From assembly GCA_001896725.1 (NCBI GenBank), contig MPPA01000018.1, positions 1 to 64,000 on the forward strand: 64,000 nucleotides of DNA, in the 5' to 3' direction. Each line of letters opens with the position of its first letter. Within the stretch, counting starts at the first letter, position 1. The DNA comes from Methanococcoides sp. EBM-47 (GTDB taxonomy: Archaea > Halobacteriota > Methanosarcinia > Methanosarcinales > Methanosarcinaceae). A program made the translations under genes and the position numbers. Positions 1 through 64,000 of this stretch are shown one piece after another. The notes beneath the pieces are model-generated. The model saw nothing but the letters and a program-made list of their open reading frames with translations, was not told where the DNA came from and did no database searches.

Positions 1-1
1 A

Positions 2-1072
2 CTTAGCAACGGAGCAGAACATACTATAGCTATCGAAACTGTGGATACTTCAGGGAACATTAATACTGCACAGGTAAGTGATACAGCAACTACATTGAAG
101 TTGCCTGTGATCTCAAATGTTGCTGGTAGGAACATAAGGGCTACTTCGATCACACTGGAATGGGATGCCTCTGAAGATACTGCAACAGTACAAATTAGTG
201 TAAATGGCATTCACCTTGATACTGTAAATGGATCAACATATGTCCATAACGACCTGAATGAGTCTACAACTTACAATTATACCCTGGTCCCGTTCAACCA
301 AAATGGATTGAAAGGTGAAGCAGTAGGTATTAGCCTCATGACATCCTCTTCCGAAGCTGGCGGAGGGGGAGGGGGAAGCATTACCACAAAGAGCAGTAAC
401 AGTGGTGGAAGTGGTGGTGCAGGAAGCACAGAGGACTTCGAAAATGTGGAATTGAAAGATGTCGTAAGTATATATTTGATAATGGATACTAACGCTGTCT
501 ATGAATTCACAAAGGAAGGTAATCCTATCCAATCCATTAGCTTTTATCCCCTTAAGAACTCAGGTGAGATCGCTTCCACTATAGAAGTATTGCATAGCAG
601 ATCAAAGCTTGTCATCAGTGATCCAGAAGACCTTGTGTATAAACATATCAACATCTGGGTAGGTAAGGCAGGTTTTGCTACTGAGGCCAATATCAAGGAC
701 CCGAAAATTAAATTCAAGGTAGATACATCCTGGATAGAGAACATGGGGGTAAGCCCGAGAGATGTGAGGTTACAAAGATATGATGGACGTTCATGGAAAA
801 TGCTACCTACCACCCTGCTGAGCAGCTCTGCGGACTACACGATATTTGAAGCTGAAACAACTGGATTTTCATCATTTGCTATTACAGCTGGAGATAGATC
901 ACAAAATAGATTAGAGTCAACAAGCTCCGAGAAGTTTTTGAATGAACCAGTTGGGACAGAAACTGCTGAAATGAAGAAAACAATACCTAAAAAGAACAGA
1001 ACGTGGACATTGATATTAATTTTCCTTATTGCAGGGATCTTTGCAGTTGGATACGAATATCTGAAGAAGTAG
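2..1072 (+). CDS. Surface protein with PGF-pre-PGF domain, 5' end outside window
   Basis: The reading frame is open to the left edge, so this is the C-terminal part (about 356 residues) of a larger protein; the GTG at 41 is internal. The first visible residues match the end of an Fn3-like module in the protein at 6063-8204, and the following Fn3-like module, Gly/Ser linker (near 355-430), PGF-pre-PGF-type domain (about 430-890) and C-terminal membrane helix ending in Lys-Lys also match it, so the two are paralogues. The domain is known from archaeal cell-surface proteins, where it usually precedes a PGF-CTERM sorting tail; no Pro-Gly-Phe motif is seen here, only a plain hydrophobic helix. Likely a membrane-anchored extracellular protein; ligand unknown. 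Confidence 0.8.
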   Translation, partial: LSNGAEHTIAIETVDTSGNINTAQVSDTATTLKLPVISNVAGRNIRATSITLEWDASEDTATVQISVNGIHLDTVNGSTYVHNDLNESTTYNYTLVPFNQNGLKGEAVGISLMTSSSEAGGGGGGSITTKSSNSGGSGGAGSTEDFENVELKDVVSIYLIMDTNAVYEFTKEGNPIQSISFYPLKNSGEIASTIEVLHSRSKLVISDPEDLVYKHINIWVGKAGFATEANIKDPKIKFKVDTSWIENMGVSPRDVRLQRYDGRSWKMLPTTLLSSSADYTIFEAETTGFSSFAITAGDRSQNRLESTSSEKFLNEPVGTETAEMKKTIPKKNRTWTLILIFLIAGIFAVGYEYLKK

Positions 1073-1091
1073 AAGAATTGATGAGTTCAAT

Positions 1092-1111
1092 CCCTGTACA
1101 AAAGTACGGGG
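1092..1111 (+). terminator. Hairpin after the first surface-protein gene
   Basis: CCCTGTAC and GTACGGGG form an 8-bp stem (one G-T pair) around an AAAA loop, 20 bases after the stop codon, followed by an AT-rich stretch. It sits between convergent genes and could end transcription or protect the 3' end. Confidence 0.45.
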
Positions 1112-1260
1112 AGTATTTCATTATTACCTGGATGTTTCACTTTTATCTATTTTTGCACTAGTTTACCCTGGAAATAGAACAGCCAACCAAAAAACAGCTA
1201 GTGTCAATAAAAGTCGCTTATAGGATTTTTTGTTAATTGTAGAGAACTTAGTTTATGTTT

Positions 1261-2238
1261 TCACTCATCAATACCGATTATGTTCTCTTTAGAAAAGTCA
1301 AATACTGTAGACCGCATCCTTTGATAATGGATCTCTAATCTGCAACTATCATTTATCACTCCCACAGCAGCAGCAGTGATACCAGCCTTAGAGAAGACCT
1401 TCAGACATTCCTGTACGTTCCCAGGTTTTGCAGTGACGACATAACCAGTAGCAGGATATATTTTTAGCCATTGTTCCATATCCATATTTTCAGGTCTGGG
1501 TATTTTGGCAATATCCACACAGGCCCCTACTTTGCTTGTTTCGCACAACATGCCCAGCGTACCAATTGAACCAGGGTTACTGATATCCTTTCCAGCGGTC
1601 ACGAGCTTTTTTTCAGCTATGGTGGTCATTACCAGGTAGCATCCTCTGACAAACTGCGGGTCCTTGAAAGAGGTTGTGTCCCAGCTATATGGAGAGTTTG
1701 CACCCTCCCTGCCATCCAAATCATACGCAAGGATGACAACATCCCCGGGGCGCGCAGTATCACTTCTGATAACACAGTCCTTTTTGACCACACCAATGAT
1801 AGCAACTGCAAGGGAATTATAGGGAGTGTCAGGTTGAGTGTGTCCTCCTACCATGGGAACACCGAACTTGTTTATACCATCCTTTATACCTTCCATGATG
1901 CCTTTGATGGATTCTGGGTCCCCAGATGATATAATATTCACCATTGCAAGAGGTCTGCCCCCCATGGCCGAGATATCGTTAACATTGACAACCACGGCAG
2001 TGTAACCGGTCCACCAGGGACTCTTCTCCACGATCCTGCCCCAGATACCATCTGCAGCGAATAGGATCACATCCTCTCCACCTATATCTATTACAGCAGC
2101 ATCATCGCCAAAATCTGCAAGGACATTGCCATATTCATTGCGGACACTCTCAAATATCCTGAAGATCTCTGCAATGGGTCTTTTGCGCGAAACCCCTTCG
2201 AACTCCCGTAGATTACGGGCAAGCAGTTCCAGGTCCAT
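1261..2238 (-). CDS. Methanogenesis marker 2 protein (AIR synthase-like)
   Basis: Recognised as the PurM/AIR-synthase-fold family named methanogenesis marker 2, found across methanogens. The N-terminal half shows the acidic nucleotide-binding motif FGDDAAVI and the VVNVNDISAMGGRPL segment typical of PurM/SelD/ThiL relatives; the C-terminal AIRS_C-like half follows the VGGHTQPD motif. The family's substrate is not established; the fold suggests an ATP-dependent activation step. ATG at 2238 is chosen because a GGTG site precedes it by six bases; upstream TTG (2250) and GTG (2247) are possible. It lies 30 bp downstream of nifB on the same strand, so the two probably share a transcript. Confidence 0.85.
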   Translation of the reverse strand: MDLELLARNLREFEGVSRKRPIAEIFRIFESVRNEYGNVLADFGDDAAVIDIGGEDVILFAADGIWGRIVEKSPWWTGYTAVVVNVNDISAMGGRPLAMVNIISSGDPESIKGIMEGIKDGINKFGVPMVGGHTQPDTPYNSLAVAIIGVVKKDCVIRSDTARPGDVVILAYDLDGREGANSPYSWDTTSFKDPQFVRGCYLVMTTIAEKKLVTAGKDISNPGSIGTLGMLCETSKVGACVDIAKIPRPENMDMEQWLKIYPATGYVVTAKPGNVQECLKVFSKAGITAAAVGVINDSCRLEIHYQRMRSTVFDFSKENIIGIDE

Positions 2239-2268
2239 TAAGGGCACCAAAAAGTAACACTATTATGT

Positions 2269-3210
2269 TTATTCAGCCTTCTTTGCCATTTTCAGTTTTA
2301 TGGTATTGCGGCGTTCCTCACTCATCTGTGAAAGGTCTTTCCCGAGAAGACCGAAAGCATCTGACCTGCACTGACGGCAATGCCTCATCTGCTGTACATA
2401 AGGTTCACATGCATTCTGCACAGCCAGTCTTTCTTCAGGGGTTGGTGGTTCCATGTCTGCGAACTTGGCCTGGCAGATAAGTGGCATGATATTCATTATA
2501 TAAACACCCAGCTCATTTATCTTCTTAGCCACTTCGATTATGTGCTTGTCATTTATACCTGGCACCAGCACAGTATTGATCTTGACAACGATACCCGCAT
2601 CCACAGCCATTTTGATACCTGCAAGCTGGTTTTTGATCAGTATCTCAGCAGCTTCCACTCCTTTGTAGACCTTACCCTTATAGACTGCATGACCGATAAG
2701 TTGTGCCTCTATAGCTGGATCTATGGCGTTTAGTGTCACGGTCAGTGTGCTCACACCTGCATCGATGATCTCAGGCATCCTGTCTGGAAGGACAAGCCCA
2801 TTAGTGCTCAGACAAAGAGTGACCTCAGGGAATTCGGCCTTAACAAGCCTGAAGGTCTCAAAGGTAGCATCATTGGCAAGAGGGTCACCCGGGCCGGCTA
2901 CTGCAACTACCTTGATGAAGGGGAATTCCTTGAGTACCTGCCTGGTCCTTTCCAAGGCTTCGTGGGGGGTCAACACCTCACTTGTGACACCTGGACGGCT
3001 TTCATTAACACAATCGAACTTCCTGTCACAATAATTACACTGGATATTGCATGCAGGAGCCACTGGCAAGTGTATCCTGCCGAACTTGTGCTGTGCCTCT
3101 TTTGAATAACAGGGATGTTGTGCAATGATCCTCTTCATTTCTTCTTCCTTACTGGAAACCGTTATATCGCATATGTTCTTTGCTTCATCTGGCATAACTG
3201 TCACATCCAC
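2269..3210 (-). CDS. nifB: NifB-type radical SAM FeMo-cofactor biosynthesis protein
   Basis: A 313-residue archaeal NifB without the C-terminal NafY-like domain of many bacterial NifBs. Visible are HPCYS near residue 33, the radical SAM cluster motif CNIQCNYC, the RPGV segment, and the C-terminal CRQCRSDA motif that binds a further cluster. NifB builds the 8Fe-9S-C NifB-cofactor, precursor of the nitrogenase cofactor. No nifHDKEN genes are in the window, and NifB is widespread in methanogens. The upstream gene on the strand is about 1.4 kb away across the que genes; mmp2 follows in probable operon. The GTG start at 3210 is used; ATG at 3195 is an alternative. Confidence 0.88.
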   Translation of the reverse strand: MDVTVMPDEAKNICDITVSSKEEEMKRIIAQHPCYSKEAQHKFGRIHLPVAPACNIQCNYCDRKFDCVNESRPGVTSEVLTPHEALERTRQVLKEFPFIKVVAVAGPGDPLANDATFETFRLVKAEFPEVTLCLSTNGLVLPDRMPEIIDAGVSTLTVTLNAIDPAIEAQLIGHAVYKGKVYKGVEAAEILIKNQLAGIKMAVDAGIVVKINTVLVPGINDKHIIEVAKKINELGVYIMNIMPLICQAKFADMEPPTPEERLAVQNACEPYVQQMRHCRQCRSDAFGLLGKDLSQMSEERRNTIKLKMAKKAE

Positions 3211-3278
3211 AGCCCTGTTAGTTGAATTGGCTCAATTACAACTCCACAAGTTATATATGTTTTGGGATTTCCTCTTGA

Positions 3279-3617
3279 TCAACAGACTTCGCACCACTTT
3301 CCTTCTCCTTCCCATACTTTTACAGATAGTGGAAAGTTCAGTTTGGAACTGAGATTTTGGTGCATGTGTTCACACAGGTTCTCCACACTTGGAACCTCAA
3401 GTATATCATTAAGCAACCTGTGATCGTATTCCTTAAGCACTTCCTTGACGATCTTTTTTATCTCATAGAAATCCATTACCATACCTTTTTCATTCTTTTT
3501 CCCTTCTATGATGATCTCAACCTTGTACGTATGACCATGTACGATACCACATGTCCTATGCTCAGGTAAATAATGAGCACTGTCAATATGATCAATTATT
3601 CCAAGTTTCATTTTCAT
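3279..3617 (-). CDS. queD: 6-carboxy-tetrahydropterin synthase QueD
   Basis: A 112-residue 6-pyruvoyltetrahydropterin-synthase-fold protein. It converts 7,8-dihydroneopterin triphosphate to 6-carboxytetrahydropterin in the preQ0 route to archaeosine in tRNA. The zinc-binding histidines are visible in SAHYLPEHR and VHGHTYKV, with the catalytic Cys in RTCGIVHGH, and YDHRLLND and the late Glu of VWEGEGKW. The ATG at 3617 overlaps the queE stop as TAATG, indicating translational coupling; an upstream in-frame codon at 3632 would lie inside queE. Last gene of queC-DUF366-queE-queD. Confidence 0.92.
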   Translation of the reverse strand: MKMKLGIIDHIDSAHYLPEHRTCGIVHGHTYKVEIIIEGKKNEKGMVMDFYEIKKIVKEVLKEYDHRLLNDILEVPSVENLCEHMHQNLSSKLNFPLSVKVWEGEGKWCEVC

Positions 3618-4333
3618 TATAAACACCCCCAAATCCTGTGAGTCTGTGGGATGATCAAAGTATCAATATCACCAAGCAGTTCATTTTGCAGTTCAAGCAG
3701 GCTCCTCGCATCCGGTCTAAGATCATGTTGAGTGACAGGTTGCAGAACGATACATGAGATAAAGTTACGAATGGACCCGATCACATTAAGTACCTCTGTC
3801 GTATCGATATCTTTTGTCATCACGATCTTGCAGAAGCAATCCCTGTTCTTGGTCTTTCTGAGGACCTTAAAGGTCTCAATGGTCCTCTCGACATGAAGCT
3901 CAAAGGCTTCGCCCCGGAACTCGCTCGTAAGCTTTACGTCTCCTGAGACAAATGAAACGCAGTCCTTTACCTTCATTGCCATATCCGGCAATGTCATGTT
4001 AGATTCTAGGTATAAGGGAAGGCCTACATCCAGTTCAGTGATGAAGTCCGCATATAATAGAGGCTCACCTCCGGTAAGCGACAGGGAATGCACGTTCATG
4101 AAAGGTTCCACAAGCTTTGCTACCTTGACAGGGTCCAATGGGTTCCTGATATACTGGAAAACGCCTGAACCTGTTTCTTTCTCATATTTGCAAGCTTCAG
4201 ATATGCGCATGTCCGTGTCGCAGTAAGAGCAGTTAAGATTACAGCCGGCAAATCTCAGGAATGCCTGCCGATTACCTACATACGGACCCTCACCCTGCAC
4301 GGAACAGAAGATCTCTGTAATAGGTGCTTCCAT
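3617..4333 (-). CDS. queE: 7-carboxy-7-deazaguanine synthase QueE (radical SAM)
   Basis: A 238-residue small radical SAM enzyme. It turns 6-carboxytetrahydropterin into 7-carboxy-7-deazaguanine, the second committed step to preQ0. Near the N-terminus are VQGEGPYVG, the CNLNCSYCD cluster motif, and later LTGGEPLL, all typical of QueE. The start overlaps the stop of the DUF366 gene as TAATG, and the stop overlaps queD the same way, so three genes in a row are probably translationally coupled. Confidence 0.94.
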   Translation of the reverse strand: MEAPITEIFCSVQGEGPYVGNRQAFLRFAGCNLNCSYCDTDMRISEACKYEKETGSGVFQYIRNPLDPVKVAKLVEPFMNVHSLSLTGGEPLLYADFITELDVGLPLYLESNMTLPDMAMKVKDCVSFVSGDVKLTSEFRGEAFELHVERTIETFKVLRKTKNRDCFCKIVMTKDIDTTEVLNVIGSIRNFISCIVLQPVTQHDLRPDARSLLELQNELLGDIDTLIIPQTHRIWGCL

Positions 4334-4890
4334 TATATCACACTTAATGGTCTTGACTTTCTGAGGTCCTTTTCTATATCATGGACCTCTTCCACATACC
4401 TGCTGGCTATTTCCTCCATCATCGAGAACATATCTTTTTCTGGAACCCCCTGATCACTGAGACAACCATAGACATTGTGCTCCACATTCATACCGAAATG
4501 TATCTTCTGGGATACAGCAGAGGTGCTGGCAATAGAAATACTTAATTTCTTGCCCTGTACAAAAAGATCATCTCCCGCCCTTGAAGTCCTTATTCCTCTC
4601 TGAAGGAGGGTTTCAGCCACTATGGATGCAAACAATCGTTGTCTGGTATAGATGAGCTTAAGGTCCGTAGAATCAAAATGTTCTATCACAAAATGTAACA
4701 TATCGGTGGAGTAAATGGAGTCACCTTCTTTTCTGTCCTCCAGATCGATCATATGACGGATCTGCACATCACATGAACCGCGGAAAGCAATAATAGAATC
4801 TTCCTGCAGGTCAGCTTCCATATATCCCCACAGGGATGATATCTGGCTGCCATCATAATCAATGGTCCTTTTAAGCACTATCCACTTCAT
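4333..4890 (-). CDS. DUF366 family protein in the que operon
   Basis: A 185-residue protein matching my memory of DUF366: IDYDGSQISSLW near the N-terminus, IIAFRGSCDVQ, MLHFVIEHFD in the middle, and the C-terminal KLSISIAST and KIHFGMNVEH segments. No function is established. Its place between queC and queE, with a one-base overlap to queE and 16 bp after queC, ties it to preQ0/archaeosine synthesis or a linked step. The ATG at 4890 has a good upstream site (GAGGAAAC). Confidence 0.8.
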   Translation of the reverse strand: MKWIVLKRTIDYDGSQISSLWGYMEADLQEDSIIAFRGSCDVQIRHMIDLEDRKEGDSIYSTDMLHFVIEHFDSTDLKLIYTRQRLFASIVAETLLQRGIRTSRAGDDLFVQGKKLSISIASTSAVSQKIHFGMNVEHNVYGCLSDQGVPEKDMFSMMEEIASRYVEEVHDIEKDLRKSRPLSVI

Positions 4891-4906
4891 ATTGTTTCCT
4901 CTGCCA

Positions 4907-5611
4907 TCAGATCGTTAACATACCAAGTCTTTCCATAAGCGGGTCCGTTATACCTGCCTGCATGAAAGCACGCATCCTACGGGTGCAGCTTTCACATATG
5001 CCACATGGGACCTCTTCTCCATGATAACAGCTCCAGCTCCATTCAAGGGGTGCTTCTGCTTCCAGAGCCTTGAGAATGATGCCCTGCTTATCAAGACCTG
5101 ACACCGGAGCCATCATTTTCACACCATTAAGGGTTGAATGAGCAAAACATTTGTCAAGGCTGTCAAGGTATGCAATGGAATTATCAGGAAAAGTTGCAGC
5201 TTCTTCATCATTAAAACCAACAATGACATACTTGCAACCCATGCTCTCTGCAAAACTCGCAGCAATGTTTATCATAACGCCATTACGGTTAGGAACCCAT
5301 ACTTTCTTGGCAGAGTTCTGGGTTATGACCGGATCAGAACCTTTTGCAATGTCCTGTATGGATACTTCAGGAACATCCATATCCTTGCTCACAAGGCTGG
5401 TGGTGGTGATATCCTTAAGCCATGGAAGAGATATGAGCTTGTGTTCAAGACCATATTTTTCAGCGACTTTCCGGGAGTACTCTACCTCCCTTACAGCAGC
5501 CCTTTGACCATAGTCAAACACCAAGACCAGTCTCACAACTGTCATCCTTTGTGCTATTGCAAGGGATGTGACCGAATCTAATCCACTACTGAGCAAAGCA
5601 ATTGCGCTGAT
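4907..5611 (-). CDS. queC: 7-cyano-7-deazaguanine synthase QueC, with a probable ATC start
   Basis: QueC uses ATP to amidate and dehydrate 7-carboxy-7-deazaguanine to preQ0. The PP-loop [11 protein letters not shown] lies at the N-terminus; the C-terminal CGICESC and an upstream Cys bind zinc; [10 protein letters not shown] is typical. The conserved N-terminus requires translation from about 5611, where the codon is ATC, preceded six bases upstream by a strong GGAGGA at 5618-5623. No ATG, GTG or TTG lies in frame between the stop at 5660-5662 and the TTG at 5596; starting at that TTG would cut the first strand of the PP-loop fold and leave the Shine-Dalgarno 21 bases away. I therefore place the start at 5611 (234 residues). 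First gene of the que operon. Confidence 0.88.
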
Positions 5612-5657
5612 GTCACATCCTCCATATTCCGTGAATATTCCCCTAGTAATACCTGTG

Positions 5658-5670
5658 TATTATATATACT
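5658..5670 (-). promoter_or_regulatory. TATA box of the que operon
   Basis: On the minus strand the sequence AGTATATATAATA lies about 50 bp upstream of the proposed queC start. A start of transcription about 25 bp downstream would fall near 5638-5640, giving a short leader that contains GGAGGA, and excludes any translation start further upstream. Confidence 0.5.
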
Positions 5671-6062
5671 TGGTGGACTGAAGAATGTCCTGGAGCAGAT
5701 ATACTGAGAACACTCCTTAGCAGTATAGCTCTGATAAATATTGCAATATTTTTAGGAATCATTTTTAGTAACAGATGGTCTTGTACTTGTATTTGCTTAC
5801 TGGTCCCGGTCAAAGGTATTTGATTTCAGTTTAAAGGTTATGCTACGGATATTGCATCAAATTATAAAATATGGAGTGTTTGCACATGAGCCTGATCTAA
5901 CAGTGCCAGCATTGCACAAATAATACAAATTATGCTAGTGGAAATATATTATCAGGAGCCGGATTTTTTAAGTAGGTTTAAATATTGATTCATAGTAAAA
6001 TAACGGTGATTGCACAACAATACAAGCATTCTAATCATATAAGTTTATGATAGGTGGTACAG
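5671..6062. other. Divergent intergenic region between queC and surface-protein gene
   Basis: AT-rich, no coding sequence seen. It holds a 7-bp dyad, TATACTG (5700-5706) and CAGTATA (5721-5727), 14 bp apart, 30 bp upstream of the que TATA box, which could be an operator. The plus-strand gene has AT-rich promoter-like sequence near 5970-5990. Confidence 0.4.
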
Positions 6063-8204
6063 TTGCGAACGAAGTTGGATAGGCTTTTGTATCTTGTAAT
6101 TGGGCTGGTTTACTTTGGAACCGTTTTGTCCTTCATGATGATACCAGTAGAAGCGGACCTTGTTGATAATGTAACTGTTGATAGAACAGCGCTATCTTCA
6201 GCTATAAGTGATGCATCGTCAAAAGCAACAAATTCAGCTGCCGGCATAGAGATCGGTCAATATCCTCAGGCATCCATCAAGGCGTTCAACGATGCTATAA
6301 ATAAAGCGAGAGCTGTTCTAAATGATCCCGGTGCGACCCAGACACAGGTGAACCGGGCTATTGCAGATCTCAAAGATGCAGAAGCAACATTTGAGGCAGC
6401 CAAAATCACAACCATAGACAAAACTTTACTAGTATCTGCTATCAATGCAGCGTCTTTAAAGATCACAGGTGCAGTTGCAGGTATTGAGATAGGCCAGTAC
6501 CCACAATCAGCCATCACGGCATTCAGTGGGGCTATAGATGCTGCAAAAGAAATAGCCAACGATACCAGTGTTACTCAGGCACGTGTAGACCAAGCGGTTA
6601 CAGACCTTACAGCCGCTGAAACAATATTTGAAACATCCCGAGTAACAATAAGGGACCAGACACCCCCATCGTCTGTAACGAACCTCCAGCCAGCAGATGT
6701 GGGCATAAACTGGATCAGATGGATATGGACAAATCCAACAGATGTGGATTTCAGTCATGTGGCCATATACCTTAATGGTACATTTGTCACAAATACGTTC
6801 AATGATTCTATTAATTTCTACAATGCAACGGGACTTGCAGGAGGAACGACCTACACCATTGGAATTCATACAGTGGACATTGCAGGGAACGTTGATCCTA
6901 CTGGAGTGAACAGTTCAGCAACAACAGATTTGGAACCGGACAATGTACCGCCTGCAAATGTCACATCCCTGAATGCAACCAATATTGGCCATGACTGGAT
7001 CAGATGGACATGGATAAACCCTGATGATCCAGATCTCAGCCATATAACGGTACATATAAATGGTATATTTGTTACGAATATATCCAACACTTCAACCAAT
7101 TTCTACAATGCAACAGGACTTGAGAAAGGAACGATGTACACCATAGGGCTCAGAACAGTGGATACCTCAGGGAACATAAACCCTGCAGAAATGAGCAGTT
7201 CTGCCACTACCCTGAAACTACCTGAAATCCTGAGACTTTCGGGAACAAATATTACCACCAGCTCTATCACACTTATGTGGGAAGCTTCTAATGATACCAC
7301 CAGCGTGCAGATCCAAAGGAACAACTTCATCCTTGAGCATGTTAACGGGTCGGCATTCTATGTAGATGACAATTTGAACGCAAGCACCACATACAGATAC
7401 GTCCTGATACCATTCAATGAAAATGGGTTAGCAGGAGAAGCTGTAACTATTAGCCTCAGAACGGCTTCTTCCCACAGTTCAGAAAGCAGCAGTGGAGAAG
7501 GTAATAAAAAGAAGAGCACTGTAAGTGGGGGAGCTGGGAGCTCGGTCAGTACTGAGGACTTTGACAATATAGCAATGAAAGAAGCTGTTACTAGATACTT
7601 AAAAAAGGATTCGTATACCATGTATGAATTCAAAGAAGCTGGAAATGTGATCCATTCCATCGGTTTTTACCCTCTTAAGAACTTAGGGAGTATGACCTCT
7701 ATAGTGGAAATATTGAACAGCAGATCAAAAATAGTTAATAGCAGTCCAAATGGGCTAATATATAAATATGTCAACATTTGGGTAGGCGGACCAGACCTTG
7801 CTACGTCCGGTAACATAAAGGATGCAAAGGTGAAGTTCAAAGTGAACAATTCCTGGATCCAGGAAATGGACATAGACCATGAGAACGTAAAACTGCAAAG
7901 ATATAATGGAATGGAATGGGAAGAGTTGCCTACAATCTTCGTTAATAGCACTGAGGACCATACACTATTTGAGTCCAAGACTTCCGGATTTTCGGCATTT
8001 GCTATCACTGCAGAAAAGAAGCTTGTATCCATAAGTGAGTACATAGACGCAGGTGCACAGCACGTAGAAAATAAGACTTATAGCACAGATAATTCCGATT
8101 TTGATGAAACACGGGACAGAAAAACTAATACTAAACTATACCCAATGGGATTGATCATGATCGGGGTTATAGCAGGTGTCTATATGTACCTGAAGAGACA
8201 GTAA
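6063..8204 (+). CDS. Surface protein: FIVAR repeats, Fn3-like modules, PGF-pre-PGF domain
   Basis: A 713-residue predicted extracellular protein. Order: N-terminal signal/membrane helix (about residues 8-28); two FIVAR-like helical repeats (about 35-110 and 120-190, each with IGQYPQ); three Fn3-like beta modules (about 200-290, 295-380, 380-465), the first two closely alike; a Ser/Gly/Lys linker; a PGF-pre-PGF domain (about 500-655); a variable stalk; and a C-terminal helix ending Lys-Arg-Gln. FIVAR and Fn3 modules suggest binding of sugars or other surface polymers, but the ligand is unknown. TTG at 6063 with GGTGGT before it is preferred; GTG at 6054 is also possible. Paralogue of the truncated gene at 2-1072. 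Confidence 0.82.
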   Translation: MRTKLDRLLYLVIGLVYFGTVLSFMMIPVEADLVDNVTVDRTALSSAISDASSKATNSAAGIEIGQYPQASIKAFNDAINKARAVLNDPGATQTQVNRAIADLKDAEATFEAAKITTIDKTLLVSAINAASLKITGAVAGIEIGQYPQSAITAFSGAIDAAKEIANDTSVTQARVDQAVTDLTAAETIFETSRVTIRDQTPPSSVTNLQPADVGINWIRWIWTNPTDVDFSHVAIYLNGTFVTNTFNDSINFYNATGLAGGTTYTIGIHTVDIAGNVDPTGVNSSATTDLEPDNVPPANVTSLNATNIGHDWIRWTWINPDDPDLSHITVHINGIFVTNISNTSTNFYNATGLEKGTMYTIGLRTVDTSGNINPAEMSSSATTLKLPEILRLSGTNITTSSITLMWEASNDTTSVQIQRNNFILEHVNGSAFYVDDNLNASTTYRYVLIPFNENGLAGEAVTISLRTASSHSSESSSGEGNKKKSTVSGGAGSSVSTEDFDNIAMKEAVTRYLKKDSYTMYEFKEAGNVIHSIGFYPLKNLGSMTSIVEILNSRSKIVNSSPNGLIYKYVNIWVGGPDLATSGNIKDAKVKFKVNNSWIQEMDIDHENVKLQRYNGMEWEELPTIFVNSTEDHTLFESKTSGFSAFAITAEKKLVSISEYIDAGAQHVENKTYSTDNSDFDETRDRKTNTKLYPMGLIMIGVIAGVYMYLKRQ

Positions 8205-8207
8205 AGT

Positions 8208-9233
8208 ATGCATGTATTTTCCCGGCCTGTATTGGTCATAAGTAAATGTCTGGGATTTGAACATTGCAGATATGACGGACAGATGGCCCATTGTGAAACT
8301 GCAGAGGAACTGCAGCCTTTTGCAGAATTTATTACAATATGTCCCGAATGTGAGGTCGGATTGGGTGTGCCACGGGAGCCCATCCGCTTGGTCAAGGGGA
8401 GATCATTAAGGTTGGTGCAGCCAGCTACAGGTTTGGATATTACAGAGAAGATGCAGGACATCATTACTGATTTCTTGGACAGACTACAAGATGTTGATGG
8501 GTTCATCCTCAAATCCAGATCTCCTTCATGTGGGCTAGAGAAAGTAAAAGTATTTGCAACTGCTGACGCTAAAGACCCATTGCACAAGCAGGGTACTGGA
8601 TTGCTGGCAAAAGGATTGATGGACCGTTTTACAAATATACCTTATGCAGATGAGATCGCTCTCATGGACCCGGAGATAAGGGAGGGGTTTCTTATAAGGG
8701 TCTTTATGTATGCCGACCTGAGGATGCACCATGGTTCTATACAAAAGCTCATGGATTTCCACAGACGCAATAAACTGCTTATCATGGCATATGATCCGAT
8801 GGGGCCGAAGGTCCTGGAAAAGATACTGATCGACCACAAACAAAGGCCCTTTGATGAAAGTGTAAACGTTTACACTAGAGCTCTAAGGGAAATTACCTCA
8901 GTGCCACCCTCAAAAGATAATATTATCAATGCGTTCATGCATGCACTCGGATGTCTACCTCATAAGATGGGGTCTTACAAAAAGCAGTACATGGTAGACT
9001 GCATGAAAGTATATGGCAAAGGAATTATTACATTGCAGCAATTAAGAAAAAACATGATCCGAATATCAGAATTTCATATATCTTATCTGAAGGAACAAAC
9101 ACTATTTTATCCCTATCCGGAAAACTCTGGGCTTGCAGACCAATATAAAGGAGATGTAAATATACAACACCGACCGACTTTAATAAGAGAGAATAGTGAA
9201 TGTCTAGGATACAAGGAAAGAGAAATAAGATGA
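8208..9233 (+). CDS. DUF523-DUF1722 fusion protein (TudS/YbgA-like)
   Basis: A 341-residue two-domain protein. The first ~160 residues are DUF523: VISKCLGFEHCRYDG, ICPECEVGLGVPREPI, and SRSPSCGL supply conserved cysteines. DUF523 includes TudS, a [4Fe-4S] thiouracil desulfidase, so a desulfuration role on a thiolated nucleoside or base is plausible. The second half is DUF1722 (YbgA C-terminal family), of unknown function. The ATG lies 3 bp after the surface-protein stop, and the 3' end overlaps the zinc ribbon gene by ATGA, so co-transcription is likely. Confidence 0.85.
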   Translation: MHVFSRPVLVISKCLGFEHCRYDGQMAHCETAEELQPFAEFITICPECEVGLGVPREPIRLVKGRSLRLVQPATGLDITEKMQDIITDFLDRLQDVDGFILKSRSPSCGLEKVKVFATADAKDPLHKQGTGLLAKGLMDRFTNIPYADEIALMDPEIREGFLIRVFMYADLRMHHGSIQKLMDFHRRNKLLIMAYDPMGPKVLEKILIDHKQRPFDESVNVYTRALREITSVPPSKDNIINAFMHALGCLPHKMGSYKKQYMVDCMKVYGKGIITLQQLRKNMIRISEFHISYLKEQTLFYPYPENSGLADQYKGDVNIQHRPTLIRENSECLGYKEREIR

Positions 9234-9469
9234 AGGACGAAGGAACAAATATCGAGGTATTCAATGATGGTACACAGCCGGAAGAAGAACTCATTGAAGT
9301 ATGTCCCATCTGCGGTTGCGCTGAACTATATTATGAGGCCGGTGGTATAGAAGGACTATACCATTGCAAGCATTGCGGTTATATAGGTGCCTTTGTGATC
9401 GATGCAAACAAAGAAATGATGGAACTTATTCAAAAAGAATATGATGCTTCTGCCCGGGATGCAGAATAA
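9230..9469 (+). CDS. Small zinc ribbon protein
   Basis: A 79-residue protein with an acidic N-terminus, two Cys pairs forming a zinc ribbon (CPICGC and CKHCGYIG), and a helical C-terminal tail. The ATG overlaps the preceding stop codon as ATGA, which decides the start and implies coupling with the DUF523-DUF1722 gene. Function unknown; nucleic-acid or protein binding is usual for isolated ribbons. Confidence 0.7.
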   Translation: MKDEGTNIEVFNDGTQPEEELIEVCPICGCAELYYEAGGIEGLYHCKHCGYIGAFVIDANKEMMELIQKEYDASARDAE

Positions 9470-9506
9470 AAGATCATTAAAATAAAGAAAATATGTTGAA
9501 AAAAGG

Positions 9507-10094
9507 TCATGCAGCGGGTATGCCTTCAACCTCTGTTTTTCTGATCTCTACCCTTCTTAGCGGATATATGTTCTTTGCATTCCTGTATATCGTAGCAGAG
9601 AGCTTACCCATGATAGCTTCTTCCACAAACTGTTCAAAGTTAAGTTCTTTTGCTCTTTCCTTTACAGTGTTATCCATTACCTCACGGATACCTTCGATCT
9701 GACTGGTCCTTGCCCTCTTTACAGTGAAACAAATGGGTTTCACTCTGACCGTATATCCATCCTTGGTAGTGATCTTGAGGTTGGTATCTATCCTGGAGGT
9801 CTGCCTCTTAACGATCGAACGCAAATAATCAGTAGTTATCTCGTGTCCAATGAAACGGGTTTGTGCAACATCTCCATTGACATCATTGATCCTGAATTTA
9901 AGCTTGGTGTTGTGCTTTGAGAAATCGTTAGTTAAGTCCCCTACAGTAGCTTCCACAATGCGGCCAATGAGCTGTTCGGGTTCTTCTGCCAGAGTAGTAC
10001 CGATATTATTCCTGCCTATGAACTCAGGTGTTTCAATGTTATACCAGGATTTTGACTTCCATTTATCTAATTTTTTTTGTACTTTCCTTGCCAA
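9507..10094 (-). CDS. rps3ae: 30S ribosomal protein eS1 (S3Ae)
   Basis: A 195-residue archaeal/eukaryotic-type small-subunit protein. Recognised by the basic N-terminus with [14 protein letters not shown], by [15 protein letters not shown], and by the central [13 protein letters not shown]. The TTG at 10094 is taken as start: GGAGG lies a short distance upstream, and the resulting N-terminus A-R-K-V matches the family; upstream in-frame ATG at 10139 gives an extra 15 residues not typical of the family. Convergent with the zinc ribbon gene, monocistronic. Confidence 0.92.
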
Positions 10095-10238
10095 GTAATT
10101 CCTCCGATCGATATAAATTCTTGTGATAGATGATATCATGAATAACGTATCTGTTCATAGATTCGTCCCTTGGAACGATAACATAGAATAGATCCCGATT
10201 TGCGGCTGTCTATACAAGACATACACCTATATATAGTG

Positions 10239-10260
10239 ATCGGTCAGATGTCTGACCGAT
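10239..10260 (-). terminator. Perfect 10-bp hairpin downstream of serS
   Basis: ATCGGTCAGA and TCTGACCGAT form a perfect 10-bp stem with a 2-base spacer, 9 bases past the serS stop. A TATA-like CTATATATAG follows at about 10227-10236 on the same strand, probably for rps3ae, so the dyad could be a terminator for serS or an operator for the ribosomal protein gene. Confidence 0.5.
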
Positions 10261-10269
10261 GAACATGAT

Positions 10270-11778
10270 TTACAGGAAGCGGATGCCTTTTTGTATTTTC
10301 CCTACATATCTTGCGAATCCCTCGGGCCAGTTAGCCGGATTAAGACCTTTCTGAGCAAAGAAGGCAGAAGCCCATCTTTCCAGACCGACACCGGAGCAAC
10401 CTGACCATAGTTCCTCACCTGACTGGCACTTGACATTAAAGCCAGAAGGATACTTGGTCCCATTGACACTCACGTTCTGAAACTCCAGCCATTCACCATC
10501 CTCCCCTCTATAGGGCAGAACAGCCTCGTAGTCAGTAGTGCCGGCCTCGCTCTGGGCAGCCACACCGGTCAGCCCCTCCTGCGCCATGAACCAGGGAGTT
10601 ACCCAGGCCTTTCTCCACTCCAGCTCTAGGATTTCATTGAATATGTGCATGTACCTCTCATGCAGGTCATTAGCACATTCCAGTACCTGATCTTTGGTCC
10701 CTAGCCATACGATCTCTATCCGATGGAACTCGTCCACACGTTCCATGCCATGAATACCTCCACTCTCATATCTGTGAGAAGTACCCGATCTATCAAATAC
10801 CTTTATCGGGAACTCATCTGTGGGTATGGTCTCCCCCTGGAGGAACATCCAGAAGGGAGGACACTGTGCATAGCACAGCCCTCCAATGGGTTCACCGATC
10901 TTTTCTTTAATAAGGGCTGTGGGAACCTCGTGAGTAACCTTGTAATAATCGCTGACCTCTTCCCAGTACTCAGGGTCCCTGGTCTTGGGAGGACATACAT
11001 AATAGATCTCAGGATAAACACCTTTTGCATGGCCTGATCTCTGCCAGACCTCCCAGGGCACCAGCTTGGGAAAGATCATTTCCCTGTATCCTAATGGGCC
11101 CAGAAGTTCCTCGATCACTATTTTCTCAAAGGTCCGGAACATCTGCGTGGACTGCGGCCCATGTATCCATTGGCCCCGGCTTGCGCCTCTTTTAAGCCAC
11201 CCCTCTTTTACCATTGCCTGTGTGGGATCCTCAAAGAACTTGTGCTCTTTCTTTTCGCTTTGCCAGAGTACTTGCCAGTGTTCGGCCTTGCCACCATATG
11301 ATTGCTGTTGTATCTTATCTTCTATGAGAGTAAGTATCCTGTCCGGTACCCTGTTCTCGATCTCAGATTCACCCACATCAAGGGACAGTTGTATTGCACC
11401 ATTTGTATACTCTATGGATGCTACATAAGGTATCTTTAACTGTTTTAAGGGTTTTTTCGCTGGCATTGATATCACAAAAGATTCCACTTCAATGGCCCTA
11501 AGGCCAATGCGGAAATCCTTGCCCAGTTTTGATGCCAGTGGTTTACGTATGCGCATGAGGGCATCATGGGCACGTATATATCGCCCCGATTCGATGATCA
11601 GGTTGACCTTGTTGCCGTCAATGGCCCATTCTACGACCTGCGCTCCATAACCGTCTGGTGCACCTTTAACAAGAACTGTCCTGTTTGCCTCTTCTAAATA
11701 CTCTCCTATCATCTCACGGGCAGGAGTGACATCTGAACTCATCCGTAGAGCGGCTTTCAATGTGAAATGTAATCCCAT
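10270..11778 (-). CDS. serS: Seryl-tRNA synthetase, rare methanogen type
   Basis: A 502-residue class II aminoacyl-tRNA synthetase of the methanogen-specific SerRS type. It has the unusual long N-terminal tRNA-binding domain (residues ~1-170, without the coiled coil of bacterial SerRS) and a zinc-dependent active site; candidate zinc ligands are the Cys in [12 protein letters not shown] and the late Cys near SGCSGVG. Motif 2-like sequence is seen in [20 protein letters not shown] and motif 3 in GVGLERW. It charges tRNA-Ser with serine in the cytoplasm. This enzyme type is limited to some methanogens and supports the taxonomic call. Confidence 0.93.
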
Positions 11779-11886
11779 TTATTATTCCTCAGTAACTAGT
11801 GAATGATGATCCGGTATAATAAGTAAGCTTTTCAGTAGGCAAAAAGGTTTAATCCTTTATTAATTTTCCATGCGTGACCAAGGATA

Positions 11887-12012
11887 ATGGCTGAGGAAAA
11901 AACTTATTCCAATATATTCCTATTGCATACAGAAAAAGAATATGTTATCGATGTCCTATATAAGAAATTCCATGCAGATACGTTTCATGGAAGATCTAAA
12001 GATAAGCAGTGA
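11887..12012 (+). CDS. Possible 41-residue small protein
   Basis: An ATG-initiated frame of 41 codons, mixed charged and hydrophobic, beginning MAEEKTYSNIFLLH and ending at TGA 20 bp before the uracil-DNA glycosylase gene. It has only a weak upstream AGGAT site. No family recognised; it could be a chance frame in the glycosylase leader. Confidence 0.25.
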   Translation: MAEEKTYSNIFLLHTEKEYVIDVLYKKFHADTFHGRSKDKQ

Positions 12013-12032
12013 TCGAACAATGGTAATTAAAA

Positions 12033-12623
12033 ATGAGCACTGATCGTAAAACAGTTGATATAGCACACATTGAACTGGCCTATCTGGGTTTTGAAGGAAT
12101 AGCATCAGCCATATTGGAATGCAAAAGATGCCAGTTGAGTGAAAATGCCATTAATAAAGTGATAATGAGGGGGTCTGAGAGGCCAAAGGTACTGTTTATC
12201 GGAGAAGCGCCAGGTAAGAACGAAGATGAAACAGGTATCCCTTTCTGCGGGAAAGCAGGAAAGGTACTGGACGAGCTTATCGATCACATGGGCCTTGAAG
12301 AGGATGAATATACTATAATCAATACGATCAAATGCAGACCACCAAATAACAGAAAGCCTACACAGTCAGAACTTAGGACATGCAGGCCTTTCCTGCTTGC
12401 CCAGATAGAACTGCTTGATCCTGAAGTGATCATACTGCTGGGCAACACGGCAGAGAAGGCCTTTTGTGTTTCATCGCTTGCCTGGGGTGAGCCTGTGATC
12501 ACACCCAAGGGCAAATATCTCATGAAGTTATATCATCCTGCTGCCCTGCTTTACAGACGTTCTCTCATAGAAAAGCAAAAAAGAATGATAGATAAAAACA
12601 AATATATTTGGCAAAAAAGGTAA
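12033..12623 (+). CDS. Uracil-DNA glycosylase, family 4 (iron-sulfur)
   Basis: A 196-residue family 4 UDG, which removes uracil from DNA after cytosine deamination. Motif A is visible as GEAPGKNEDETGIPFCGKAG and motif B as HPAALLYRR. Four cysteines fit the [4Fe-4S] pattern: CKRC near residues 30-33, then the Cys of NTIKCRPP and that of LRTCRPF. Stand-alone gene divergent from serS. Confidence 0.93.
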   Translation: MSTDRKTVDIAHIELAYLGFEGIASAILECKRCQLSENAINKVIMRGSERPKVLFIGEAPGKNEDETGIPFCGKAGKVLDELIDHMGLEEDEYTIINTIKCRPPNNRKPTQSELRTCRPFLLAQIELLDPEVIILLGNTAEKAFCVSSLAWGEPVITPKGKYLMKLYHPAALLYRRSLIEKQKRMIDKNKYIWQKR

Positions 12624-13099
12624 CAGAACATATAGCCTCTATCGAACTTAATACAATAAGTACTTCATAGCTACAACTTTGATTGGGTTTAATTAATGGA
12701 CCTGTATCAAAGCTATAGATATCATTTCTCTGAATAGTGTTTTGGGAATTATGACCGAGGTTTAGAGAGCTCTTTATGATCGATGGAAATTAATAGACCA
12801 CACTTGCTACCACAGCCAAATACTTAAAAAAAGAGAGCTGATGATCTTAAGATCGTCACTGGTATTCTCCTTGTTCCAATAACTGGCTGCAAGATAGAAC
12901 ACAGAAAAGCTAGCAAGCATAATACGAACGTTTTAATGTGGTTTTCAAAGGACCGTTAGATATCACGCATTTTATGTATTAGATAGGGGCTATCACATGT
13001 ACAACATTTAAAATTAAACTGTCCTTAAACTCAACTAGCACGTAAAATATTGAGATAAATATAAAAAAATAGAAAAAATGATCATACTTTTAGGAAATA
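12624..13099. other. Intergenic region without recognised gene
   Basis: About 480 bases, no supported coding sequence or tRNA. The one notable element is an 18-base near-perfect palindrome at 12840-12857 centred on GATCTTAAGATC. It follows an A-rich run and could be an operator or a hairpin; nothing else stands out. Confidence 0.4.
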
Positions 13100-13118
13100 G
13101 AGGGGTTAGCTTCCCCTC
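13100..13118 (-). terminator. Hairpin after the S-layer-like gene
   Basis: GAGGGG (13100-13105) and CCCCTC (13113-13118) form a perfect 6-bp GC-rich stem with a 7-base loop, 9 bases beyond the stop on the minus strand. Confidence 0.5.
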
Positions 13119-13126
13119 AGCCTTTT

Positions 13127-14401
13127 TTATTTCTTTATACTTGCCGCTGCTAGGATACCCATGAACCCAATAAGGATTTCAAATCCTGGAGCCTTCGCGG
13201 AGCTCTGCACGACCTCTGTTGTTTGCCGAGTTTCCGCAGTTTCTATGGGATCCTGCACTTTTGCATTATTCGGTACAGAAGCCAATGGTCTTTCATCCGT
13301 TGCATCTGAGGAAGTACTGTTGACCTCAGGAGTCACGTTATCTGGGCAATCTGGTATCTCGATAGTAAATTTTTTCTTCAAGGTAAGCTTAAGGTCGGGA
13401 CTGGTCGTGTCTTCATTGCGCATATAAATGTCCCCATACAGATCGAAATCTTTTCCTGCACTTAAAACAATATCCTTGTTACTTGCCATTATCAATGCAT
13501 CATCACCGGTATTGAGCACTGTGCCTGGCCCGCTTCCCGCATAGTTCACCCCGTCCATAATATCAGGTACCGTGAAACCTTTTACATCGAATATACCATA
13601 AGTATCACCAGTATTGATCGTTATGATATCGCCCCTTAAGAACACATAGTTCAGGACCACAAGATCACTATCCGTTCCTCTGAATACAGAATCCACGTAG
13701 CAATAGAAGACAGGCTTGTCATCATCGTCCTTGTAAATATATGTTTTTTCCTGCTTTGTTAGGTCCATATCAGTTGAAACCACAGCAGTGTCCACAACCT
13801 CATCTTTCTTTTTAAGCTCCAGATATACTTTATTTCCTTTCACATCTATCTGCTGTGCCACAAGGGACCAGCCACCTGGAAGCTTCCACTCTTCTCCGGT
13901 CAACATGTTTTTCTTCTCATCACTGTCCATGAGTATTCTAGCTATCTCGTCAGAATTACAGCCTTTTGAAAGATTGGATAGGTCAGTAGGCATTACCATA
14001 TGCTGGGCACCAAAAAAGCCCATAAGGTAATACCTTTTCAGGTCGCAGCCATCTACAATAAAGGTTGCTCCTTCATCCAGACTAGCGATCTTGGTCCTCT
14101 TTATCTGTGGTTTGCTCACATAATAAAAATCGCCTGAAGGTATTTTATCTCCAAGCTTGATAACAGAAGAAGAATTCCATGTATTGTGGATATAGAACAG
14201 TTCACTGGACAGACCTGGTTTTATCTGATACCATAAAACAGGAAAGTTATTAGCATCCCAGTAGAAATCACCTGGTGATATGGCTGGATCTCTGTTATCA
14301 TATACAGTACTTCTTACCTCATAAGTCACATTTTCTGCACTTGCAGGTAGCATTGTGATCGCAATGAACAACATTGCCAATATGCCGATCATTTTTTTCA
14401 T
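13127..14401 (-). CDS. S-layer-duplication-family protein with PGF-CTERM tail
   Basis: A 424-residue secreted protein. A signal peptide (MKKMIGILAMLFIAITML, then ASA) precedes one S-layer-family-duplication module of about 290 residues (EVRSTVYDN near residue 30, then YYLMGFFGAQHM, and LNTGDDALIMASNKDI near its end). A Thr/Ser/Pro-rich stalk follows, then APGFEILIGFMGILAAASIKK-type PGF-CTERM: Pro-Gly-Phe, a helix and terminal Lys-Lys, the signal for archaeosortase processing and lipid attachment. The Methanosarcina S-layer protein carries two such modules in tandem; here I see one. ATG at 14401 has AAGGAGAGG upstream, so the longer frame from 14434 is rejected. Confidence 0.82.
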   Translation of the reverse strand: MKKMIGILAMLFIAITMLPASAENVTYEVRSTVYDNRDPAISPGDFYWDANNFPVLWYQIKPGLSSELFYIHNTWNSSSVIKLGDKIPSGDFYYVSKPQIKRTKIASLDEGATFIVDGCDLKRYYLMGFFGAQHMVMPTDLSNLSKGCNSDEIARILMDSDEKKNMLTGEEWKLPGGWSLVAQQIDVKGNKVYLELKKKDEVVDTAVVSTDMDLTKQEKTYIYKDDDDKPVFYCYVDSVFRGTDSDLVVLNYVFLRGDIITINTGDTYGIFDVKGFTVPDIMDGVNYAGSGPGTVLNTGDDALIMASNKDIVLSAGKDFDLYGDIYMRNEDTTSPDLKLTLKKKFTIEIPDCPDNVTPEVNSTSSDATDERPLASVPNNAKVQDPIETAETRQTTEVVQSSAKAPGFEILIGFMGILAAASIKK

Positions 14402-14966
14402 ATTGCTCCTCTCCTTGAAAAAAAATAACATCAATTATCAGGTAATCATTTGTTGTATCTGCTTTACTACAACATTTTAATATTAAATATGGATATGAAG
14501 TATGATAAATATCTAAATAAGTGTTATCTTAAATAAGAGTAAGCCAGTTTATGATATATAAGATTATTCATTTTAATTAATGTTAAAAACTAAAATATTA
14601 ATAACATTAAATTTGAATAAATTAAATTTGGCTGAGTTTTTTAATAAAAAAATATTTCGACCTCCATTTCTTCTCATTTCTGGATAAAACGACATGTGAT
14701 AACATGCTTGCCATTCGAGATACCTTTGGCAGATTTATAACATCATAGAACCTAAGTTCTAGAATCTGTTTTAAGACCTATAGAGCTAAGACGAATTAAA
14801 TATGTCTGTATGTATTTTGGATGTAAGATGTCAATTGTTTAATATAATACATATACATATTTTATATAAATTATAATGTATTTAGTAACACATTTATAGA
14901 CCATTGTATTATTGTGTGTCTATTAGTAGACAAATTGAGAATTCACAAGAATTGGGTGTTAATGTA
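14402..14966. other. AT-rich divergent region with dyads, S-layer gene / ABC operon
   Basis: No coding sequence. It holds a perfect 9-bp inverted repeat TTAATGTTA (14577-14585) / TAACATTAA (14602-14610) with a 16-bp spacer, a 10-bp direct repeat ATTAAATTTG (14606 and 14621), and a likely ABC-operon TATA element TTATATAAA (14862-14870). AATACAT and ATGTATT (14846-14852, 14876-14882) flank that TATA, and GTAACAC, also present in the dyad upstream of the second methyltransferase, lies at 14885-14891. Confidence 0.45.
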
Positions 14967-16622
14967 ATGACTAAAAAAAGATTGATAACATTATTATCTG
15001 TTTTACTGGGCTTTTTGGTATTAATTACAGCAGGTTGTATTGATCAGGATGGTGCTCAGACTGGTACATTGTCCGAGAACAATTATGAAACATCACAGAA
15101 AGTGGATGTTGTTCATCTGACCGGTGAGGATTATGGCTATCCTCAGCCATTCACGATCTATCCCAGAGGACCTGGCTCATCAAAAGTTGGAATGATATTT
15201 GACAGTTTAGTAGAAAGAGATGAAATTGGCATAATTCCCTGGCTGGCTGAAAGGTGGGACATCAGTTCAGATGGAACAGAATACACATTTTACCTTCGTA
15301 AAGGTGTAAGCTGGAGCGATGGAGAACCTTTCACTGCAAGTGATGTAAAATTCACATTTGACTATGAGAAGGAACATATACCTATTTCAGGTGGAGTTGA
15401 ACCAGAAGTTATGAAAATTGTGGATAGCGTTCAGGTTGTAGACGCTAACACTGTAAAATTCGTATTATCCCAGCCGATTTCAACATTCATCTACAAACTA
15501 GCAAGATTCAAGATCATACCTGAACATATATATGAAACTGTCACGGACCCATACAGTTTCCTTGACCCTTCGGCTGTCACCGGTACCGGCCCATTCCTTC
15601 TTGATGAATATAATAAAGAACATGGGACATACAGGTTCGTAGCTAACAAAAACTTCTGGGGACCAAATACTGCTGTTGAAGCAGTTGAATTCGTTCCGGT
15701 CAGCGATTCACTGATAGCTTTCGAACAGGGGCAAATTGATTTCACTGATATATCACCCGATACCCTTGACAGGTTCACTTCAAATCCTGATATACGAATA
15801 ATCCAGCAGCCGGCTTTCTGGGGATACCAATTTTATTTTAATATGAATAAACGTCCAGAGCTCGGTGACAAAAGAATAAGGCATGCCTTTGCTTATGCTA
15901 TTGACCGTGAAGAACTAATGGAAAAGATCGGAAGAGGTGCAGGAAAAACCGGTCAGATGGGTATACTACCTGAAGATCACATATGGTACAACCCTGACCA
16001 GCCTGCATATGAATATGACCCAGAGAAGGCAAAAGCGCTGCTGGAAGAAGCCGGATGGACCGATACGGATGGGGATGGAATACGTGACAAGGATGGAAAA
16101 AAACTATCGTATGTATTATCTCTTGCCAGTGGTGAGGTACGTATTGGTGAACTTATAAAAGAGAGATTGAGTAAAGTAGGCATTGATGTTCAGATCAAGG
16201 CACTTGAGAGCAAATCCCGTGATGTGAACCTGAATAGCGGGGATTTTGAACTTGGTATAAGTGGCTTTGGAGGCTGGGGACAAGATGCAGATTATCTTAG
16301 AACAAGATACTGTGATCTTAGTTCGCAAAAAGAAAATGTAGCATCGAATGCATTAACATTTGGTTATCACAATGATACTCTAAATGCCCTTGGAACTCAA
16401 GAATTACGGGAACTCGACGATGAGAAACGCAAAGAGATAGTCTACAAAATGCAAGCAGTGCTTGCAGAGGATATGCCTACTATACCACTGTATTATACTA
16501 CGAGCTATGATGCATGGCACATTTCAAAATATGATGGCTGGATGAACATGTATGACCACCATGCAAGAACGCATAGTATTCTTTCATATCTAGAGAGGGA
16601 TGGTATTGCAGCAAAAAGATAG
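14967..16622 (+). CDS. ABC transporter substrate-binding lipoprotein (peptide/nickel type)
   Basis: A 551-residue SBP_bac_5 (DppA/OppA/NikA) family protein. A lipoprotein signal ends in LITAGC, so it is probably lipid-anchored outside the membrane. Typical family segments include WLAERWDISSDGTEYTFYLR, GVSWSDGEPFTASDV, and the C-terminal half with DTDGDGIRDKDGK, a calcium-loop-like stretch common in this family. Substrate cannot be read from sequence: peptides, nickel chelates or corrinoids are all known for relatives. The ATG at 14967 starts a canonical lipoprotein signal; the longer frame from 14904 does not. First gene of a five-gene operon with a methyltransferase, two permeases and a fused ATPase. 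Confidence 0.88.
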   Translation: MTKKRLITLLSVLLGFLVLITAGCIDQDGAQTGTLSENNYETSQKVDVVHLTGEDYGYPQPFTIYPRGPGSSKVGMIFDSLVERDEIGIIPWLAERWDISSDGTEYTFYLRKGVSWSDGEPFTASDVKFTFDYEKEHIPISGGVEPEVMKIVDSVQVVDANTVKFVLSQPISTFIYKLARFKIIPEHIYETVTDPYSFLDPSAVTGTGPFLLDEYNKEHGTYRFVANKNFWGPNTAVEAVEFVPVSDSLIAFEQGQIDFTDISPDTLDRFTSNPDIRIIQQPAFWGYQFYFNMNKRPELGDKRIRHAFAYAIDREELMEKIGRGAGKTGQMGILPEDHIWYNPDQPAYEYDPEKAKALLEEAGWTDTDGDGIRDKDGKKLSYVLSLASGEVRIGELIKERLSKVGIDVQIKALESKSRDVNLNSGDFELGISGFGGWGQDADYLRTRYCDLSSQKENVASNALTFGYHNDTLNALGTQELRELDDEKRKEIVYKMQAVLAEDMPTIPLYYTTSYDAWHISKYDGWMNMYDHHARTHSILSYLERDGIAAKR

Positions 16623-17454
16623 TATCAATAACCTGATAGAATGCTGGAATAAAGCCTCCAGAAGTGGTCTGAGCATCCTGGATGAGAGCAGGATGGCAAA
16701 TATCTGGAACAAGCGTTCTGTGAGCTATGCCAAGAACATGGATAAGGATGAGAGGCAGAAGAGAACCGTTGAGATTCTTGAATTCCTTGATGAATGTGGT
16801 TTTGATCCTAAAGGCTCCAAGGTTTTGGATATCGGATGTGGGCCTGGGACCCTCTCCATTCCTCTTGCAAAACTTGATGCGGAGGTAACTGCACTTGACA
16901 TATCTTCCGGGATGCTCGACAGACTTAAAAATGCTGTAAAAGAAGAGTCACTCCCCATAGATATAATAGAACGTTCTTGGTGGACAGCAGATATAGATGA
17001 GCTTGGATTCCGGAATGAATTCGATCTTGTGATCGCCTCTATGACCCCCGGAATAAAGGATATTGAAAACTTTAATAAAATGATGTGCTGCTCAAGAAAT
17101 TTTTGCTATTACAGTAATTTTCTAAGAAGGGAGGAAGATAAGGCATATCATGATATCAGAACTTCGATACTTGGTGAAAGATCAGAGAATATTATGAACG
17201 GAATGATCTTTCCCTTCATGTACCTTTATCTCTCTGGCTACCAGCCATCTGTCAGGATAAAACATTCAGTATTTAAGGAAGAGACAAGCTGGCAGGAAGC
17301 AGCAGACCGGGCAATAGACTTCATTGGAAGGGATCGTGATTTTGATGATATGACAAAGCAAAGAATAATGGATTATTATCAAAATGCGTCTTTAAATGGA
17401 GTGTACCGTTCTGAATCAGATGTATACACCGGTATGATGGTCTGGAAAGTTTAG
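16600..17454 (+). CDS. Class I SAM methyltransferase linked to the ABC transporter
   Basis: A 284-residue Rossmann methyltransferase; motif I is VLDIGCGPGTLSIP, followed by the acidic end of strand 2 in VTALDISSGMLD. An N-terminal helical part with IWNKRS and a C-terminal region with aromatic residues replace a recognisable substrate domain. It overlaps the 3' end of the binding-protein gene by 23 bp and precedes the permeases, so it belongs to the transport operon. The related protein at 22330-23166 shares WNKR and the general layout. It may modify a metal chelator, a corrinoid or the transported molecule; the substrate is unknown. Confidence 0.82.
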   Translation: MVLQQKDSINNLIECWNKASRSGLSILDESRMANIWNKRSVSYAKNMDKDERQKRTVEILEFLDECGFDPKGSKVLDIGCGPGTLSIPLAKLDAEVTALDISSGMLDRLKNAVKEESLPIDIIERSWWTADIDELGFRNEFDLVIASMTPGIKDIENFNKMMCCSRNFCYYSNFLRREEDKAYHDIRTSILGERSENIMNGMIFPFMYLYLSGYQPSVRIKHSVFKEETSWQEAADRAIDFIGRDRDFDDMTKQRIMDYYQNASLNGVYRSESDVYTGMMVWKV

Positions 17455-17460
17455 CGGCAG

Positions 17461-18453
17461 ATGATCATTATGGCAAAGGACAGGAATTCATTGGTTTTCA
17501 GATTGGTTATAACCCTTTTTGTAATTCTTGTCATTAATTTTTTCCTTCCAAGAATGATGCCGGGAGATCCCTTTTCTACAACTTCCGCAGATGAGGTCGG
17601 TGAAGAAATCATTGTAATGACAGAGGAGCAGCGACTTTATTACATGGAATACTATGGGCTTGATAAGCCAGTACATGAACAGTTTTTAATATATCTGAAA
17701 AACCTTATGAAATGTGATCTGGGCAAGAGCATACACTACAAAATGCCGGTCAGCAATGTCATTATACTCCACATTCCCTGGACCATATTAATTGTTCTGG
17801 GATCTACACTGATCAGTACGATAACTGGAGTAATTCTTGGAACATATTCAGCACAGAATAGGAAAAGGGGAAGTGACAGAATTATGATGACAGGTATGAT
17901 CGCCTTTGCAGAGGTTCCATCGTTTCTGCTCGGTTTGATCCTTCTTCTGATATTCAGCGTACATTTGCGTCTTTTTCCTCTTGCAGGTGCTATCACTCCC
18001 TTTGCTCACTATAATGGTCTGGCAGAGCAAATATTGGACATATTGTACCATGCATTTCTGCCTGTTATGACCCTGTCACTCGCACAGCTTACCGGTGTAT
18101 ACCTGCTCACAAGAAACACATTGATTACAGTGACCACAAAGGATTATGTAAGAACAGCCCGGGCCAAAGGACTGGGTGAAAAAACAGTGTGGATCCGGCA
18201 TGCACTCAGGAATGCACTACTTCCGGTAGTGACAAGAGTAGGTTTTATGATCGGTATAATGATGGGAGGTGTTGTGCTAGTGGAAAGTGTTTTTTCTTAT
18301 CCAGGTATAGGAGTCACCCTAAGGAGTGCTGTTATTAGTCGTGATTATCCCCTCATTCAAGGTATTCTCCTTGTAATAGCGGTCTCCATACTCGTCTGCA
18401 ATCTGCTGGTTGATAAAATATATAGCAAACTTGATCCGAGGGTTGCGGTATGA
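17461..18453 (+). CDS. ABC transporter permease, DppB/NikB type
   Basis: A 330-residue membrane protein with about six helices. The N-terminal FFLPRMMPGDPFS and YGLDKPVHEQFLIY segments, and the C-terminal EAA-loop region TARAKGLGEKTVWIRHALRNA, are standard for the DppB/OppB/NikB permease family. It pairs with the next permease and is six bases downstream of the methyltransferase stop. Confidence 0.92.
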   Translation: MIIMAKDRNSLVFRLVITLFVILVINFFLPRMMPGDPFSTTSADEVGEEIIVMTEEQRLYYMEYYGLDKPVHEQFLIYLKNLMKCDLGKSIHYKMPVSNVIILHIPWTILIVLGSTLISTITGVILGTYSAQNRKRGSDRIMMTGMIAFAEVPSFLLGLILLLIFSVHLRLFPLAGAITPFAHYNGLAEQILDILYHAFLPVMTLSLAQLTGVYLLTRNTLITVTTKDYVRTARAKGLGEKTVWIRHALRNALLPVVTRVGFMIGIMMGGVVLVESVFSYPGIGVTLRSAVISRDYPLIQGILLVIAVSILVCNLLVDKIYSKLDPRVAV

Positions 18454-19391
18454 TTAAGAATATCAACATTTCTGGCTATGCCGGGATACTCTCTTATGTC
18501 CAAGCTTTGAATATTTACAGAGTTGGCAGTAATATTGCCATGGGATCCTCAAGGATGTTTTTGAAGTTTAGTATTGAAGGTAAAATTGGTGTCCTTGGCC
18601 TGATATGCATTGTAATGCTATCTGTTTTTGCTCCTGTGATTACAAATTATCCGCCTCAAAAGATTGCAGGCAATTCTCTCGAAGCCCCCAGCTCTGCCCA
18701 TGTCCTTGGGACCGATGAGCTTGGCATGGACATCTGGTCACAGATATGTTATGGTGCAAGAATGAGCCTTACAGTTGGTCTTGCAGTAGCATTTATTTCA
18801 GGTCTTGGGGGAGGAGCTATTGGAATACTGGCAGGGTACATCGGAGGAATTGTTGATCAGGTACTTATGAGAATAATTGATGTGACGATGGCACTTCCAA
18901 GTTTTCCATTGCTGATAGTAATATCTGCTTTTCTTGGGCCGAGTATCCTTAACGTTATTCTTATACTTGTTCTTTTCAGCTGGGCAAAACCGGCACGTAT
19001 TGCACGTTCTCAGACACTTGCAATAAAGGAAAACAACTATATCATTGCTGCTAAGAACTACGGAGCAAACCCATTTTACATTCTCCGTAGACATATACTT
19101 CCTGAGATCATGCCTGTTTTATTCGTGCTTATCATCGGCATATCTTCACATGCAATCATAGCCGAAGCTGGGCTTGCTTTTCTTGGACTCGGCGATCCTA
19201 CTTCCAAAAGCTGGGGTATGATGCTTAATAGTGCAACCAGCTTTAGGTCGATATATTTTACACCTTACTGGCAATGGTGGCTGTTACCTCCACTGTTCAT
19301 GCTTATTTTTCTCCTGCTGTGCCTTGCGTTCATAAGCAGAGATATGGAGAAAGTACTTGATCCAAAATTGAAGATAAAGAAAGGTTTCTGA
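18450..19391 (+). CDS. ABC transporter permease, DppC/NikC type
   Basis: A 313-residue DppC/OppC/NikC-family permease. Recognised by LGTDELGMDIWSQICYGAR after the first helix, by the central multi-helix domain, and by the EAA-loop AAKNYGANPFYILRRHILPE. Its ATG overlaps the TGA of the preceding permease gene (ATGA), indicating coupling. Forms the membrane channel with that partner. Confidence 0.92.
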   Translation: MIKNINISGYAGILSYVQALNIYRVGSNIAMGSSRMFLKFSIEGKIGVLGLICIVMLSVFAPVITNYPPQKIAGNSLEAPSSAHVLGTDELGMDIWSQICYGARMSLTVGLAVAFISGLGGGAIGILAGYIGGIVDQVLMRIIDVTMALPSFPLLIVISAFLGPSILNVILILVLFSWAKPARIARSQTLAIKENNYIIAAKNYGANPFYILRRHILPEIMPVLFVLIIGISSHAIIAEAGLAFLGLGDPTSKSWGMMLNSATSFRSIYFTPYWQWWLLPPLFMLIFLLLCLAFISRDMEKVLDPKLKIKKGF

Positions 19392-19392
19392 T

Positions 19393-21099
19393 ATGGGTCT
19401 GCTTAAAATCAAAGATCTAAAGTGTCATTATCAAACTGACATTTGCAGTGTAAAAGCAGTTGATGGAATTTCCTTTGATATCAATGAAGGAGAGATCTTA
19501 GGCATTGTTGGAGAATCCGGAAGTGGCAAGACCACTATTGCACTTGCGATCATGAAGCTTTTACCGGAAAATACAACCATTTCAGGTGAGGTCTTTTACA
19601 GAGAACATATGATTTCTTCTTTAACGGAAACAGGGATGGACAAGCTCAGGTGGAAAGATATTGCAATAGTTTTTCAGAATGGATTGGAAGTGCTGAACCC
19701 TGTTATGAAAGTAGGTGTTCAGATTACAGAACCAATGATGAAACATCTTGACATCAGCCCCGACAAAGCCTGTGCCAAATGTGCTGATCTGTTCCAGACT
19801 GTTAACCTTGATCCAAAGTGGATGGATTCATACCCGCATCAGCTTTCTGGTGGTATGAGACAGAGGGTTCTCCTGGCAATGGCTCTTTCATGTGATCCGA
19901 AGCTACTGATAATTGATGAAGTTACTTCTGCCCTTGATGCATTTACCAGGAAGGAAATACGCGACCTTCTGGTTGAACTTCAGAAGAAGAAAGGTTATAC
20001 AATGTTAATGATATCTCATGATATTACTTTTGTATCTTCTGTGGCATCCAAGGTAGCTGTCATGTATTCAGGAAAGGTTGTGGAAACTGGACCAGTAAAA
20101 GATATTCTTTTATCTCCCCGACACCCCTACACAAGGGGACTTATACATTCTACACCGGATATTTTCATATATAAGGATTTGTGGGGAATTCCTGGTGATG
20201 TTCCTACTGGAGTTGATTTTAAGGGTTGTCCTTTTAGTCCAAGGTGTACACAGAAGGTAAAAAAATGCAATGAGATCTCACCGGACCTGATTCCAATTCC
20301 TGGAGGAAGGGAAATTGCATGCCACAGAGGAGGTATAGCAAATCTTTTGAAAGCTAAAAACCTAAGTTATAGTTATCACCTTCCAGACGGGCAATATCTT
20401 AAGGCAGTTGATAACGTTGACCTTGAAGTAAAAGAAGGTGAGGTCCTTGCAATTATTGGACAGACTGGTTCAGGCAAGTCAACCCTTGCACATATTCTTG
20501 CAAATGTAATAAGATCTGATAGTGGTGAGGTGTTATTTATGGATGGGAACATCAATAAGCAGAACTATGGAAAAAATCTCAATGGTATTCAGATAGTGTT
20601 CCAGGACCCTTTCAGTTCCACAAGTAGCAGGTTCACTGTGCTTAATGCGATTAAGGAGCCTCTCGATATTAATAAAATTGGATCTAAGGAGGATAGGTTG
20701 CAAATGGTTAAAAGCGCCCTCGAACTTGTCCACCTTCCGGCTGGCGATACTTTCCTTAGTAAATTTTGTGGTGAGCTCAGTGGTGGGCAGAGGCAAAGAG
20801 TTGCAATCGCCAGAGCTATGGTCATGCAGCCAAAACTCCTTATTGCAGATGAGATCACTTCTGCTCTGGATGTTTCAACTTCTGCGAATGTATTGCGCCT
20901 TTTAAAAAGCCTTCAGAACCGTAGGGGGTTCGCAATGATCTACATTTCACATAATCTCTATCTTACATTGAAAATCGCTGACAGAATAGCTGTTATGGAT
21001 AAAGGGAAAATCGTGGAAACTGGTAATTCTCATGATGTGATGTCCTCACCTTCCAATGAATACACAAAAAGACTTGTTAATGCAAAGATTCCTGTTTGA
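19393..21099 (+). CDS. Fused double ABC ATPase, DppD-DppF/NikD-NikE type
   Basis: A 568-residue protein carrying two complete ATPase domains. The first has Walker A GESGSGKTT, signature LSGGMRQRV and Walker B LLIIDEVTS; it ends in the oligopeptide/dipeptide C-terminal module with CPFSPRCTQKVKKC and a later Cys. The second has Walker A GQTGSGKST, signature LSGGQRQRV and Walker B LLIADEITS. Separate ATPases are usual in this transporter class; a single fused chain would form both nucleotide-binding sites. It starts one base after the permease stop. Last clear gene of the operon. Confidence 0.92.
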   Translation: MGLLKIKDLKCHYQTDICSVKAVDGISFDINEGEILGIVGESGSGKTTIALAIMKLLPENTTISGEVFYREHMISSLTETGMDKLRWKDIAIVFQNGLEVLNPVMKVGVQITEPMMKHLDISPDKACAKCADLFQTVNLDPKWMDSYPHQLSGGMRQRVLLAMALSCDPKLLIIDEVTSALDAFTRKEIRDLLVELQKKKGYTMLMISHDITFVSSVASKVAVMYSGKVVETGPVKDILLSPRHPYTRGLIHSTPDIFIYKDLWGIPGDVPTGVDFKGCPFSPRCTQKVKKCNEISPDLIPIPGGREIACHRGGIANLLKAKNLSYSYHLPDGQYLKAVDNVDLEVKEGEVLAIIGQTGSGKSTLAHILANVIRSDSGEVLFMDGNINKQNYGKNLNGIQIVFQDPFSSTSSRFTVLNAIKEPLDINKIGSKEDRLQMVKSALELVHLPAGDTFLSKFCGELSGGQRQRVAIARAMVMQPKLLIADEITSALDVSTSANVLRLLKSLQNRRGFAMIYISHNLYLTLKIADRIAVMDKGKIVETGNSHDVMSSPSNEYTKRLVNAKIPV

Positions 21100-21534
21100 A
21101 GGACATGTTCAATGTAAATGCAATAAATTTACAGACCGGGATGAAAATATAAAAGCACTTGTTTTTGGTCATCCACAATTGTTCGAGCACACAAAGAGAT
21201 GTGCTGAACAATATGGAATTGACCAGGTTGATATAGTGCCTAGTATTATTTCAACATAAGATAATGGAAAAGATAATGTTAACAGGCATAACTAGTGGGA
21301 ATCACTACCCGATACTAACTTGATGTTTTTAGGAGACATAACCTTGCTGATAGCTCCATAATTATCCTTTTGTACAAGATGCGACCACTTTCTTAAAATT
21401 CATAAAATCTGGCTCCTGTATCTTTCCGATTATCCCAAATTCAAATAAGATACAAGACTGCCATAGATACAGCATTTTAGATACGCTGATGGAAATACTT
21501 CATTTTCCGTAGTGCTCCTAGCCGTCGGTAATTG
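21100..21534. other. Intergenic region between ABC ATPase and cooC-like pseudogene
   Basis: About 435 bases between convergent genes. A plus-strand frame running to 21259 overlaps the ATPase end and has no recognisable family; stop codons interrupt all long minus-strand frames. A small TAGTG/CACTA hairpin lies near 21293-21307. No supported gene. Confidence 0.4.
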
Positions 21535-22296
21535 TTAGCCTTTAAGGTCCGTCAAAAAAGATGCTATCGATTCGATCTCCTCAGACTCCACATTGAACTC
21601 GCTTCCAAGGAGGCCCGCCTTAAAAACAGACTCCATAACCGGTAGCGTTGCAAGAATGAGATCTTCAGGTACCTTCACAGAAAGGAAGGATTTGCTTTCT
21701 TCATCTATCTTGTTAAGAACATAATAGATGTCCTTTCCGGCAGCACTTGCTAGGCTGCTTATCTTTTCTGATAGGCGTATGGACTCATAGGAAGGATCTA
21801 ACACCATTAACAGGGCATCACAACCTTCTTCTACTCCCCTGCCGAAATGTTCAATACCGGCTTCAGTGTCAATAAATACAAAATCATTATCCTGAACATC
21901 TATGTTCTTCAACAAGTGCTTTGAAAGGACACCCATGGGACAGGCACAACCTTCTCCGAAATCATGTATCTTTCCCACTGCCATAAGGGACAGGTTCCCT
22001 TTAACTGAAACATATTCCTCGGGAATATCTGGTATTTTCCACCTGTTCTCAAAGAAACTGACTGCTTCCCCGGTCGAAAAGGATTCTCTCATCTTTTCTC
22101 CAAGCTCTTTTTTCCCCCCGAAATAATTGAGGAAGTCCTGCGGCAGTTCCAGTCCTAGCTGCCTGTGAAGTCCGAAATTCGATTAGTCATTGTCCACTAC
22201 GAGGACATTGCATCCCTTGCGAGCCATGGATTGTGCAAGCAAAGCTGTTAGTGTGCTTTTCCCACATCCGCCTTTACCACATATCAGTATTTTCAA
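21535..22296 (-). pseudogene. CooC-like MinD-type ATPase, interrupted by an in-frame TAA
   Basis: Read from TTG at 22296 (GGTG upstream), the frame gives a 253-codon CooC-like ATPase: P-loop CGKGGCGKST at residues 6-15, then VLVVDND, a TAA at codon 38 (22183-22185), and SNFGLHRQLGLELP onward with GEGCACPMG and FVFIDTEAG. CooC-type proteins mature nickel enzymes such as CO dehydrogenase; the Cys-x-Cys in GCACP fits their metal site. Relatives read DNDESN, so TAA replaces an expected Glu codon by one likely base change. The rest is undamaged. A fragment restarting at ATG 22092 would lack the P-loop and be inactive. Either a young pseudogene or a sequence error. It lies 34 bp downstream of the methyltransferase gene, same strand. 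Confidence 0.8.
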
Positions 22297-22329
22297 AATA
22301 ACACCCTATATTCTTATTTTTATCTCTAT

Positions 22330-23166
22330 TCACTTATTTTCCCAGCTTATCCGGACACGGGTAGAGATCCCTTTCTCAACCAGTTGTCCATTTTCCTGCA
22401 CAAGAACATCCCTGAAATAATTACGAAGGAGGTTTTCCTGTTCTTGTGTTTCTATCACATAGCGATCCCTGTAAAAATCCATGGCTTCGTCCATGCAAGA
22501 GAAATAGTTTGTATAGTCCATGGAAAAGACATGCATTTCAGGATATATCCCTTTATTGTACAGTACATTGTAAAGCACATCACATTTAGGACCCGGGACA
22601 TAATTAGTTCCGTAAAGAGCAGGCCACAAGATGATTGAATGTTTTTCCCAGGGAGTTGTCCCTGCGAACCAATACAAGTACACATATTTAGAGGAAACCT
22701 GCTGCATTTTTTGGATAGCTTCATTTATATCCGGCATTCCCAATGAAAACGAGGCAATGATCACATCATAAGGTGCATCAAGATCATTTTCAACATCCAC
22801 ATCCTCCCAGCGCTTACTTACACAGCTGATATTGTCTATTCCCTGTTTTTCCATATTTTCCTTTAATATGTCCATCATTCCGGTGGCAGGTTCCACAGCA
22901 GTTACGTGAGATACTCTTTTTGCAATGGGGATAGCAAGCCTTCCGGGACCTGACCCTATATCCAATACTTTTGACCCTGAGGTGAGGGGGAGTTCATTCA
23001 GGGTCGAATCGGTTCTCTCGGAATTCTCCTGAGTTCTTTTCCAGAAACGTTCAGCATTTTCCCTTTTGTTCCAGTGGCCTTCCTTATCACCTGTTTTGTC
23101 AAGCCTTTGCTGAGTGGTCATGAGCTCTTTCCAAATATCATTCCAGTCAATTTTTCCGTATTGCAT
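22330..23166 (-). CDS. Class I SAM methyltransferase upstream of the cooC-like gene
   Basis: A 278-residue methyltransferase with motif I VLDIGSGPGRLAIPIAK, strand-2 end VTAVEPATGMMD, and N-terminal HWNKRENAERFWKR. Shared layout and motifs with the protein at 16600-17454 make them members of one subfamily. The ATG at 23166 is preferred, with AGGCGG upstream; the longer frame from 23265 runs into the promoter region. It is followed by the cooC-like gene. This pairing and the nearby transporter suggest a nickel- or metal-cofactor-related methylation, unproven. Confidence 0.8.
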   Translation of the reverse strand: MQYGKIDWNDIWKELMTTQQRLDKTGDKEGHWNKRENAERFWKRTQENSERTDSTLNELPLTSGSKVLDIGSGPGRLAIPIAKRVSHVTAVEPATGMMDILKENMEKQGIDNISCVSKRWEDVDVENDLDAPYDVIIASFSLGMPDINEAIQKMQQVSSKYVYLYWFAGTTPWEKHSIILWPALYGTNYVPGPKCDVLYNVLYNKGIYPEMHVFSMDYTNYFSCMDEAMDFYRDRYVIETQEQENLLRNYFRDVLVQENGQLVEKGISTRVRISWENK

Positions 23167-23235
23167 GTATGGGCCGCCTGTAAATGAAACTTTATTATTG
23201 AAATAAAAATCGTGTATGTTTATGATATAAGTATC

Positions 23236-23267
23236 TAGTATTACTTCAATATTTTTTAGTAACACTA
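23236..23267. promoter_or_regulatory. Inverted repeat upstream of methyltransferase-cooC operon
   Basis: TAGTATTACT (23236-23245) and AGTAACACTA (23258-23267) match at 9 of 10 positions as an inverted repeat around 12 bp. On the minus strand a TATA-like element (TTATATCA, near 23224-23231) follows directly, so the dyad lies just upstream of the promoter. The core GTATTAC-N14-GTAACAC has the form of NikR operators as I remember them; assignment to NikR is inference. The surrounding 294 bases (23167-23460) hold no gene. Confidence 0.5.
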
Positions 23268-23460
23268 AACATCAAATGATATATATGTTTGTATTAACAC
23301 TGAAAACTATCTAAAAATGAAATAGATGGGTAATATCTAAAAGGTAGCAGAATTCGACATCATTGTGTTATCTCAGAGTTTTAAATATAATGAATACTAA
23401 ACTTATAAAATAGTAAATAATATTAAAAATATTAAAATATATGATATTAAGGTGATATCA

Positions 23461-24081
23461 ATGGAATTAAAACCATTTAAAAGAGAATCTGTAATGCCAT
23501 TGCCTGTCACATTTATTTCCACGGTCAATAAAAATGGCGTGAGGAACATTGCTCCGTACGGATGTGTAATGCCTGTACTTCGTCCCCTTGACCTCGTATG
23601 TATAGCAACCGCAAAAAAGAGAGATACGCTGGATAATATACGTGAGACTGGAGAATTTGTAATCAATCTTTTAGGGGAAGGTCTTTCAGACAAGGTCATA
23701 CCTGCTGCCAAGACCATTCCGTCAGAAGCTGATGAGTTTGAGTTCGCAGGGCTTGAACCAAGGCCTTCAAAGAAAGTGAAGGCTCCGGGTATAGAAGGGT
23801 GTTACGCATGGATGGAGTGTGAACTGGTCAAATTGTATGAAGAAAATGACTACACACTGATCATGGGAAAAGTAGTGCATCTTGAAGTCATTGATGAAGT
23901 GTATGAACAAAATGGTCATTGCAATGTAAAAAAGGCAAGACCACTCATGATGATGGGATCTGATACTGGCATGCATTTTTGCACTGTTGAAGAGCTCGAT
24001 AGATTCGAGCCATTTGGTGCAATGTTCCCAAATGGGAAAGACCCCCTTGCAAAGTTGTATACAAAGGACATGCATTCATGA
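23461..24081 (+). CDS. Flavin reductase family protein (FMN-binding)
   Basis: A 206-residue protein of the flavin-reductase-like split-barrel family. The N-terminus with [11 protein letters not shown] and [14 protein letters not shown] and the central FVINLLGE segment bind FMN in relatives. Such proteins transfer electrons from NAD(P)H or ferredoxin-linked donors to flavin or act as hydrolytic or redox accessory proteins; the precise reaction is unknown. ATG at 23461, preceded by AAGGTGAT, is chosen over the in-frame codon at 23452. Isolated, with a strong hairpin after its stop. Confidence 0.82.
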
Positions 24082-24089
24082 GAATTTCA

Positions 24090-24121
24090 GAGATCATATT
24101 CCCTATTATTAATATGATCTC
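24090..24121 (+). terminator. Perfect 11-bp hairpin after flavin reductase gene
   Basis: GAGATCATATT (24090-24100) and AATATGATCTC (24111-24121) form a perfect 11-bp stem with a 10-base loop, 8 bases after the stop, followed by AT-rich sequence with a run of seven A. Confidence 0.6.
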
Positions 24122-24203
24122 ATATATTAATATATAAAAAAAGTACAACAGAATAATACGAAAGATATTAAAAGTAATACTTTACTTTAACTGTGTGATC
24201 AAT

Positions 24204-24845
24204 ATGTCATCCGAATGTTCAACAGAAGGTACTGTGAGAAAGATAGCCTCTTTTGATGATGCTGCAAGATTTCATGGACATGTTTGTCCTGGACTTACCA
24301 TTGGTTATATCGCTGCCAAAACCGCGATAGAAAAACTGGGCACAGAAAGAGATATAGATGAAGAGCTTGTGACTATCGTGGAAAATGATGCTTGCGGTGT
24401 TGATGCTGTACAGGTCCTTACCGGATGCACCATAGGTAAAGGTAACCTGATCTATCAGGACCATGCTAAACAGGTATTTACATTCATACGCAGAGACAAT
24501 GAAAAAGCCATACGGATATCTCTGAGATCAAGTTTCAACATTGATGACATAGACCCTGAGGTGATCAAACTTCGGCCGAAAGTAATGTCCGACACAGCCA
24601 CAGAGGAAGAAAAAAAGGAATACATGGACCGCATGGATGGCATATCCCATACCATGAGGAACATACCTGCAGAGGAAATGTTCGATATACGGTTCGTTGA
24701 TGTCAAGATCCCTCAAAAGGCAAGGATATTCAACTCACTCAAGTGTGCTAAATGCAATGAAATGATGGCGGAATCCAGGGCAAGGGTGCAAAACGGAGAA
24801 TACGTGTGTATCCCATGTTATGAGGAATATACCAGAGGATGGTAA
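24204..24845 (+). CDS. FmdE-like protein with C-terminal zinc ribbon
   Basis: A 213-residue protein. The first ~140 residues are the FmdE/FwdE domain: FHGHVCPGLTIGYIA and ENDACGVDAVQVLTGCTIGKGNL carry the conserved His and Cys. The domain was named after a polypeptide co-purifying with formylmethanofuran dehydrogenase, the first enzyme of CO2-reducing methanogenesis. The C-terminal 40 residues form a zinc ribbon (CAKC and CIPC). Here it stands alone, away from any fwd/fmd genes, so its link to that enzyme is not shown. ATG at 24204 preferred over GTG at 24195. Confidence 0.85.
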   Translation: MSSECSTEGTVRKIASFDDAARFHGHVCPGLTIGYIAAKTAIEKLGTERDIDEELVTIVENDACGVDAVQVLTGCTIGKGNLIYQDHAKQVFTFIRRDNEKAIRISLRSSFNIDDIDPEVIKLRPKVMSDTATEEEKKEYMDRMDGISHTMRNIPAEEMFDIRFVDVKIPQKARIFNSLKCAKCNEMMAESRARVQNGEYVCIPCYEEYTRGW

Positions 24846-25262
24846 AGATACAACTGAACGTAAAATATCATAAGGACATCTTTGAAGAATAGCACGATCT
24901 TTGCAGCGGATGCATCAAACATTATCTCTGGAAATAATAGAAGAGGTATGTAAGATACCAGCAACATTCCAGAACTGCATTACGGTAAAGATTATTGTTC
25001 GGTACCTAAATGTGACTATTTTGTAATGTACTTTACCACATGAGTACTTATCTAAACATAGAAATTTTTTCAATGGGATAGATAGATATTCTCCAAAGAC
25101 TGAAGAAAGCTGTAGGTCATTTCAACGGTCATCAATTATCAAATCAGTAAAAGAAAAGGAATTTTAAGAAAGTGGCTGGATAAATAAGTTAAAAAAGTGA
25201 CAAACATACTCAAATATCCATTCTATCAGAATCATGATTTAAAAAATACAGCTTGCTTATAG
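24846..25262. other. Intergenic region, nothing recognised
   Basis: About 417 AT-rich bases between convergent genes, with stops in all frames and no clear hairpin or repeat. A 17-base stretch at 25159-25175 recurs reversed at 21385-21401 but the flanks differ. Confidence 0.4.
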
Positions 25263-25832
25263 TTATGATCTAAAATCCACCTTTGGAGCTATCTTTTCTT
25301 CTTCTTCGATCTCTAATAATTCTTTCTTTTCAAAATTGAACATGCCTGCAATTATGTTATTCGGTACCCGCTGAATAGAAATATTGTATTTCATAACAGT
25401 ATCATTGTAGAACTGCCTACTATAAGCGATCTTATCTTCGGTCTGCGAGAGTTCCTGCTGCAATTGTCTGAAATTTTCATTGGCCTTTAGCTCAGGATAA
25501 TCCTCTGAAACAGCAAATAAGGACTTTAATGCATTTGTGAGCATATTCGAAGCCTGTACAGCATCATTGACCGTTGATGCCGACATCCATGCAGATCTGG
25601 CTTTTGTGACCTCTTCGAATACAGATGTCTCATGCTTTGCATAGCCCTTTACTGTTTCCACAATATTTGGGATCAGATCGAAACGACGTTTAAGCTGAAC
25701 ATCTACCTGGGCCCATGCATTCTCCACCCTGTTACGTAAGATTACAAGCTTGTTATAAACAGAAAAGACAAATACTGCAATAATCAATACTATAACAAAA
25801 ATTACACCTATTGACCATAATATTTCTGTCAT
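25263..25832 (-). CDS. LemA family membrane protein
   Basis: A 189-residue LemA protein: one N-terminal membrane helix, then a helical domain with [25 protein letters not shown] and [10 protein letters not shown], the family's hallmark, and [10 protein letters not shown], ending in an acidic tail. Cellular role poorly defined; often beside DUF2207 or TPM-domain proteins. It begins 21 bp after the DUF2207 gene, in operon with it. Confidence 0.93.
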
Positions 25833-25853
25833 CTTTTTCTCTCCTTATTAAAT

Positions 25854-27620
25854 TTATCTGGCACCGCCTCCGCCACCACCGAAGCCGCCTCCTGCACCAC
25901 CTACTCCGCTGCCTCCTCCTGAGGAAGAACTGGGAGCTGATCTCTGATAAGCATGGCTGAAATCCGATGAATAGCCTGCAATATAAACCCTGTTATGGAA
26001 ATGACTTGCCTCAAACTCTTCCTTTGGAACTATAATGGACATGTGCCTGAGCGCTTCCTCAGCCACACCCAGTGCCATGGCATATACCATATAATGATCC
26101 CATAATTTCACAGAGCTGGGAGGGTGCTCCTTCAGGTCCGAGAAATCCGTTATGTATTTCTTAAAGTTCTTCCAGCGTTCCACATAAAGCTTACCTGCCG
26201 GAGTCCATCTGCCCAGGACTGTCCGGTATTTGGCATTAAGGATGAGCACAACTGGTGAAATGACTGCAATGAATATAGGAATGAGCGTCAATTTTCCAAT
26301 TATCGGATAAGCGGATGGGTCTCCCAGCAAAGGAACAATGAAAAGACTAAGAAGGGAGAAAAGGAAAAGTAAGCCTGCAAAATAGTCCATTTTAGTGGCC
26401 CCTTTTTCTATGAACAGCTTTTCGATATCTAGATGGGCCTTCACCTTTTTATTCCATGAATTTATGAAATTATAGAAGGATACATCTTTTTTAAGCTCGG
26501 ACTGGAAATCTTTCCAATGGAGCTGGCGCCCATCCGAATGCTTTATGATGAGGTCCAGAACATCTTGTTCAAAATCCAGAAGTTTTGTAGTATCCCTTAT
26601 CCCCCTTTCCGGCCCGGTTATGTGCAGCACAATATCCCTTGGATCGCTGTCATCTATGCTCAGATAATCCCGATGGATCAGATCCATTACAGTTGCAGCA
26701 AACCCATCTATCGTTGGATTCCCTACACTACCTTTCATCATGGCATTGACCATGGCCGGGCTGGAATCATATGGTAGTTCGCGCTCATAGATACTCTCAT
26801 ATACTATGTCAGGTTCCCTTCCATATTTGAAGTACAGATAGAACGGAGCTATAAAAAGAGATACTGACAGAAGTGAATATATCATGAAAATCACATACAG
26901 AACCTTACTCTTCAGTGCGTACTGAGATTCTATCCGGAATATTTGGAGCTTAGCGTTCTGATCATAAAGGGTCACATATCTGGAGTCAGGTGATGTGAGC
27001 CTGGGGAAGATGGCCCGTATCTCATACCAGCTATTGGCAGGTATCTCATCAGTCTGTACCGTAATCTTATTGCGGTTTATAGTTGCGGTTTTGGTATAGT
27101 CGTTAGGATGTATCCAGTAGGTTATATCAGAGCCGCTGGCAGGGACGATCGTTATGGTGGCTGAAAGGCCATGAAGGGGTTTTTCCCACTCGTCCCCCCA
27201 GAGTTTGTAATGCAGCTCTGAGACATCATTGTATACTTTGAGGCCGCCATAGTAATCATAGGAAGTGATAAAGGTCACCTGATCCGGCGTTGGAGTGGGC
27301 AGGGCGCATACAAGCTCATAGCCTCCATGAACCTCGGTCACATAATGATCAGATGAAAAACCCTCTAAATAGCCCTGCAGGTTCTCTATGGACCCACCCT
27401 GAGGAGGGTATACCTGCCTGTATACCTCAAAAAATGTACCATCGAAGTGATAGGTGAGAGATTCCTGCACATGCACTATTCCCTCAGGGAATACTGTGAC
27501 ATTCACATCTGCGCTCTCAAGGGAATAATCCCTGGCAGATGCCACTGGCAAAATCAATAACATGATTAGGGCTACTATCAAAATAAAGGATATGGTCTTT
27601 GAATAGGCCCTTTTGCCCAT
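25854..27620 (-). CDS. DUF2207 membrane protein with Gly-rich C-terminus
   Basis: A 588-residue predicted membrane protein. Signal peptide/first helix, then an extracellular beta-rich DUF2207 domain (about residues 30-215), a helix near 240, a cytoplasmic part with MKGSVGNPTIDGFAATVMDLIHR, two more helices near 400-445, and a C-terminal tail of Gly and Ser. The same architecture and LemA neighbour are common in bacteria and archaea, but function is unknown. ATG at 27620 gives a normal signal peptide; the GTG-initiated frame from 27680 adds 20 residues. Confidence 0.8.
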   Translation of the reverse strand: MGKRAYSKTISFILIVALIMLLILPVASARDYSLESADVNVTVFPEGIVHVQESLTYHFDGTFFEVYRQVYPPQGGSIENLQGYLEGFSSDHYVTEVHGGYELVCALPTPTPDQVTFITSYDYYGGLKVYNDVSELHYKLWGDEWEKPLHGLSATITIVPASGSDITYWIHPNDYTKTATINRNKITVQTDEIPANSWYEIRAIFPRLTSPDSRYVTLYDQNAKLQIFRIESQYALKSKVLYVIFMIYSLLSVSLFIAPFYLYFKYGREPDIVYESIYERELPYDSSPAMVNAMMKGSVGNPTIDGFAATVMDLIHRDYLSIDDSDPRDIVLHITGPERGIRDTTKLLDFEQDVLDLIIKHSDGRQLHWKDFQSELKKDVSFYNFINSWNKKVKAHLDIEKLFIEKGATKMDYFAGLLFLFSLLSLFIVPLLGDPSAYPIIGKLTLIPIFIAVISPVVLILNAKYRTVLGRWTPAGKLYVERWKNFKKYITDFSDLKEHPPSSVKLWDHYMVYAMALGVAEEALRHMSIIVPKEEFEASHFHNRVYIAGYSSDFSHAYQRSAPSSSSGGGSGVGGAGGGFGGGGGGAR

Positions 27621-27703
27621 GGAGAGTTCGTACACGAAACACACATCCTGATTAAAAAAAGAGGGTGTTGGTATATACACTTATCGTAATTACATGATAT
27701 TTC

Positions 27704-27732
27704 ATAGTATCATATACTGTAACTGATACTAT
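27704..27732. promoter_or_regulatory. 9-bp inverted repeat upstream of DUF2207-lemA
   Basis: ATAGTATCA (27704-27712) and TGATACTAT (27724-27732) form a perfect 9-bp inverted repeat around 11 bp, about 85 bp upstream of the DUF2207 start. It may be an operator; the regulator is unknown. Confidence 0.4.
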
Positions 27733-27877
27733 ACACCATATGACAAATGCCCTTTATATTTCCCAGCAACAAAACAATAAAAGGTTCAAAAGCTGATAGC
27801 CCTGATCACTGTTATCAAGAGTAGGACCATATGCAACACTATACCTGCATACCCTTTATCCTATCACTTTTTATCGT

Positions 27878-28444
27878 TCAGCGCTCTTTACCTATAGAGA
27901 AGGCTTTCCCAAGATCGCGTCCAATACCGTAGTAGCTTCTGCTCCCTGTCCCATAAATGATCGGCCGGACCTTCTCTATGTCAGGATCTCCGTTTTCGTC
28001 CAGTGCAGACTCTTCTGCCTTGATATCGACTATCTCTCCTACGAACAGGATGTGAAGCCCTATTTCAAGAGTATGGAGCAATTTGCACTCAAGAACGAGC
28101 GGAAACTCACCTACAAAGGGTGCAGCTACAAGCTCACTCCTTACGGGGGTCAGGCCAGTTGCCTTGAACTTATTTTCATCCCTTCCGCTTACAAGACCAA
28201 AGTAATCGGTTTCTTTTACATGGTCCTCGGAAGGGATACTTACGGTAAATGCCTTATTTTCTATAATGCCGCTGTAGCTGTAGGTAGCTTTTCTTAAGGA
28301 TACGCTGATACAGGGAGGGACCGAGCAACATAGCCCAGCCCAAGCTACGGTCATGGCATTTGGATCACCATTAATATCATATGTACCGACAACCCAGGTT
28401 GGTGTCGGGAACGCAAGTGTCTTTGCTCCGATAGATCGTTTCAT
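27878..28444 (-). CDS. Flavin reductase family protein, second copy
   Basis: A 188-residue flavin-reductase-like protein of a subgroup different from the one at 23461. TPTWVVGTYDINGDPNAMTV, the CCSVPPCISVSL strand and AFTVSIPSEDHV are typical of the FMN-binding split barrel; TDYFGLVSGRDENKF and the ILFVGEIVDIK region complete it. Likely an FMN-dependent redox protein. Two adjacent Cys at GLCCSVPPC are notable. Stand-alone gene. Confidence 0.88.
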   Translation of the reverse strand: MKRSIGAKTLAFPTPTWVVGTYDINGDPNAMTVAWAGLCCSVPPCISVSLRKATYSYSGIIENKAFTVSIPSEDHVKETDYFGLVSGRDENKFKATGLTPVRSELVAAPFVGEFPLVLECKLLHTLEIGLHILFVGEIVDIKAEESALDENGDPDIEKVRPIIYGTGSRSYYGIGRDLGKAFSIGKER

Positions 28445-28619
28445 GGTTCAATGTTCTTTCAGATGGTATAAAATGGTTTTCTACCATTACAACTTCCAGT
28501 CCTCATGTCATTTACTTTTACTAAAGATGAAACTACTTGCTATTCATCGATTTCCCAATGGCAGCCCTTCGTGCAGTGTTGTAAATACTTTCTTTTTTAG
28601 GACAGGCATGAGACAAACA

Positions 28620-29225
28620 TTATCCCAGGTCCACACATGCATTTATCTTAGGAAGCCCTTTTGAAGCCATATACATGGCAAACATCTCCAGTTCATCGAA
28701 AGGTATCTGTATCTCTTTTAAAGTGGTATTTATGTGGAACCCTGCAAGTTCTTCAGCATAAGAATCTATAGTCTTTTCCCATTCCGATATATATCCAGCC
28801 TTTTCTTCTTCAGGTAGCCCTGTTTTTGATATGTTGGAGATCATCCACAGTGCAAACTCCCTGATGATCAAAAAACCCACTGGACAGGGCTGCAAGCCTA
28901 TAGAATTGCCAGAAGTGTTCACTTTGAACGGATACAGGCCGCATACGATTGGGCGCTGATGATAAATGCCACATCTATCATGTGGTTTTAAAAAAGAGCA
29001 AGGCGTTTCTATCCTATAAAGAGGACTTACAGGCATCTCGCTCTGTATGTTCTTTGCCTTTTCAGTGTCTATCTGAGAAAAGGTCCTGTACTCTTCCTCG
29101 AATATATGGATCTGGCCATTCTTGCAACAATGTGCTTCACATTCCTCCGGACATATGTAATATTGCAGTATGTTCTGTATGGTACCATAGTGAATAGCCT
29201 TTTTGACAGCTTCTCTCATATCCAT
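28620..29225 (-). CDS. YkgJ-family cysteine cluster protein
   Basis: A 201-residue protein with the CxxxC/CC...C pattern of the zinc- or iron-chelating YkgJ family: CPEECEAHCCKNG near residues 24-36, CSFLKPHDRCGIYHQRP, then VCGLYPF. Members are predicted metal-binding proteins of unknown role. Flanked by unrelated genes. Confidence 0.85.
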   Translation of the reverse strand: MDMREAVKKAIHYGTIQNILQYYICPEECEAHCCKNGQIHIFEEEYRTFSQIDTEKAKNIQSEMPVSPLYRIETPCSFLKPHDRCGIYHQRPIVCGLYPFKVNTSGNSIGLQPCPVGFLIIREFALWMISNISKTGLPEEEKAGYISEWEKTIDSYAEELAGFHINTTLKEIQIPFDELEMFAMYMASKGLPKINACVDLG

Positions 29226-29330
29226 AAGTTATCATTACCAATTTTGTTTTTGCGGGTTGTGCCTATGTAGGACGTCTGATAAATCCAAAAGGTTGAATAT
29301 ATATGTTTGCCCAAAAAACATTTGCATACA

Positions 29331-30137
29331 TCACTGTACTACAAGGAAATATACAAGAACAGTGACACCCAGCAGTATACGGTAGTAGCCGAACGGTTTG
29401 AAATCATATTTCTTGCTGTACTCCAGGAATTCTGCTATCACCAGCCAGGCAACCAGAAAAGATACAATAAAGCCTATTGCAAGCAATTGTACCTGAGCGG
29501 AGGTCAAAGCAGGGGCTGTCAGGAAAAGAGAGTATACAGAAGCTGCGAACAAGGTAGGAATAGCCAGAAAGAAAGAATATTCCACAGCTACCACCCTTGA
29601 GGTTCCCATAAGCATTGCCCCGATGATGGTTGCAGCAGAACGTGATGTTCCTGGTACCATGGCAAGGCACTGGAACAAACCGATGAGAAATGCTGTCCTG
29701 TAACTCAATGCGGCAATGGAATCGATCTTGTTCAAAGGCTTCCTCTTCTCAAGGATTATCAAGACGATGCCCCCTACAAATAATGCTATGGCCACAGTAA
29801 CGGAATTGAAAAGATATTCCTCTATATCACTTCCAAACAACCCGCCAATGACCAAAGCCGGAGTAAAACCCACAATGGTCTTCTTCCAGGTGTCCCAAAT
29901 TTCTATTTTTTCTGAATAGGTCTTTTTACCACCAAAGGGAAAGAGCTTATTCCTGAAATAGATAACAACTGCCAGAATAGCCCCTAGCTGGATCACTATA
30001 TTGAACATATTGGCAAAGGCACCCGTAAAATTCACAAAATCATTTACAATGATCAGGTGACCCGTAGACGATACAGGCAAAAATTCAGTGAGACCTTCTA
30101 CGATCCCTAATATGATCACCTTTAAAATGTCATTCAT
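29331..30137 (-). CDS. uppP: Undecaprenyl-diphosphatase-like membrane phosphatase UppP/BacA
   Basis: A 268-residue polytopic membrane protein. The two signature regions are present: EGLTEFLPVSSTGHLI near the N-terminus and PGTSRSAATI near residue 165. In bacteria it recycles undecaprenyl diphosphate; in archaea it probably dephosphorylates polyprenyl diphosphates used as glycan carriers, which would serve N-glycosylation of surface proteins such as those in this window. Confidence 0.93.
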   Translation of the reverse strand: MNDILKVIILGIVEGLTEFLPVSSTGHLIIVNDFVNFTGAFANMFNIVIQLGAILAVVIYFRNKLFPFGGKKTYSEKIEIWDTWKKTIVGFTPALVIGGLFGSDIEEYLFNSVTVAIALFVGGIVLIILEKRKPLNKIDSIAALSYRTAFLIGLFQCLAMVPGTSRSAATIIGAMLMGTSRVVAVEYSFFLAIPTLFAASVYSLFLTAPALTSAQVQLLAIGFIVSFLVAWLVIAEFLEYSKKYDFKPFGYYRILLGVTVLVYFLVVQ

Positions 30138-30242
30138 ATTAGCCCTTGTTCACATAATGTAAACTTGTGAATGTAAGTAGAAGATGCACCTTTATATAAA
30201 TATTCATGTTCATAATAAAAAAGAGCGAACGTTATTAAATGA

Positions 30243-30803
30243 TCAACTGAAAAAAGTCTCACTCCAGTCCACAGAACCGGGCTTATATTTTGCCGCTACT
30301 TGTTCATCCCGATCTGTGAGCAATGCACTGAGGATCTCCTCGATAGCCACACTGGTGTCCTCAATGGTCTGTTCAGTGGTGTTTATTTCAAAGACCTTGT
30401 CACACCATTCCACAGATTCGAATAAGATAATGTCCAGAGCTTCAGCTTCCAGATTTTCCTGTATCTTATTTTCAGGATAGTTCCTTTGTTGAAGCCTCTC
30501 CCGCAGCTTATCGGGGGAGGTGCGCAGCACTATGACAATATCAGCGATGTGATGAGAAAGATGGCTATCCAGTATAGTAACAGGGCTGAGGCCATCAATC
30601 TTTTCCATGACCCTTTGTTCCACAATGTCCATGTCAGCCACAACACAATCCCTTTCAGTATCCACTTCAGAGTAAAGCTTCTCCTCCTTGATCAGTTCGT
30701 TGAGATGTACCACCTGGTATCCAGACCTTTTTTTCAACTGACCTGCGACCGATGTTTTACCCGTTCCTGGTGTTCCTGTGATACCAACAAGCATATTTCT
30801 CAC
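30243..30803 (-). CDS. AK6/Fap7-type adenylate kinase-like NTPase
   Basis: A 186-residue P-loop protein with GITGTPGTGKTS at the N-terminus, HLNELIKEE, and DSHLSHHI. Archaeal/eukaryotic AK6 (Fap7) acts as a slow adenylate kinase and ATPase in small-subunit ribosome assembly. The GTG at 30803 follows AGG and is used; ATG at 30794 is an equally plausible start. It lies 15 bp after trpG, so it may be read from the trp transcript. Confidence 0.85.
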   Translation of the reverse strand: MRNMLVGITGTPGTGKTSVAGQLKKRSGYQVVHLNELIKEEKLYSEVDTERDCVVADMDIVEQRVMEKIDGLSPVTILDSHLSHHIADIVIVLRTSPDKLRERLQQRNYPENKIQENLEAEALDIILFESVEWCDKVFEINTTEQTIEDTSVAIEEILSALLTDRDEQVAAKYKPGSVDWSETFFS

Positions 30804-30818
30804 TAAACCTGTAAAGGC

Positions 30819-31406
30819 TTAATCCTTATGCATACCGGCTATCTTAAGGAAGTTCTCGACGATCTTTATCCCGCTTTCAGTGAGCACTGATTCCGGATGG
30901 AACTGCACACCATATATATGATAATTCATGTGTTCCACTGCCATAATAGTACCATCATCTGCCCTTGCAGTCATCTTAAGACCATCTGCCAGCTTTTCAA
31001 TGGCAAGGGAATGGTATCTTCCACCTTTGAAATGCTGTGGTATACCAGCGAACAGAGGTGATCCCTCATGAGTGATATCAGATGTCTTGCCGTGGATCGG
31101 CCCACCTTTTGTATGACTAACACTGCCTCCGAAAGCGACATTGATGGCCTGGTGTCCGAAACAAACACCAAGCAGCGGGATATCTGGACCAAAATCCCTT
31201 ATTATGTCAAGGCATGTTCCTACATCCTCAGGCTTGTTGGGCGTACCTGGGCCAGGCGAGATCACGATGGCATCCGGATCGATCTTACTTATTTCTTCCG
31301 GAGTGACAGAGTTCGGAACGAGCACTGTATCCGGCCCGAATATGGAAACATGGTCCACAAGGTTCCAGACAAAAGAATCCTTGTTATTGATGAACAGTAC
31401 CTTCAT
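30819..31406 (-). CDS. trpG: Anthranilate synthase component II (glutamine amidotransferase)
   Basis: A 195-residue class I amidotransferase. ISPGPGTPNKPEDVG forms the oxyanion region, GVCFGHQAI carries the nucleophilic Cys, and YGVQFHPESVLT the His/Glu. It supplies ammonia to TrpE for anthranilate synthesis. Start overlaps the trpE stop as TAATG. Fourth gene of trpDFEG. Confidence 0.95.
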   Translation of the reverse strand: MKVLFINNKDSFVWNLVDHVSIFGPDTVLVPNSVTPEEISKIDPDAIVISPGPGTPNKPEDVGTCLDIIRDFGPDIPLLGVCFGHQAINVAFGGSVSHTKGGPIHGKTSDITHEGSPLFAGIPQHFKGGRYHSLAIEKLADGLKMTARADDGTIMAVEHMNYHIYGVQFHPESVLTESGIKIVENFLKIAGMHKD

Positions 31407-32977
31407 TATTTTCCCCCGATGGCTTTTATCATTGCGACCATTTTTCGCTCGGTTTCCATGTATTCATATGTCGGGTCTGAATCTGCAACGATACCTGCCC
31501 CAGCCTGCACATAGGCAGTATTGTTCTTGATAAGGACGGTCCTGATAACTATGGCAAAATCAGCATCGCCATTCCAGGAATAATAACCCACGCCTCCACC
31601 ATATATACCCCTTGCATTAGGCTCAAGATCATCGATGATCTCCATTGCACGTATCTTGGGTGCACCAGACAGCGTACCTGCCGGAAAGATAGCACGTGTG
31701 GCATCGAACTGGTCACACTCATCCCTCAACTTCCCGCTTACTGTGCTCTCTATATGCTGTACATGAGAATATTTTACAACGCTCATAAGATCGTCTACCC
31801 TGACAGTCCCACTCTGTGAAACCATCCTCACATCATTGCGTCCCAGGTCTACGAGCATAATATGTTCTGCCCTTTCTTTTTCATCTTTGAGCATATGAGC
31901 GGCAAGCTCTTTATCCTCATCCTCATCCTTACCCCGGGGACATGTACCTGCAATAGGATTACTGATAACCTTCCTGTCATAGACCGTCATGAGGGTCTCG
32001 GGACTTGCACCAACGATACCAATGTCCTTGAAATTGAAAATGTACATGTAAGGACTTGGGTTTATATCCCTGAGCCGTATGTACAATTGTAGTGGCGTCA
32101 GGCTCATTTTAACAGTGTACCGGCGTGAAAGCACTACCTGGAAAATATCACCGTCGATGATGTGCTGTTTTGCAGCCAGTACTGCCTTTTCAAAGGTTTT
32201 CTGATCAGTTCCTGGTGCAGGTTCACCAGACTTTGCTTTATCCATTATATCAGAACTGATACCTATCACAGAGGACATGTGCAATGCACGCTCCATGAGC
32301 TGTGCATCTGCTAAAGCGTGTTCATATGCTGCTTCAAGATCACTTTCTTTTGTAAAGAACGGAGTAATTACTATATATGTTTCATTGGTCATATGGTCAA
32401 AGACAAACGTCTTGGTCATTATGGCAAAATGCATCTCAGGTGTTTCAGCATCTGGTTTTTTCTCTCTGTCTATCCAGGAATCATAGACCAGCTCATAACT
32501 ATTATAACCGATAGCCCCTCCAAGGAAGGTTTGCCTGTCAAAGCGTTTTTGGTTGAGGATTTCGACATTATTACTTGTAGGAAATATCTTGCGGAATGCG
32601 TCAAGACCATCATCCTGCTCATTTAATTGTACCCTGAACCTGCCTCCGATGAGCGGTTCAACGGTACCCATTGATTTTATGTTATCATAGATGAACTTGG
32701 AAAGTTCGGAGCTCTTCTGGCAATCGATGGTAAGACATCTGTCCTTTATAGCCACCACAAGCTCTGGATCCGAACCCACAAAAGAGTACCTTGCATGCCT
32801 TTTTTCCTTTTCTACCGATTCAAGAAGATACGAGTAATTTGCGTTCTGCAATGTCGCGTATAGTTGCAAGGGAGTACATACACTATCCATTTTTGCCATA
32901 AGCTGTACGATTACAGATGTTTTTGAGCTTTTAACAAGAGCAATAAGATCTTCTTTATTAAGATCGAACTCAACCAT
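31406..32977 (-). CDS. trpE: Anthranilate synthase component I
   Basis: A 523-residue chorismate-utilising enzyme. The N-terminal tryptophan-binding LLES motif is seen in YSYLLESVEKE; the C-terminal catalytic domain shows DIFQVVLSRRY, SPSPYMY-like NPSPYMYIF, GTCPRGKDEDED, LVDLGRNDV and GTLSGAPKIRAMEIID. With TrpG it converts chorismate and glutamine to anthranilate, and is normally inhibited by tryptophan. ATG at 32977 is preferred, with AAGGTG just upstream; it overlaps the trpF end by 8 bp. Confidence 0.96.
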   Translation of the reverse strand: MVEFDLNKEDLIALVKSSKTSVIVQLMAKMDSVCTPLQLYATLQNANYSYLLESVEKEKRHARYSFVGSDPELVVAIKDRCLTIDCQKSSELSKFIYDNIKSMGTVEPLIGGRFRVQLNEQDDGLDAFRKIFPTSNNVEILNQKRFDRQTFLGGAIGYNSYELVYDSWIDREKKPDAETPEMHFAIMTKTFVFDHMTNETYIVITPFFTKESDLEAAYEHALADAQLMERALHMSSVIGISSDIMDKAKSGEPAPGTDQKTFEKAVLAAKQHIIDGDIFQVVLSRRYTVKMSLTPLQLYIRLRDINPSPYMYIFNFKDIGIVGASPETLMTVYDRKVISNPIAGTCPRGKDEDEDKELAAHMLKDEKERAEHIMLVDLGRNDVRMVSQSGTVRVDDLMSVVKYSHVQHIESTVSGKLRDECDQFDATRAIFPAGTLSGAPKIRAMEIIDDLEPNARGIYGGGVGYYSWNGDADFAIVIRTVLIKNNTAYVQAGAGIVADSDPTYEYMETERKMVAMIKAIGGK

Positions 32978-33656
32978 TTGCACACCTTATCTGTGAAATG
33001 AACCTGCGCACTTTATCAGGGTCCTTCTTTCCATTTTTCTCAACCCCTGATGCAACATCCACTGCATAGGGCCTTACTTCTTCCACTGCCTGGCATACAT
33101 TCTCTGGGTCCAGGCCACCTGCCAGCATCACTGGTGCTTCAAGCCTTGCCACTATCTGCCTGCTCACAGACCAATCATGCACAATGCCGGTACCGCCCAC
33201 AATACCGGCTTTGCTGGAGTCAAGCAATACACCATCTATAAGATCATTCTCGAACCTCTCTTCCAGTATTGCTATTGCAGGACCCATTTCCTCAAGCATG
33301 TTATGTTTTTCAACTGGTATGGCCAAAGTCTTAATGATCTTCTGCCGGACATTATCCCTTATATGTTCAATATCTGAAAGTGGAAGATCATTATGCAGCT
33401 GAACGATGTCCGGTTTACATGTGTCAATAAGCTCCACAGCTTTCTCCCCGTTCTCAGGCATGATCACAAGCACAGAATCCACGAACAACGGTACCTGTTC
33501 TATAAGAGCACATGCAGATGCAGCATCTAGCTTTCTGGGGCTGTATACCGGCACTTCTGTTACAAAACCCACAGCATCGGCTCCAAACTTCACAGCCAGT
33601 GCTATATCTTCAGCACACCGCATACCGCAGATCTTCGCTCTTACAGGAGATCTCAT
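32970..33656 (-). CDS. trpF: Phosphoribosylanthranilate isomerase
   Basis: A 228-residue TIM-barrel enzyme that carries out the Amadori rearrangement in tryptophan synthesis. AKICGMRCAEDI at the N-terminus supplies the catalytic Cys, VQLHNDL the phosphate-side segment, and MLAGGLDPENV plus VDVASGVE the C-terminal motifs with the catalytic Asp. Its start lies 47 bp inside trpD, an unusually long overlap, but the N-terminus fits the family. Confidence 0.94.
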   Translation of the reverse strand: MRSPVRAKICGMRCAEDIALAVKFGADAVGFVTEVPVYSPRKLDAASACALIEQVPLFVDSVLVIMPENGEKAVELIDTCKPDIVQLHNDLPLSDIEHIRDNVRQKIIKTLAIPVEKHNMLEEMGPAIAILEERFENDLIDGVLLDSSKAGIVGGTGIVHDWSVSRQIVARLEAPVMLAGGLDPENVCQAVEEVRPYAVDVASGVEKNGKKDPDKVRRFISQIRCANG

Positions 33657-34668
33657 AATTTATACCTTCAAAGGTCTTTTCACTGAACTGTCTGAGCTTT
33701 TCCAGGGCCTTACCTGAATCAATGACCGCTTCTACCACAGGTATAGCTTCTTTCAAAGAGTCCGCAACACCTGCAATGTAGAGTGCTGCAGCGGCATTTA
33801 TGACAATGAGATCCCTTTTAGGACCCTTTTCCCCTTTGAAAATGTAGATAATATCCTTTGCATTCTCTCCAGGAGTGCCACCTACGATATCTGTAGCCCT
33901 TGCTCTCTTAATGCCAAGATCTTCAGGGGATATACTGTATATCTTTATCTTGCCATCTTTAAGTTCTGCAACTTTTGTTTCTGAGATGTTCGATATCTCG
34001 TCCATGCCGTCCCCGTGTACTATCATAGCCCGCTTTGCACCCATTTTCCTGAGCACCTGTGCAAAGATCTCACAGAAACGAGGATCATATACACCTATGA
34101 GCTGTGCATCGGCATTTGCGGGATTTGTAAGTGGGCCTAGGATATTGAAGATCGTTCTTATGTTCATTTCCTTTCTTATATCTGCAACTCTTCTCATTGC
34201 AGGATGGAATACAGGTGCTAGCATGAACCCGATACCTATCTTTTCGATCGATTCTTTAACATGGCTAGGGTCTTTATCGATCTTTATGCCTAATTGCTCC
34301 AGTACATCCGCACTACCTGAAAGAGAAGTGATAGCACGGTTGCCATGCTTTGCCACATTCACGCCTGCAGCAGAAGCAATAATTGCAGCAGCTGTTGAAA
34401 CGTTTATGGTATTATGCTTATCCGCTCCTGTTCCCACGACATCCACAAGTGTGCCCTTAACATTTGGTTGTATGGCCCTGGCAGCTTTTTTCATACCGCA
34501 TGCGAACCCTGCGATCTCATCAGCAGTCTCACCCTTCATTTTCAAGGCCATGAGCAATCCAGCTATCTGAGCATCTGTGGCCTGAGTGAATATTTCTGTG
34601 ATCGCTTTCTCAGCCTCTTGAAATGTCAGGTTTTCACCTGCGCTTACTTTTTGTATGTATGATTGCAT
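33610..34668 (-). CDS. trpD: Anthranilate phosphoribosyltransferase
   Basis: A 352-residue enzyme joining anthranilate to PRPP. Signature segments: VGTGADKHNTINVSTAAA, KHGNRAITSLSGSADVLEQLG, FHPAMRRVADIRKEM, and NILGPLTNPANA. ATG at 34668 has GGTG upstream. First gene of a trpDFEG operon; trpC, trpB and trpA are not in the window. Confidence 0.96.
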   Translation of the reverse strand: MQSYIQKVSAGENLTFQEAEKAITEIFTQATDAQIAGLLMALKMKGETADEIAGFACGMKKAARAIQPNVKGTLVDVVGTGADKHNTINVSTAAAIIASAAGVNVAKHGNRAITSLSGSADVLEQLGIKIDKDPSHVKESIEKIGIGFMLAPVFHPAMRRVADIRKEMNIRTIFNILGPLTNPANADAQLIGVYDPRFCEIFAQVLRKMGAKRAMIVHGDGMDEISNISETKVAELKDGKIKIYSISPEDLGIKRARATDIVGGTPGENAKDIIYIFKGEKGPKRDLIVINAAAALYIAGVADSLKEAIPVVEAVIDSGKALEKLRQFSEKTFEGINYEISCKSEDLRYAVC

Positions 34669-34688
34669 AGTAACACCATCATATACAA

Positions 34689-34738
34689 CAATGTTTTAAA
34701 TTGTACATTGATGTATAGATGAGCAATGATATATATAA
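34689..34738 (-). promoter_or_regulatory. trp operon promoter with dyad
   Basis: On the minus strand a TATA element (TTATATATA, 34730-34738) predicts a transcript start near 34705-34710. Overlapping that point are CAATGT (34689-34694) and ACATTG (34705-34710), an inverted repeat with 10 bp between, which includes TGTACA (34702-34707), the core of TRP boxes bound by TrpY in Methanothermobacter. One hexamer is weak evidence; a TrpY-like repressor is possible. Confidence 0.4.
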
Positions 34739-34872
34739 GTTACTGTTGAACAAGAAAGTACCAAAATATGCTATAAGCCAAATAAAAGAACATAGAAAAT
34801 AGGGTTCAAATGAGCATGTTTTGGATTATGTTATATCTATTGGAACCGAGTATATAATAGAGGGAGTTCAGT

Positions 34873-35304
34873 ATGATATACATAGCCATAGATGGGGACA
34901 ATATTCATCATAAATTTGAGAAATGTTTGCTTCAGAACGATGAAAAGAACATCATTAGGACAAGTATGGAGATAACGAATACGATTGACAGGATCATTAA
35001 TCATTTGCAACATGAAAAAATGAAAATAGTTTTCTCTGCAGATGATCTCATTTTATGTAGATGTGATGCAGTTGACCTGATAGAACTATCCAATTACTTG
35101 GAGAGAATGAGTAATGCAGTTTCTGTTGGAATTGGAGATACTTTATAAAAGACATATATTGCTTTCAAGTATGCAAGGTCCACTGGAAGGAATATTATTG
35201 TTAAATACACTTTCAATAACAAATTAGAGGCCTTTGATCTGAACACCGTGGCTCAGCACTCATCCTGTTTTGCAGAAGGATCTGATATGTGTCCTGTACA
35301 ATAA
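34873..35304 (+). pseudogene. mCpol-like nucleotide cyclase gene interrupted by TAA
   Basis: A 143-codon frame with TAA at codon 92 (35146-35148). Before the stop: YIAIDGDNI near the N-terminus (metal-binding Asp-Gly-Asp), VFSADDLI (in place of the GGDD-type turn) and SVGIGDTL; after it KTYIAFKYARSTGRNI continues exactly as the family pattern would. This matches my memory of mCpol (minimal CRISPR polymerase), a GGDEF/Cas10-like cyclase in cyclic-nucleotide anti-phage systems including Panoptes. No membrane effector or other defence gene lies next to it: trpD and cobQ flank it. GAGGGAG before the ATG and the intact C-terminal half suggest recent loss or a base error. Family call from memory only. 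Confidence 0.6.
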
Positions 35305-35319
35305 GGCCCTACTTTAATT

Positions 35320-36804
35320 TTAAGGTAAACTTTCCTCGATCATCTCATAGACCTTATCCATGTCCAGGCAACTGCGCACGATATCGGCAAGTTCCTTATA
35401 TGCTTCTTCTTCGGTGGTGGCCACTTCTGGATGGAACTCCACCCCTTTCTTTTCTGTCAGGTATGTCATCAGAGCAGTCCTTATATTGCTGTTCTCGAAC
35501 AGGCCATGCAGATACGTTCCTATGACAGTACCGCTCTCATCGATGCTGCCATCATCATCGAAGGCGGTCCTTGAGGTCATTGTTTTGCCCATGTGGATCT
35601 CATAACCCCACACTTCCTCACCCTTGATATGATGGAATATGGGTCCCTCTGCAACCACGTTCTTTTTCACCTGGGTGGTGGTCTTCCTATAATCATCAAA
35701 GGTTGTCTCCACGTCAAGCAGCCCCAGCCCCTCATAATCCGCCCTCTGGCCATTCTCTATACCAGAGTCATGCAAGGTCTTTCCAAGCATCTGGTAACCA
35801 CCACATATTCCGAAAATGGGCACCTTGTTATACAAGTTCCGGATCTGCCTATCCATACCACTTGCTTTAAGGTCCAAAAGATCACTTATAGTGTTCTTAG
35901 TTCCCGGAAGGATTATGCAATCCGGAGTGCCAAGGTCCTCGTGCAGTTCCACATATCTCACTTTTGCCAGCCGCTCCAAAGGCTCAAAGTCCGTGAAATT
36001 AGATATGCGTGGAAGCCGAATAACTGCAATATCCACATCGTTAAGGCTGCTCGAAAACGCATTCCTATTTTTCGAGATGATGGCCATGGAGTCTTCGGAC
36101 GGGATATTGAGCTTGTAATAAGGCAGAACTCCTAATACGGGAATGCCTGTCATCTCCTCCAGCTGCCTTAACCCGGGCTCCAGAATGGCCGGATCACCTC
36201 TGAACTTATTGATAACAAAGCCCTTTACATTACTGCGTATGTCATCGGGTAACAGCGCAACTGTGCCATAGAGGCTTGCGAAAACTCCACCTGATTCGAT
36301 ATTGCCCACTAGGATGATAGGGGCATGCGTAAGCCTTGCTGTGCCCACATTCACGATGTCTCGATCATAAAGATTGATCTCCGCAGCTCCTCCGGCCCCT
36401 TCCATGACAATGAGCTCGTATTTCTCACCAAGCCTATCAAGAGCCCCTTTTACAACTTCCATTGTTTCCGAGATAGAATCATAGTAATTGCCTGCGGATT
36501 TATCAGCATATGGCTCACCAAGAATGATAACCTGCGATGTCCTGTCACCTTTAGGTTTCAGAAGCACTGGATTCATATCCGCTGTAGGATCAATCCCTGC
36601 CGCTTTAGCCTGTACGGCTTGTGCTATACCTATTTCCTTACCATCTTTAGTGATCCAGGAATTGAGGCTCATGTTCTGTGCTTTGAACGGAGCCACTTTG
36701 TATCTCTCTGAAAGTATCTTGCAAAGGCCAGTGACCATTATGCTTTTGCCTACATCCGAAGCAGTTCCCAGTACCAGTAATTTTTTAGTACTTTTGTCAG
36801 TCAT
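35320..36804 (-). CDS. cobQ: Cobyric acid synthase CobQ/CbiP
   Basis: A 494-residue glutamine- and ATP-dependent amidase that amidates four side chains of adenosylcobyrinic diamide. The N-terminal synthetase domain has GTASDVGKSIMVTGLC and FKAQNMSLNSW; the C-terminal amidotransferase has FGICGGYQMLG (nucleophilic Cys) and YLHGLFEN (His). ATG at 36804 after AAGG is used; TTG codons upstream are less likely. Divergent from the cbiT operon, with which it shares a 120-bp promoter region (TATA-like CATAAAAC near 36857-36865 for this gene). Confidence 0.95.
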   Translation of the reverse strand: MTDKSTKKLLVLGTASDVGKSIMVTGLCKILSERYKVAPFKAQNMSLNSWITKDGKEIGIAQAVQAKAAGIDPTADMNPVLLKPKGDRTSQVIILGEPYADKSAGNYYDSISETMEVVKGALDRLGEKYELIVMEGAGGAAEINLYDRDIVNVGTARLTHAPIILVGNIESGGVFASLYGTVALLPDDIRSNVKGFVINKFRGDPAILEPGLRQLEEMTGIPVLGVLPYYKLNIPSEDSMAIISKNRNAFSSSLNDVDIAVIRLPRISNFTDFEPLERLAKVRYVELHEDLGTPDCIILPGTKNTISDLLDLKASGMDRQIRNLYNKVPIFGICGGYQMLGKTLHDSGIENGQRADYEGLGLLDVETTFDDYRKTTTQVKKNVVAEGPIFHHIKGEEVWGYEIHMGKTMTSRTAFDDDGSIDESGTVIGTYLHGLFENSNIRTALMTYLTEKKGVEFHPEVATTEEEAYKELADIVRSCLDMDKVYEMIEESLP

Positions 36805-36924
36805 ATCCAACAACCTTTTAACATGGAAAGCTTTTGTGTTAAAGAAGATTTCTCACAAGTTTTATGAGGAACAACTTATATCTACTTAACTCCAGAACTC
36901 CAGTTTACTTAAATCAGGTGGAAC

Positions 36925-37476
36925 ATGTTTGATCTTTTACGTGTAAGCGGCGGCCCAACAAAACCGGAAATAATCGCTATCGCTGTCTCTAAACTAGAAC
37001 TAAGGGAAGGTGATGCGTTCTTTGATGTAGGGTGCGGTACAGGTGCTGTGTCAATTGAAGCAAGTTCACTTGTTAAGAACTTACATATCACTGCGATAGA
37101 TGCAAGGAAAGAGGCTATTGAAGTAGCAAGGAAAAATTTCGAAGCATTTAAGATACCGAACGTGGATTTGGTCTTCGGCGAATCCTCTGAGGTCATTGGA
37201 CAAGCAGAAAAAGTAGATTGCGCCTTCGTAGGAGGGTCTAAGAACATCCTGGAGGTGTTGGATACTCTTGCAGCAAAGAATGCCCGTAGTATAGTCGTGG
37301 ATGCTGTACGTATAGAGACCGTAGTAAGGGTCATACAAAGGATGAAGGAGCTTGGCATATTTCGTGAAGTCCTCCACGTAATGGTATCCCGTGGGGCTGA
37401 CCTTGTGGGCGAGACCATGTTCAGGCCTGAGAATCCGGTGTACATTATTGTCGGAGGAACAGACAAAACGAATTAA
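36925..37476 (+). CDS. cbiT: Cobalt-precorrin C15-methyltransferase (decarboxylating) CbiT
   Basis: A 183-residue class I methyltransferase: FDVGCGTGAVSIEASS is motif I and ITAIDARKEAIEVA motif II. It methylates C15 and decarboxylates the C12 side chain of the corrin precursor. RVSGGPTKPEI at the N-terminus is a CbiT hallmark. ATG preceded by AGGTGG; TATA element near 36871-36877. First gene of the cbiT-L-F-G-G'-H-C operon. Confidence 0.94.
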   Translation: MFDLLRVSGGPTKPEIIAIAVSKLELREGDAFFDVGCGTGAVSIEASSLVKNLHITAIDARKEAIEVARKNFEAFKIPNVDLVFGESSEVIGQAEKVDCAFVGGSKNILEVLDTLAAKNARSIVVDAVRIETVVRVIQRMKELGIFREVLHVMVSRGADLVGETMFRPENPVYIIVGGTDKTN

Positions 37477-37492
37477 GAGGAGAATCAAATAA

Positions 37493-38101
37493 ATGCTGAT
37501 AGGAGTTGGACTTGGACCGGGATCCCCGGAACTTCTTACATTGAAGGCTGTAGAGACCCTAAAGAAAAGCCACAAAGTATACGTGCCCGGCAGACTGGCT
37601 GCGGACCTTGTTGCCCCATATGCTAAGGCGGAGATCCTTGATTTCCCTATGCTTACCGATTATAATGTCCTCAATGAGATATGGACAAAGAACGCTGAGC
37701 TTATAGCAGAGGAGGCCAGGCACAATCTCGTATCCTTTGGACTTATAGGCGATCCGAATTTCTTCTCTACCTTCACACATCTTAAAAGAGTGATGAACAG
37801 GCTATACCCGGATATAGAGACATCAACAATACCGGGCATCAGTTCCATTACGTCCTTCGCTTCCAGAGCAGATGTAGAGATAGATGCTTCATTTGAGGTT
37901 AGTGACGGTTCCCAGAAGGGCTATAAGATAGTCCTAAAGGCTACCAGGCCCTTGGAGATCATAGGCTCCATGAAAAATGAAGGCTACAAGAGGTTCATGT
38001 TCGCCCAGCGCCTGTTCATGGAAGACGAAGTGATCATCAAGGAGTTAGAAGATATCCCTGAAAAAGGTAATTACTTCAGCATAGTGTTCGGACAGAAATG
38101 A
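37493..38101 (+). CDS. cbiL: Cobalt-precorrin-2 C20-methyltransferase CbiL
   Basis: A 202-residue tetrapyrrole methylase with the N-terminal GVGLGPGSPELLTLKAVE motif, the GDPNFFSTF loop and PGISSITSFAS, all characteristic of CbiL/CobI. It adds the C20 methyl group early in corrin synthesis. Begins 16 bp after cbiT with AGAGGAGA upstream. Confidence 0.93.
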   Translation: MLIGVGLGPGSPELLTLKAVETLKKSHKVYVPGRLAADLVAPYAKAEILDFPMLTDYNVLNEIWTKNAELIAEEARHNLVSFGLIGDPNFFSTFTHLKRVMNRLYPDIETSTIPGISSITSFASRADVEIDASFEVSDGSQKGYKIVLKATRPLEIIGSMKNEGYKRFMFAQRLFMEDEVIIKELEDIPEKGNYFSIVFGQK

Positions 38102-38122
38102 ACAAAATGGAGGATAGATGTA

Positions 38123-38854
38123 ATGGCTCGTAAGGTGTATTTTGTGGGCTCTGGCCCGGGCAATGCTAAGTATATCACTGTCATGGGAAAAGAACTTCTG
38201 GAACAGGCGGACCTGGTCATATATGCAGGTTCTCTTGTGAACCCGGAAGTGCTTAATTATTCAAAGGGTGAAAAAATAGATAGCTATGGACTCACCCTGG
38301 ATGAAACGAACAAATTGATGGTTGAGGCTCTGGATGCTGGAAAAAATGTCGTGCGCCTGCACAGTGGTGATCCCTCGCTCTATGGTTCAATAGTGGAACA
38401 GATAGAAGAGTTGAAGAAATATGATGTCGAAGTTGAGGTCATTCCAGGGGTCTCCTCGGTCTTTGCAACCGCTGCAGCGCTTAAAACCCAGCTCACCCTT
38501 AACAATGTTACAGAAACCCTGATCATCACAAGGCCCGCAGGCAAGACCCTGGAAGAGGACCAGATCAAGGAACTTTCCCGGCATAATGCCACTATGGCGG
38601 TTTTCCTGGGCACGCAGAAGATAGAGGAGATCATGAAAAAAGTGGAGTATAGCCCTGATACTCCAGTGGCTGTAGTATTCCACGCATCTTGGCCTGATCA
38701 GAAGATCATCATCGGAACTGTGTCTGACATCGCTCAGAAGGTCAAGGATGAAGGCATAAAACGCTCAGCTATGATCCTCATTGGAGGGGTGGTAGACCCC
38801 AAGAACTATGGGAGGTCTTATCTATACGGAGTAGCACAAGAGCCGCTGTCATAA
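38123..38854 (+). CDS. cbiF: Cobalt-precorrin-4 C11-methyltransferase CbiF
   Basis: A 243-residue tetrapyrrole methylase: [39 protein letters not shown] and [11 protein letters not shown] are the CbiF/CobM signatures. Methylates C11. ATG with GGAGG upstream. Its last codons overlap the probable 5' end of cbiG. Confidence 0.95.
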
Positions 38855-39363
38855 CCTTTGAGAGGAACCTGGAGGTTGCCCGGCGTATAGCCAGGCACAT
38901 TGATGCAGATATCCTATTATATGAAAAAGAGATATTCAGGAAGGCATTTGAGGAATACGATGCAATTGTGGCGGTCTTTGCAACTGGCATAGTGGTAAGG
39001 GATATAGCACCATACATCCAGAACAAATGGAAGGACCCTGCTGTAGTTGTAGTGGACTCTAATCTCAACTTTGCCATTTCCCTTTTGGGAGGACATCATG
39101 GTGCCAACGATCTGGTCCGCAAGATCGCGGAAATTGGCGCAGTTCCTGTTATCACCACAGCCACAGAGGTACATAATCGTAACTCTGTGGAGGGCATTGC
39201 CAAGGTACTGGGATGCGATATCGTGAACAAGGATTCCACCCGGCAGGTCAACTGTTCCCTGCTGGAACAGGATGTAGAAGTACTTGAGATAAAAGGGCCT
39301 AAGATCGTGGTGGTTGGCGATGATGTGTCTGTGCTGAAAAAGGAAAAGGCGGAAAAGAGATGA
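38824..39363 (+). CDS. cbiG: Cobalt-precorrin 5A hydrolase CbiG, N-terminal domain, non-standard start
   Basis: Encodes the CbiG N-terminal and middle region: [52 protein letters not shown], characteristic of the enzyme that opens the delta-lactone of cobalt-precorrin-5A and releases acetaldehyde. The conserved N-terminus lies upstream of the first standard start in frame (GTG 38968, which would remove about 48 residues). No ATG, GTG or TTG exists between 38761 and 38968. ATA at 38824, 8 bases after GGAGG, is the best candidate, giving 179 residues and a 31-bp overlap with cbiF; ATA at 38851, overlapping the cbiF stop as ATAA, is second. Start remains uncertain. Confidence 0.75.
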
Positions 39364-39713
39364 TCATCGGTATTGGAGCCAGGCGAGGAGTCAACAAAGA
39401 AGAGGTCATATCTGCCATTGAGGCCGCACTTGCAGAAGTGAAAAAAAAGACCGATGACATAGACATGTTTGCTTCATCAAAGTTAAAGGAAAATGAAACT
39501 GGTCTACTTGAAGCTGTCGATCTGCTCGGGAAGGATATTAAGTTCCTTTCAGAGGAGGAAATCAATCTTTATGATGCGCCATCCGGGTCCCAGGCAAATC
39601 GGTTCGGTTTGACAGGGGTGGCAGAACCATCTGCTTTGGCGCTTTCTAAAAAAAAGGAATTGATCTTAAGGAAGAAGGTATATGGAAGGATCACAATCGC
39701 AATCGCAGAATAA
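39360..39713 (+). CDS. cbiG: CbiG C-terminal domain as a separate gene (CobE-like)
   Basis: A 117-residue protein equal to the CbiG C-terminal domain, which also exists alone as Cob[21 protein letters not shown] at the N-terminus, FASSKLKENETGLLE in the middle, GLTGVAEPSALAL near the end. Its ATG overlaps the stop of the N-terminal part as ATGA, so the two halves of a usually single CbiG are made as coupled polypeptides. In CbiG this domain supports the hydrolase; its own role is not clear. Confidence 0.85.
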   Translation: MIIGIGARRGVNKEEVISAIEAALAEVKKKTDDIDMFASSKLKENETGLLEAVDLLGKDIKFLSEEEINLYDAPSGSQANRFGLTGVAEPSALALSKKKELILRKKVYGRITIAIAE

Positions 39714-40488
39714 GACCTCTGCTGGAAAAGGGAGATTGTATATAATTGGCATTGGACCTGGTTCTGTGCCACAGATGACAATTGCCGCCAGAGATGTATT
39801 GATGGGCTCTGACTACATAGTAGGCAACGGTACATATCTTGACCAGATCGCAGAGCTGATCGACAAACAGGAGATAATCCGCAGCGCTATGGGTAAGGAA
39901 GTGGACAGAGCTATCAAGGCGGTGCAACTATCCAAGAACAAGGTAGTATCTATGATCAGTGGAGGAGATGCCAACGTCTATGGCATGGCCGGACTGGTGC
40001 TGGAAGTAGCAGAACATGAAGGCCTTGATGTAGATATTGAAGTACTCCCAGGTGTTACAGCCATCACTGCAGCAGCAAGTGTGCTGGGTGCTCCCATAGT
40101 AAACGATTTTGCTGTAATCAGTTTAAGTGACCTGCTCACACCCTGGGAGGTCATTGAAAAAAGATTACATGCAGCAGCTTCTGCAGATTTCGTGATATCA
40201 CTCTATAATCCAAAAAGCAGACAACGCAAATCTAATTTCTCCCAGGCCATAGACATAATAAAAGAATATAAGAATAGTACAGTGCCTGTGGGTCTTGTAA
40301 AGAATGCATTAAGGGGCACTGAGCAGGACTATATTGTCACCACCCTGGAAGAAGTTATGAACTATAATGACTGGGTGGACATGAGCACCACGATCCTGAT
40401 AGCTAATAACGAGTCCAGGATATGGGAAAACAATAATGGGAAAAGGATCATCACTCCAAGGGGGTATCAGAGAAAATATGACTACTAA
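39682..40488 (+). CDS. cbiH: Cobalt-precorrin-3 C17-methyltransferase CbiH
   Basis: A 268-residue tetrapyrrole methylase with a Ser/Gln-rich start followed by LYIIGIGPGSVPQMT, VSMISGGDANVYGMAG, VLPGVTAITAAAS and SLYNPKSRQRK, the CbiH/CobJ signatures. It methylates C17 and contracts the macrocycle. Overlaps the cbiG C-terminal gene by 32 bp. Confidence 0.94.
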   Translation: MEGSQSQSQNKTSAGKGRLYIIGIGPGSVPQMTIAARDVLMGSDYIVGNGTYLDQIAELIDKQEIIRSAMGKEVDRAIKAVQLSKNKVVSMISGGDANVYGMAGLVLEVAEHEGLDVDIEVLPGVTAITAAASVLGAPIVNDFAVISLSDLLTPWEVIEKRLHAAASADFVISLYNPKSRQRKSNFSQAIDIIKEYKNSTVPVGLVKNALRGTEQDYIVTTLEEVMNYNDWVDMSTTILIANNESRIWENNNGKRIITPRGYQRKYDY

Positions 40489-41203
40489 TAGCAAAAAGAA
40501 ATCAGATCCACCGGCTCTTGAAGAGCTTGTGGAGTTCACTACAAAGATCGATCCCACACTTATAGACATCTGCACCGACCTTGGTGCCCAGACCGATGAA
40601 GCAAAAGCTATCTACATGACAAGCCGCAACCTTGCTAAACAGATAGTAGGAGACAGGACCATTGAGGACAGGATACGCCAGCGTTGTATGGTTGCAGTGG
40701 GAGATCTTTCCATGGCATATCTTATGCATTTCAACAAAGACCCTGTGAGGGCTGGCGTGGAAGCCCTGAAGAAAGGTGCTCCTATATTCGTAGACATCAA
40801 TATGGTAAAATACGGAATCACTAAGAGGGGACACAAGTCCGAAGTAATCTGCGTGATGGACGAGGATGAGGATGCCGCCATTGCTAAGAAGTTCGGCATT
40901 ACAAGGACAGCAGCCGGCTTTCTTGCATGCAGGGACAGGCTGGAAGGCTCTATCATTGCTATAGGTAATGCTCCTTCGGCTGCTCTCGCAGTGTGCCGCA
41001 TGATAGAGCATGGTATAAGACCTGCTCTGGTCATAGCAACCCCTGTGGGCTTTGTGAATGCCGCTGAGTCCAAGGAAGTTGTCAGAGATACTGACATACC
41101 TTCCATCACATGCATCGGCACCAGGGGCGGAACTCCCATTGTAGTTGCCTGCGTGAACGAACTTGTAGCCATTGCCAATGTAAAGGATGAATGCGAAGAA
41201 TGA
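40478..41203 (+). CDS. cbiC: Cobalt-precorrin-8 methylmutase CbiC, active-site His not seen
   Basis: A 241-residue CbiC/CobH-family protein that should move a methyl group from C11 to C12. The C-terminal half is typical: IAIGNAPSAALAVC, TPVGFVNAAESKEV, GTRGGTPIVVACVN. In CobH and Salmonella CbiC a catalytic His lies in the motif R-V/M-I-H; here the aligned segment is RCMVAVGD and Val72 takes the place of His. Either this clade uses other chemistry or the alignment differs. The ATG at 40478 lies within the last codons of cbiH; an upstream start at 40436 is unlikely. Confidence 0.87.
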   Translation: MTTNSKKKSDPPALEELVEFTTKIDPTLIDICTDLGAQTDEAKAIYMTSRNLAKQIVGDRTIEDRIRQRCMVAVGDLSMAYLMHFNKDPVRAGVEALKKGAPIFVDINMVKYGITKRGHKSEVICVMDEDEDAAIAKKFGITRTAAGFLACRDRLEGSIIAIGNAPSAALAVCRMIEHGIRPALVIATPVGFVNAAESKEVVRDTDIPSITCIGTRGGTPIVVACVNELVAIANVKDECEE

Positions 41204-41236
41204 TCTTCTCCACATTCACTTTATTGATATTCTTTT

Positions 41237-41920
41237 TTAAACCTGGAGCAATGTAATTATCTGGCTGGTGTATGCCATCCACAACCCCGCAAGTATCAGC
41301 AAAAAGCCTGCTATCTTTTTGACCAGGAAGTCATAGCGGGCAATTGTTCTTAATCTCATAGAGGATACGTTTGCAGAATATGCGATGATCAGCATGGGTA
41401 TTGCAAAACCGATCGAGTATATGAACAGCAGCGTTGCACCATAGGCCAGATTTCCCTGTATGGCCACCAATACCAATACACTTCCAAGTAATGGTCCGAC
41501 ACATGGTATCCAAATTATACCAAGAGAAAGTCCAAGCAGGATACCACCCAAAAGGCCTTGCCTTTCGGGATTATGTACCTTACTTGTGAAGGCAGATAAC
41601 CTGTTGAGAACCTGGAGATCAAAAAGCATGACTACCCCAAAAAGAACAATGGTAATGGAAGCTATCAGGTGTAAATAGGGAATGTAGCGTGTTAATAGTG
41701 CTCCAAAAGCAGATATAATCACGCCCATTGCTGTGAAGGAGATCGCCAGACCTGCTATCACCGCAAGGGGGCCATGTTTTCCTTCTTTTGTGGAAAACGC
41801 CAGAATAGCAGGGAGCAAAGGAAGCGTACATGGGGAAAGTACACTAACCATGCCTGCGAATAACACAGCAAGAGGATTAATATCCATGATCATATTCTTT
41901 GATCTGCCATTTTCTGTCAC
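41237..41920 (-). CDS. ccdA: CcdA/DsbD-like membrane thiol transporter
   Basis: A 227-residue six-helix membrane protein. The paired cysteines lie in SVLSPCTLPLLP and IIWIPCVGPLLG. It passes reducing power from cytoplasmic thioredoxin across the membrane, needed for haem attachment to c-type cytochromes and for extracytoplasmic thiol chemistry. Overlaps the thioredoxin-like gene by ATGA and is convergent with cbiC. Confidence 0.92.
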   Translation of the reverse strand: MTENGRSKNMIMDINPLAVLFAGMVSVLSPCTLPLLPAILAFSTKEGKHGPLAVIAGLAISFTAMGVIISAFGALLTRYIPYLHLIASITIVLFGVVMLFDLQVLNRLSAFTSKVHNPERQGLLGGILLGLSLGIIWIPCVGPLLGSVLVLVAIQGNLAYGATLLFIYSIGFAIPMLIIAYSANVSSMRLRTIARYDFLVKKIAGFLLILAGLWMAYTSQIITLLQV

Positions 41921-42390
41921 TTGTTCTGCCTTGACACAATGGCCATGTCCAAAGTTTTAGTAAGGATATCTTTCCCTGTTACACCGATGAACCTTGCAAT
42001 GTTCCTATCTTTGACAATATCACCATCATGCGTCATGTAGAGATACCCCTCAGGACCATTACCTACAATTACGAACATGTCAGGAACAGAATAGACATCA
42101 AAGACCATGGCAACTTCTGGATTTTTCCTTGTATCGATGTACATCACAGTAGCCTTTCCCGCATACTCCTGTGAGATTTCCTCTATAGTAGGTTTCATTA
42201 TCTTACATGCAGGACAAGCATCAAAACCAATGTCCACAAGAACAGGCCCTGAAATAAGTGCTTCATCTATTTGCAACAGGTCCTGGACATTCACTACTGT
42301 ACTGTTTCCGGAGGGCTCGGTTCCGCCATCAATACAACCAGAAACACTTATTAAGAATGCTACGATATAAAGGAAATGATATTTGTTCAT
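41917..42390 (-). CDS. Thioredoxin-like lipoprotein partner of CcdA
   Basis: A 157-residue lipoprotein: signal ending in ISVSGC, then a thioredoxin fold with active site CPAC in GFDACPACKIMKP and cis-Pro region YSVPDMFV. Likely anchored outside the membrane, receiving electrons from CcdA; may reduce apocytochrome or other surface protein thiols. The overlap with ccdA makes the pair one functional unit. Confidence 0.9.
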   Translation of the reverse strand: MNKYHFLYIVAFLISVSGCIDGGTEPSGNSTVVNVQDLLQIDEALISGPVLVDIGFDACPACKIMKPTIEEISQEYAGKATVMYIDTRKNPEVAMVFDVYSVPDMFVIVGNGPEGYLYMTHDGDIVKDRNIARFIGVTGKDILTKTLDMAIVSRQNK

Positions 42391-42478
42391 TGGCTCACCC
42401 GGGAATATCAGTTAGAATACTGATCTGTGTGAATATAGGTTTTATGGGATTAATGCAACAGTACAAAGCCATTGTGAT

Positions 42479-43165
42479 TCATTTATAATGGTTGATCACC
42501 TTCCACTTTAAGAGAACTCCTTCCTCTATCTTACCGGCAGATATGAGTTCAAGGGGCAGTGTACTATGTTCAATGAAACCTTGTCCATCCACCAGGGTGG
42601 GTGCTTTTTGACCTCCAATTATAACATTGCCCACAAAAGTATAGATCTCGTCCACAAGCCCACTTGAGAGCATAGCCCAGTTGAGAGTTGCCCCACCCTC
42701 GACCATTAAACGCTTTACCCCCAGCTTATACAACTGCTCCATAGCATTCGGAAGATCGACCGTTGTATCTCCACTGACGATGATCCTGGCTTTCTTGCTC
42801 AGTGCCTTTATATTATCAGGCGGTGCAGAAGAACTAACCACAACAACTCTTTCACCTTCACCCTTTTTGAAAATATCAGCTTTCAGAGAGATCCTTGCTT
42901 TACTGTCAATTACAACACGCATTGGATTTTCATTAAATCCCTTAGCTTTGCGTTCAGATTTTCTTTGTGAAGATTTTACTGTAAGGCTTGGATCATCGGC
43001 AAGAACGGTACCTATTCCAACCATGACAGCATCGGAAGTGGCCCGTAACTCATCCATGCGATCAAAATCAATATATCCTGAGATCCTCACCTGCTTTCGC
43101 TGCCATGTTGAGATTTTGCCATCTGCCGACATAGCAGAATTTATAAATGTAAATGGTCGCTTCAT
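42479..43165 (-). CDS. 2,5-diamino-6-ribosylamino-pyrimidinone 5'-phosphate reductase
   Basis: A 228-residue RibD C-terminal-type dehydrogenase. FTFINSAMSADGKIST starts it, then ATSDAVMVGIGTVLADDPSLTV, MRVVIDSKA and LMVEGGATLNW. In archaea the enzyme (arfC) reduces the ribose of the GTP-derived pyrimidine on the way to riboflavin and the deazaflavin coenzyme F420. The ATG at 43165 fits the family N-terminus; the longer frame from 43207 does not. Confidence 0.92.
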   Translation of the reverse strand: MKRPFTFINSAMSADGKISTWQRKQVRISGYIDFDRMDELRATSDAVMVGIGTVLADDPSLTVKSSQRKSERKAKGFNENPMRVVIDSKARISLKADIFKKGEGERVVVVSSSAPPDNIKALSKKARIIVSGDTTVDLPNAMEQLYKLGVKRLMVEGGATLNWAMLSSGLVDEIYTFVGNVIIGGQKAPTLVDGQGFIEHSTLPLELISAGKIEEGVLLKWKVINHYK

Positions 43166-43220
43166 GATAAGCCAACAATATAGAGAATAGCCGGATACCA
43201 AAGGCATCCGACAAAATGTA

Positions 43221-44072
43221 TCAAAGGTCTATAATTGATTTCAACAGGTCACGATCCTTCAATAGCCCAAGGAACTTCTGATTTGCGTTGACTATTGGGA
43301 TCTGGTCGATCCGGTTACGTTTCATCTTAAGCGCGCATTCACTTACCCCAGATATATATGAAGCTTTAACAAGGTTAGTGATCATGACATCCTTAGCAAG
43401 CACATTTGGAACTCTGATCCTTGAAACACTGTAGTAGATGCTCATAGTATCACGCACGGATTCCCATGTCCAGTGATCATCATCCGGACCATTGGACATA
43501 TCAGACATCTCTACTGAGTCTTCAATGATACTGGCACTTATAATATCCCTGTCCGAGATGATACCCACAAGTTCCAGCTCGGAACTTAATACAGGAACTG
43601 CCTTCACATTTGCAAGTTCCATTATTCTTGCAACAACGTTAAGAGGATTTTCACTCCACACAGGTACTGATTTTTTGCTGCTGTATTGACCCACATGATC
43701 GGTCAGATTCAGTTCTGCAAGTGCACCAACAATATCGGCAACTGTAAGTAGGCCTTTCAGTTTACCATCTTCGACTACAGGGAGTCTGCGGATATTATGC
43801 TGCACGATCAGCCTGGCGGCATCTGTGATATCTTTATCCTCACTTATGCTTACAGGGTCCCTTGTCATGAGCAACGCAAGTTGCTCTTCTTCCGGGTTCT
43901 GCAAAAGATTTGACCTGCTAACAATACCAACAAGTTTTCCATCCTTTAATACAGGCACTCCTGATACTCTTTTTGCTTTCAGGATCTCCAGGACTTCATC
44001 CCTAGATCCGGGAAGTGTTGCACAGGCAACATCTTTTACCATTATATCTGAAACTTTAATGTTTTTAGGCAT
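43221..44072 (-). CDS. Four-CBS-domain protein
   Basis: A 283-residue protein made of two Bateman modules, i.e. four CBS domains: each shows the pattern ...GVPVLKDGKLVGIVSRS, RRLPVVEDGKLKGLLTVAD, KAVPVLSSELELVGIISDRD and IDQIPIVNANQKFLGLLKDRD. No catalytic domain. CBS pairs bind adenine nucleotides or SAM and act as energy sensors. Next to a universal stress protein, on the same strand 18 bp away, suggesting a stress or energy-sensing role. Confidence 0.9.
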   Translation of the reverse strand: MPKNIKVSDIMVKDVACATLPGSRDEVLEILKAKRVSGVPVLKDGKLVGIVSRSNLLQNPEEEQLALLMTRDPVSISEDKDITDAARLIVQHNIRRLPVVEDGKLKGLLTVADIVGALAELNLTDHVGQYSSKKSVPVWSENPLNVVARIMELANVKAVPVLSSELELVGIISDRDIISASIIEDSVEMSDMSNGPDDDHWTWESVRDTMSIYYSVSRIRVPNVLAKDVMITNLVKASYISGVSECALKMKRNRIDQIPIVNANQKFLGLLKDRDLLKSIIDL

Positions 44073-44090
44073 GTAGATCCTCTTCCGTGT

Positions 44091-44546
44091 TCACTCCTTC
44101 ATGGAGGAGGCACCTTTTACTACCAGGACAGGAACTGGAGAGTTACGGGTAACTTTCTCAGCAACGCTTCCCAGCAGGAACCTGTCAAGGCCACTTTTGC
44201 CCAGCGTGCCCACAACTATAACATCCATTCCATTCTTTTGTGCGAATTCGATGATCTCATTACTTGGATGACCTTCGAGTATAACGGTCTCTACTTCAAC
44301 ATCTGCTTGTTTTGCCAGCTGCTCAACTTTTTGTACAGCATCACTTGCCTCTGTTTTCAGAAGTCCATACATCATTTCCCATCCTGCATCCATAGGTATG
44401 GAAGCAAAAGCAGCTGTGTCCACTACGTAGCCGACAAATATTTTTCCCCCAGCTATTTTTGCAAGTTCTATGCTATATTCTATAGCTCTTCTGTTCTGTT
44501 CAGAACCGTCTGTTGCAACGAATATTTTCTTAAACTCGGCTGTCAT
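44091..44546 (-). CDS. Universal stress protein (UspA family)
   Basis: A 151-residue UspA-fold protein: KKIFVATDGSEQNRRAIEYS at the N-terminus and the ATP-binding GTLGKSGLDRFLLGSVAEKV motif (G-x2-G-x9-G-S/T) with NSPVPVLVV at the C-terminus, so it probably binds ATP. Role in stress or energy response. Lies between the amidohydrolase and CBS genes on the same strand. Confidence 0.93.
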   Translation of the reverse strand: MTAEFKKIFVATDGSEQNRRAIEYSIELAKIAGGKIFVGYVVDTAAFASIPMDAGWEMMYGLLKTEASDAVQKVEQLAKQADVEVETVILEGHPSNEIIEFAQKNGMDVIVVGTLGKSGLDRFLLGSVAEKVTRNSPVPVLVVKGASSMKE

Positions 44547-44566
44547 TATCCAATCTCCACAACTTC

Positions 44567-45670
44567 TTAATTGATAATTGTAAGGATGTCGTCAGGTCTT
44601 GCCCTTCTGACAATACCTCTTAAAGGATCAGTGATGCCATTAAGGTTATCAGAACTTCCATTTAGGATCATGATCTTTGGACTAAGACCTTTTGCAATAT
44701 ATCCAACTTTATTGACATTTAATATTGATGCACCGTTAAGCGTACACATCTTAAATACTTGTCTATCATCTATATTAAATATTTTTCTAAGTACTTCCAT
44801 TTCAGCAAACATGTTAGGAGAATTCAACATCACATTGTCCGTACCTATAGCTACATTGATCCCAAGGTCAAGCATTTTCTCCACAGGTGACATCCCTACG
44901 CCTGTTATGAAATTGGATCTTGGACACACAATCACTGGCTTTTGTTCATCTGCAACTTGCCTGAGATCAGAAGGATCTGCATGTGTCATGTGTATTAAAA
45001 CATCAGGATCTAAAGAAAGTGCCGGATCTATATCACTTCTGTTTTTCTCCCCGGCATGAATGAAAAATGGTTTTTTCCATGATATGGCAACCTCTCTTAT
45101 TGTTTCCAACGCAGCCCTGTCCATATCTCTGGAACCACTAATACCAAAACCGTAAGATTCCCGCAATAATAGCTCAGCTTCATATTCAATATCTGTCTTG
45201 GAACCCTCTGTCCCACTAATCCGCCCAAGGATCCGGCACACTATGTCTTTGTTGTCAAGCGCATCTTTTAATGCAAGTGTTCCAGGGACCCCCCCTTCCC
45301 TGAAGTCCGCAAAAGTAGATGTGCCGGTAGCTATCATGTCAGAAATGGTCCTTTTCATTGCTTCAATGAGCTTGAACTGAGGTGTAGCCTGCAGTACACG
45401 GTGCTTAAGACCATCCGGTGGCCTGACAAGGAGGTCCAGATCCGGTTCCACACGGTTGCCCACAATATTTCCAAGTATAGGGTCTTTAATGACCGAATCA
45501 CCTATGTGAGTATGAGAGTTCACCAGACATGGGGAGATAATGATCTCGCTGCTCGTGTTCTCTTCCCCTATATCGGTTATAACCCCATCTCTCAGACAGA
45601 TATAGCCCTCTATAGTTTCTGGTTCAGGTCCCTGGATGATCTTTCCATAAATGATCTGTTCACTGGACAT
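44567..45670 (-). CDS. Amidohydrolase family protein (deaminase/chlorohydrolase type)
   Basis: A 367-residue TIM-barrel metal hydrolase. Metal ligands are seen in VNSHTHIGD (His-x-His), FFIHAGEK and IHMTHADPSD, with the catalytic Asp in AIGTDNVML. The N-terminal and C-terminal segments form the small beta domain, as in AtzA/TrzA-related deaminases. Deamination of an adenosine-derived or pyrimidine compound is likely; the substrate is not known. Upstream of the Usp gene by 20 bp, in a probable operon. Confidence 0.85.
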   Translation of the reverse strand: MSSEQIIYGKIIQGPEPETIEGYICLRDGVITDIGEENTSSEIIISPCLVNSHTHIGDSVIKDPILGNIVGNRVEPDLDLLVRPPDGLKHRVLQATPQFKLIEAMKRTISDMIATGTSTFADFREGGVPGTLALKDALDNKDIVCRILGRISGTEGSKTDIEYEAELLLRESYGFGISGSRDMDRAALETIREVAISWKKPFFIHAGEKNRSDIDPALSLDPDVLIHMTHADPSDLRQVADEQKPVIVCPRSNFITGVGMSPVEKMLDLGINVAIGTDNVMLNSPNMFAEMEVLRKIFNIDDRQVFKMCTLNGASILNVNKVGYIAKGLSPKIMILNGSSDNLNGITDPLRGIVRRARPDDILTIIN

Positions 45671-45880
45671 TTGAAACCCATTGCTGCGTTCTTATTGAAG
45701 ATAGGTCCACAGGAAAAGCCATGATGTTAAAGGGGTAAATGTTCATGATCGTTAATAAGATTTGTCTTGTTATAATCAACTTTGCTAACACATTGTAAAT
45801 TTGCTGCATGCTTATACGTAATATTGATATAGGTAAATTCCAATCCTATAAATGCGCATTTTTAGGTCCTTGCATAAGAA
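45671..45880. other. Intergenic promoter region
   Basis: AT-rich sequence upstream of the amidohydrolase gene and of the candidate RNA. It contains TATA-like stretches near 45822-45832 and the palindrome AATGCGCATT at 45851-45860. No gene supported. Confidence 0.35.
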
Positions 45881-45881
45881 C

Positions 45882-46032
45882 ATGGCAGAGCCATTCAATG
45901 AATGCATAGTCAACCATAATGCGCTACAGAAGATAATGCGAAATGCGCCTGTCACGAGGGAAACTGGGAAGGACTGCGGACATTCCAGAGGATGAGCTCC
46001 CGGAGTTAGTGCGCCAGGCCACAGCATTATCT
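45882..46032 (+). ncRNA. Candidate structured RNA in a GC-richer intergenic stretch
   Basis: Nested complementary arms suggest a folded RNA: AGATAATGC (45931-45939) with GCATTATCT (46024-46032), inside it GCCTG (45947-45951) with CAGGC (46015-46019), then a hairpin CTGGGAA/TTCCAG (45964-45970, 45983-45988) and a short hairpin at 45995-46007, i.e. a branched structure. A further hairpin ATGGC/GCCAT lies at 45882-45894. The segment is visibly richer in G and C than its flanks. It does not match RNase P, SRP or tRNA patterns I know. Strand is uncertain. A 47-codon frame from 45853 overlaps it but looks unconvincing. Confidence 0.35.
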
Positions 46033-46088
46033 GCATGCAAACATAAACCCTCGTTACTGCTATACAATGCTTGGAGATCTTTATATCT

Positions 46089-46421
46089 ATGCCTTTCATG
46101 AATGCATTAAAAGAGGTTAGCGATGGGATAATAATAGATCTTGAAGTAAACCCTGGTTCTAAATATACATGCATTCCCAGCGGATATAACCACTGGCGAA
46201 AACGCATTGAAGTTAAACTTTCCCAGACTGCACAGAAAGGGAAGGCAAATGAGCAGTTGATAGAACAGATTGCAATTTTATTTTGCGTGCCTAGTTCTAC
46301 TGTGAGTATCATCAGTGGAGCAAAGAGCAGCCAAAAATCGATTTTCATAAAAACAATAAGTATGGATTTTGCACTGTCTGTTCTTGAGGAACATCTGAAT
46401 GATAGATGTGATCAGCATTAA
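46089..46421 (+). CDS. DUF167 (YggU) family protein
   Basis: A 110-residue small alpha/beta protein of the DUF167 family. Typical segments: IIDLEVNPGSKYTCIP, WRKRIEVKLSQTAQKGKANEQLIEQIA and VSIISGAKSSQKSIFI. Function unknown though widely conserved. ATG at 46089 with GGAGAT about 10 bases upstream; ATG at 46098 is also possible. Confidence 0.85.
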   Translation: MPFMNALKEVSDGIIIDLEVNPGSKYTCIPSGYNHWRKRIEVKLSQTAQKGKANEQLIEQIAILFCVPSSTVSIISGAKSSQKSIFIKTISMDFALSVLEEHLNDRCDQH

Positions 46422-46500
46422 CGTGTGCTCCTAATACTTTCACATGACTTGGGACCGATTAATATATGCTCCTTTCATACTAGATTGTGAGGTGAAGATC

Positions 46501-46626
46501 ATGAGTACAATATTCGATGGTTTGATCGAACGAGCAAGGTACTATGAACAGTTCGAACAGTTCTCCAGGTCCGTACGAATAACGGATTATCAGGGAGTTG
46601 ATGCATGCCGGACCACAGAAGTATGA
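46501..46626 (+). CDS. Small 41-residue protein, unknown
   Basis: Begins with ATG at 46501 behind a good GAGGTGA site and ends just before the toprim gene, 52 bp away. The sequence is charged and aromatic (IERARYYEQFEQF), with one Cys. TATA-like TTAATATATG near 46459-46468 would place a promoter upstream. No family recognised. The good ribosome site and promoter argue for a real product. Confidence 0.45.
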   Translation: MSTIFDGLIERARYYEQFEQFSRSVRITDYQGVDACRTTEV

Positions 46627-46678
46627 AAATGTTTATCAGATTGGCAACAAATAGTGATCTTGGAAGAAGTATCATCCT

Positions 46679-47179
46679 ATGTCAAAGAATTTAAAGACCT
46701 ATAGGGTGCATGGTTATGAAAAAACCCTCAAGGCACCCATGTTCGTATATAGAGAACGTCTTAAGCTCATTGAGGAACTACTTGAAGAGCTGCTATATTT
46801 TTCTATGGATGGAAATATAATCCTAGTTGAGGGTAAAAGAGATCTGGCATCACTCAGGAAACTTGGCATAAATGGGAGAATAGAATTTGTCACCCACCAT
46901 CCCTTAACAGGCGTATGTGAGAAGGTTGCAGCCACTGGAAAAAACATAGTGATATTGACCGATTGGGACCGAAGAGGTGTTATCCTCGAAAAGAAAATAG
47001 CTGGTCATCTGGAAAATTACGGTATACGCATAGAACACCGACTAAGAAAACGTATTCTGTCTCTTGTACAGAAAGAAATAAAGGATGTAGAAAGTCTATA
47101 TACCCACATTTCAATATTAAGGCAAATAGCTGATCCAGAATACCATTATAACAATACTTATGACAATATCCTTATTTAA
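46679..47179 (+). CDS. Small toprim-domain protein (UPF0292 type)
   Basis: A 166-residue archaeal protein with a DnaG/RNase M5-like toprim domain: IILVEGKRDLASLRKLGI carries the catalytic Glu and VILTDWDRRG the Asp-x-Asp. Toprim domains bind magnesium and act in nucleotidyl transfer or strand cleavage; this family's substrate is unknown. The last codons overlap the DUF356 gene, convergent, by 4 bp. Confidence 0.85.
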   Translation: MSKNLKTYRVHGYEKTLKAPMFVYRERLKLIEELLEELLYFSMDGNIILVEGKRDLASLRKLGINGRIEFVTHHPLTGVCEKVAATGKNIVILTDWDRRGVILEKKIAGHLENYGIRIEHRLRKRILSLVQKEIKDVESLYTHISILRQIADPEYHYNNTYDNILI

Positions 47180-47568
47180 CCATAAGCTGATTGTGTACGG
47201 TCCTGGGATGTGAACTTACGCTCGAATTCTGGATATAGCTCGGCCTTATCAACTAATTCCTCATAGACCTTGTGCCTTGGGCTTACAATTACTATATGTG
47301 CGGGCGGATGGATCTTACGAAGTTTACTTATAGCTGCCCCAGCATTGTTATCAAGTTCCACCAATGCTGCAGAATTACATTTGGATTTCAGAGGCACTCC
47401 GACCACACTCACAAGCACGTTATCCGCATATTGAGGTTCGATGCGCTTGGGCTTTGATAAAAAACGTAGATGGCCATAATGTTCAAGATCATGCAATGCT
47501 ACATTAACCTTATCGGCATTATCCGCCCTTATGACAGCAAACGACTTAATGTCAATACCTCTGGCCAA
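47176..47568 (-). CDS. DUF356 family methanogen protein
   Basis: A 130-residue protein matching DUF356, known mostly from methanogens: SFAVIRADNADKVNVALHDL, FLSKPKRIEPQYAD, VLVSVVGVPLKSKCNSAAL and KIHPPAHIVIVSPRH. Function unknown. TTG at 47568 with GGGGGAT six bases upstream is chosen; ATG at 47595 would place that site inside the coding region. Confidence 0.82.
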   Translation of the reverse strand: MARGIDIKSFAVIRADNADKVNVALHDLEHYGHLRFLSKPKRIEPQYADNVLVSVVGVPLKSKCNSAALVELDNNAGAAISKLRKIHPPAHIVIVSPRHKVYEELVDKAELYPEFERKFTSQDRTQSAYG

Positions 47569-47693
47569 ATTGCAATCCCCCTTTTCATCTCGCACATATT
47601 TTATAGTTCTCTATATAAGAATTTTGTTATTTTAAATTTCAAATGCTCAACATTTACTAAATTCTATTTAAATATATAGTTTTCCATTGAATT

Positions 47694-48509
47694 TTATTCT
47701 CCAAGTTCCCTGGACCTTTTTGCAGAAGCAATGACCGCATTCATAAATGCAGCACGCACACCCCTTTCTTCAAGTTCTTTTATTCCCCTGATCGTCGTCC
47801 CTGCTGGAGAGGTTACCATGTCCTTGAGCTCACCTGGATGTTTGTGAAATTCAAGGGCCATCTTTGCTGCACCAAGCACAGTCTGGGCTGCCAGTACAAG
47901 TGCACTCTCTCTGTCCAGGCCTTCATACACCCCACCGTCAGCCATGGACTCAATAACAGGAAATATATACGCAGGCCCACTCCCTGAAAGTCCTGTCACG
48001 GCATCCATGAGTTTTTCCTGGACTATTATAGCACTACCAACCGCACTAAATATTTCAAGTGCAAGTTCGGCATCCTCCATTGAAGCGGTTGGGCCTGGAC
48101 AGATCGCAGAAGCGGATTCTGAAACCGTTGCGGCGATGTTCGGCATCACCCGGATTATTCTTGTTCCAGGTTTCAGTTCTTTTGCAATATCTTGCAATGA
48201 AACACCTGCAGCTATCGATATCACAAGCTTTTCAGCTGTTACTTTGTCTTTTATCGATTTCAGTACACTCTTTAGTATCTGTGGTTTGACCGCAAGCAGT
48301 ATCACATCTGTGTTCATCACCGTAAGCTCATTATCATTGGATATATTGATACCAAGCTCTGCTCGCATTCTTTCCAATCCCGGATCAAAAACATCGCTGG
48401 CATGAACATTAGATGAATCTATAATGCCCGAATCACATATGCCCTTTATAAGTGCAGATCCCATCTTGCCAGTTCCGATCACTCCCAGCTTTTTATTTTT
48501 AAGGTGCAT
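47694..48509 (-). CDS. proC: Pyrroline-5-carboxylate reductase
   Basis: A 271-residue enzyme for the last step of proline synthesis. N-terminal Rossmann motif GVIGTGKMGSALIKGI, then VILAVKPQ, MPNIAATVSESASAICPG, and the C-terminal GLSGSGPAYIF and VTSPAGTTIRGIKELEE, the ProC signature. Upstream lies the MBF1-like regulator, 21 bp away. Confidence 0.95.
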   Translation of the reverse strand: MHLKNKKLGVIGTGKMGSALIKGICDSGIIDSSNVHASDVFDPGLERMRAELGINISNDNELTVMNTDVILLAVKPQILKSVLKSIKDKVTAEKLVISIAAGVSLQDIAKELKPGTRIIRVMPNIAATVSESASAICPGPTASMEDAELALEIFSAVGSAIIVQEKLMDAVTGLSGSGPAYIFPVIESMADGGVYEGLDRESALVLAAQTVLGAAKMALEFHKHPGELKDMVTSPAGTTIRGIKELEERGVRAAFMNAVIASAKRSRELGE

Positions 48510-48530
48510 TGACTACGACTCCATGTACTC

Positions 48531-49013
48531 TTACTTACGCTTAATGTTGACTATATCCCCAAGGGTAGTTCCTTTATGGAGTTTGTCTCCTTTCCACTCG
48601 TCATCACTGATCCTTTCAATTAGTTTGACCTCAAGGGTACGTTCAAGCTTTTCCCTTACACTGTCCTCTGGGACCAGCTCACGGCGTTCAAATTTTCGAA
48701 TGAGTGTTGCCTTTTCTTTTATCTGAGCAGCAAGTTGTTCAGGTGTCCAACCGCGTTTTTCCCTTGCTTCCCGAATGATCTGGTCATAATCGTCCACGAT
48801 CTCTTCGGTCAGCTTTTCAAATCCGGTCCTCTGGGTCCTCCTAGGTCTGATAGATGTCGGCTGCACTGGAGAGATCTTTCTGGAAACAGGAGTCCGCTTG
48901 CTAGCAGGTGTACCGTACTGAGTACATTTAGTACATACGGTCAGTTCGCCACCATCGACAATGATCTTAAAAGGGCTTCCACGAATATCTTCACCACATA
49001 TTTCGCATTGCAT
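48531..49013 (-). CDS. Multiprotein bridging factor 1-like transcription factor (aMBF1)
   Basis: A 160-residue archaeal MBF1: an N-terminal zinc ribbon (CEICGEDI and CTKC), a Pro/Arg-rich linker, and a Cro/C1-type HTH (KRGWTPEQLAAQIKEKATLIRKFERRELVPED). MBF1 in eukaryotes bridges TBP and activators; in archaea it is linked to translation and transcription fidelity. ATG at 49013 is used. Divergent from PAN, operonic with proC. Confidence 0.92.
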   Translation of the reverse strand: MQCEICGEDIRGSPFKIIVDGGELTVCTKCTQYGTPASKRTPVSRKISPVQPTSIRPRRTQRTGFEKLTEEIVDDYDQIIREAREKRGWTPEQLAAQIKEKATLIRKFERRELVPEDSVREKLERTLEVKLIERISDDEWKGDKLHKGTTLGDIVNIKRK

Positions 49014-49096
49014 ACACAAATCACTCTTAAAAACCTACATAGTGCTTTTACGAAAGGGCTATATATCGTATGCGCTTAAATAATGTTCGGAGCTGT

Positions 49097-50389
49097 ATGA
49101 ACGAGACCAGTGAAGCAGATACCAAGCGTTTCGCTCCCGCAGGGGCGGACAGGAAAAACTATGAATATCCTAGTGCGGAAACCGATGAAAATTTTTCCAA
49201 ATACTTGCTGGACCGTATGAAACAGTTAGAGTCCCGCAATACTCTTCTTAAAGAGCAATATGACCAGATGGAATCAGAAAAAAGATATGTAGAAAGCCAG
49301 AAGCTTAAATTTGAGCGTGATGTTCGCAGGATGCAAGCTGAAATAGACCGATTGAAGACCGCACCTCTTGTGATCGCAACCGTAGTTGACCTCATAGAGA
49401 ACGGTAAGGTCCTTGTGAAAAGTAGTACTGGTCCACAATTCCTGGTGGGAGTGTCCCAGTTCATAGATGATGAAAACCTGATACCGGGTGTTACCGTGGC
49501 CTTAAACCAGCAGACGCTTGCAGTAGTGGACGTCATACCTCATACAGAGGAGCCTATGGTAAATGCTATGGAAGTGGTTGACCCACAAGATATGGACTAT
49601 GACCAAATAGGTGGCCTTGATGAGCAAATACAGGAAATAGTCGAGTCCGTTGAACTACCGCTTACTAAACCAGAGGCTTTTGCGAAGATCGGTATATCAC
49701 CGCCAAAAGGCGTTTTGCTATTTGGGGAGCCTGGTACGGGAAAGACCCTGCTAGCAAAGGCAGTTGCCAGCAGAACAGAAGCTACTTTTATCAGGGTAGT
49801 GGGTTCTGAACTAGTCCAAAAATACATAGGGGATGGAGCAAAACTCGTCAGAGAGATCTTTTCCATGGCAAGGAAAAAGGCCCCTTCCATTATATTCATC
49901 GATGAGCTGGATGCCATAGCTTCAAGACGTCTTAGTGATACGAATGGCGCTGATCGTGAGGTACAGCGCACACTTATGCAGCTTCTTGCCGAGATGGATG
50001 GATTTGACAACCGTGGAGAAGTGCGCATAATCGCTGCAACTAACCGTTTGGACGTACTTGATCCAGCTATACTGCGTCCTGGCAGATTTGATAGAATAGT
50101 CAATGTACCGATGCCTGATATCAACGCCAGGGAACTTATCCTCACGATACATACCCGAAAGATGAGGACAACAAAGGATATTGATTTTAAAAAGCTTGCT
50201 TCCCTTACTGAAGGGATGAGTGGTGCAGATCTGAGTGCCGTTGCCATGGAAGCAGGTATGCTCGCCGTCAGAGATGGGAAAGAACAGGTGGAAATGGACC
50301 ATTTCTTAAGATCAGTGAAAAAAGTAACCTCACCTATAAAGTCTTCTATTCAGATAACTACCGATCAGCCACAGACAATGTTCGGCTAA
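49097..50389 (+). CDS. pan: Proteasome-activating nucleotidase PAN
   Basis: A 430-residue AAA ATPase that unfolds proteins and feeds them into the 20S proteasome. Order: acidic N-terminus, coiled coil (about residues 35-85), OB domain, AAA core with GEPGTGKT (Walker A), [10 protein letters not shown] (Walker B) and RPGRFDR (arginine finger region). The C-terminus ends MFG, a Phe in place of the Tyr of the HbYX docking motif. ATG at 49097 with GGAG upstream; the in-frame start at 49070 is less likely. Followed by DUF99 (TAATG possible overlap). Confidence 0.95.
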
Positions 50390-50436
50390 TGTTCGTGGTC
50401 AAAGATCATTTTTTTGTTAGCGGAGGATTTATTCTT

Positions 50437-51027
50437 GTGTATAGATCATTCCATATAAAAAATGAGATAAGGATACTTGCTATAGATGATTCTGCATTGA
50501 TCGGCAATCAAATAATGATCATAGGAGCATTTTTCAGAGGAGGAGAATGGTTGGATGGTGTGATGAGAGCCTATATCACAAGAGATGGGATGGACAGTAC
50601 TGATATCATTACAAATATGATAATGTCCAGTAAACATCGTGAGCAGATACGTGTCATAATGCTGGACGGAATGACTTATGCGGGCTTTAATCCGGTGGAC
50701 ATTAATTATATCTGGGAACTTACAGGAATTCCAGTAGTGGTGGTTATGAGAACATATCCTGACCTTAGGAAAATAGGGGATGCCTTGTTGCACCTCCCTG
50801 AGCCAAAAAAAAGAATGGACATTATACTTAGAGCTGGAAATATCACACAAGTACGAACAAAACCTGGATACAATCCTCTCTACATACAATGTGCAGGTAT
50901 AGAAGCGCAGCATGCAGCAAAAATAGTAAGGCTTACGGCCACCAGAAGCAACATTCCTGAGCCCCTGAGGGTGGCCCATCTTATAGCCACGGGAATAGTA
51001 CTTGGGGAGTCAAGGGGAAAAGCGTAA
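50437..51027 (+). CDS. DUF99 family protein
   Basis: A 196-residue archaeal DUF99 protein: IRILAIDDSALIGNQIMIIG at the N-terminus, VIMLDGMTYAGFNPVDI in the middle, VVVVMRTYPDL and the late EPLRVAHLIATGIVLGESRG. The fold has been related to endonuclease V, but activity is unproven. GTG at 50437 with GGAGGA upstream is preferred; ATG at 50389 overlapping the pan stop as TAATG is an alternative. Probably co-transcribed with pan. Confidence 0.82.
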   Translation: MYRSFHIKNEIRILAIDDSALIGNQIMIIGAFFRGGEWLDGVMRAYITRDGMDSTDIITNMIMSSKHREQIRVIMLDGMTYAGFNPVDINYIWELTGIPVVVVMRTYPDLRKIGDALLHLPEPKKRMDIILRAGNITQVRTKPGYNPLYIQCAGIEAQHAAKIVRLTATRSNIPEPLRVAHLIATGIVLGESRGKA

Positions 51028-51034
51028 GGCAAGC

Positions 51035-52375
51035 CTATACATACTTTTCCACTAGCTGCACACCAGTACCCATCAGTTCCAGAGCTCTTTCATTTGTCCG
51101 GGATTCTGCAAATATACGTATGATCGGTTCAGTGCCTGACGGCCTTATCAACACCCACCCATCCTCATACCAGATCTTCACACCATCCGTAGTATCTATT
51201 TTCATTTGACCCGTAGCAACCTCTGCTTTTAGCTTTTCCATGACCGCTTTCAGATCATGACATTCGACCTTTGTTTTAGAGTTGAAATATGTAGGCACGC
51301 TCTTTGCCATCTCAGACAGCTTCTTTCCTCCAGCCATGATCTCCAGAAGCTTGGCACAGGACATAGCCCCGTCCCTGCAATACTGATGCTCAGGAAATAT
51401 AAGTCCCCCATTACCTTCACCGCCAAACACAGCTCCAATTTCCAGCATCTTGCGTGCAACATTGATGGAGCCTACAGCAGTCCATACTAGATCCACTCCA
51501 GCCTCTTTTGCAACGTCCAGCATTCTCTGGGAAGAGCTCACAGGGGTCACAAGTGTTCCTTTCTTTTGTTGCAACACATATTTTGCCATCATTGCGAGCA
51601 AAACCTCTTCATCGATGAACTTTCCAGTTTCATCGAAGAACACAGCACGATCTGCATCACCATCATGGGCCACCCCGATCTGTGCCTTTTCCTTGATGAC
51701 AAGCTCTGAGAGCTGAGTAAGCACATCTGGAGTGGGTTCTGGATTGCGCGAGGGGAATGTACCATCTACCTGTGCATTGATAGTTACCACCTCACAGCCT
51801 AACTGACGCAGCAGGAAAGGTAAAGTTAGTGAACCGGCTCCACAACCCGTATCTGCAATGACCTTGAACTTCCGTTCCCTGACAACATCTGCATTTATGG
51901 CGCTGATGATGCCTTTCATGTAAAGGTCATTGGCATTGGGATCGTGCCTGAGATCTCCGGTATATTGCCACGTTGCTGGCTGGAATTCCCTGGAAAAATA
52001 TATCTTTTCGATCTTTGCTTCGTCTTCCCTGGACATCTCAGTACCATCACCAGCTATTAACTTGATACCATTGTACTCCCTTGGATTATGTGAAGCTGTG
52101 ATCACTATTCCTGCATCGGCATGGTCCCTTACATAGTACTGTATCGAAGGGGTGGGAACAATACCCACATCTATAACTGTGAGACCAGAAGACAAAGCAC
52201 CTGCTATCGCTGCAGATTTTAGCATTTCTCCTGAAATGCGGGTATCCCTTCCAATGGCAACAGTTCCTTTATTACCCATTAGTGTACCTAGGCTTCTTAC
52301 AATATCCATTACCATCTGAGGTGTCATATGTTCATTAGCTACGCCTCTTACTCCATTCGTTCCAAAAAGTTTCAT
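51035..52375 (-). CDS. glmM: Phosphoglucosamine mutase (archaeal GlmM type)
   Basis: A 446-residue alpha-D-phosphohexomutase. LFGTNGVRGVANEHMTP starts it; the phosphoserine loop is VITASHNPREYNG, the metal-binding loop DGDADR, the sugar-binding loop GGEGNGG and the phosphate-binding loop RPSGTEPIIRI. It interconverts glucosamine-6- and -1-phosphate for UDP-GlcNAc; phosphomannomutase activity cannot be excluded. Convergent with DUF99. Confidence 0.9.
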   Translation of the reverse strand: MKLFGTNGVRGVANEHMTPQMVMDIVRSLGTLMGNKGTVAIGRDTRISGEMLKSAAIAGALSSGLTVIDVGIVPTPSIQYYVRDHADAGIVITASHNPREYNGIKLIAGDGTEMSREDEAKIEKIYFSREFQPATWQYTGDLRHDPNANDLYMKGIISAINADVVRERKFKVIADTGCGAGSLTLPFLLRQLGCEVVTINAQVDGTFPSRNPEPTPDVLTQLSELVIKEKAQIGVAHDGDADRAVFFDETGKFIDEEVLLAMMAKYVLQQKKGTLVTPVSSSQRMLDVAKEAGVDLVWTAVGSINVARKMLEIGAVFGGEGNGGLIFPEHQYCRDGAMSCAKLLEIMAGGKKLSEMAKSVPTYFNSKTKVECHDLKAVMEKLKAEVATGQMKIDTTDGVKIWYEDGWVLIRPSGTEPIIRIFAESRTNERALELMGTGVQLVEKYV

Positions 52376-52474
52376 TATCTATCACCCATAGCTATGATTA
52401 TTATGGCATCGAACTGCTTTATCTTTAGTGGTCTGCGAGGTATAGATATACATCTTCTGTGATAGATATTAGGG

Positions 52475-53278
52475 ATGTTCCTTGATAAAATGCAACAGAT
52501 AAAGGAAGCTCTTGCTTCAAAGAAGGCTGTGGTAGCATTCTCAGGTGGTGTGGACAGTTCTGTTCTCGCTGCCCTTGCCTATGAAGCACTGGGAGATAAT
52601 GCACTGGCAGTTACTATCAATATGTACTCTCTTCCTGAAGGAGAAATACAGGCGGCAAAAGATGTTGCCAGAGAAATAGGAATAAAGCATGAAGTTGTGG
52701 ATTTTGATGAGTTCAATGTGCCCGGTTTTGTCGAGAACTCGCCTGATAGGTGTTACCACTGCAAGCGAGCCATTCTTGAGATCCTTTTAAGGGTTGCTGA
52801 AGAGAAAGGATATGAAGTTGTGATAGAGGGCACGAACATCACAGAAACACAAGGTCATCGGCCTGGAATGCGGGCTGTTACAGAAAAGGCTGGTCGTATC
52901 ATGTCACCCTTTATACAGTTATCAGTGAGCGGAAAAGAGGTCAGACAAATGGCAGAACATATGGGACTTTCAGTTGCTTGGAAGCCTTCATCACCATGCC
53001 TTGCATCACGCATTCCCTATGGAAGGAGGATCACATACAATAACATTGCAAGAGTGAGGTCTGCGGAGGAATATTTATCGACCATCGGCATTGCCCAATT
53101 CAGGGTCCGGGACCATAGAGATATTGCAAGGATAGAAGTAGGGCCGTCTGAACTTCCTGTTGTGCTGCAAAGGAAAGATGATATTGTGAAGGAGCTTAAA
53201 AGACTTGGATACCAGTATGTATCCCTTGATCTAGAAGGTTTCAGGAGTGGAAGTCTTGATGAGGTCCTTAGCAAATGA
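52475..53278 (+). CDS. larE: LarE-type sulfur transferase, three-Cys form
   Basis: A 267-residue PP-loop ATPase: AFSGGVDSSVLA near residue 22, EGTNITETQGHRPGM, and PCLASRIPYGR. LarE adds sulfur to the nickel-pincer nucleotide precursor. In the sacrificial type one Cys gives its sulfur; here Cys93 and Cys96 (RCYHCKRA) with Cys175 fit the variant that binds a [4Fe-4S] cluster and may act catalytically. No larB or larC lies nearby, so the substrate in this organism is open. Overlaps the next gene by 20 bp. Confidence 0.9.
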   Translation: MFLDKMQQIKEALASKKAVVAFSGGVDSSVLAALAYEALGDNALAVTINMYSLPEGEIQAAKDVAREIGIKHEVVDFDEFNVPGFVENSPDRCYHCKRAILEILLRVAEEKGYEVVIEGTNITETQGHRPGMRAVTEKAGRIMSPFIQLSVSGKEVRQMAEHMGLSVAWKPSSPCLASRIPYGRRITYNNIARVRSAEEYLSTIGIAQFRVRDHRDIARIEVGPSELPVVLQRKDDIVKELKRLGYQYVSLDLEGFRSGSLDEVLSK

Positions 53279-53735
53279 TGTTGGCGTCCGGCCTGCCACC
53301 GAGCAGGACATGCAGGATATCAAATGCATTGCTTCCACATATTTCCTGGATACAGGGGGCCTGGAATACAGAGATTGTATTGTGGCAACGCTGGAAAACA
53401 GGATTATTGGCATTGCCTGCTCCAAGTATACGGAATGTCCTGAGCTGCATACCATTGCAGTGCACCCGAATTACAGGGGAAGAGGCATAGGTGCATTACT
53501 TGTCAGATGGCTTGGCCTTACCCTGTTCAAAGGTCATGAACATATCTATGTACGCACTACAGCCCCTGGCTTCTTCAAAAAGAGGGGATTTGTAGCTCTG
53601 CAGAATAATATGAAAAAGGAATTGTGGACAGATTGTGCAGTTTGCGACAGGTTTAACAACTGCAAACAATCTGTTATGCGTCTGGAACTGCGGAGAGGGG
53701 AATATGCTGACAATGGGAATAATCAACACCTATGA
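53259..53735 (+). CDS. GNAT acetyltransferase with C-terminal Cys motif
   Basis: A 158-residue GNAT protein: VRPATEQDMQDI start, the acetyl-CoA-binding PNYRGRGIGALLV loop and APGFFKKRGF. A short C-terminal extension has CAVCDRFNNC, a possible metal site. It starts inside the larE end and its end overlaps the DUF531 start by 32 bp, so the three are expressed together. Substrate unknown. Confidence 0.87.
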   Translation: MRSLANDVGVRPATEQDMQDIKCIASTYFLDTGGLEYRDCIVATLENRIIGIACSKYTECPELHTIAVHPNYRGRGIGALLVRWLGLTLFKGHEHIYVRTTAPGFFKKRGFVALQNNMKKELWTDCAVCDRFNNCKQSVMRLELRRGEYADNGNNQHL

Positions 53736-54252
53736 CAGGATCAAAGTACTTGATGCACATTACCGTGCCATAGCCAGGGCAGCTCCCATCTGCCATGCGT
53801 TCGGATTTCGACTCGCATTATACGACTTTCCTTTCAATATGACTGCTGAAGAACTTGTAGAATATGTTGCTGATAAGACCACCATAGGAGGATCAGGAAA
53901 ATACCTCCGCCTGCTACATGAAAATGGCCATTTCTTTGTGTTCGAGCTGCCTAAAAAAGGCTTTCAGCCTCAGTTCGGCACAGCGGTCGTAACCACTTCC
54001 AGGCCTGAAAAGAAACGTGCCATAACTCCCAATGATATTGCCAACGGTATTCTCAAAAAAAGCTCATACCTGCTTCTTGTGGGACTTGGCAGGAAAGGCC
54101 TCCCCAAAGAGACATTCGAACAGGCTCCCCTACATCTGGACATTACCTCAGCCGGTATATCCCTGGAAACCTGTACAGCCATCGGATGCATTCCTGCGTA
54201 TATAATGGGCATAGTGCATACCATACAAAGCCCTGGCTTAGAAAATAAATAG
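53704..54252 (+). CDS. DUF531 family archaeal protein
   Basis: A 182-residue archaeal protein: GIINTYDRIKVLDAHYRAIA, CHAFGFRLALYDFPF and KKSSYLLLVGLGRKGLPK, then EQAPLHLDITSAGISLETC. The layout recalls a Rossmann- or SPOUT-like nucleotide-binding protein, but I know no assigned activity. ATG at 53704 has GAGGGGA upstream; ATG at 53713 is an alternative. Third gene of the larE-GNAT-DUF531 operon. Confidence 0.82.
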   Translation: MLTMGIINTYDRIKVLDAHYRAIARAAPICHAFGFRLALYDFPFNMTAEELVEYVADKTTIGGSGKYLRLLHENGHFFVFELPKKGFQPQFGTAVVTTSRPEKKRAITPNDIANGILKKSSYLLLVGLGRKGLPKETFEQAPLHLDITSAGISLETCTAIGCIPAYIMGIVHTIQSPGLENK

Positions 54253-54292
54253 GTGTAAAAGAAAAATAGAAGTTAATAGCAAAACAATGCCC

Positions 54293-54892
54293 TTACTTCC
54301 TGCGCATGAACACGAACGCAAGTCCAAGTATCGCTGCTATGGGCAGGGCGACTGTCGGGAACTCCGGGATCTCTCCACCATTGCAACTATTACCAGCGAT
54401 TAAATCGCTCTTCTCTCCAGTCTCTAGCGGTGGGTCCAATTCTTTTACATGTGCAGCTGCTACATGACCATTGTCTCCATAAGGCAGTTTTTCAGATGGC
54501 AGATCAACTGGAACAATTACCATTACAATATTTTTTTGTTCCCCCGTTGCATGAAAACCTGTAGCGAACTTGTCAAAACCGTCTGGCTGAAAGCTACCGG
54601 TCATTAAATCGAATTTATACCCAGTATTATTATTGACAGTATATGTCGGATATCCGTAGATGTTATTACTATCACTGGATGGAACGGTCAAGAATACTTT
54701 ATCTATATTACCTTTCATTGGATATTTAAGCAGGAAGGTCACTTTACCAGACTGTGCATCTACCAGAACAATAAGGTCATCATATTTATTTTCATTATTT
54801 TGGTCCAATAGATACATTGTTCCAGCACTTACACCTCCCACCATGGCAAAAAGCACTGCAATTATTCCAATAATCTGTAATGCCTTTCTCAT
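54293..54892 (-). CDS. Secreted protein with PEF-CTERM sorting signal
   Basis: A 199-residue secreted protein: signal peptide (MRKALQIIGIIAVLFAMVGG), a beta-rich domain of about 130 residues without a recognised family, then IPEFPTVALPIAAILGLAFV and terminal Arg-Arg-Lys, the PEF-CTERM pattern recognised by an archaeosortase. ATG at 54892 with AGGTGG upstream. Likely surface-anchored; no ligand can be named. Confidence 0.8.
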   Translation of the reverse strand: MRKALQIIGIIAVLFAMVGGVSAGTMYLLDQNNENKYDDLIVLVDAQSGKVTFLLKYPMKGNIDKVFLTVPSSDSNNIYGYPTYTVNNNTGYKFDLMTGSFQPDGFDKFATGFHATGEQKNIVMVIVPVDLPSEKLPYGDNGHVAAAHVKELDPPLETGEKSDLIAGNSCNGGEIPEFPTVALPIAAILGLAFVFMRRK

Positions 54893-55097
54893 ATCAACCA
54901 CCTATTTTTCAATCACACGGTTAGTGTTAGCTTTGGAGTTATTTAAAAATATCGAAAATGTGTGCAACGTATTAATATTTAAATATGTTTCAAAAATAAA
55001 TACGATGATACTTGCGGCCCTTAACAAAAAAATAGATATTATCTGTGCAATTTAGCACGTGTTGGTGGCATAAAAAACGGAACTGATAAAAAGGCTT

Positions 55098-56576
55098 TCA
55101 AAGCTTCGGAGAAGGGGTCTTGCGTAACCAGTCGATATCCGACTGGTATAGTTCGCGCAGGTCCTTAAGGTCCAACTTAAGCATTGCCAGACGGCTTACT
55201 CCCAAACCCCATGCAAGGACAGGGTATTTGATACCAAGGGGGTGGGTAACTTCCTTTCTGAACACACCTGCGCCCCCAAGCTCTACCCAGCCCAGACCTT
55301 CAACGTATACCTCAGGTTCCACACTAGGCTCTGTATATGGGAAATAACCTGGCCTGAAGCGCACATCCTTGAACCCCATCCTGTGATAGAACTCAGAAAG
55401 CAAACCAAGCAGATTGGCAAAGGTAATACCCTTATCCATTACCACACCCTCCAGTTGTTCGAATTCCGGGGTGTGGGTTGGATCAATGGTTTCCCTGCGG
55501 TATGCGCGGTCGATGGAGAAGGCCTTGATCGGAGGTTTTGGATTATCTGCAAGATATTTGATGGTCACAGCAGTTGTATGAGTCCTTAGAACGTTCTTGC
55601 AGGCGATCTCCTCACTCCAGTTACCTCCCCAGCCCTTTGAGCCAATCTCCCCTCCATGCTCATGCATGGCACGCACTTTATCCTTGTATTCGGCCGGAAG
55701 TTCCGATGTTCCTTTAAGATGGAACGTATCCTGCATTTCCCTTGCAGGATGATCCTGTGGCTGGAACAACGCATCAAAGTTCCAAAATGAGCTCTGTACA
55801 ATATCCCCTTTTATTTCAGTGAAACCCATTTCCAGAAATATCTGACGCATCTGGTCGATAAGGCGCTGATACGGATGAACTTTAGCACCGTAAATAATGC
55901 GGGGCGATGTGTGAATATCATAAGGTCTGAACTTTTTCTCTTTCCATTCCCCGCTTTTGATCATCTCTGAAGTGATTTGAGCAATCTCTTCTTCCAGAGT
56001 GATACCATCCCTCACAAGCTCCTCACCATCAGCAGTGATCCTGAAGGTCCGCAGCTTTTTCTCATTTCTGTTTACCAGCTTACGCTTTATAAGCTCCTGG
56101 ACAATGGAACTGGCCACTCCCAGCTGTTCCGATGTTACCTCCCCATTGCTCAAACTAATAAGGGCCTTTTCATCATCACCAATGTCTGCCTTGCCCAAAG
56201 GTATCACATTCCCCTGTTCTATATTTGCCCATCCCTTGCGGCGAAGCCATCCTGTAGCGATGCTTACGATTTTTGGTGATACTTTTTCCTTCAGCTCTTC
56301 CAGAGAAGTTGGGCCAGATATGGCTAATATCATTTGTCTCTCAGGAAGACCAGACCTTGCATACTCTTCACCTTCAGATGTCAGGTTGTAAGTTTCTATA
56401 ACCTGTTCCAGTACATCAACAAGCCCTTTCTCCTGAAGCATAAAAGCAGACTGGATAACTGTTTCGACCTTCAGTCCGGAGATCTGCGCAAGTTCTGCTG
56501 GAGCTAAATTACCTTGCTTTCCCAAATCTATCAGAACAATTTTCTCGTTAGTGGTTAGATTATACTGGTGGTTCAT
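55098..56576 (-). CDS. pheS: Phenylalanyl-tRNA synthetase alpha subunit
   Basis: A 492-residue archaeal PheS: an N-terminal winged-helix region (about 1-200), the class II core with [52 protein letters not shown] and [14 protein letters not shown]. It charges tRNA-Phe with PheT, which is not in the window. ATG at 56576 follows AAGGTG; the longer frame from 56639 runs into trpS. It begins 28 bp after trpS. Confidence 0.95.
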
Positions 56577-56604
56577 TGTCACACCTTCTGAGCGATCATT
56601 GAGT

Positions 56605-57903
56605 TCATAAGAGATATTCATCAAGTCTTTCCCTGGCAAGCTCTCTTTTCTCTTGATGGTCCTTCAGGAACTTTTCCATTTTCTCAGCGGCCAGGTTCTT
56701 ACAACTACCACAGTTCCTCTGCCCTGTAACACATTCCTCATATATCTGCGAAAGCTCCTGATCATCTTCTATGAGATGGAAAAGCAAAAGCTCGTATACG
56801 GAGCATTTGTCAGGTTCACCGCCCAGTTTCTTTTGCTCTTCCAGGCTTATGCGTCCCCCGGTCTTTGCACGTTTTATCTTTTTTGAACCTTCTTTTGGCT
56901 CATCAAGAAGAGCTATATGGCTCTCAGGGGTACTGCTTGACATCTTCCCACCCTGCAGGCCAGACATGAAACGGTGATAAGTAGCTGCAGGAGGAATAAA
57001 TGCATAACCTCCATAACGAAGCTCGACATCCCTTATCATCCTTATCAATTCTTCAAAGTCTTCAGCATCAAGAACATCCAGATGACCTTCAAAGAGTTTT
57101 GTGCCGCCAGGGATCTGGTCGGCCAGTTCTTCAAGTGCCTCCCGGGGAGCTGCTTTGCTGCGTATGCTGAAATAATGTTTCCCGTTTTTATCCTCTCTGC
57201 CTTCTATTTTGAACATGTTCATCTTATGACCAAGCCCTCGGGTAAGACGGATATGCGGGTCCTGATCAGCACCTACTGGTACAACGGTCGGCTTTGGTCC
57301 ACCATACTCTTCAAGCTGGGGATGAAGTATATCAGCACTTTGCGTTACTGCACTTACCATATGGGAAACGCTTGTTTCCCCGGTGAACCCATAGATAGCA
57401 CTCAATTCTGAATAATTTACCTTGGAACCGAGCTCGAAAGAAAGGTCTTTCACATTATTTGAATCGGATTGGAAATAAATGTGTCCATGAGGTTCAAAAC
57501 CAAGGGCAATGAGACTTAAGATATACTCATTGATGCCCGTATCCCGACATTTCTTCCATGAGGTCCCCCTTACGGAATAAGCTTCACGGTCAGCTATACC
57601 TACAAATGCATCAGCACCTTTCTGCTGATGCCATATTATCTCTTCCATAACCATCTTATGCCCAAGGTGTATCCTTCCGGAGGGCATGAAACCGCTCATA
57701 ACAGCGAACGGCCTTTTATTCTGTATTGCATCAAGTATACGATCATAACTTCGATGACCGAAGATCACTTTTCTACGCATTAATCTATGAGGGTCCTCTA
57801 TACGAGAATATAGGTCATCGAACGGCATTATACCAAATTCCTCAAATAATTTGGAATAATCTTCGACATTAGTTGAGCTCCACGGATCAAGTTTTACATT
57901 CAT
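56605..57903 (-). CDS. trpS: Tryptophanyl-tRNA synthetase
   Basis: A 432-residue class I synthetase of the archaeal/eukaryotic type. The HIGH-like motif is seen in [14 protein letters not shown], the KMSKS equivalent in [11 protein letters not shown], and [15 protein letters not shown] binds tryptophan/tRNA side. Charges tRNA-Trp. First gene of trpS-pheS; TATA-like sequence lies at about 57930-57940. Confidence 0.95.
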
Positions 57904-58012
57904 GAGAGATCTGTGTCCTGTTTATATCACTATATATCATTGTGCCCCTGGCAATGGTAGAAACACGTAATTATATGTAAATGTTCTTATTACAGACAAA
58001 AAAGATTAAGAG

Positions 58013-59221
58013 CTATTTTTTCATCAGCCTGAAATCATATGGTGCCAACCCATCTTGCAGTATATTACTAACTTGTCCAAGAAATGCAGGTTCATGCATT
58101 TTGCAAGTATAACGTTCTCCTCTGTAATGTGGACTTTTACGCATCCTTTTCCATATGGTCTTCAGTGATTCTTCACAGACATTACCATAACTGAGCGGAA
58201 TATAAGGACATGGTTTCACAGAACCTTCAACACATATGTGTAGCCAGCGCTGGCCAGCCATGCATCCCAGCATCTGGCCTTCAAAATAAGTATTTGCAAA
58301 GATGCGTGGACCATCCTTTGAGGAATTGATGCGCTTATACATATCCAAAATCTTTTTACGCTGCTGATCGGAAAGTATCGGATCGTCAGGCATCTTAGGG
58401 ATGCTTTCCCATAAAGAGAATTCATGCACTCCCAGAGATGTTGCCATTTCATACATTGCAGGCAGTTCGTCTATGTTCCTGGGAGATACATGGGTACACA
58501 TTGTGACCAGAAGCCCTTCCTCAAGTCCCATTTTAATAGCAGAGGTGGCTTTTTCAAAAGCACCTTCGAGTCTGCGGACCTCATCATGCTTTTGTGGTTC
58601 AGTGGAATAAATGCTCACAAGAAGATTGTACAAACCTGCTTCTTTCAGTCTTCTTGCGGTCTCTGGTGTCATTTCAGTACCCGGAGTATACATATTGACA
58701 ATGGCACGCTCTTTATCAACATATTCTATAAGCTCGAATATGTCCTCGCGAAGCATGGGATCCCCTTCAGTGAAAGTGATTATGAAAGCTCCCATGTCCA
58801 GTGCTTCATCAATTACTTTTTTCACTGCCGATGTGTCAAGTTCGCCCTCCCCTCCACTTATAACACAATGAGCACACTGGCATTTACATTTGCGTGTGAT
58901 CTCAAAAGATACGGTCTCTGGTACATATCTTCCAAGTGCGATCTGGATCTCAGCAAGCAATAATCTGTTAAAAGCTTTACTGGGTATGGGGGGAAGCCAT
59001 GTGGAAGCAACAATAAAATCTTCTGTTACAAGAGCTGGTTTTTCTTCAATAAGACGGGAGTTGATGCTATCCAGAAAAGGAGTACATGGTCTTTTAAGAC
59101 CACCTTTTGCTTCTAGTTTGACAAATGTTTCTTTCTTATGTAACTTAATGGTAAGCCCTGGAATAGATACAAGAGTGACGGCAGCTTCTGGAGTTTTCGA
59201 AGGCTGTTCAGTAGAATTCAT
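58013..59221 (-). CDS. Radical SAM protein with SPASM-like C-terminus
   Basis: A 402-residue radical SAM protein. About 110 residues precede the cluster motif CKCQCAHC (C-x3-C-x2-C within ITRKCKCQCAHCVI); TEGDPMLREDI is the GGEP equivalent. The C-terminal part has CMAGQRW, CVEGSVKPCPYIP and C in YTCKMH, likely auxiliary cluster ligands. The reaction is unknown; relatives modify peptides or tetrapyrroles. Its ATG overlaps the stop of the KaiC-like gene (ATGA), so the two work together. Confidence 0.85.
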   Translation of the reverse strand: MNSTEQPSKTPEAAVTLVSIPGLTIKLHKKETFVKLEAKGGLKRPCTPFLDSINSRLIEEKPALVTEDFIVASTWLPPIPSKAFNRLLLAEIQIALGRYVPETVSFEITRKCKCQCAHCVISGGEGELDTSAVKKVIDEALDMGAFIITFTEGDPMLREDIFELIEYVDKERAIVNMYTPGTEMTPETARRLKEAGLYNLLVSIYSTEPQKHDEVRRLEGAFEKATSAIKMGLEEGLLVTMCTHVSPRNIDELPAMYEMATSLGVHEFSLWESIPKMPDDPILSDQQRKKILDMYKRINSSKDGPRIFANTYFEGQMLGCMAGQRWLHICVEGSVKPCPYIPLSYGNVCEESLKTIWKRMRKSPHYRGERYTCKMHEPAFLGQVSNILQDGLAPYDFRLMKK

Positions 59222-59997
59222 TGATATTCTCCTTTTTTTGAGGGAGTATTGCAGAAAATGTCTGCTTTCTCACATAGGAGGGAACCATGAGGATCAACAA
59301 CCAGTCCTGCATCAGTGATCCTATAACGATGTATGGATTCATCGTGTTTGACACCCCTCATTTTGAGGACCTCTATGAGACGGAACTTTTCATTTCCGAT
59401 CCTTGACGTATTAAGGGAAATAACACCCTCTGCAAGATACTCCTCCACATTGAAAGTATCTTGCACATATTTATTTTCACTTGAGATAAGGGTTGTGCAA
59501 CACATATTCTCTATATTCTTTATAAATTCCAGCAGTATGAACCTGATATTGACCGGATCATGTGACATCTTCAGTGTTGTGATAGAATCAATGAAAAGAC
59601 GTTTTGCACCGATCTGTTGTACATTATGATATATCTGATTGAGAACGCTTTCAAGCGTCATTTCCTCAGTATCTATCTTTTCATATGTCATTGATCGCTT
59701 TATGTATCTGCTATACTTCAGTGGATCAATGCGGACTATCCTTAGCTTGTTCTCCTTTATCAGCCTTTCAAGATCCCAGTTATGTCGCCACATATTACGC
59801 ATTATTCTGGCGGGTGATTCATCAAAGGTAACATAAACACCAGTATCATTGTATCTGGTAATACCTTCATAAAGATACTGTACCCCAAAAGTAGATTTGC
59901 CTGCTCCTGGTCCTCCGATGATCAGAATGACATCGTCTTCGATAAAGCCGCCTTCGATCAATTCGTCAAAACCAGGTATTCCTGTAGGCACTCTCAT
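59218..59997 (-). CDS. KaiC/RAD55-like ATPase paired with a radical SAM protein
   Basis: A 259-residue RecA-superfamily ATPase: VPTGIPGFDELIEGGF and Walker A IGGPGAGKSTFG at the N-terminus, KRLFIDSITTLK as the Walker B strand, and a C-terminal half lacking a second KaiC domain. Family members act as regulatory or signalling ATPases in archaea. Directly upstream lies a perfect 14-bp dyad; the gene overlaps the radical SAM gene by 4 bp. Confidence 0.87.
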   Translation of the reverse strand: MRVPTGIPGFDELIEGGFIEDDVILIIGGPGAGKSTFGVQYLYEGITRYNDTGVYVTFDESPARIMRNMWRHNWDLERLIKENKLRIVRIDPLKYSRYIKRSMTYEKIDTEEMTLESVLNQIYHNVQQIGAKRLFIDSITTLKMSHDPVNIRFILLEFIKNIENMCCTTLISSENKYVQDTFNVEEYLAEGVISLNTSRIGNEKFRLIEVLKMRGVKHDESIHRYRITDAGLVVDPHGSLLCEKADIFCNTPSKKGEYQ

Positions 59998-60020
59998 AAA
60001 AGACCTTCAAGCAGTATTGT

Positions 60021-60056
60021 ATAGTAAATTATATTCCATGTTATATAATTTACTAT
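60021..60056. promoter_or_regulatory. Perfect 14-bp inverted repeat upstream of KaiC-radical SAM operon
   Basis: ATAGTAAATTATAT (60021-60034) and ATATAATTTACTAT (60043-60056) are exact inverted repeats around an 8-bp spacer, 24 bp upstream of the KaiC-like start. The dyad overlaps the likely TATA element. It may be an operator; a terminator of the upstream aIF2-beta transcript is also possible. Confidence 0.55.
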
Positions 60057-60079
60057 TCCTGCATGCCAGCCTGTGCTCT

Positions 60080-60688
60080 TTAAACCCTTTCTGCAAAAGC
60101 CAGATTTCCACTGATCCTCTTGATCCTGGCTTTAACAGTTTGTCCTTTGGAAGTATTAGGCACGAATATAGTGTATTTGGATAGTTTAGCTATTCCGTCA
60201 CCCTTGGAACCGACCGAATCTATCATCAGTTCATATTCTTTTCCTTCTTCGATCTCATCCTTTGGTGCCTGAGCTACAGCACGTCTCTTTTTGACGGGTC
60301 TGTGACCACCACATGCTGAACATCTGAGCATTAACACCCTATCGACTTTGACAAGTTGCGTATCCGGGCGGCCACATTCTGAACAGATAACATATTCCTC
60401 AACATAGGCATCTATGTTGGATTTTAGCATATCTTTAGTGAAACGCCCTTGGAACACCGCTCTGCTCCCTTCGATCTTACCTGCGGTACCCAGTTCCCGG
60501 GTCAGGTATTTCATCAAATGGTCCGGGTCCCTGTTGAACACATCCGCTATATTGCCAAAATTGTCAAAGATGGTGGTCTTCCCTTCAACCAATACCCTGG
60601 GTTCAGGAATAACAAAACGTTCACCAGCGGTTTCCATATCAGGCAGGTTGGCCAACGCACGGTCAAGCAACTTCTCATAGCTATCCAT
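60080..60688 (-). CDS. Translation initiation factor aIF2 beta with TRAM domain
   Basis: A 202-residue factor. The aIF2-beta core includes [18 protein letters not shown], the helical [13 protein letters not shown], and a zinc ribbon (CSECGRPD and CSACGGHR). The last ~55 residues form a TRAM domain ([19 protein letters not shown]), an RNA-binding fold seen on aIF2-beta in Methanosarcina. It delivers initiator tRNA with the gamma and alpha subunits. Lies 33 bp after rpl10e. Confidence 0.95.
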
Positions 60689-60721
60689 GTCTAATACCTC
60701 AGTAATACCGGATATAAAGAC

Positions 60722-61240
60722 TTACTGCACAAGTTCTAGACCTTGATCTATTACTATTCTCACAGGTGTAGGAAGCTTCTGGCCTGCGCGCCTCAGTGCA
60801 TCCTTAGCGATAACAAAGTTCTCTTTGTTCACAGATATTGTGAAGATCTTCTGACCTGCAGACACCCTGGCAGCGGTTCCCACGTTCTTTCCATAGGCAC
60901 CCCTCATACCACTTGATACACGGTCTGCACCTGCACCAGTTGCCTGTTTGTTCTCCCTTAGTACCTCATGAGGGTATACCCTGAGCTTCAAATGATAACC
61001 AGTACGTCCAGCTACATTCATTATAGTCCTATTAGCAGTTATACGGGCAGCTTCAAGGGCAGTGTGTCTGATTTGACATCTCTCTTTGACAATAAGAGAG
61101 ACCTTTACGGGAAAATCTTCAGTTTTACTACCCATATCGTAGTGGATGACCTGACTTCCAGGAACACCACCCATATATTTTCTGCGGGTGAACGAACGTT
61201 GTCTGACGTTCCTGTACATACTTGCTGGCTTTCTTACCAT
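60722..61240 (-). CDS. rpl10e: 50S ribosomal protein uL16 (L10e)
   Basis: A 172-residue archaeal L10e/uL16: [21 protein letters not shown], then the [20 protein letters not shown]-terminus. AAAGGAG lies directly upstream. The 5' region holds a 6-bp CCTCTG/CAGAGG hairpin at 61328-61354. Operon with aIF2-beta. Confidence 0.95.
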
Positions 61241-61456
61241 TAATAAAATCTCCTTTAAATTATGAATAAGTCCTCAGAATAAAACCTGGCTCCTTATAGA
61301 TAATGTTGGTATTTGAACCTGTTGAGCCCTCTGATAAATTACTTGGGGCAGAGGCTGTTCTTTTACTACCTTGGGGTTTATAAGTCTTATTCCTCAATAT
61401 ATACATGTGCTGAGTATCGAGCGGTTCATATAGTTTACTCATATATAATCACTTGT

Positions 61457-62002
61457 ATGGAATCCTCAATTCCCATGTCCCACAAACAACGTATAAAAAG
61501 GAACATACGGTTTGCGCTCATAACCGTTTCAACATCACGGTTCAAAAAATATGGTTCTGCTAAATCTCCACAAGAGGCTGAAGACCTGTCTGGAGATCGT
61601 ATGTATACTCTGATAAAAGAGAGCGGGCATGAGATCATATCCTATTCATTGGTTCCCGACGACCCTGCCTCCATCCGGGACCTGATATCCAGTATGCTGG
61701 GTGAAGATGTGGATGTGATAGTAACCTGCGGAGGTACTGGACTAAGTCCCGATGATGTGACCATAGAAGCTATATCTCCCCTGTTCCATAAAAAAATGCA
61801 AGGTTTTGGGGAATATTTCAGGTATCTTAGTATCGGACAAATAGGTAGTTCTGTTGTCCTTACAAGAGCATGTGCAGGTATAGTTGACGATAAAGTGATA
61901 TTTTGTATCCCGGGTTCACCAAAGGCAGTGGACCTCGCATTTTCAGAAGTGATCCTGCCGGAAGCAGGCCATATTTTAAAACATCTTGGAAAGGTAGCAT
62001 AA
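61457..62002 (+). CDS. moaB: MoaB/Mog-type molybdopterin adenylyltransferase
   Basis: A 181-residue MoaB-family protein: IRFALITVSTSRF, DVIVTCGGTGLSPDDVT and FCIPGSPKAVDLAF. It adenylates molybdopterin before metal insertion by MoeA; MoeA is at the right edge of the window. A TATA element (CATATATAAT) lies about 15-20 bp upstream, so the transcript may begin close to ATG 61457 or at ATG 61475; both give leaderless or near-leaderless starts. Confidence 0.92.
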   Translation: MESSIPMSHKQRIKRNIRFALITVSTSRFKKYGSAKSPQEAEDLSGDRMYTLIKESGHEIISYSLVPDDPASIRDLISSMLGEDVDVIVTCGGTGLSPDDVTIEAISPLFHKKMQGFGEYFRYLSIGQIGSSVVLTRACAGIVDDKVIFCIPGSPKAVDLAFSEVILPEAGHILKHLGKVA

Positions 62003-62115
62003 AAAGAACTTCCTATAATACCTATTATATACTAGTAAAGATATTGTACACTGCGACAAATTACCAGGCATATAGACGATAATAGGAAAATATATAATAG
62101 CTCAGAAGGTTGCGC

Positions 62116-62817
62116 ATGACAGGATATTCATTAGGCATCAAAGAGCTGGATGAGATCCTTGGTAGTATCAGGGAGGGAACGAATATCATGATGATAGGTC
62201 CTCCTATGAGCTCTAAAGATGAACTCCTTAACCTGATCGTGTACAACGGCTTCATTAATGGTAATTCATCTATAGTTGTATCCACCCGTGAACCAGGAGA
62301 AAGGTTCTTTGAATGGTTCGAACGCAATGGAATAGACATATCTGATGCTAACATAGGTGTAGTCGATTGCGTTACAAAGACCCTTGGGATGGGTGCCCCG
62401 GAAACAGACAGAATAAAACGCGCATCGAGCCCGGTTGATCTGACCGGTATTGGAGTAAAGATCAGTCAGTTCTTTGAAGATTTCCTGATGAAAAGAAAGA
62501 TACGCCATAACAGGCTTTGTATCAACTCACTGTCAACTATACTGATGTATTCCAATCTGCATACAGTGTTCAAATTCCTTCACGTCTTCACCGGAAGAGT
62601 AAAAGCAGCAAATGGATTAGGAATATATGTTGTAGAGGATGGAATGCATGATCAGCAAACAATAACTACCCTACAACAACTTTTTGATGGAATGATCGAG
62701 ATCCGTTCAAGCGGTGAGCATCACTGTGTACGTGTGATTGGATTGACCCCAAAACCAACTCCCTGGTTTGAATATGAGATCGAAGGCAATCGCCTGAAGC
62801 TTAAAGAATGCAGGTGA
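62116..62817 (+). CDS. RecA/RAD55-fold protein with degenerate Walker A
   Basis: A 233-residue KaiC/RAD55-like protein: YSLGIKELDEILGSIREG aligns with the family start, but the P-loop reads IGPPMSSKDEL, lacking the Gly-Lys-Ser/Thr core; INSLSTILMYS takes the place of the Walker B strand. Hence ATP binding may be lost or altered, suggesting a partner or regulator of an active paralogue. ATG at 62116 follows AGGTTG. Stand-alone gene between moaB and yhbY. Confidence 0.78.
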   Translation: MTGYSLGIKELDEILGSIREGTNIMMIGPPMSSKDELLNLIVYNGFINGNSSIVVSTREPGERFFEWFERNGIDISDANIGVVDCVTKTLGMGAPETDRIKRASSPVDLTGIGVKISQFFEDFLMKRKIRHNRLCINSLSTILMYSNLHTVFKFLHVFTGRVKAANGLGIYVVEDGMHDQQTITTLQQLFDGMIEIRSSGEHHCVRVIGLTPKPTPWFEYEIEGNRLKLKECR

Positions 62818-62919
62818 AAAAAAATCCTAGAAATAGATCTCTATCAACTTATGTGCCCCTTTATGTTATTGCACTTTTAGCCACAGAGTATTTGAACATG
62901 AAATAAATTAGGAATAGCT

Positions 62920-63180
62920 ATGGACAAAGCCAAGTTACACGAACTAAAAGCGGAAGCTTCCCAATTAAAACCAATAATTAACATTGGTAAGAGCGGGGTC
63001 ACTGACAGCGTGGTGGAAGAGATAAAAAAACATCTCAAAACTGATCATCTGATAAAGATAAAAATGCTAAAAAGCTCCCGGGAAGAAAAAGATACGGCAG
63101 CTATAGCAGAAGAACTGTCACAGGCTACTGCCTCCAAGGTAATAGAAATAAGAGGCAATAACGTAGTGCTGTACAAGTGA
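62920..63180 (+). CDS. YhbY/CRM-domain RNA-binding protein
   Basis: An 86-residue CRM-domain protein: LKPIINIGKSGVTDSVVEEI and IEIRGNNVVLYK bracket the fold with the GxxG-type loop. In bacteria YhbY binds pre-ribosomal large subunits; a similar role in archaea is likely. Monocistronic, followed by hairpins. Confidence 0.93.
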   Translation: MDKAKLHELKAEASQLKPIINIGKSGVTDSVVEEIKKHLKTDHLIKIKMLKSSREEKDTAAIAEELSQATASKVIEIRGNNVVLYK

Positions 63181-63220
63181 ATAAGAATATTATTTGATAT
63201 CTGAAGGAGGTATTGCCCCA

Positions 63221-63282
63221 CTTCGTGCAAGATCATGAGCTCACGAAGCAGTATCTACCTTAATTCCGGGACCAATGCCCGG
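63221..63282. terminator. Two hairpins between convergent yhbY-like gene and moeA
   Basis: CTTCGTG (63221-63227) pairs with CACGAAG (63242-63248), and CCGGG (63266-63270) with CCCGG (63278-63282). They lie between two convergent genes and could end transcription from both sides. Confidence 0.5.
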
Positions 63283-63292
63283 ACCTTTCGGC

Positions 63293-64000
63293 TTATTCGA
63301 TCAACACTACATCGACTTCACTTGCTTTTTCATATCCTTCGACATGCTCCGGTATGATAACGAATCCCTGGGATCTGGCAATGGAGCTAAGGATACCGGC
63401 CCCGGCGGTCATCAGGGGATGAGCGATACTGCCATCGAGTATGACCCTGGCATAGCTCAGATACCCTTCACGCGAGGTGATCTTAGAGCTCAGCTGTGCC
63501 TTTACTATGACATCCGGCACATCGGGGGCATTTGCCACCTTTCTGAGCGCAGGCCTGCCAAACACGAACAACGCCACAAGACCTGCTGCAGGATACCCTG
63601 GCATGCATACCACTGGTTTGTTGTTCACCCTCCCAAGAGCAGTGGGCTTTCCCGGACTCAGGCCCACACCATGCACCAGCAGTTCTCCCAGAGAAGCTAC
63701 AACTTTGGGCACCAGGTCTTTTTCTCCTACGGATGTGCCACCAGAGACGACCAGCAGGTCTGCATCCAAATTTGCTTTTATAGCCTGCTCGATCTGAGCA
63801 TTATCCACGGGCACTATATTATGATATCTCGGTATTCCACCCCATTGTTCCACATATAGCCCTATCATAAGACTGTTACTCTCCAGGGTTTTGCCGGCTG
63901 GTGGCAGCTCTGTATATGAGAGAGGTATAAGATCATCGCCAACCGGAATTATAGCGACCAGCGGCTTGCAATATACTCTTGCTTCCCGGATACCGAGAGA
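63293..64000 (-). CDS. moeA: Molybdopterin molybdenumtransferase MoeA, 5' end outside window
   Basis: The C-terminal ~235 residues of MoeA; the frame is open to the right edge, so the start lies beyond 64000. Visible are AIIPVGDDLIPL at the end of domain 3's first strand, LLVVSGGTSVGEKDLVP, GLSPGKPTALGRVNNKPV, MPGYPAAGLVALF, and the C-terminal domain 4 ending VVLIE. It inserts molybdate (or tungstate) into adenylated molybdopterin, for enzymes such as formylmethanofuran dehydrogenase. Confidence 0.93.
   Translation of the reverse strand, partial: SLGIREARVYCKPLVAIIPVGDDLIPLSYTELPPAGKTLESNSLMIGLYVEQWGGIPRYHNIVPVDNAQIEQAIKANLDADLLVVSGGTSVGEKDLVPKVVASLGELLVHGVGLSPGKPTALGRVNNKPVVCMPGYPAAGLVALFVFGRPALRKVANAPDVPDVIVKAQLSSKITSREGYLSYARVILDGSIAHPLMTAGAGILSSIARSQGFVIIPEHVEGYEKASEVDVVLIE

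Follow-up and report, generated by a model that had tools for sequence, protein, structure and literature searches.

A radical SAM/SPASM-like protein family as a candidate for methanophenazine biosynthesis in Methanosarcinia: three paralogues, a linked KaiC-like ATPase and a branch that has lost its cluster cysteines

Enzymes of the radical SAM and periplasmic-binding-fold types act together with a UbiA protein in the futalosine pathway of menaquinone biosynthesis. With MqnA/D, MqnE, MqnC and the UbiA-type MqnP, it combines radical SAM enzymes and a prenyltransferase to yield a prenylated respiratory carrier. Methanophenazine is the prenylated phenazine carrier of cytochrome-containing methanogens. 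Its biosynthesis has been described as undeciphered (PMC6315138), as has its pathway in a study that describes the geranylfarnesyl-PP synthase MM0789/MA0606 as required for it (PMC8546582). Methanoperedens uses menaquinone and has no methanophenazine (PMC5244752), methanophenazine is the expected carrier of ANME-2a/b/c and ANME-3 (PMC9012536), and gut Methanosarcinales have kept only the methanophenazine-linked chain (PMC11362671). Among radical SAM proteins, the described systems closest to the protein studied here are the haem-type enzymes AhbD and NirJ and the RiPP maturases SkfB, PqqE and SuiB; a precedent for a non-canonical protein derived from a radical SAM enzyme is provided by the TIGR04347 pseudo-SAM/SPASM proteins of haloarchaea.

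We analysed a 64,000-nucleotide stretch (the window) of contig MPPA01000018.1 from assembly GCA_001896725.1, whose genome is probably a Methanomethylovorans by kinship; some other genus names (Methanosarcina, Methanohalophilus and Methanimicrococcus-like) were likewise assigned by kinship. A first-pass annotation had marked positions 58013-60056 as a KaiC-like ATPase gene and a radical SAM gene behind a palindrome. The span proved right, and Pfam agreed with both identities (KaiC, 4e-63; Radical_SAM, 8e-16). The two genes (59218-59997 and 58013-59221, both on the minus strand) overlap by 4 bp at 59218-59221, which is indicative of translational coupling. They are flanked upstream by the gene for translation initiation factor aIF-2 beta with a TRAM domain (60080-60688, minus strand; NF008993, 320.9 bits, over the cut-off) and downstream by the tryptophan--tRNA ligase gene trpS (56605-57903, minus strand; NF008926, 725.6 bits). 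Both are conserved neighbours in Methanosarcinaceae, where the gene order is aIF2-beta, (kaiC), radical SAM gene and trpS.

The radical SAM gene encodes a 402-aa SPASM-like protein, paralogue A of a three-member family by the phylogenetic tree described below. The motif CKCQCAHC (C112/C116/C119; 58865-58888, minus strand) matches CxxxCxxC and, together with PF04055 (7.8e-16), places the protein in the radical SAM superfamily. The extra cysteine motifs pointed out in the first-pass annotation are real: C320, C330, C338 and C373 (58103-58264, minus strand) lie in a partial SPASM/twitch region, where PF13186 is over its cut-off (1.2e-6), yet matches only at positions 1-50 of 67. Four C-terminal cysteines are enough for about one auxiliary cluster and short of the full two-cluster SPASM set. 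At the place of the GGEP SAM-binding motif, paralogue A has TEGDP or AEGDP, where readable, paralogue B has GGET and paralogue C has GGEP itself. Paralogue A has the core fold, CxxxCxxC motif and SPASM-like C-terminus in common with AhbD and NirJ, but differs from them in an N-terminal domain of about 95 aa that belongs to no Pfam family and in its fewer auxiliary cysteines, as seen against the true AhbD of the same genome. AhbD, NirJ2 and PqqE are the best NCBIfam matches of the paralogues; membership of paralogue A in the AhbD, NirJ or PqqE families was rejected, all NCBIfam scores being far below the cut-offs. The AlphaFold2 model (pLDDT 89.4) had SkfB, PqqE, SuiB and BlsE as its top Foldseek matches and GDGT-MAS among the weaker ones. 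SkfB, PqqE and SuiB were also among the best phmmer relatives, but the TM scores were only about 0.5-0.56 and, in contrast to these maturases, the N-terminal ~95 residues gave no Pfam match even at E = 10, on which ground an RRE/PqqD domain was rejected.

The KaiC-like protein is a single-domain RecA ATPase of 259 aa with the Walker A motif GGPGAGKST, and its nearest solved relatives are KaiC proteins. It belongs to the KaiC superfamily (PF06745, 4.1e-63; 213.3 bits versus a gathering score of 26.6) and shares the RecA/KaiC fold, Walker A and a full-length PF06745 match with circadian KaiC and the archaeal proteins PH0186, PH0284 and SSO2452. Unlike circadian KaiC, which has two RecA domains, it has one, and it scored far below the cut-off of the clock family (TIGR02655, 120.8 versus 546.25 bits). 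About 2 kb from this gene, and flanked by MoaB-like and CRM-domain genes, the window also contains a second, very divergent KaiC-like ATPase gene (62110-62817, plus strand; DUF7504, 3.7e-26; KaiC, 4.8e-7).

The palindrome was confirmed as a perfect dyad (60021-60056) located between the aIF2-beta stop (60080) and kaiC, with 23 bp separating it from the kaiC ATG. Its 14-bp arms (60021-60034 and 60043-60056; ATAGTAAATTATAT-8-ATATAATTTACTAT) are 100% complementary around an 8-nt loop, making it the longest perfect spaced inverted repeat within the window. An arm of at least 14 bp arose in 4 of 1000 dinucleotide-preserving shuffles of the window, and 20,000 shuffles of the intergenic sequence yielded no arm longer than 12 bp. 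A TATA-box-like element, TTATATAA (60041-60048, minus strand), begins in the kaiC-distal arm and is preceded by a BRE-like AGTAAA; judging from archaeal promoter spacing, transcription would start near 60018, just past the dyad, with a leader of ~20 nt. The dyad is most likely a putative operator over the core promoter of the kaiC-radical SAM unit in Methanomethylovorans. On whether it acts as operator or terminator, which had been left to transcript mapping, the former is more likely: neither a T-tract nor any terminator-like site (0 sites) was found at the dyad, and an intrinsic terminator was rejected. A dispersed operator was rejected as well, because the dyad occurs as a single copy in the genome within 3 mismatches. 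The motif search that had been suggested gave no second dyad in the genome; within the window there is a half-site, ATAGTAAATAATAT (23410-23423), that differs from one dyad arm by one mismatch. It precedes an ATG (23461) by 38-51 bp, and the intervening sequence is AT-rich. This half-site suggests that one dyad arm may just be a core promoter.

It is unlikely, though worth retaining as an alternative, that the dyad is instead an RNA hairpin, an aIF2-beta transcript-end signal or two opposed overlapping core promoters. The leader RNA folds with z = -4.5, a value that is relevant only if transcription starts upstream, and each arm alone would resemble a BRE plus TATA box, a near copy of one arm lying upstream of another ORF. 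The dyad is found in five of six Methanomethylovorans genomes, in four of them imperfectly; across five species, 95.7% of the pair cells are kept, with one compensatory change (A-U to G-C in G005). However, the same pairing was reached in 74 of 500 shuffles, so that retention is not convincingly above chance and strong covariation support for an RNA structure was rejected. The missing T-tract also speaks against a transcript-end signal, and the dyad, unlike aIF2-beta, is absent beyond the genus: it was not seen before kaiC in other genera.

The window genome encodes two further relatives of paralogue A with about 40% identity, and the same three paralogues, which are of ancient origin, occur across the class. 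In the tree, A, B and C form separate clades, each containing Methanosarcinaceae, ANME-2-type families and Methanotrichaceae, and AhbD falls outside. A fourth, fast-evolving family member (L069 8800-10011; G060, family f6) branches outside A, B and C. The neighbourhoods of B and C are rich in prenyl-lipid genes. In Methanosarcinaceae, B lies with a CcmE-like gene and the geranylfarnesyl-PP synthase gene, followed by an apparent A-type ATP synthase operon (from gene sizes and order), and beside an AhbD-type haem cluster; it adjoins the geranylfarnesyl-PP synthase gene in Methanotrichaceae and CcmE in family f2. Paralogue C adjoins a UbiA prenyltransferase and a geranylgeranyl-reductase-like protein in Methanosarcinaceae and in the Methanoperedenaceae MAG UBA10536, and UbiA in f6, and the Methanotrichaceae UbiA gene is about 8 kb from C. 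A Methanosarcina genome of 5,751,492 bp has both the B-synthase and the C-UbiA arrangements. In ANME-2-type families, neither B nor C adjoins a prenyl gene, and the locus of A in Methanosarcinaceae, between aIF2-beta and trpS, has no link to side-chain enzymes; genetic linkage to these enzymes is found for B, for C and in lineages where the genes are clustered.

Such clusters occur outside the class. Across the phylum, 95 of 393 genomes, a count that takes in the class itself, matched the family profile strongly. Methanocellales-like MAGs (L118-L120) have a single ~8-kb cluster with an A-like gene, a second paralogue and a fourth radical SAM gene (~330 aa), followed on the opposite strand by a reductase, another paralogue, UbiA and an NMT1/THI5-like protein, and Methanonatronarchaeia (L123-L126) have the same genes in two groups. 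These clustered loci suggest that A, the B/C-like proteins, UbiA and the reductase are one functional set. Paralogue A would have its true partners in B and C and in genes for prenyl lipids at other loci of the genome. The fourth radical SAM gene (L118 3835-4827, L119 11319-12323, L120 10958-11983) had no SPASM match to Pfam in the L118 copy. The NMT1/THI5-like proteins (e.g., L118 8119-9000 and L121 4829-5722) are next to UbiA in six distant loci and have no obvious signal sequence; they may be biosynthetic enzymes like MqnA/MqnD. An orthologue of this fold in Methanosarcinia was rejected, the matches there being weak and unlinked.

The distribution of the paralogues follows the respiratory carrier. 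Among the 238 class genomes, MqnC exceeded the curated cut-off in 33, which all belong to families f4 and f5; a paralogue better than 1e-50 was found in none of these 33, and nearly all other class genomes have the set. The Fisher value of this exclusion is inflated by shared ancestry, as the exclusion reflects few independent events and f4/f5 maybe one or two switches. The C-linked UbiA shows the same pattern: within f4/f5 it occurs only in UBA10536 (G112, L199; 67% complete), the sole f5 member that carries the set. This MAG combines the paralogues and UbiA with no MqnC match, a state that may reflect a carrier switch, a transfer or a binning error. The genomes of g10 and g11, which we took for the gut Methanosarcinales clade, keep the paralogues. 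With carriers assigned from the papers cited above, the set is present in methanophenazine lineages and absent in menaquinone lineages.

From these sequence data, we lean towards the view that A works with B and C in methanophenazine biosynthesis, with KaiC as an accessory and the dyad as an operator. The side chain would be made as a C25 unit by geranylfarnesyl-PP synthase, attached by UbiA and 2,3-reduced by the flavoprotein, as judged from the protein families and the known methanophenazine structure, and the ring would be constructed or tailored by radical SAM chemistry of B and C, with A as a partner. The futalosine pathway serves as a working analogy, which extends to the NMT1/THI5 periplasmic-binding-fold protein of the MAG clusters. 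It is a likeness of design and not membership: the radical SAM families differ, and MqnC over its cut-off and the paralogues never occur in one class genome. Further points count against the proposal. We identified no phenazine core gene; proteins of the UbiA and geranylgeranyl-reductase families are also used for the membrane lipids of archaea; and we know of no methanophenazine production in the lineages with the tightest clusters (f12 and f22).

That the three paralogues instead modify membrane isoprenoid lipids (e.g., C25-containing or altered archaeol) and have no methanophenazine role is improbable in our estimate. UbiA, polyprenyl synthase and geranylgeranyl reductase are the usual partners in lipid synthesis, and the weak structural match to GDGT-MAS would fit such a function. 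However, archaeol lipids are universal, whereas the paralogues track the division between menaquinone and non-menaquinone lineages, and the geranylfarnesyl-PP synthase is tied to methanophenazine (PMC8546582). A role in haem or cytochrome maturation, an even more doubtful reading, would agree with AhbD and NirJ being the nearest named families and with the position of B beside CcmE and AhbD in Methanosarcinaceae. It is already disfavoured: paralogue A reached 149.6 bits against the AhbD haem b synthase model (TIGR04545), whose curated cut-off is 500, whereas the true AhbD of the window genome is a separate gene with 616.7 bits, and the set is absent in Methanoperedenaceae, which are cytochrome-rich. 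Furthermore, all g8 genomes checked keep the paralogues, although some Methanosarcina have lost Ccm (PMC9084895).

The pairing of kaiC with paralogue A has a narrower range than the paralogues. With a close kaiC orthologue defined as a match at E <= 1e-50, all 39 Methanosarcinaceae genomes that have one (38 intact, 1 broken) carry it immediately before the radical SAM gene, and where the gene is kept its dN/dS is about 0.05-0.13 where measurable, which indicates purifying selection. Paralogue A occurs without kaiC in Methanosarcina, Methanococcoides, Methanohalophilus, Methanohalobium, Methanothrix and ANME-2. Decay is visible within Methanomethylovorans, where kaiC is reduced to residues 1-33 joined in frame to residues 230-255 in G005, carries stops and an ATA start in G003 and is no longer recognisable in G004; two Methanococcoides-type loci have eroded kaiC remnants. 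The homologues in families f2, f3 and f5 (46-54% identity) are unlinked to the radical SAM gene and in unrelated contexts, on which ground KaiC as a general partner was rejected. Methanoperedenaceae possess a KaiC homologue in the absence of the radical SAM gene, f5 being without the family except for UBA10536. A KaiC homologue lies near UbiA in G049, but in a second f3 genome the KaiC gene keeps its neighbour and UbiA is on a different contig. In two f3 genomes (L209 1287-2306 and L212 6508-7527), the unlinked homologue adjoins a 339-aa protein starting M(E/D)I(I/V)FDDIGSYPLP.

The two genes thus form a real linked unit, yet kaiC is dispensable, and kaiC and its dyad are local extras. The regulated pair of the first-pass annotation holds as a linked unit within the Methanosarcinaceae genomes that have a close kaiC, where the neighbourhood is conserved, but not beyond: kaiC is lost, broken or unlinked elsewhere, and outside a subset of genera the loci largely show what had been named as evidence against the idea, namely unlinked genes and no conserved dyad. 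The further notion of a two-gene modification system did not survive. That KaiC and A form a dedicated dyad-regulated system with its own substrate, independent of B and C, is very improbable, for the constant adjacency, the 4-bp overlap and the purifying selection on both genes are outweighed by the persistence of A without kaiC in most lineages, the decay of kaiC beside an intact A, and the position of A in the tree as sister to B and C, with which it shares its distribution and, in other classes, its gene clusters.

The CxxxCxxC motif of paralogue A is kept in every KaiC-bearing lineage. In the Methanosarcina lineage (g2, g8, g10, g11 and g12; 12 loci), it is gone or nearly so, and the auxiliary cysteines likewise where checked. 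Eleven of the 12 loci lie beside aIF2-beta and/or trpS, and in six of the 12 the dN/dS of this pseudo-A is 0.05-0.19, indicating purifying selection. Because the cysteines are lost and the gene is nevertheless under selection, A must have a role without an iron-sulphur cluster there. The TIGR04347 proteins differ in that they are a different family (99.2 versus 525 bits) and in that only the orthologues of the Methanosarcina lineage have lost the cysteines, whereas the window protein keeps them. Paralogue A is the most derived member of the family, with TEGDP in place of GGEP and its cluster ligands lost in the Methanosarcina lineage; being derived, and ligand-less under selection, it is probably at least partly a partner subunit of B or C. 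KaiC, tied to A where present and dispensable for the pathway, would play an accessory part, probably by regulating A in a nucleotide-dependent way or by helping to assemble it. The complete scheme, which we advance tentatively and at somewhat less than even confidence, is that methanophenazine is built by three, in some lineages four, radical SAM/SPASM-like proteins with geranylfarnesyl-PP synthase, UbiA and a prenyl reductase, and that A acts as a partner protein, which in Methanosarcina has turned into a pseudo-enzyme lacking the cluster and in some genera is controlled by the co-transcribed KaiC ATPase.

In the literature searched, whose scope excluded subscription papers and preprints, we found no paper that assigns these genes to methanophenazine or names its pathway. 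On KaiC, archaea and radical SAM enzymes together, it yielded a peptide-fingerprint survey only, and no paper that pairs KaiC with a radical SAM protein. A part for radical SAM proteins of this family in making a prenylated respiratory carrier, with one branch turned into unusual pseudo-enzymes, may thus be new, although prior publication is possible.

A radical SAM protein that gave up its iron-sulphur ligands and stayed under selection is an unusual case of transition to a pseudo-enzyme, and intact sister lineages are at hand for comparison. In cytochrome-containing methanogens, and probably in most ANME-2, respiratory electrons travel on methanophenazine. With candidate genes that are distributed together and occur in a genus amenable to genetics, the question of its biosynthetic pathway is directly testable.
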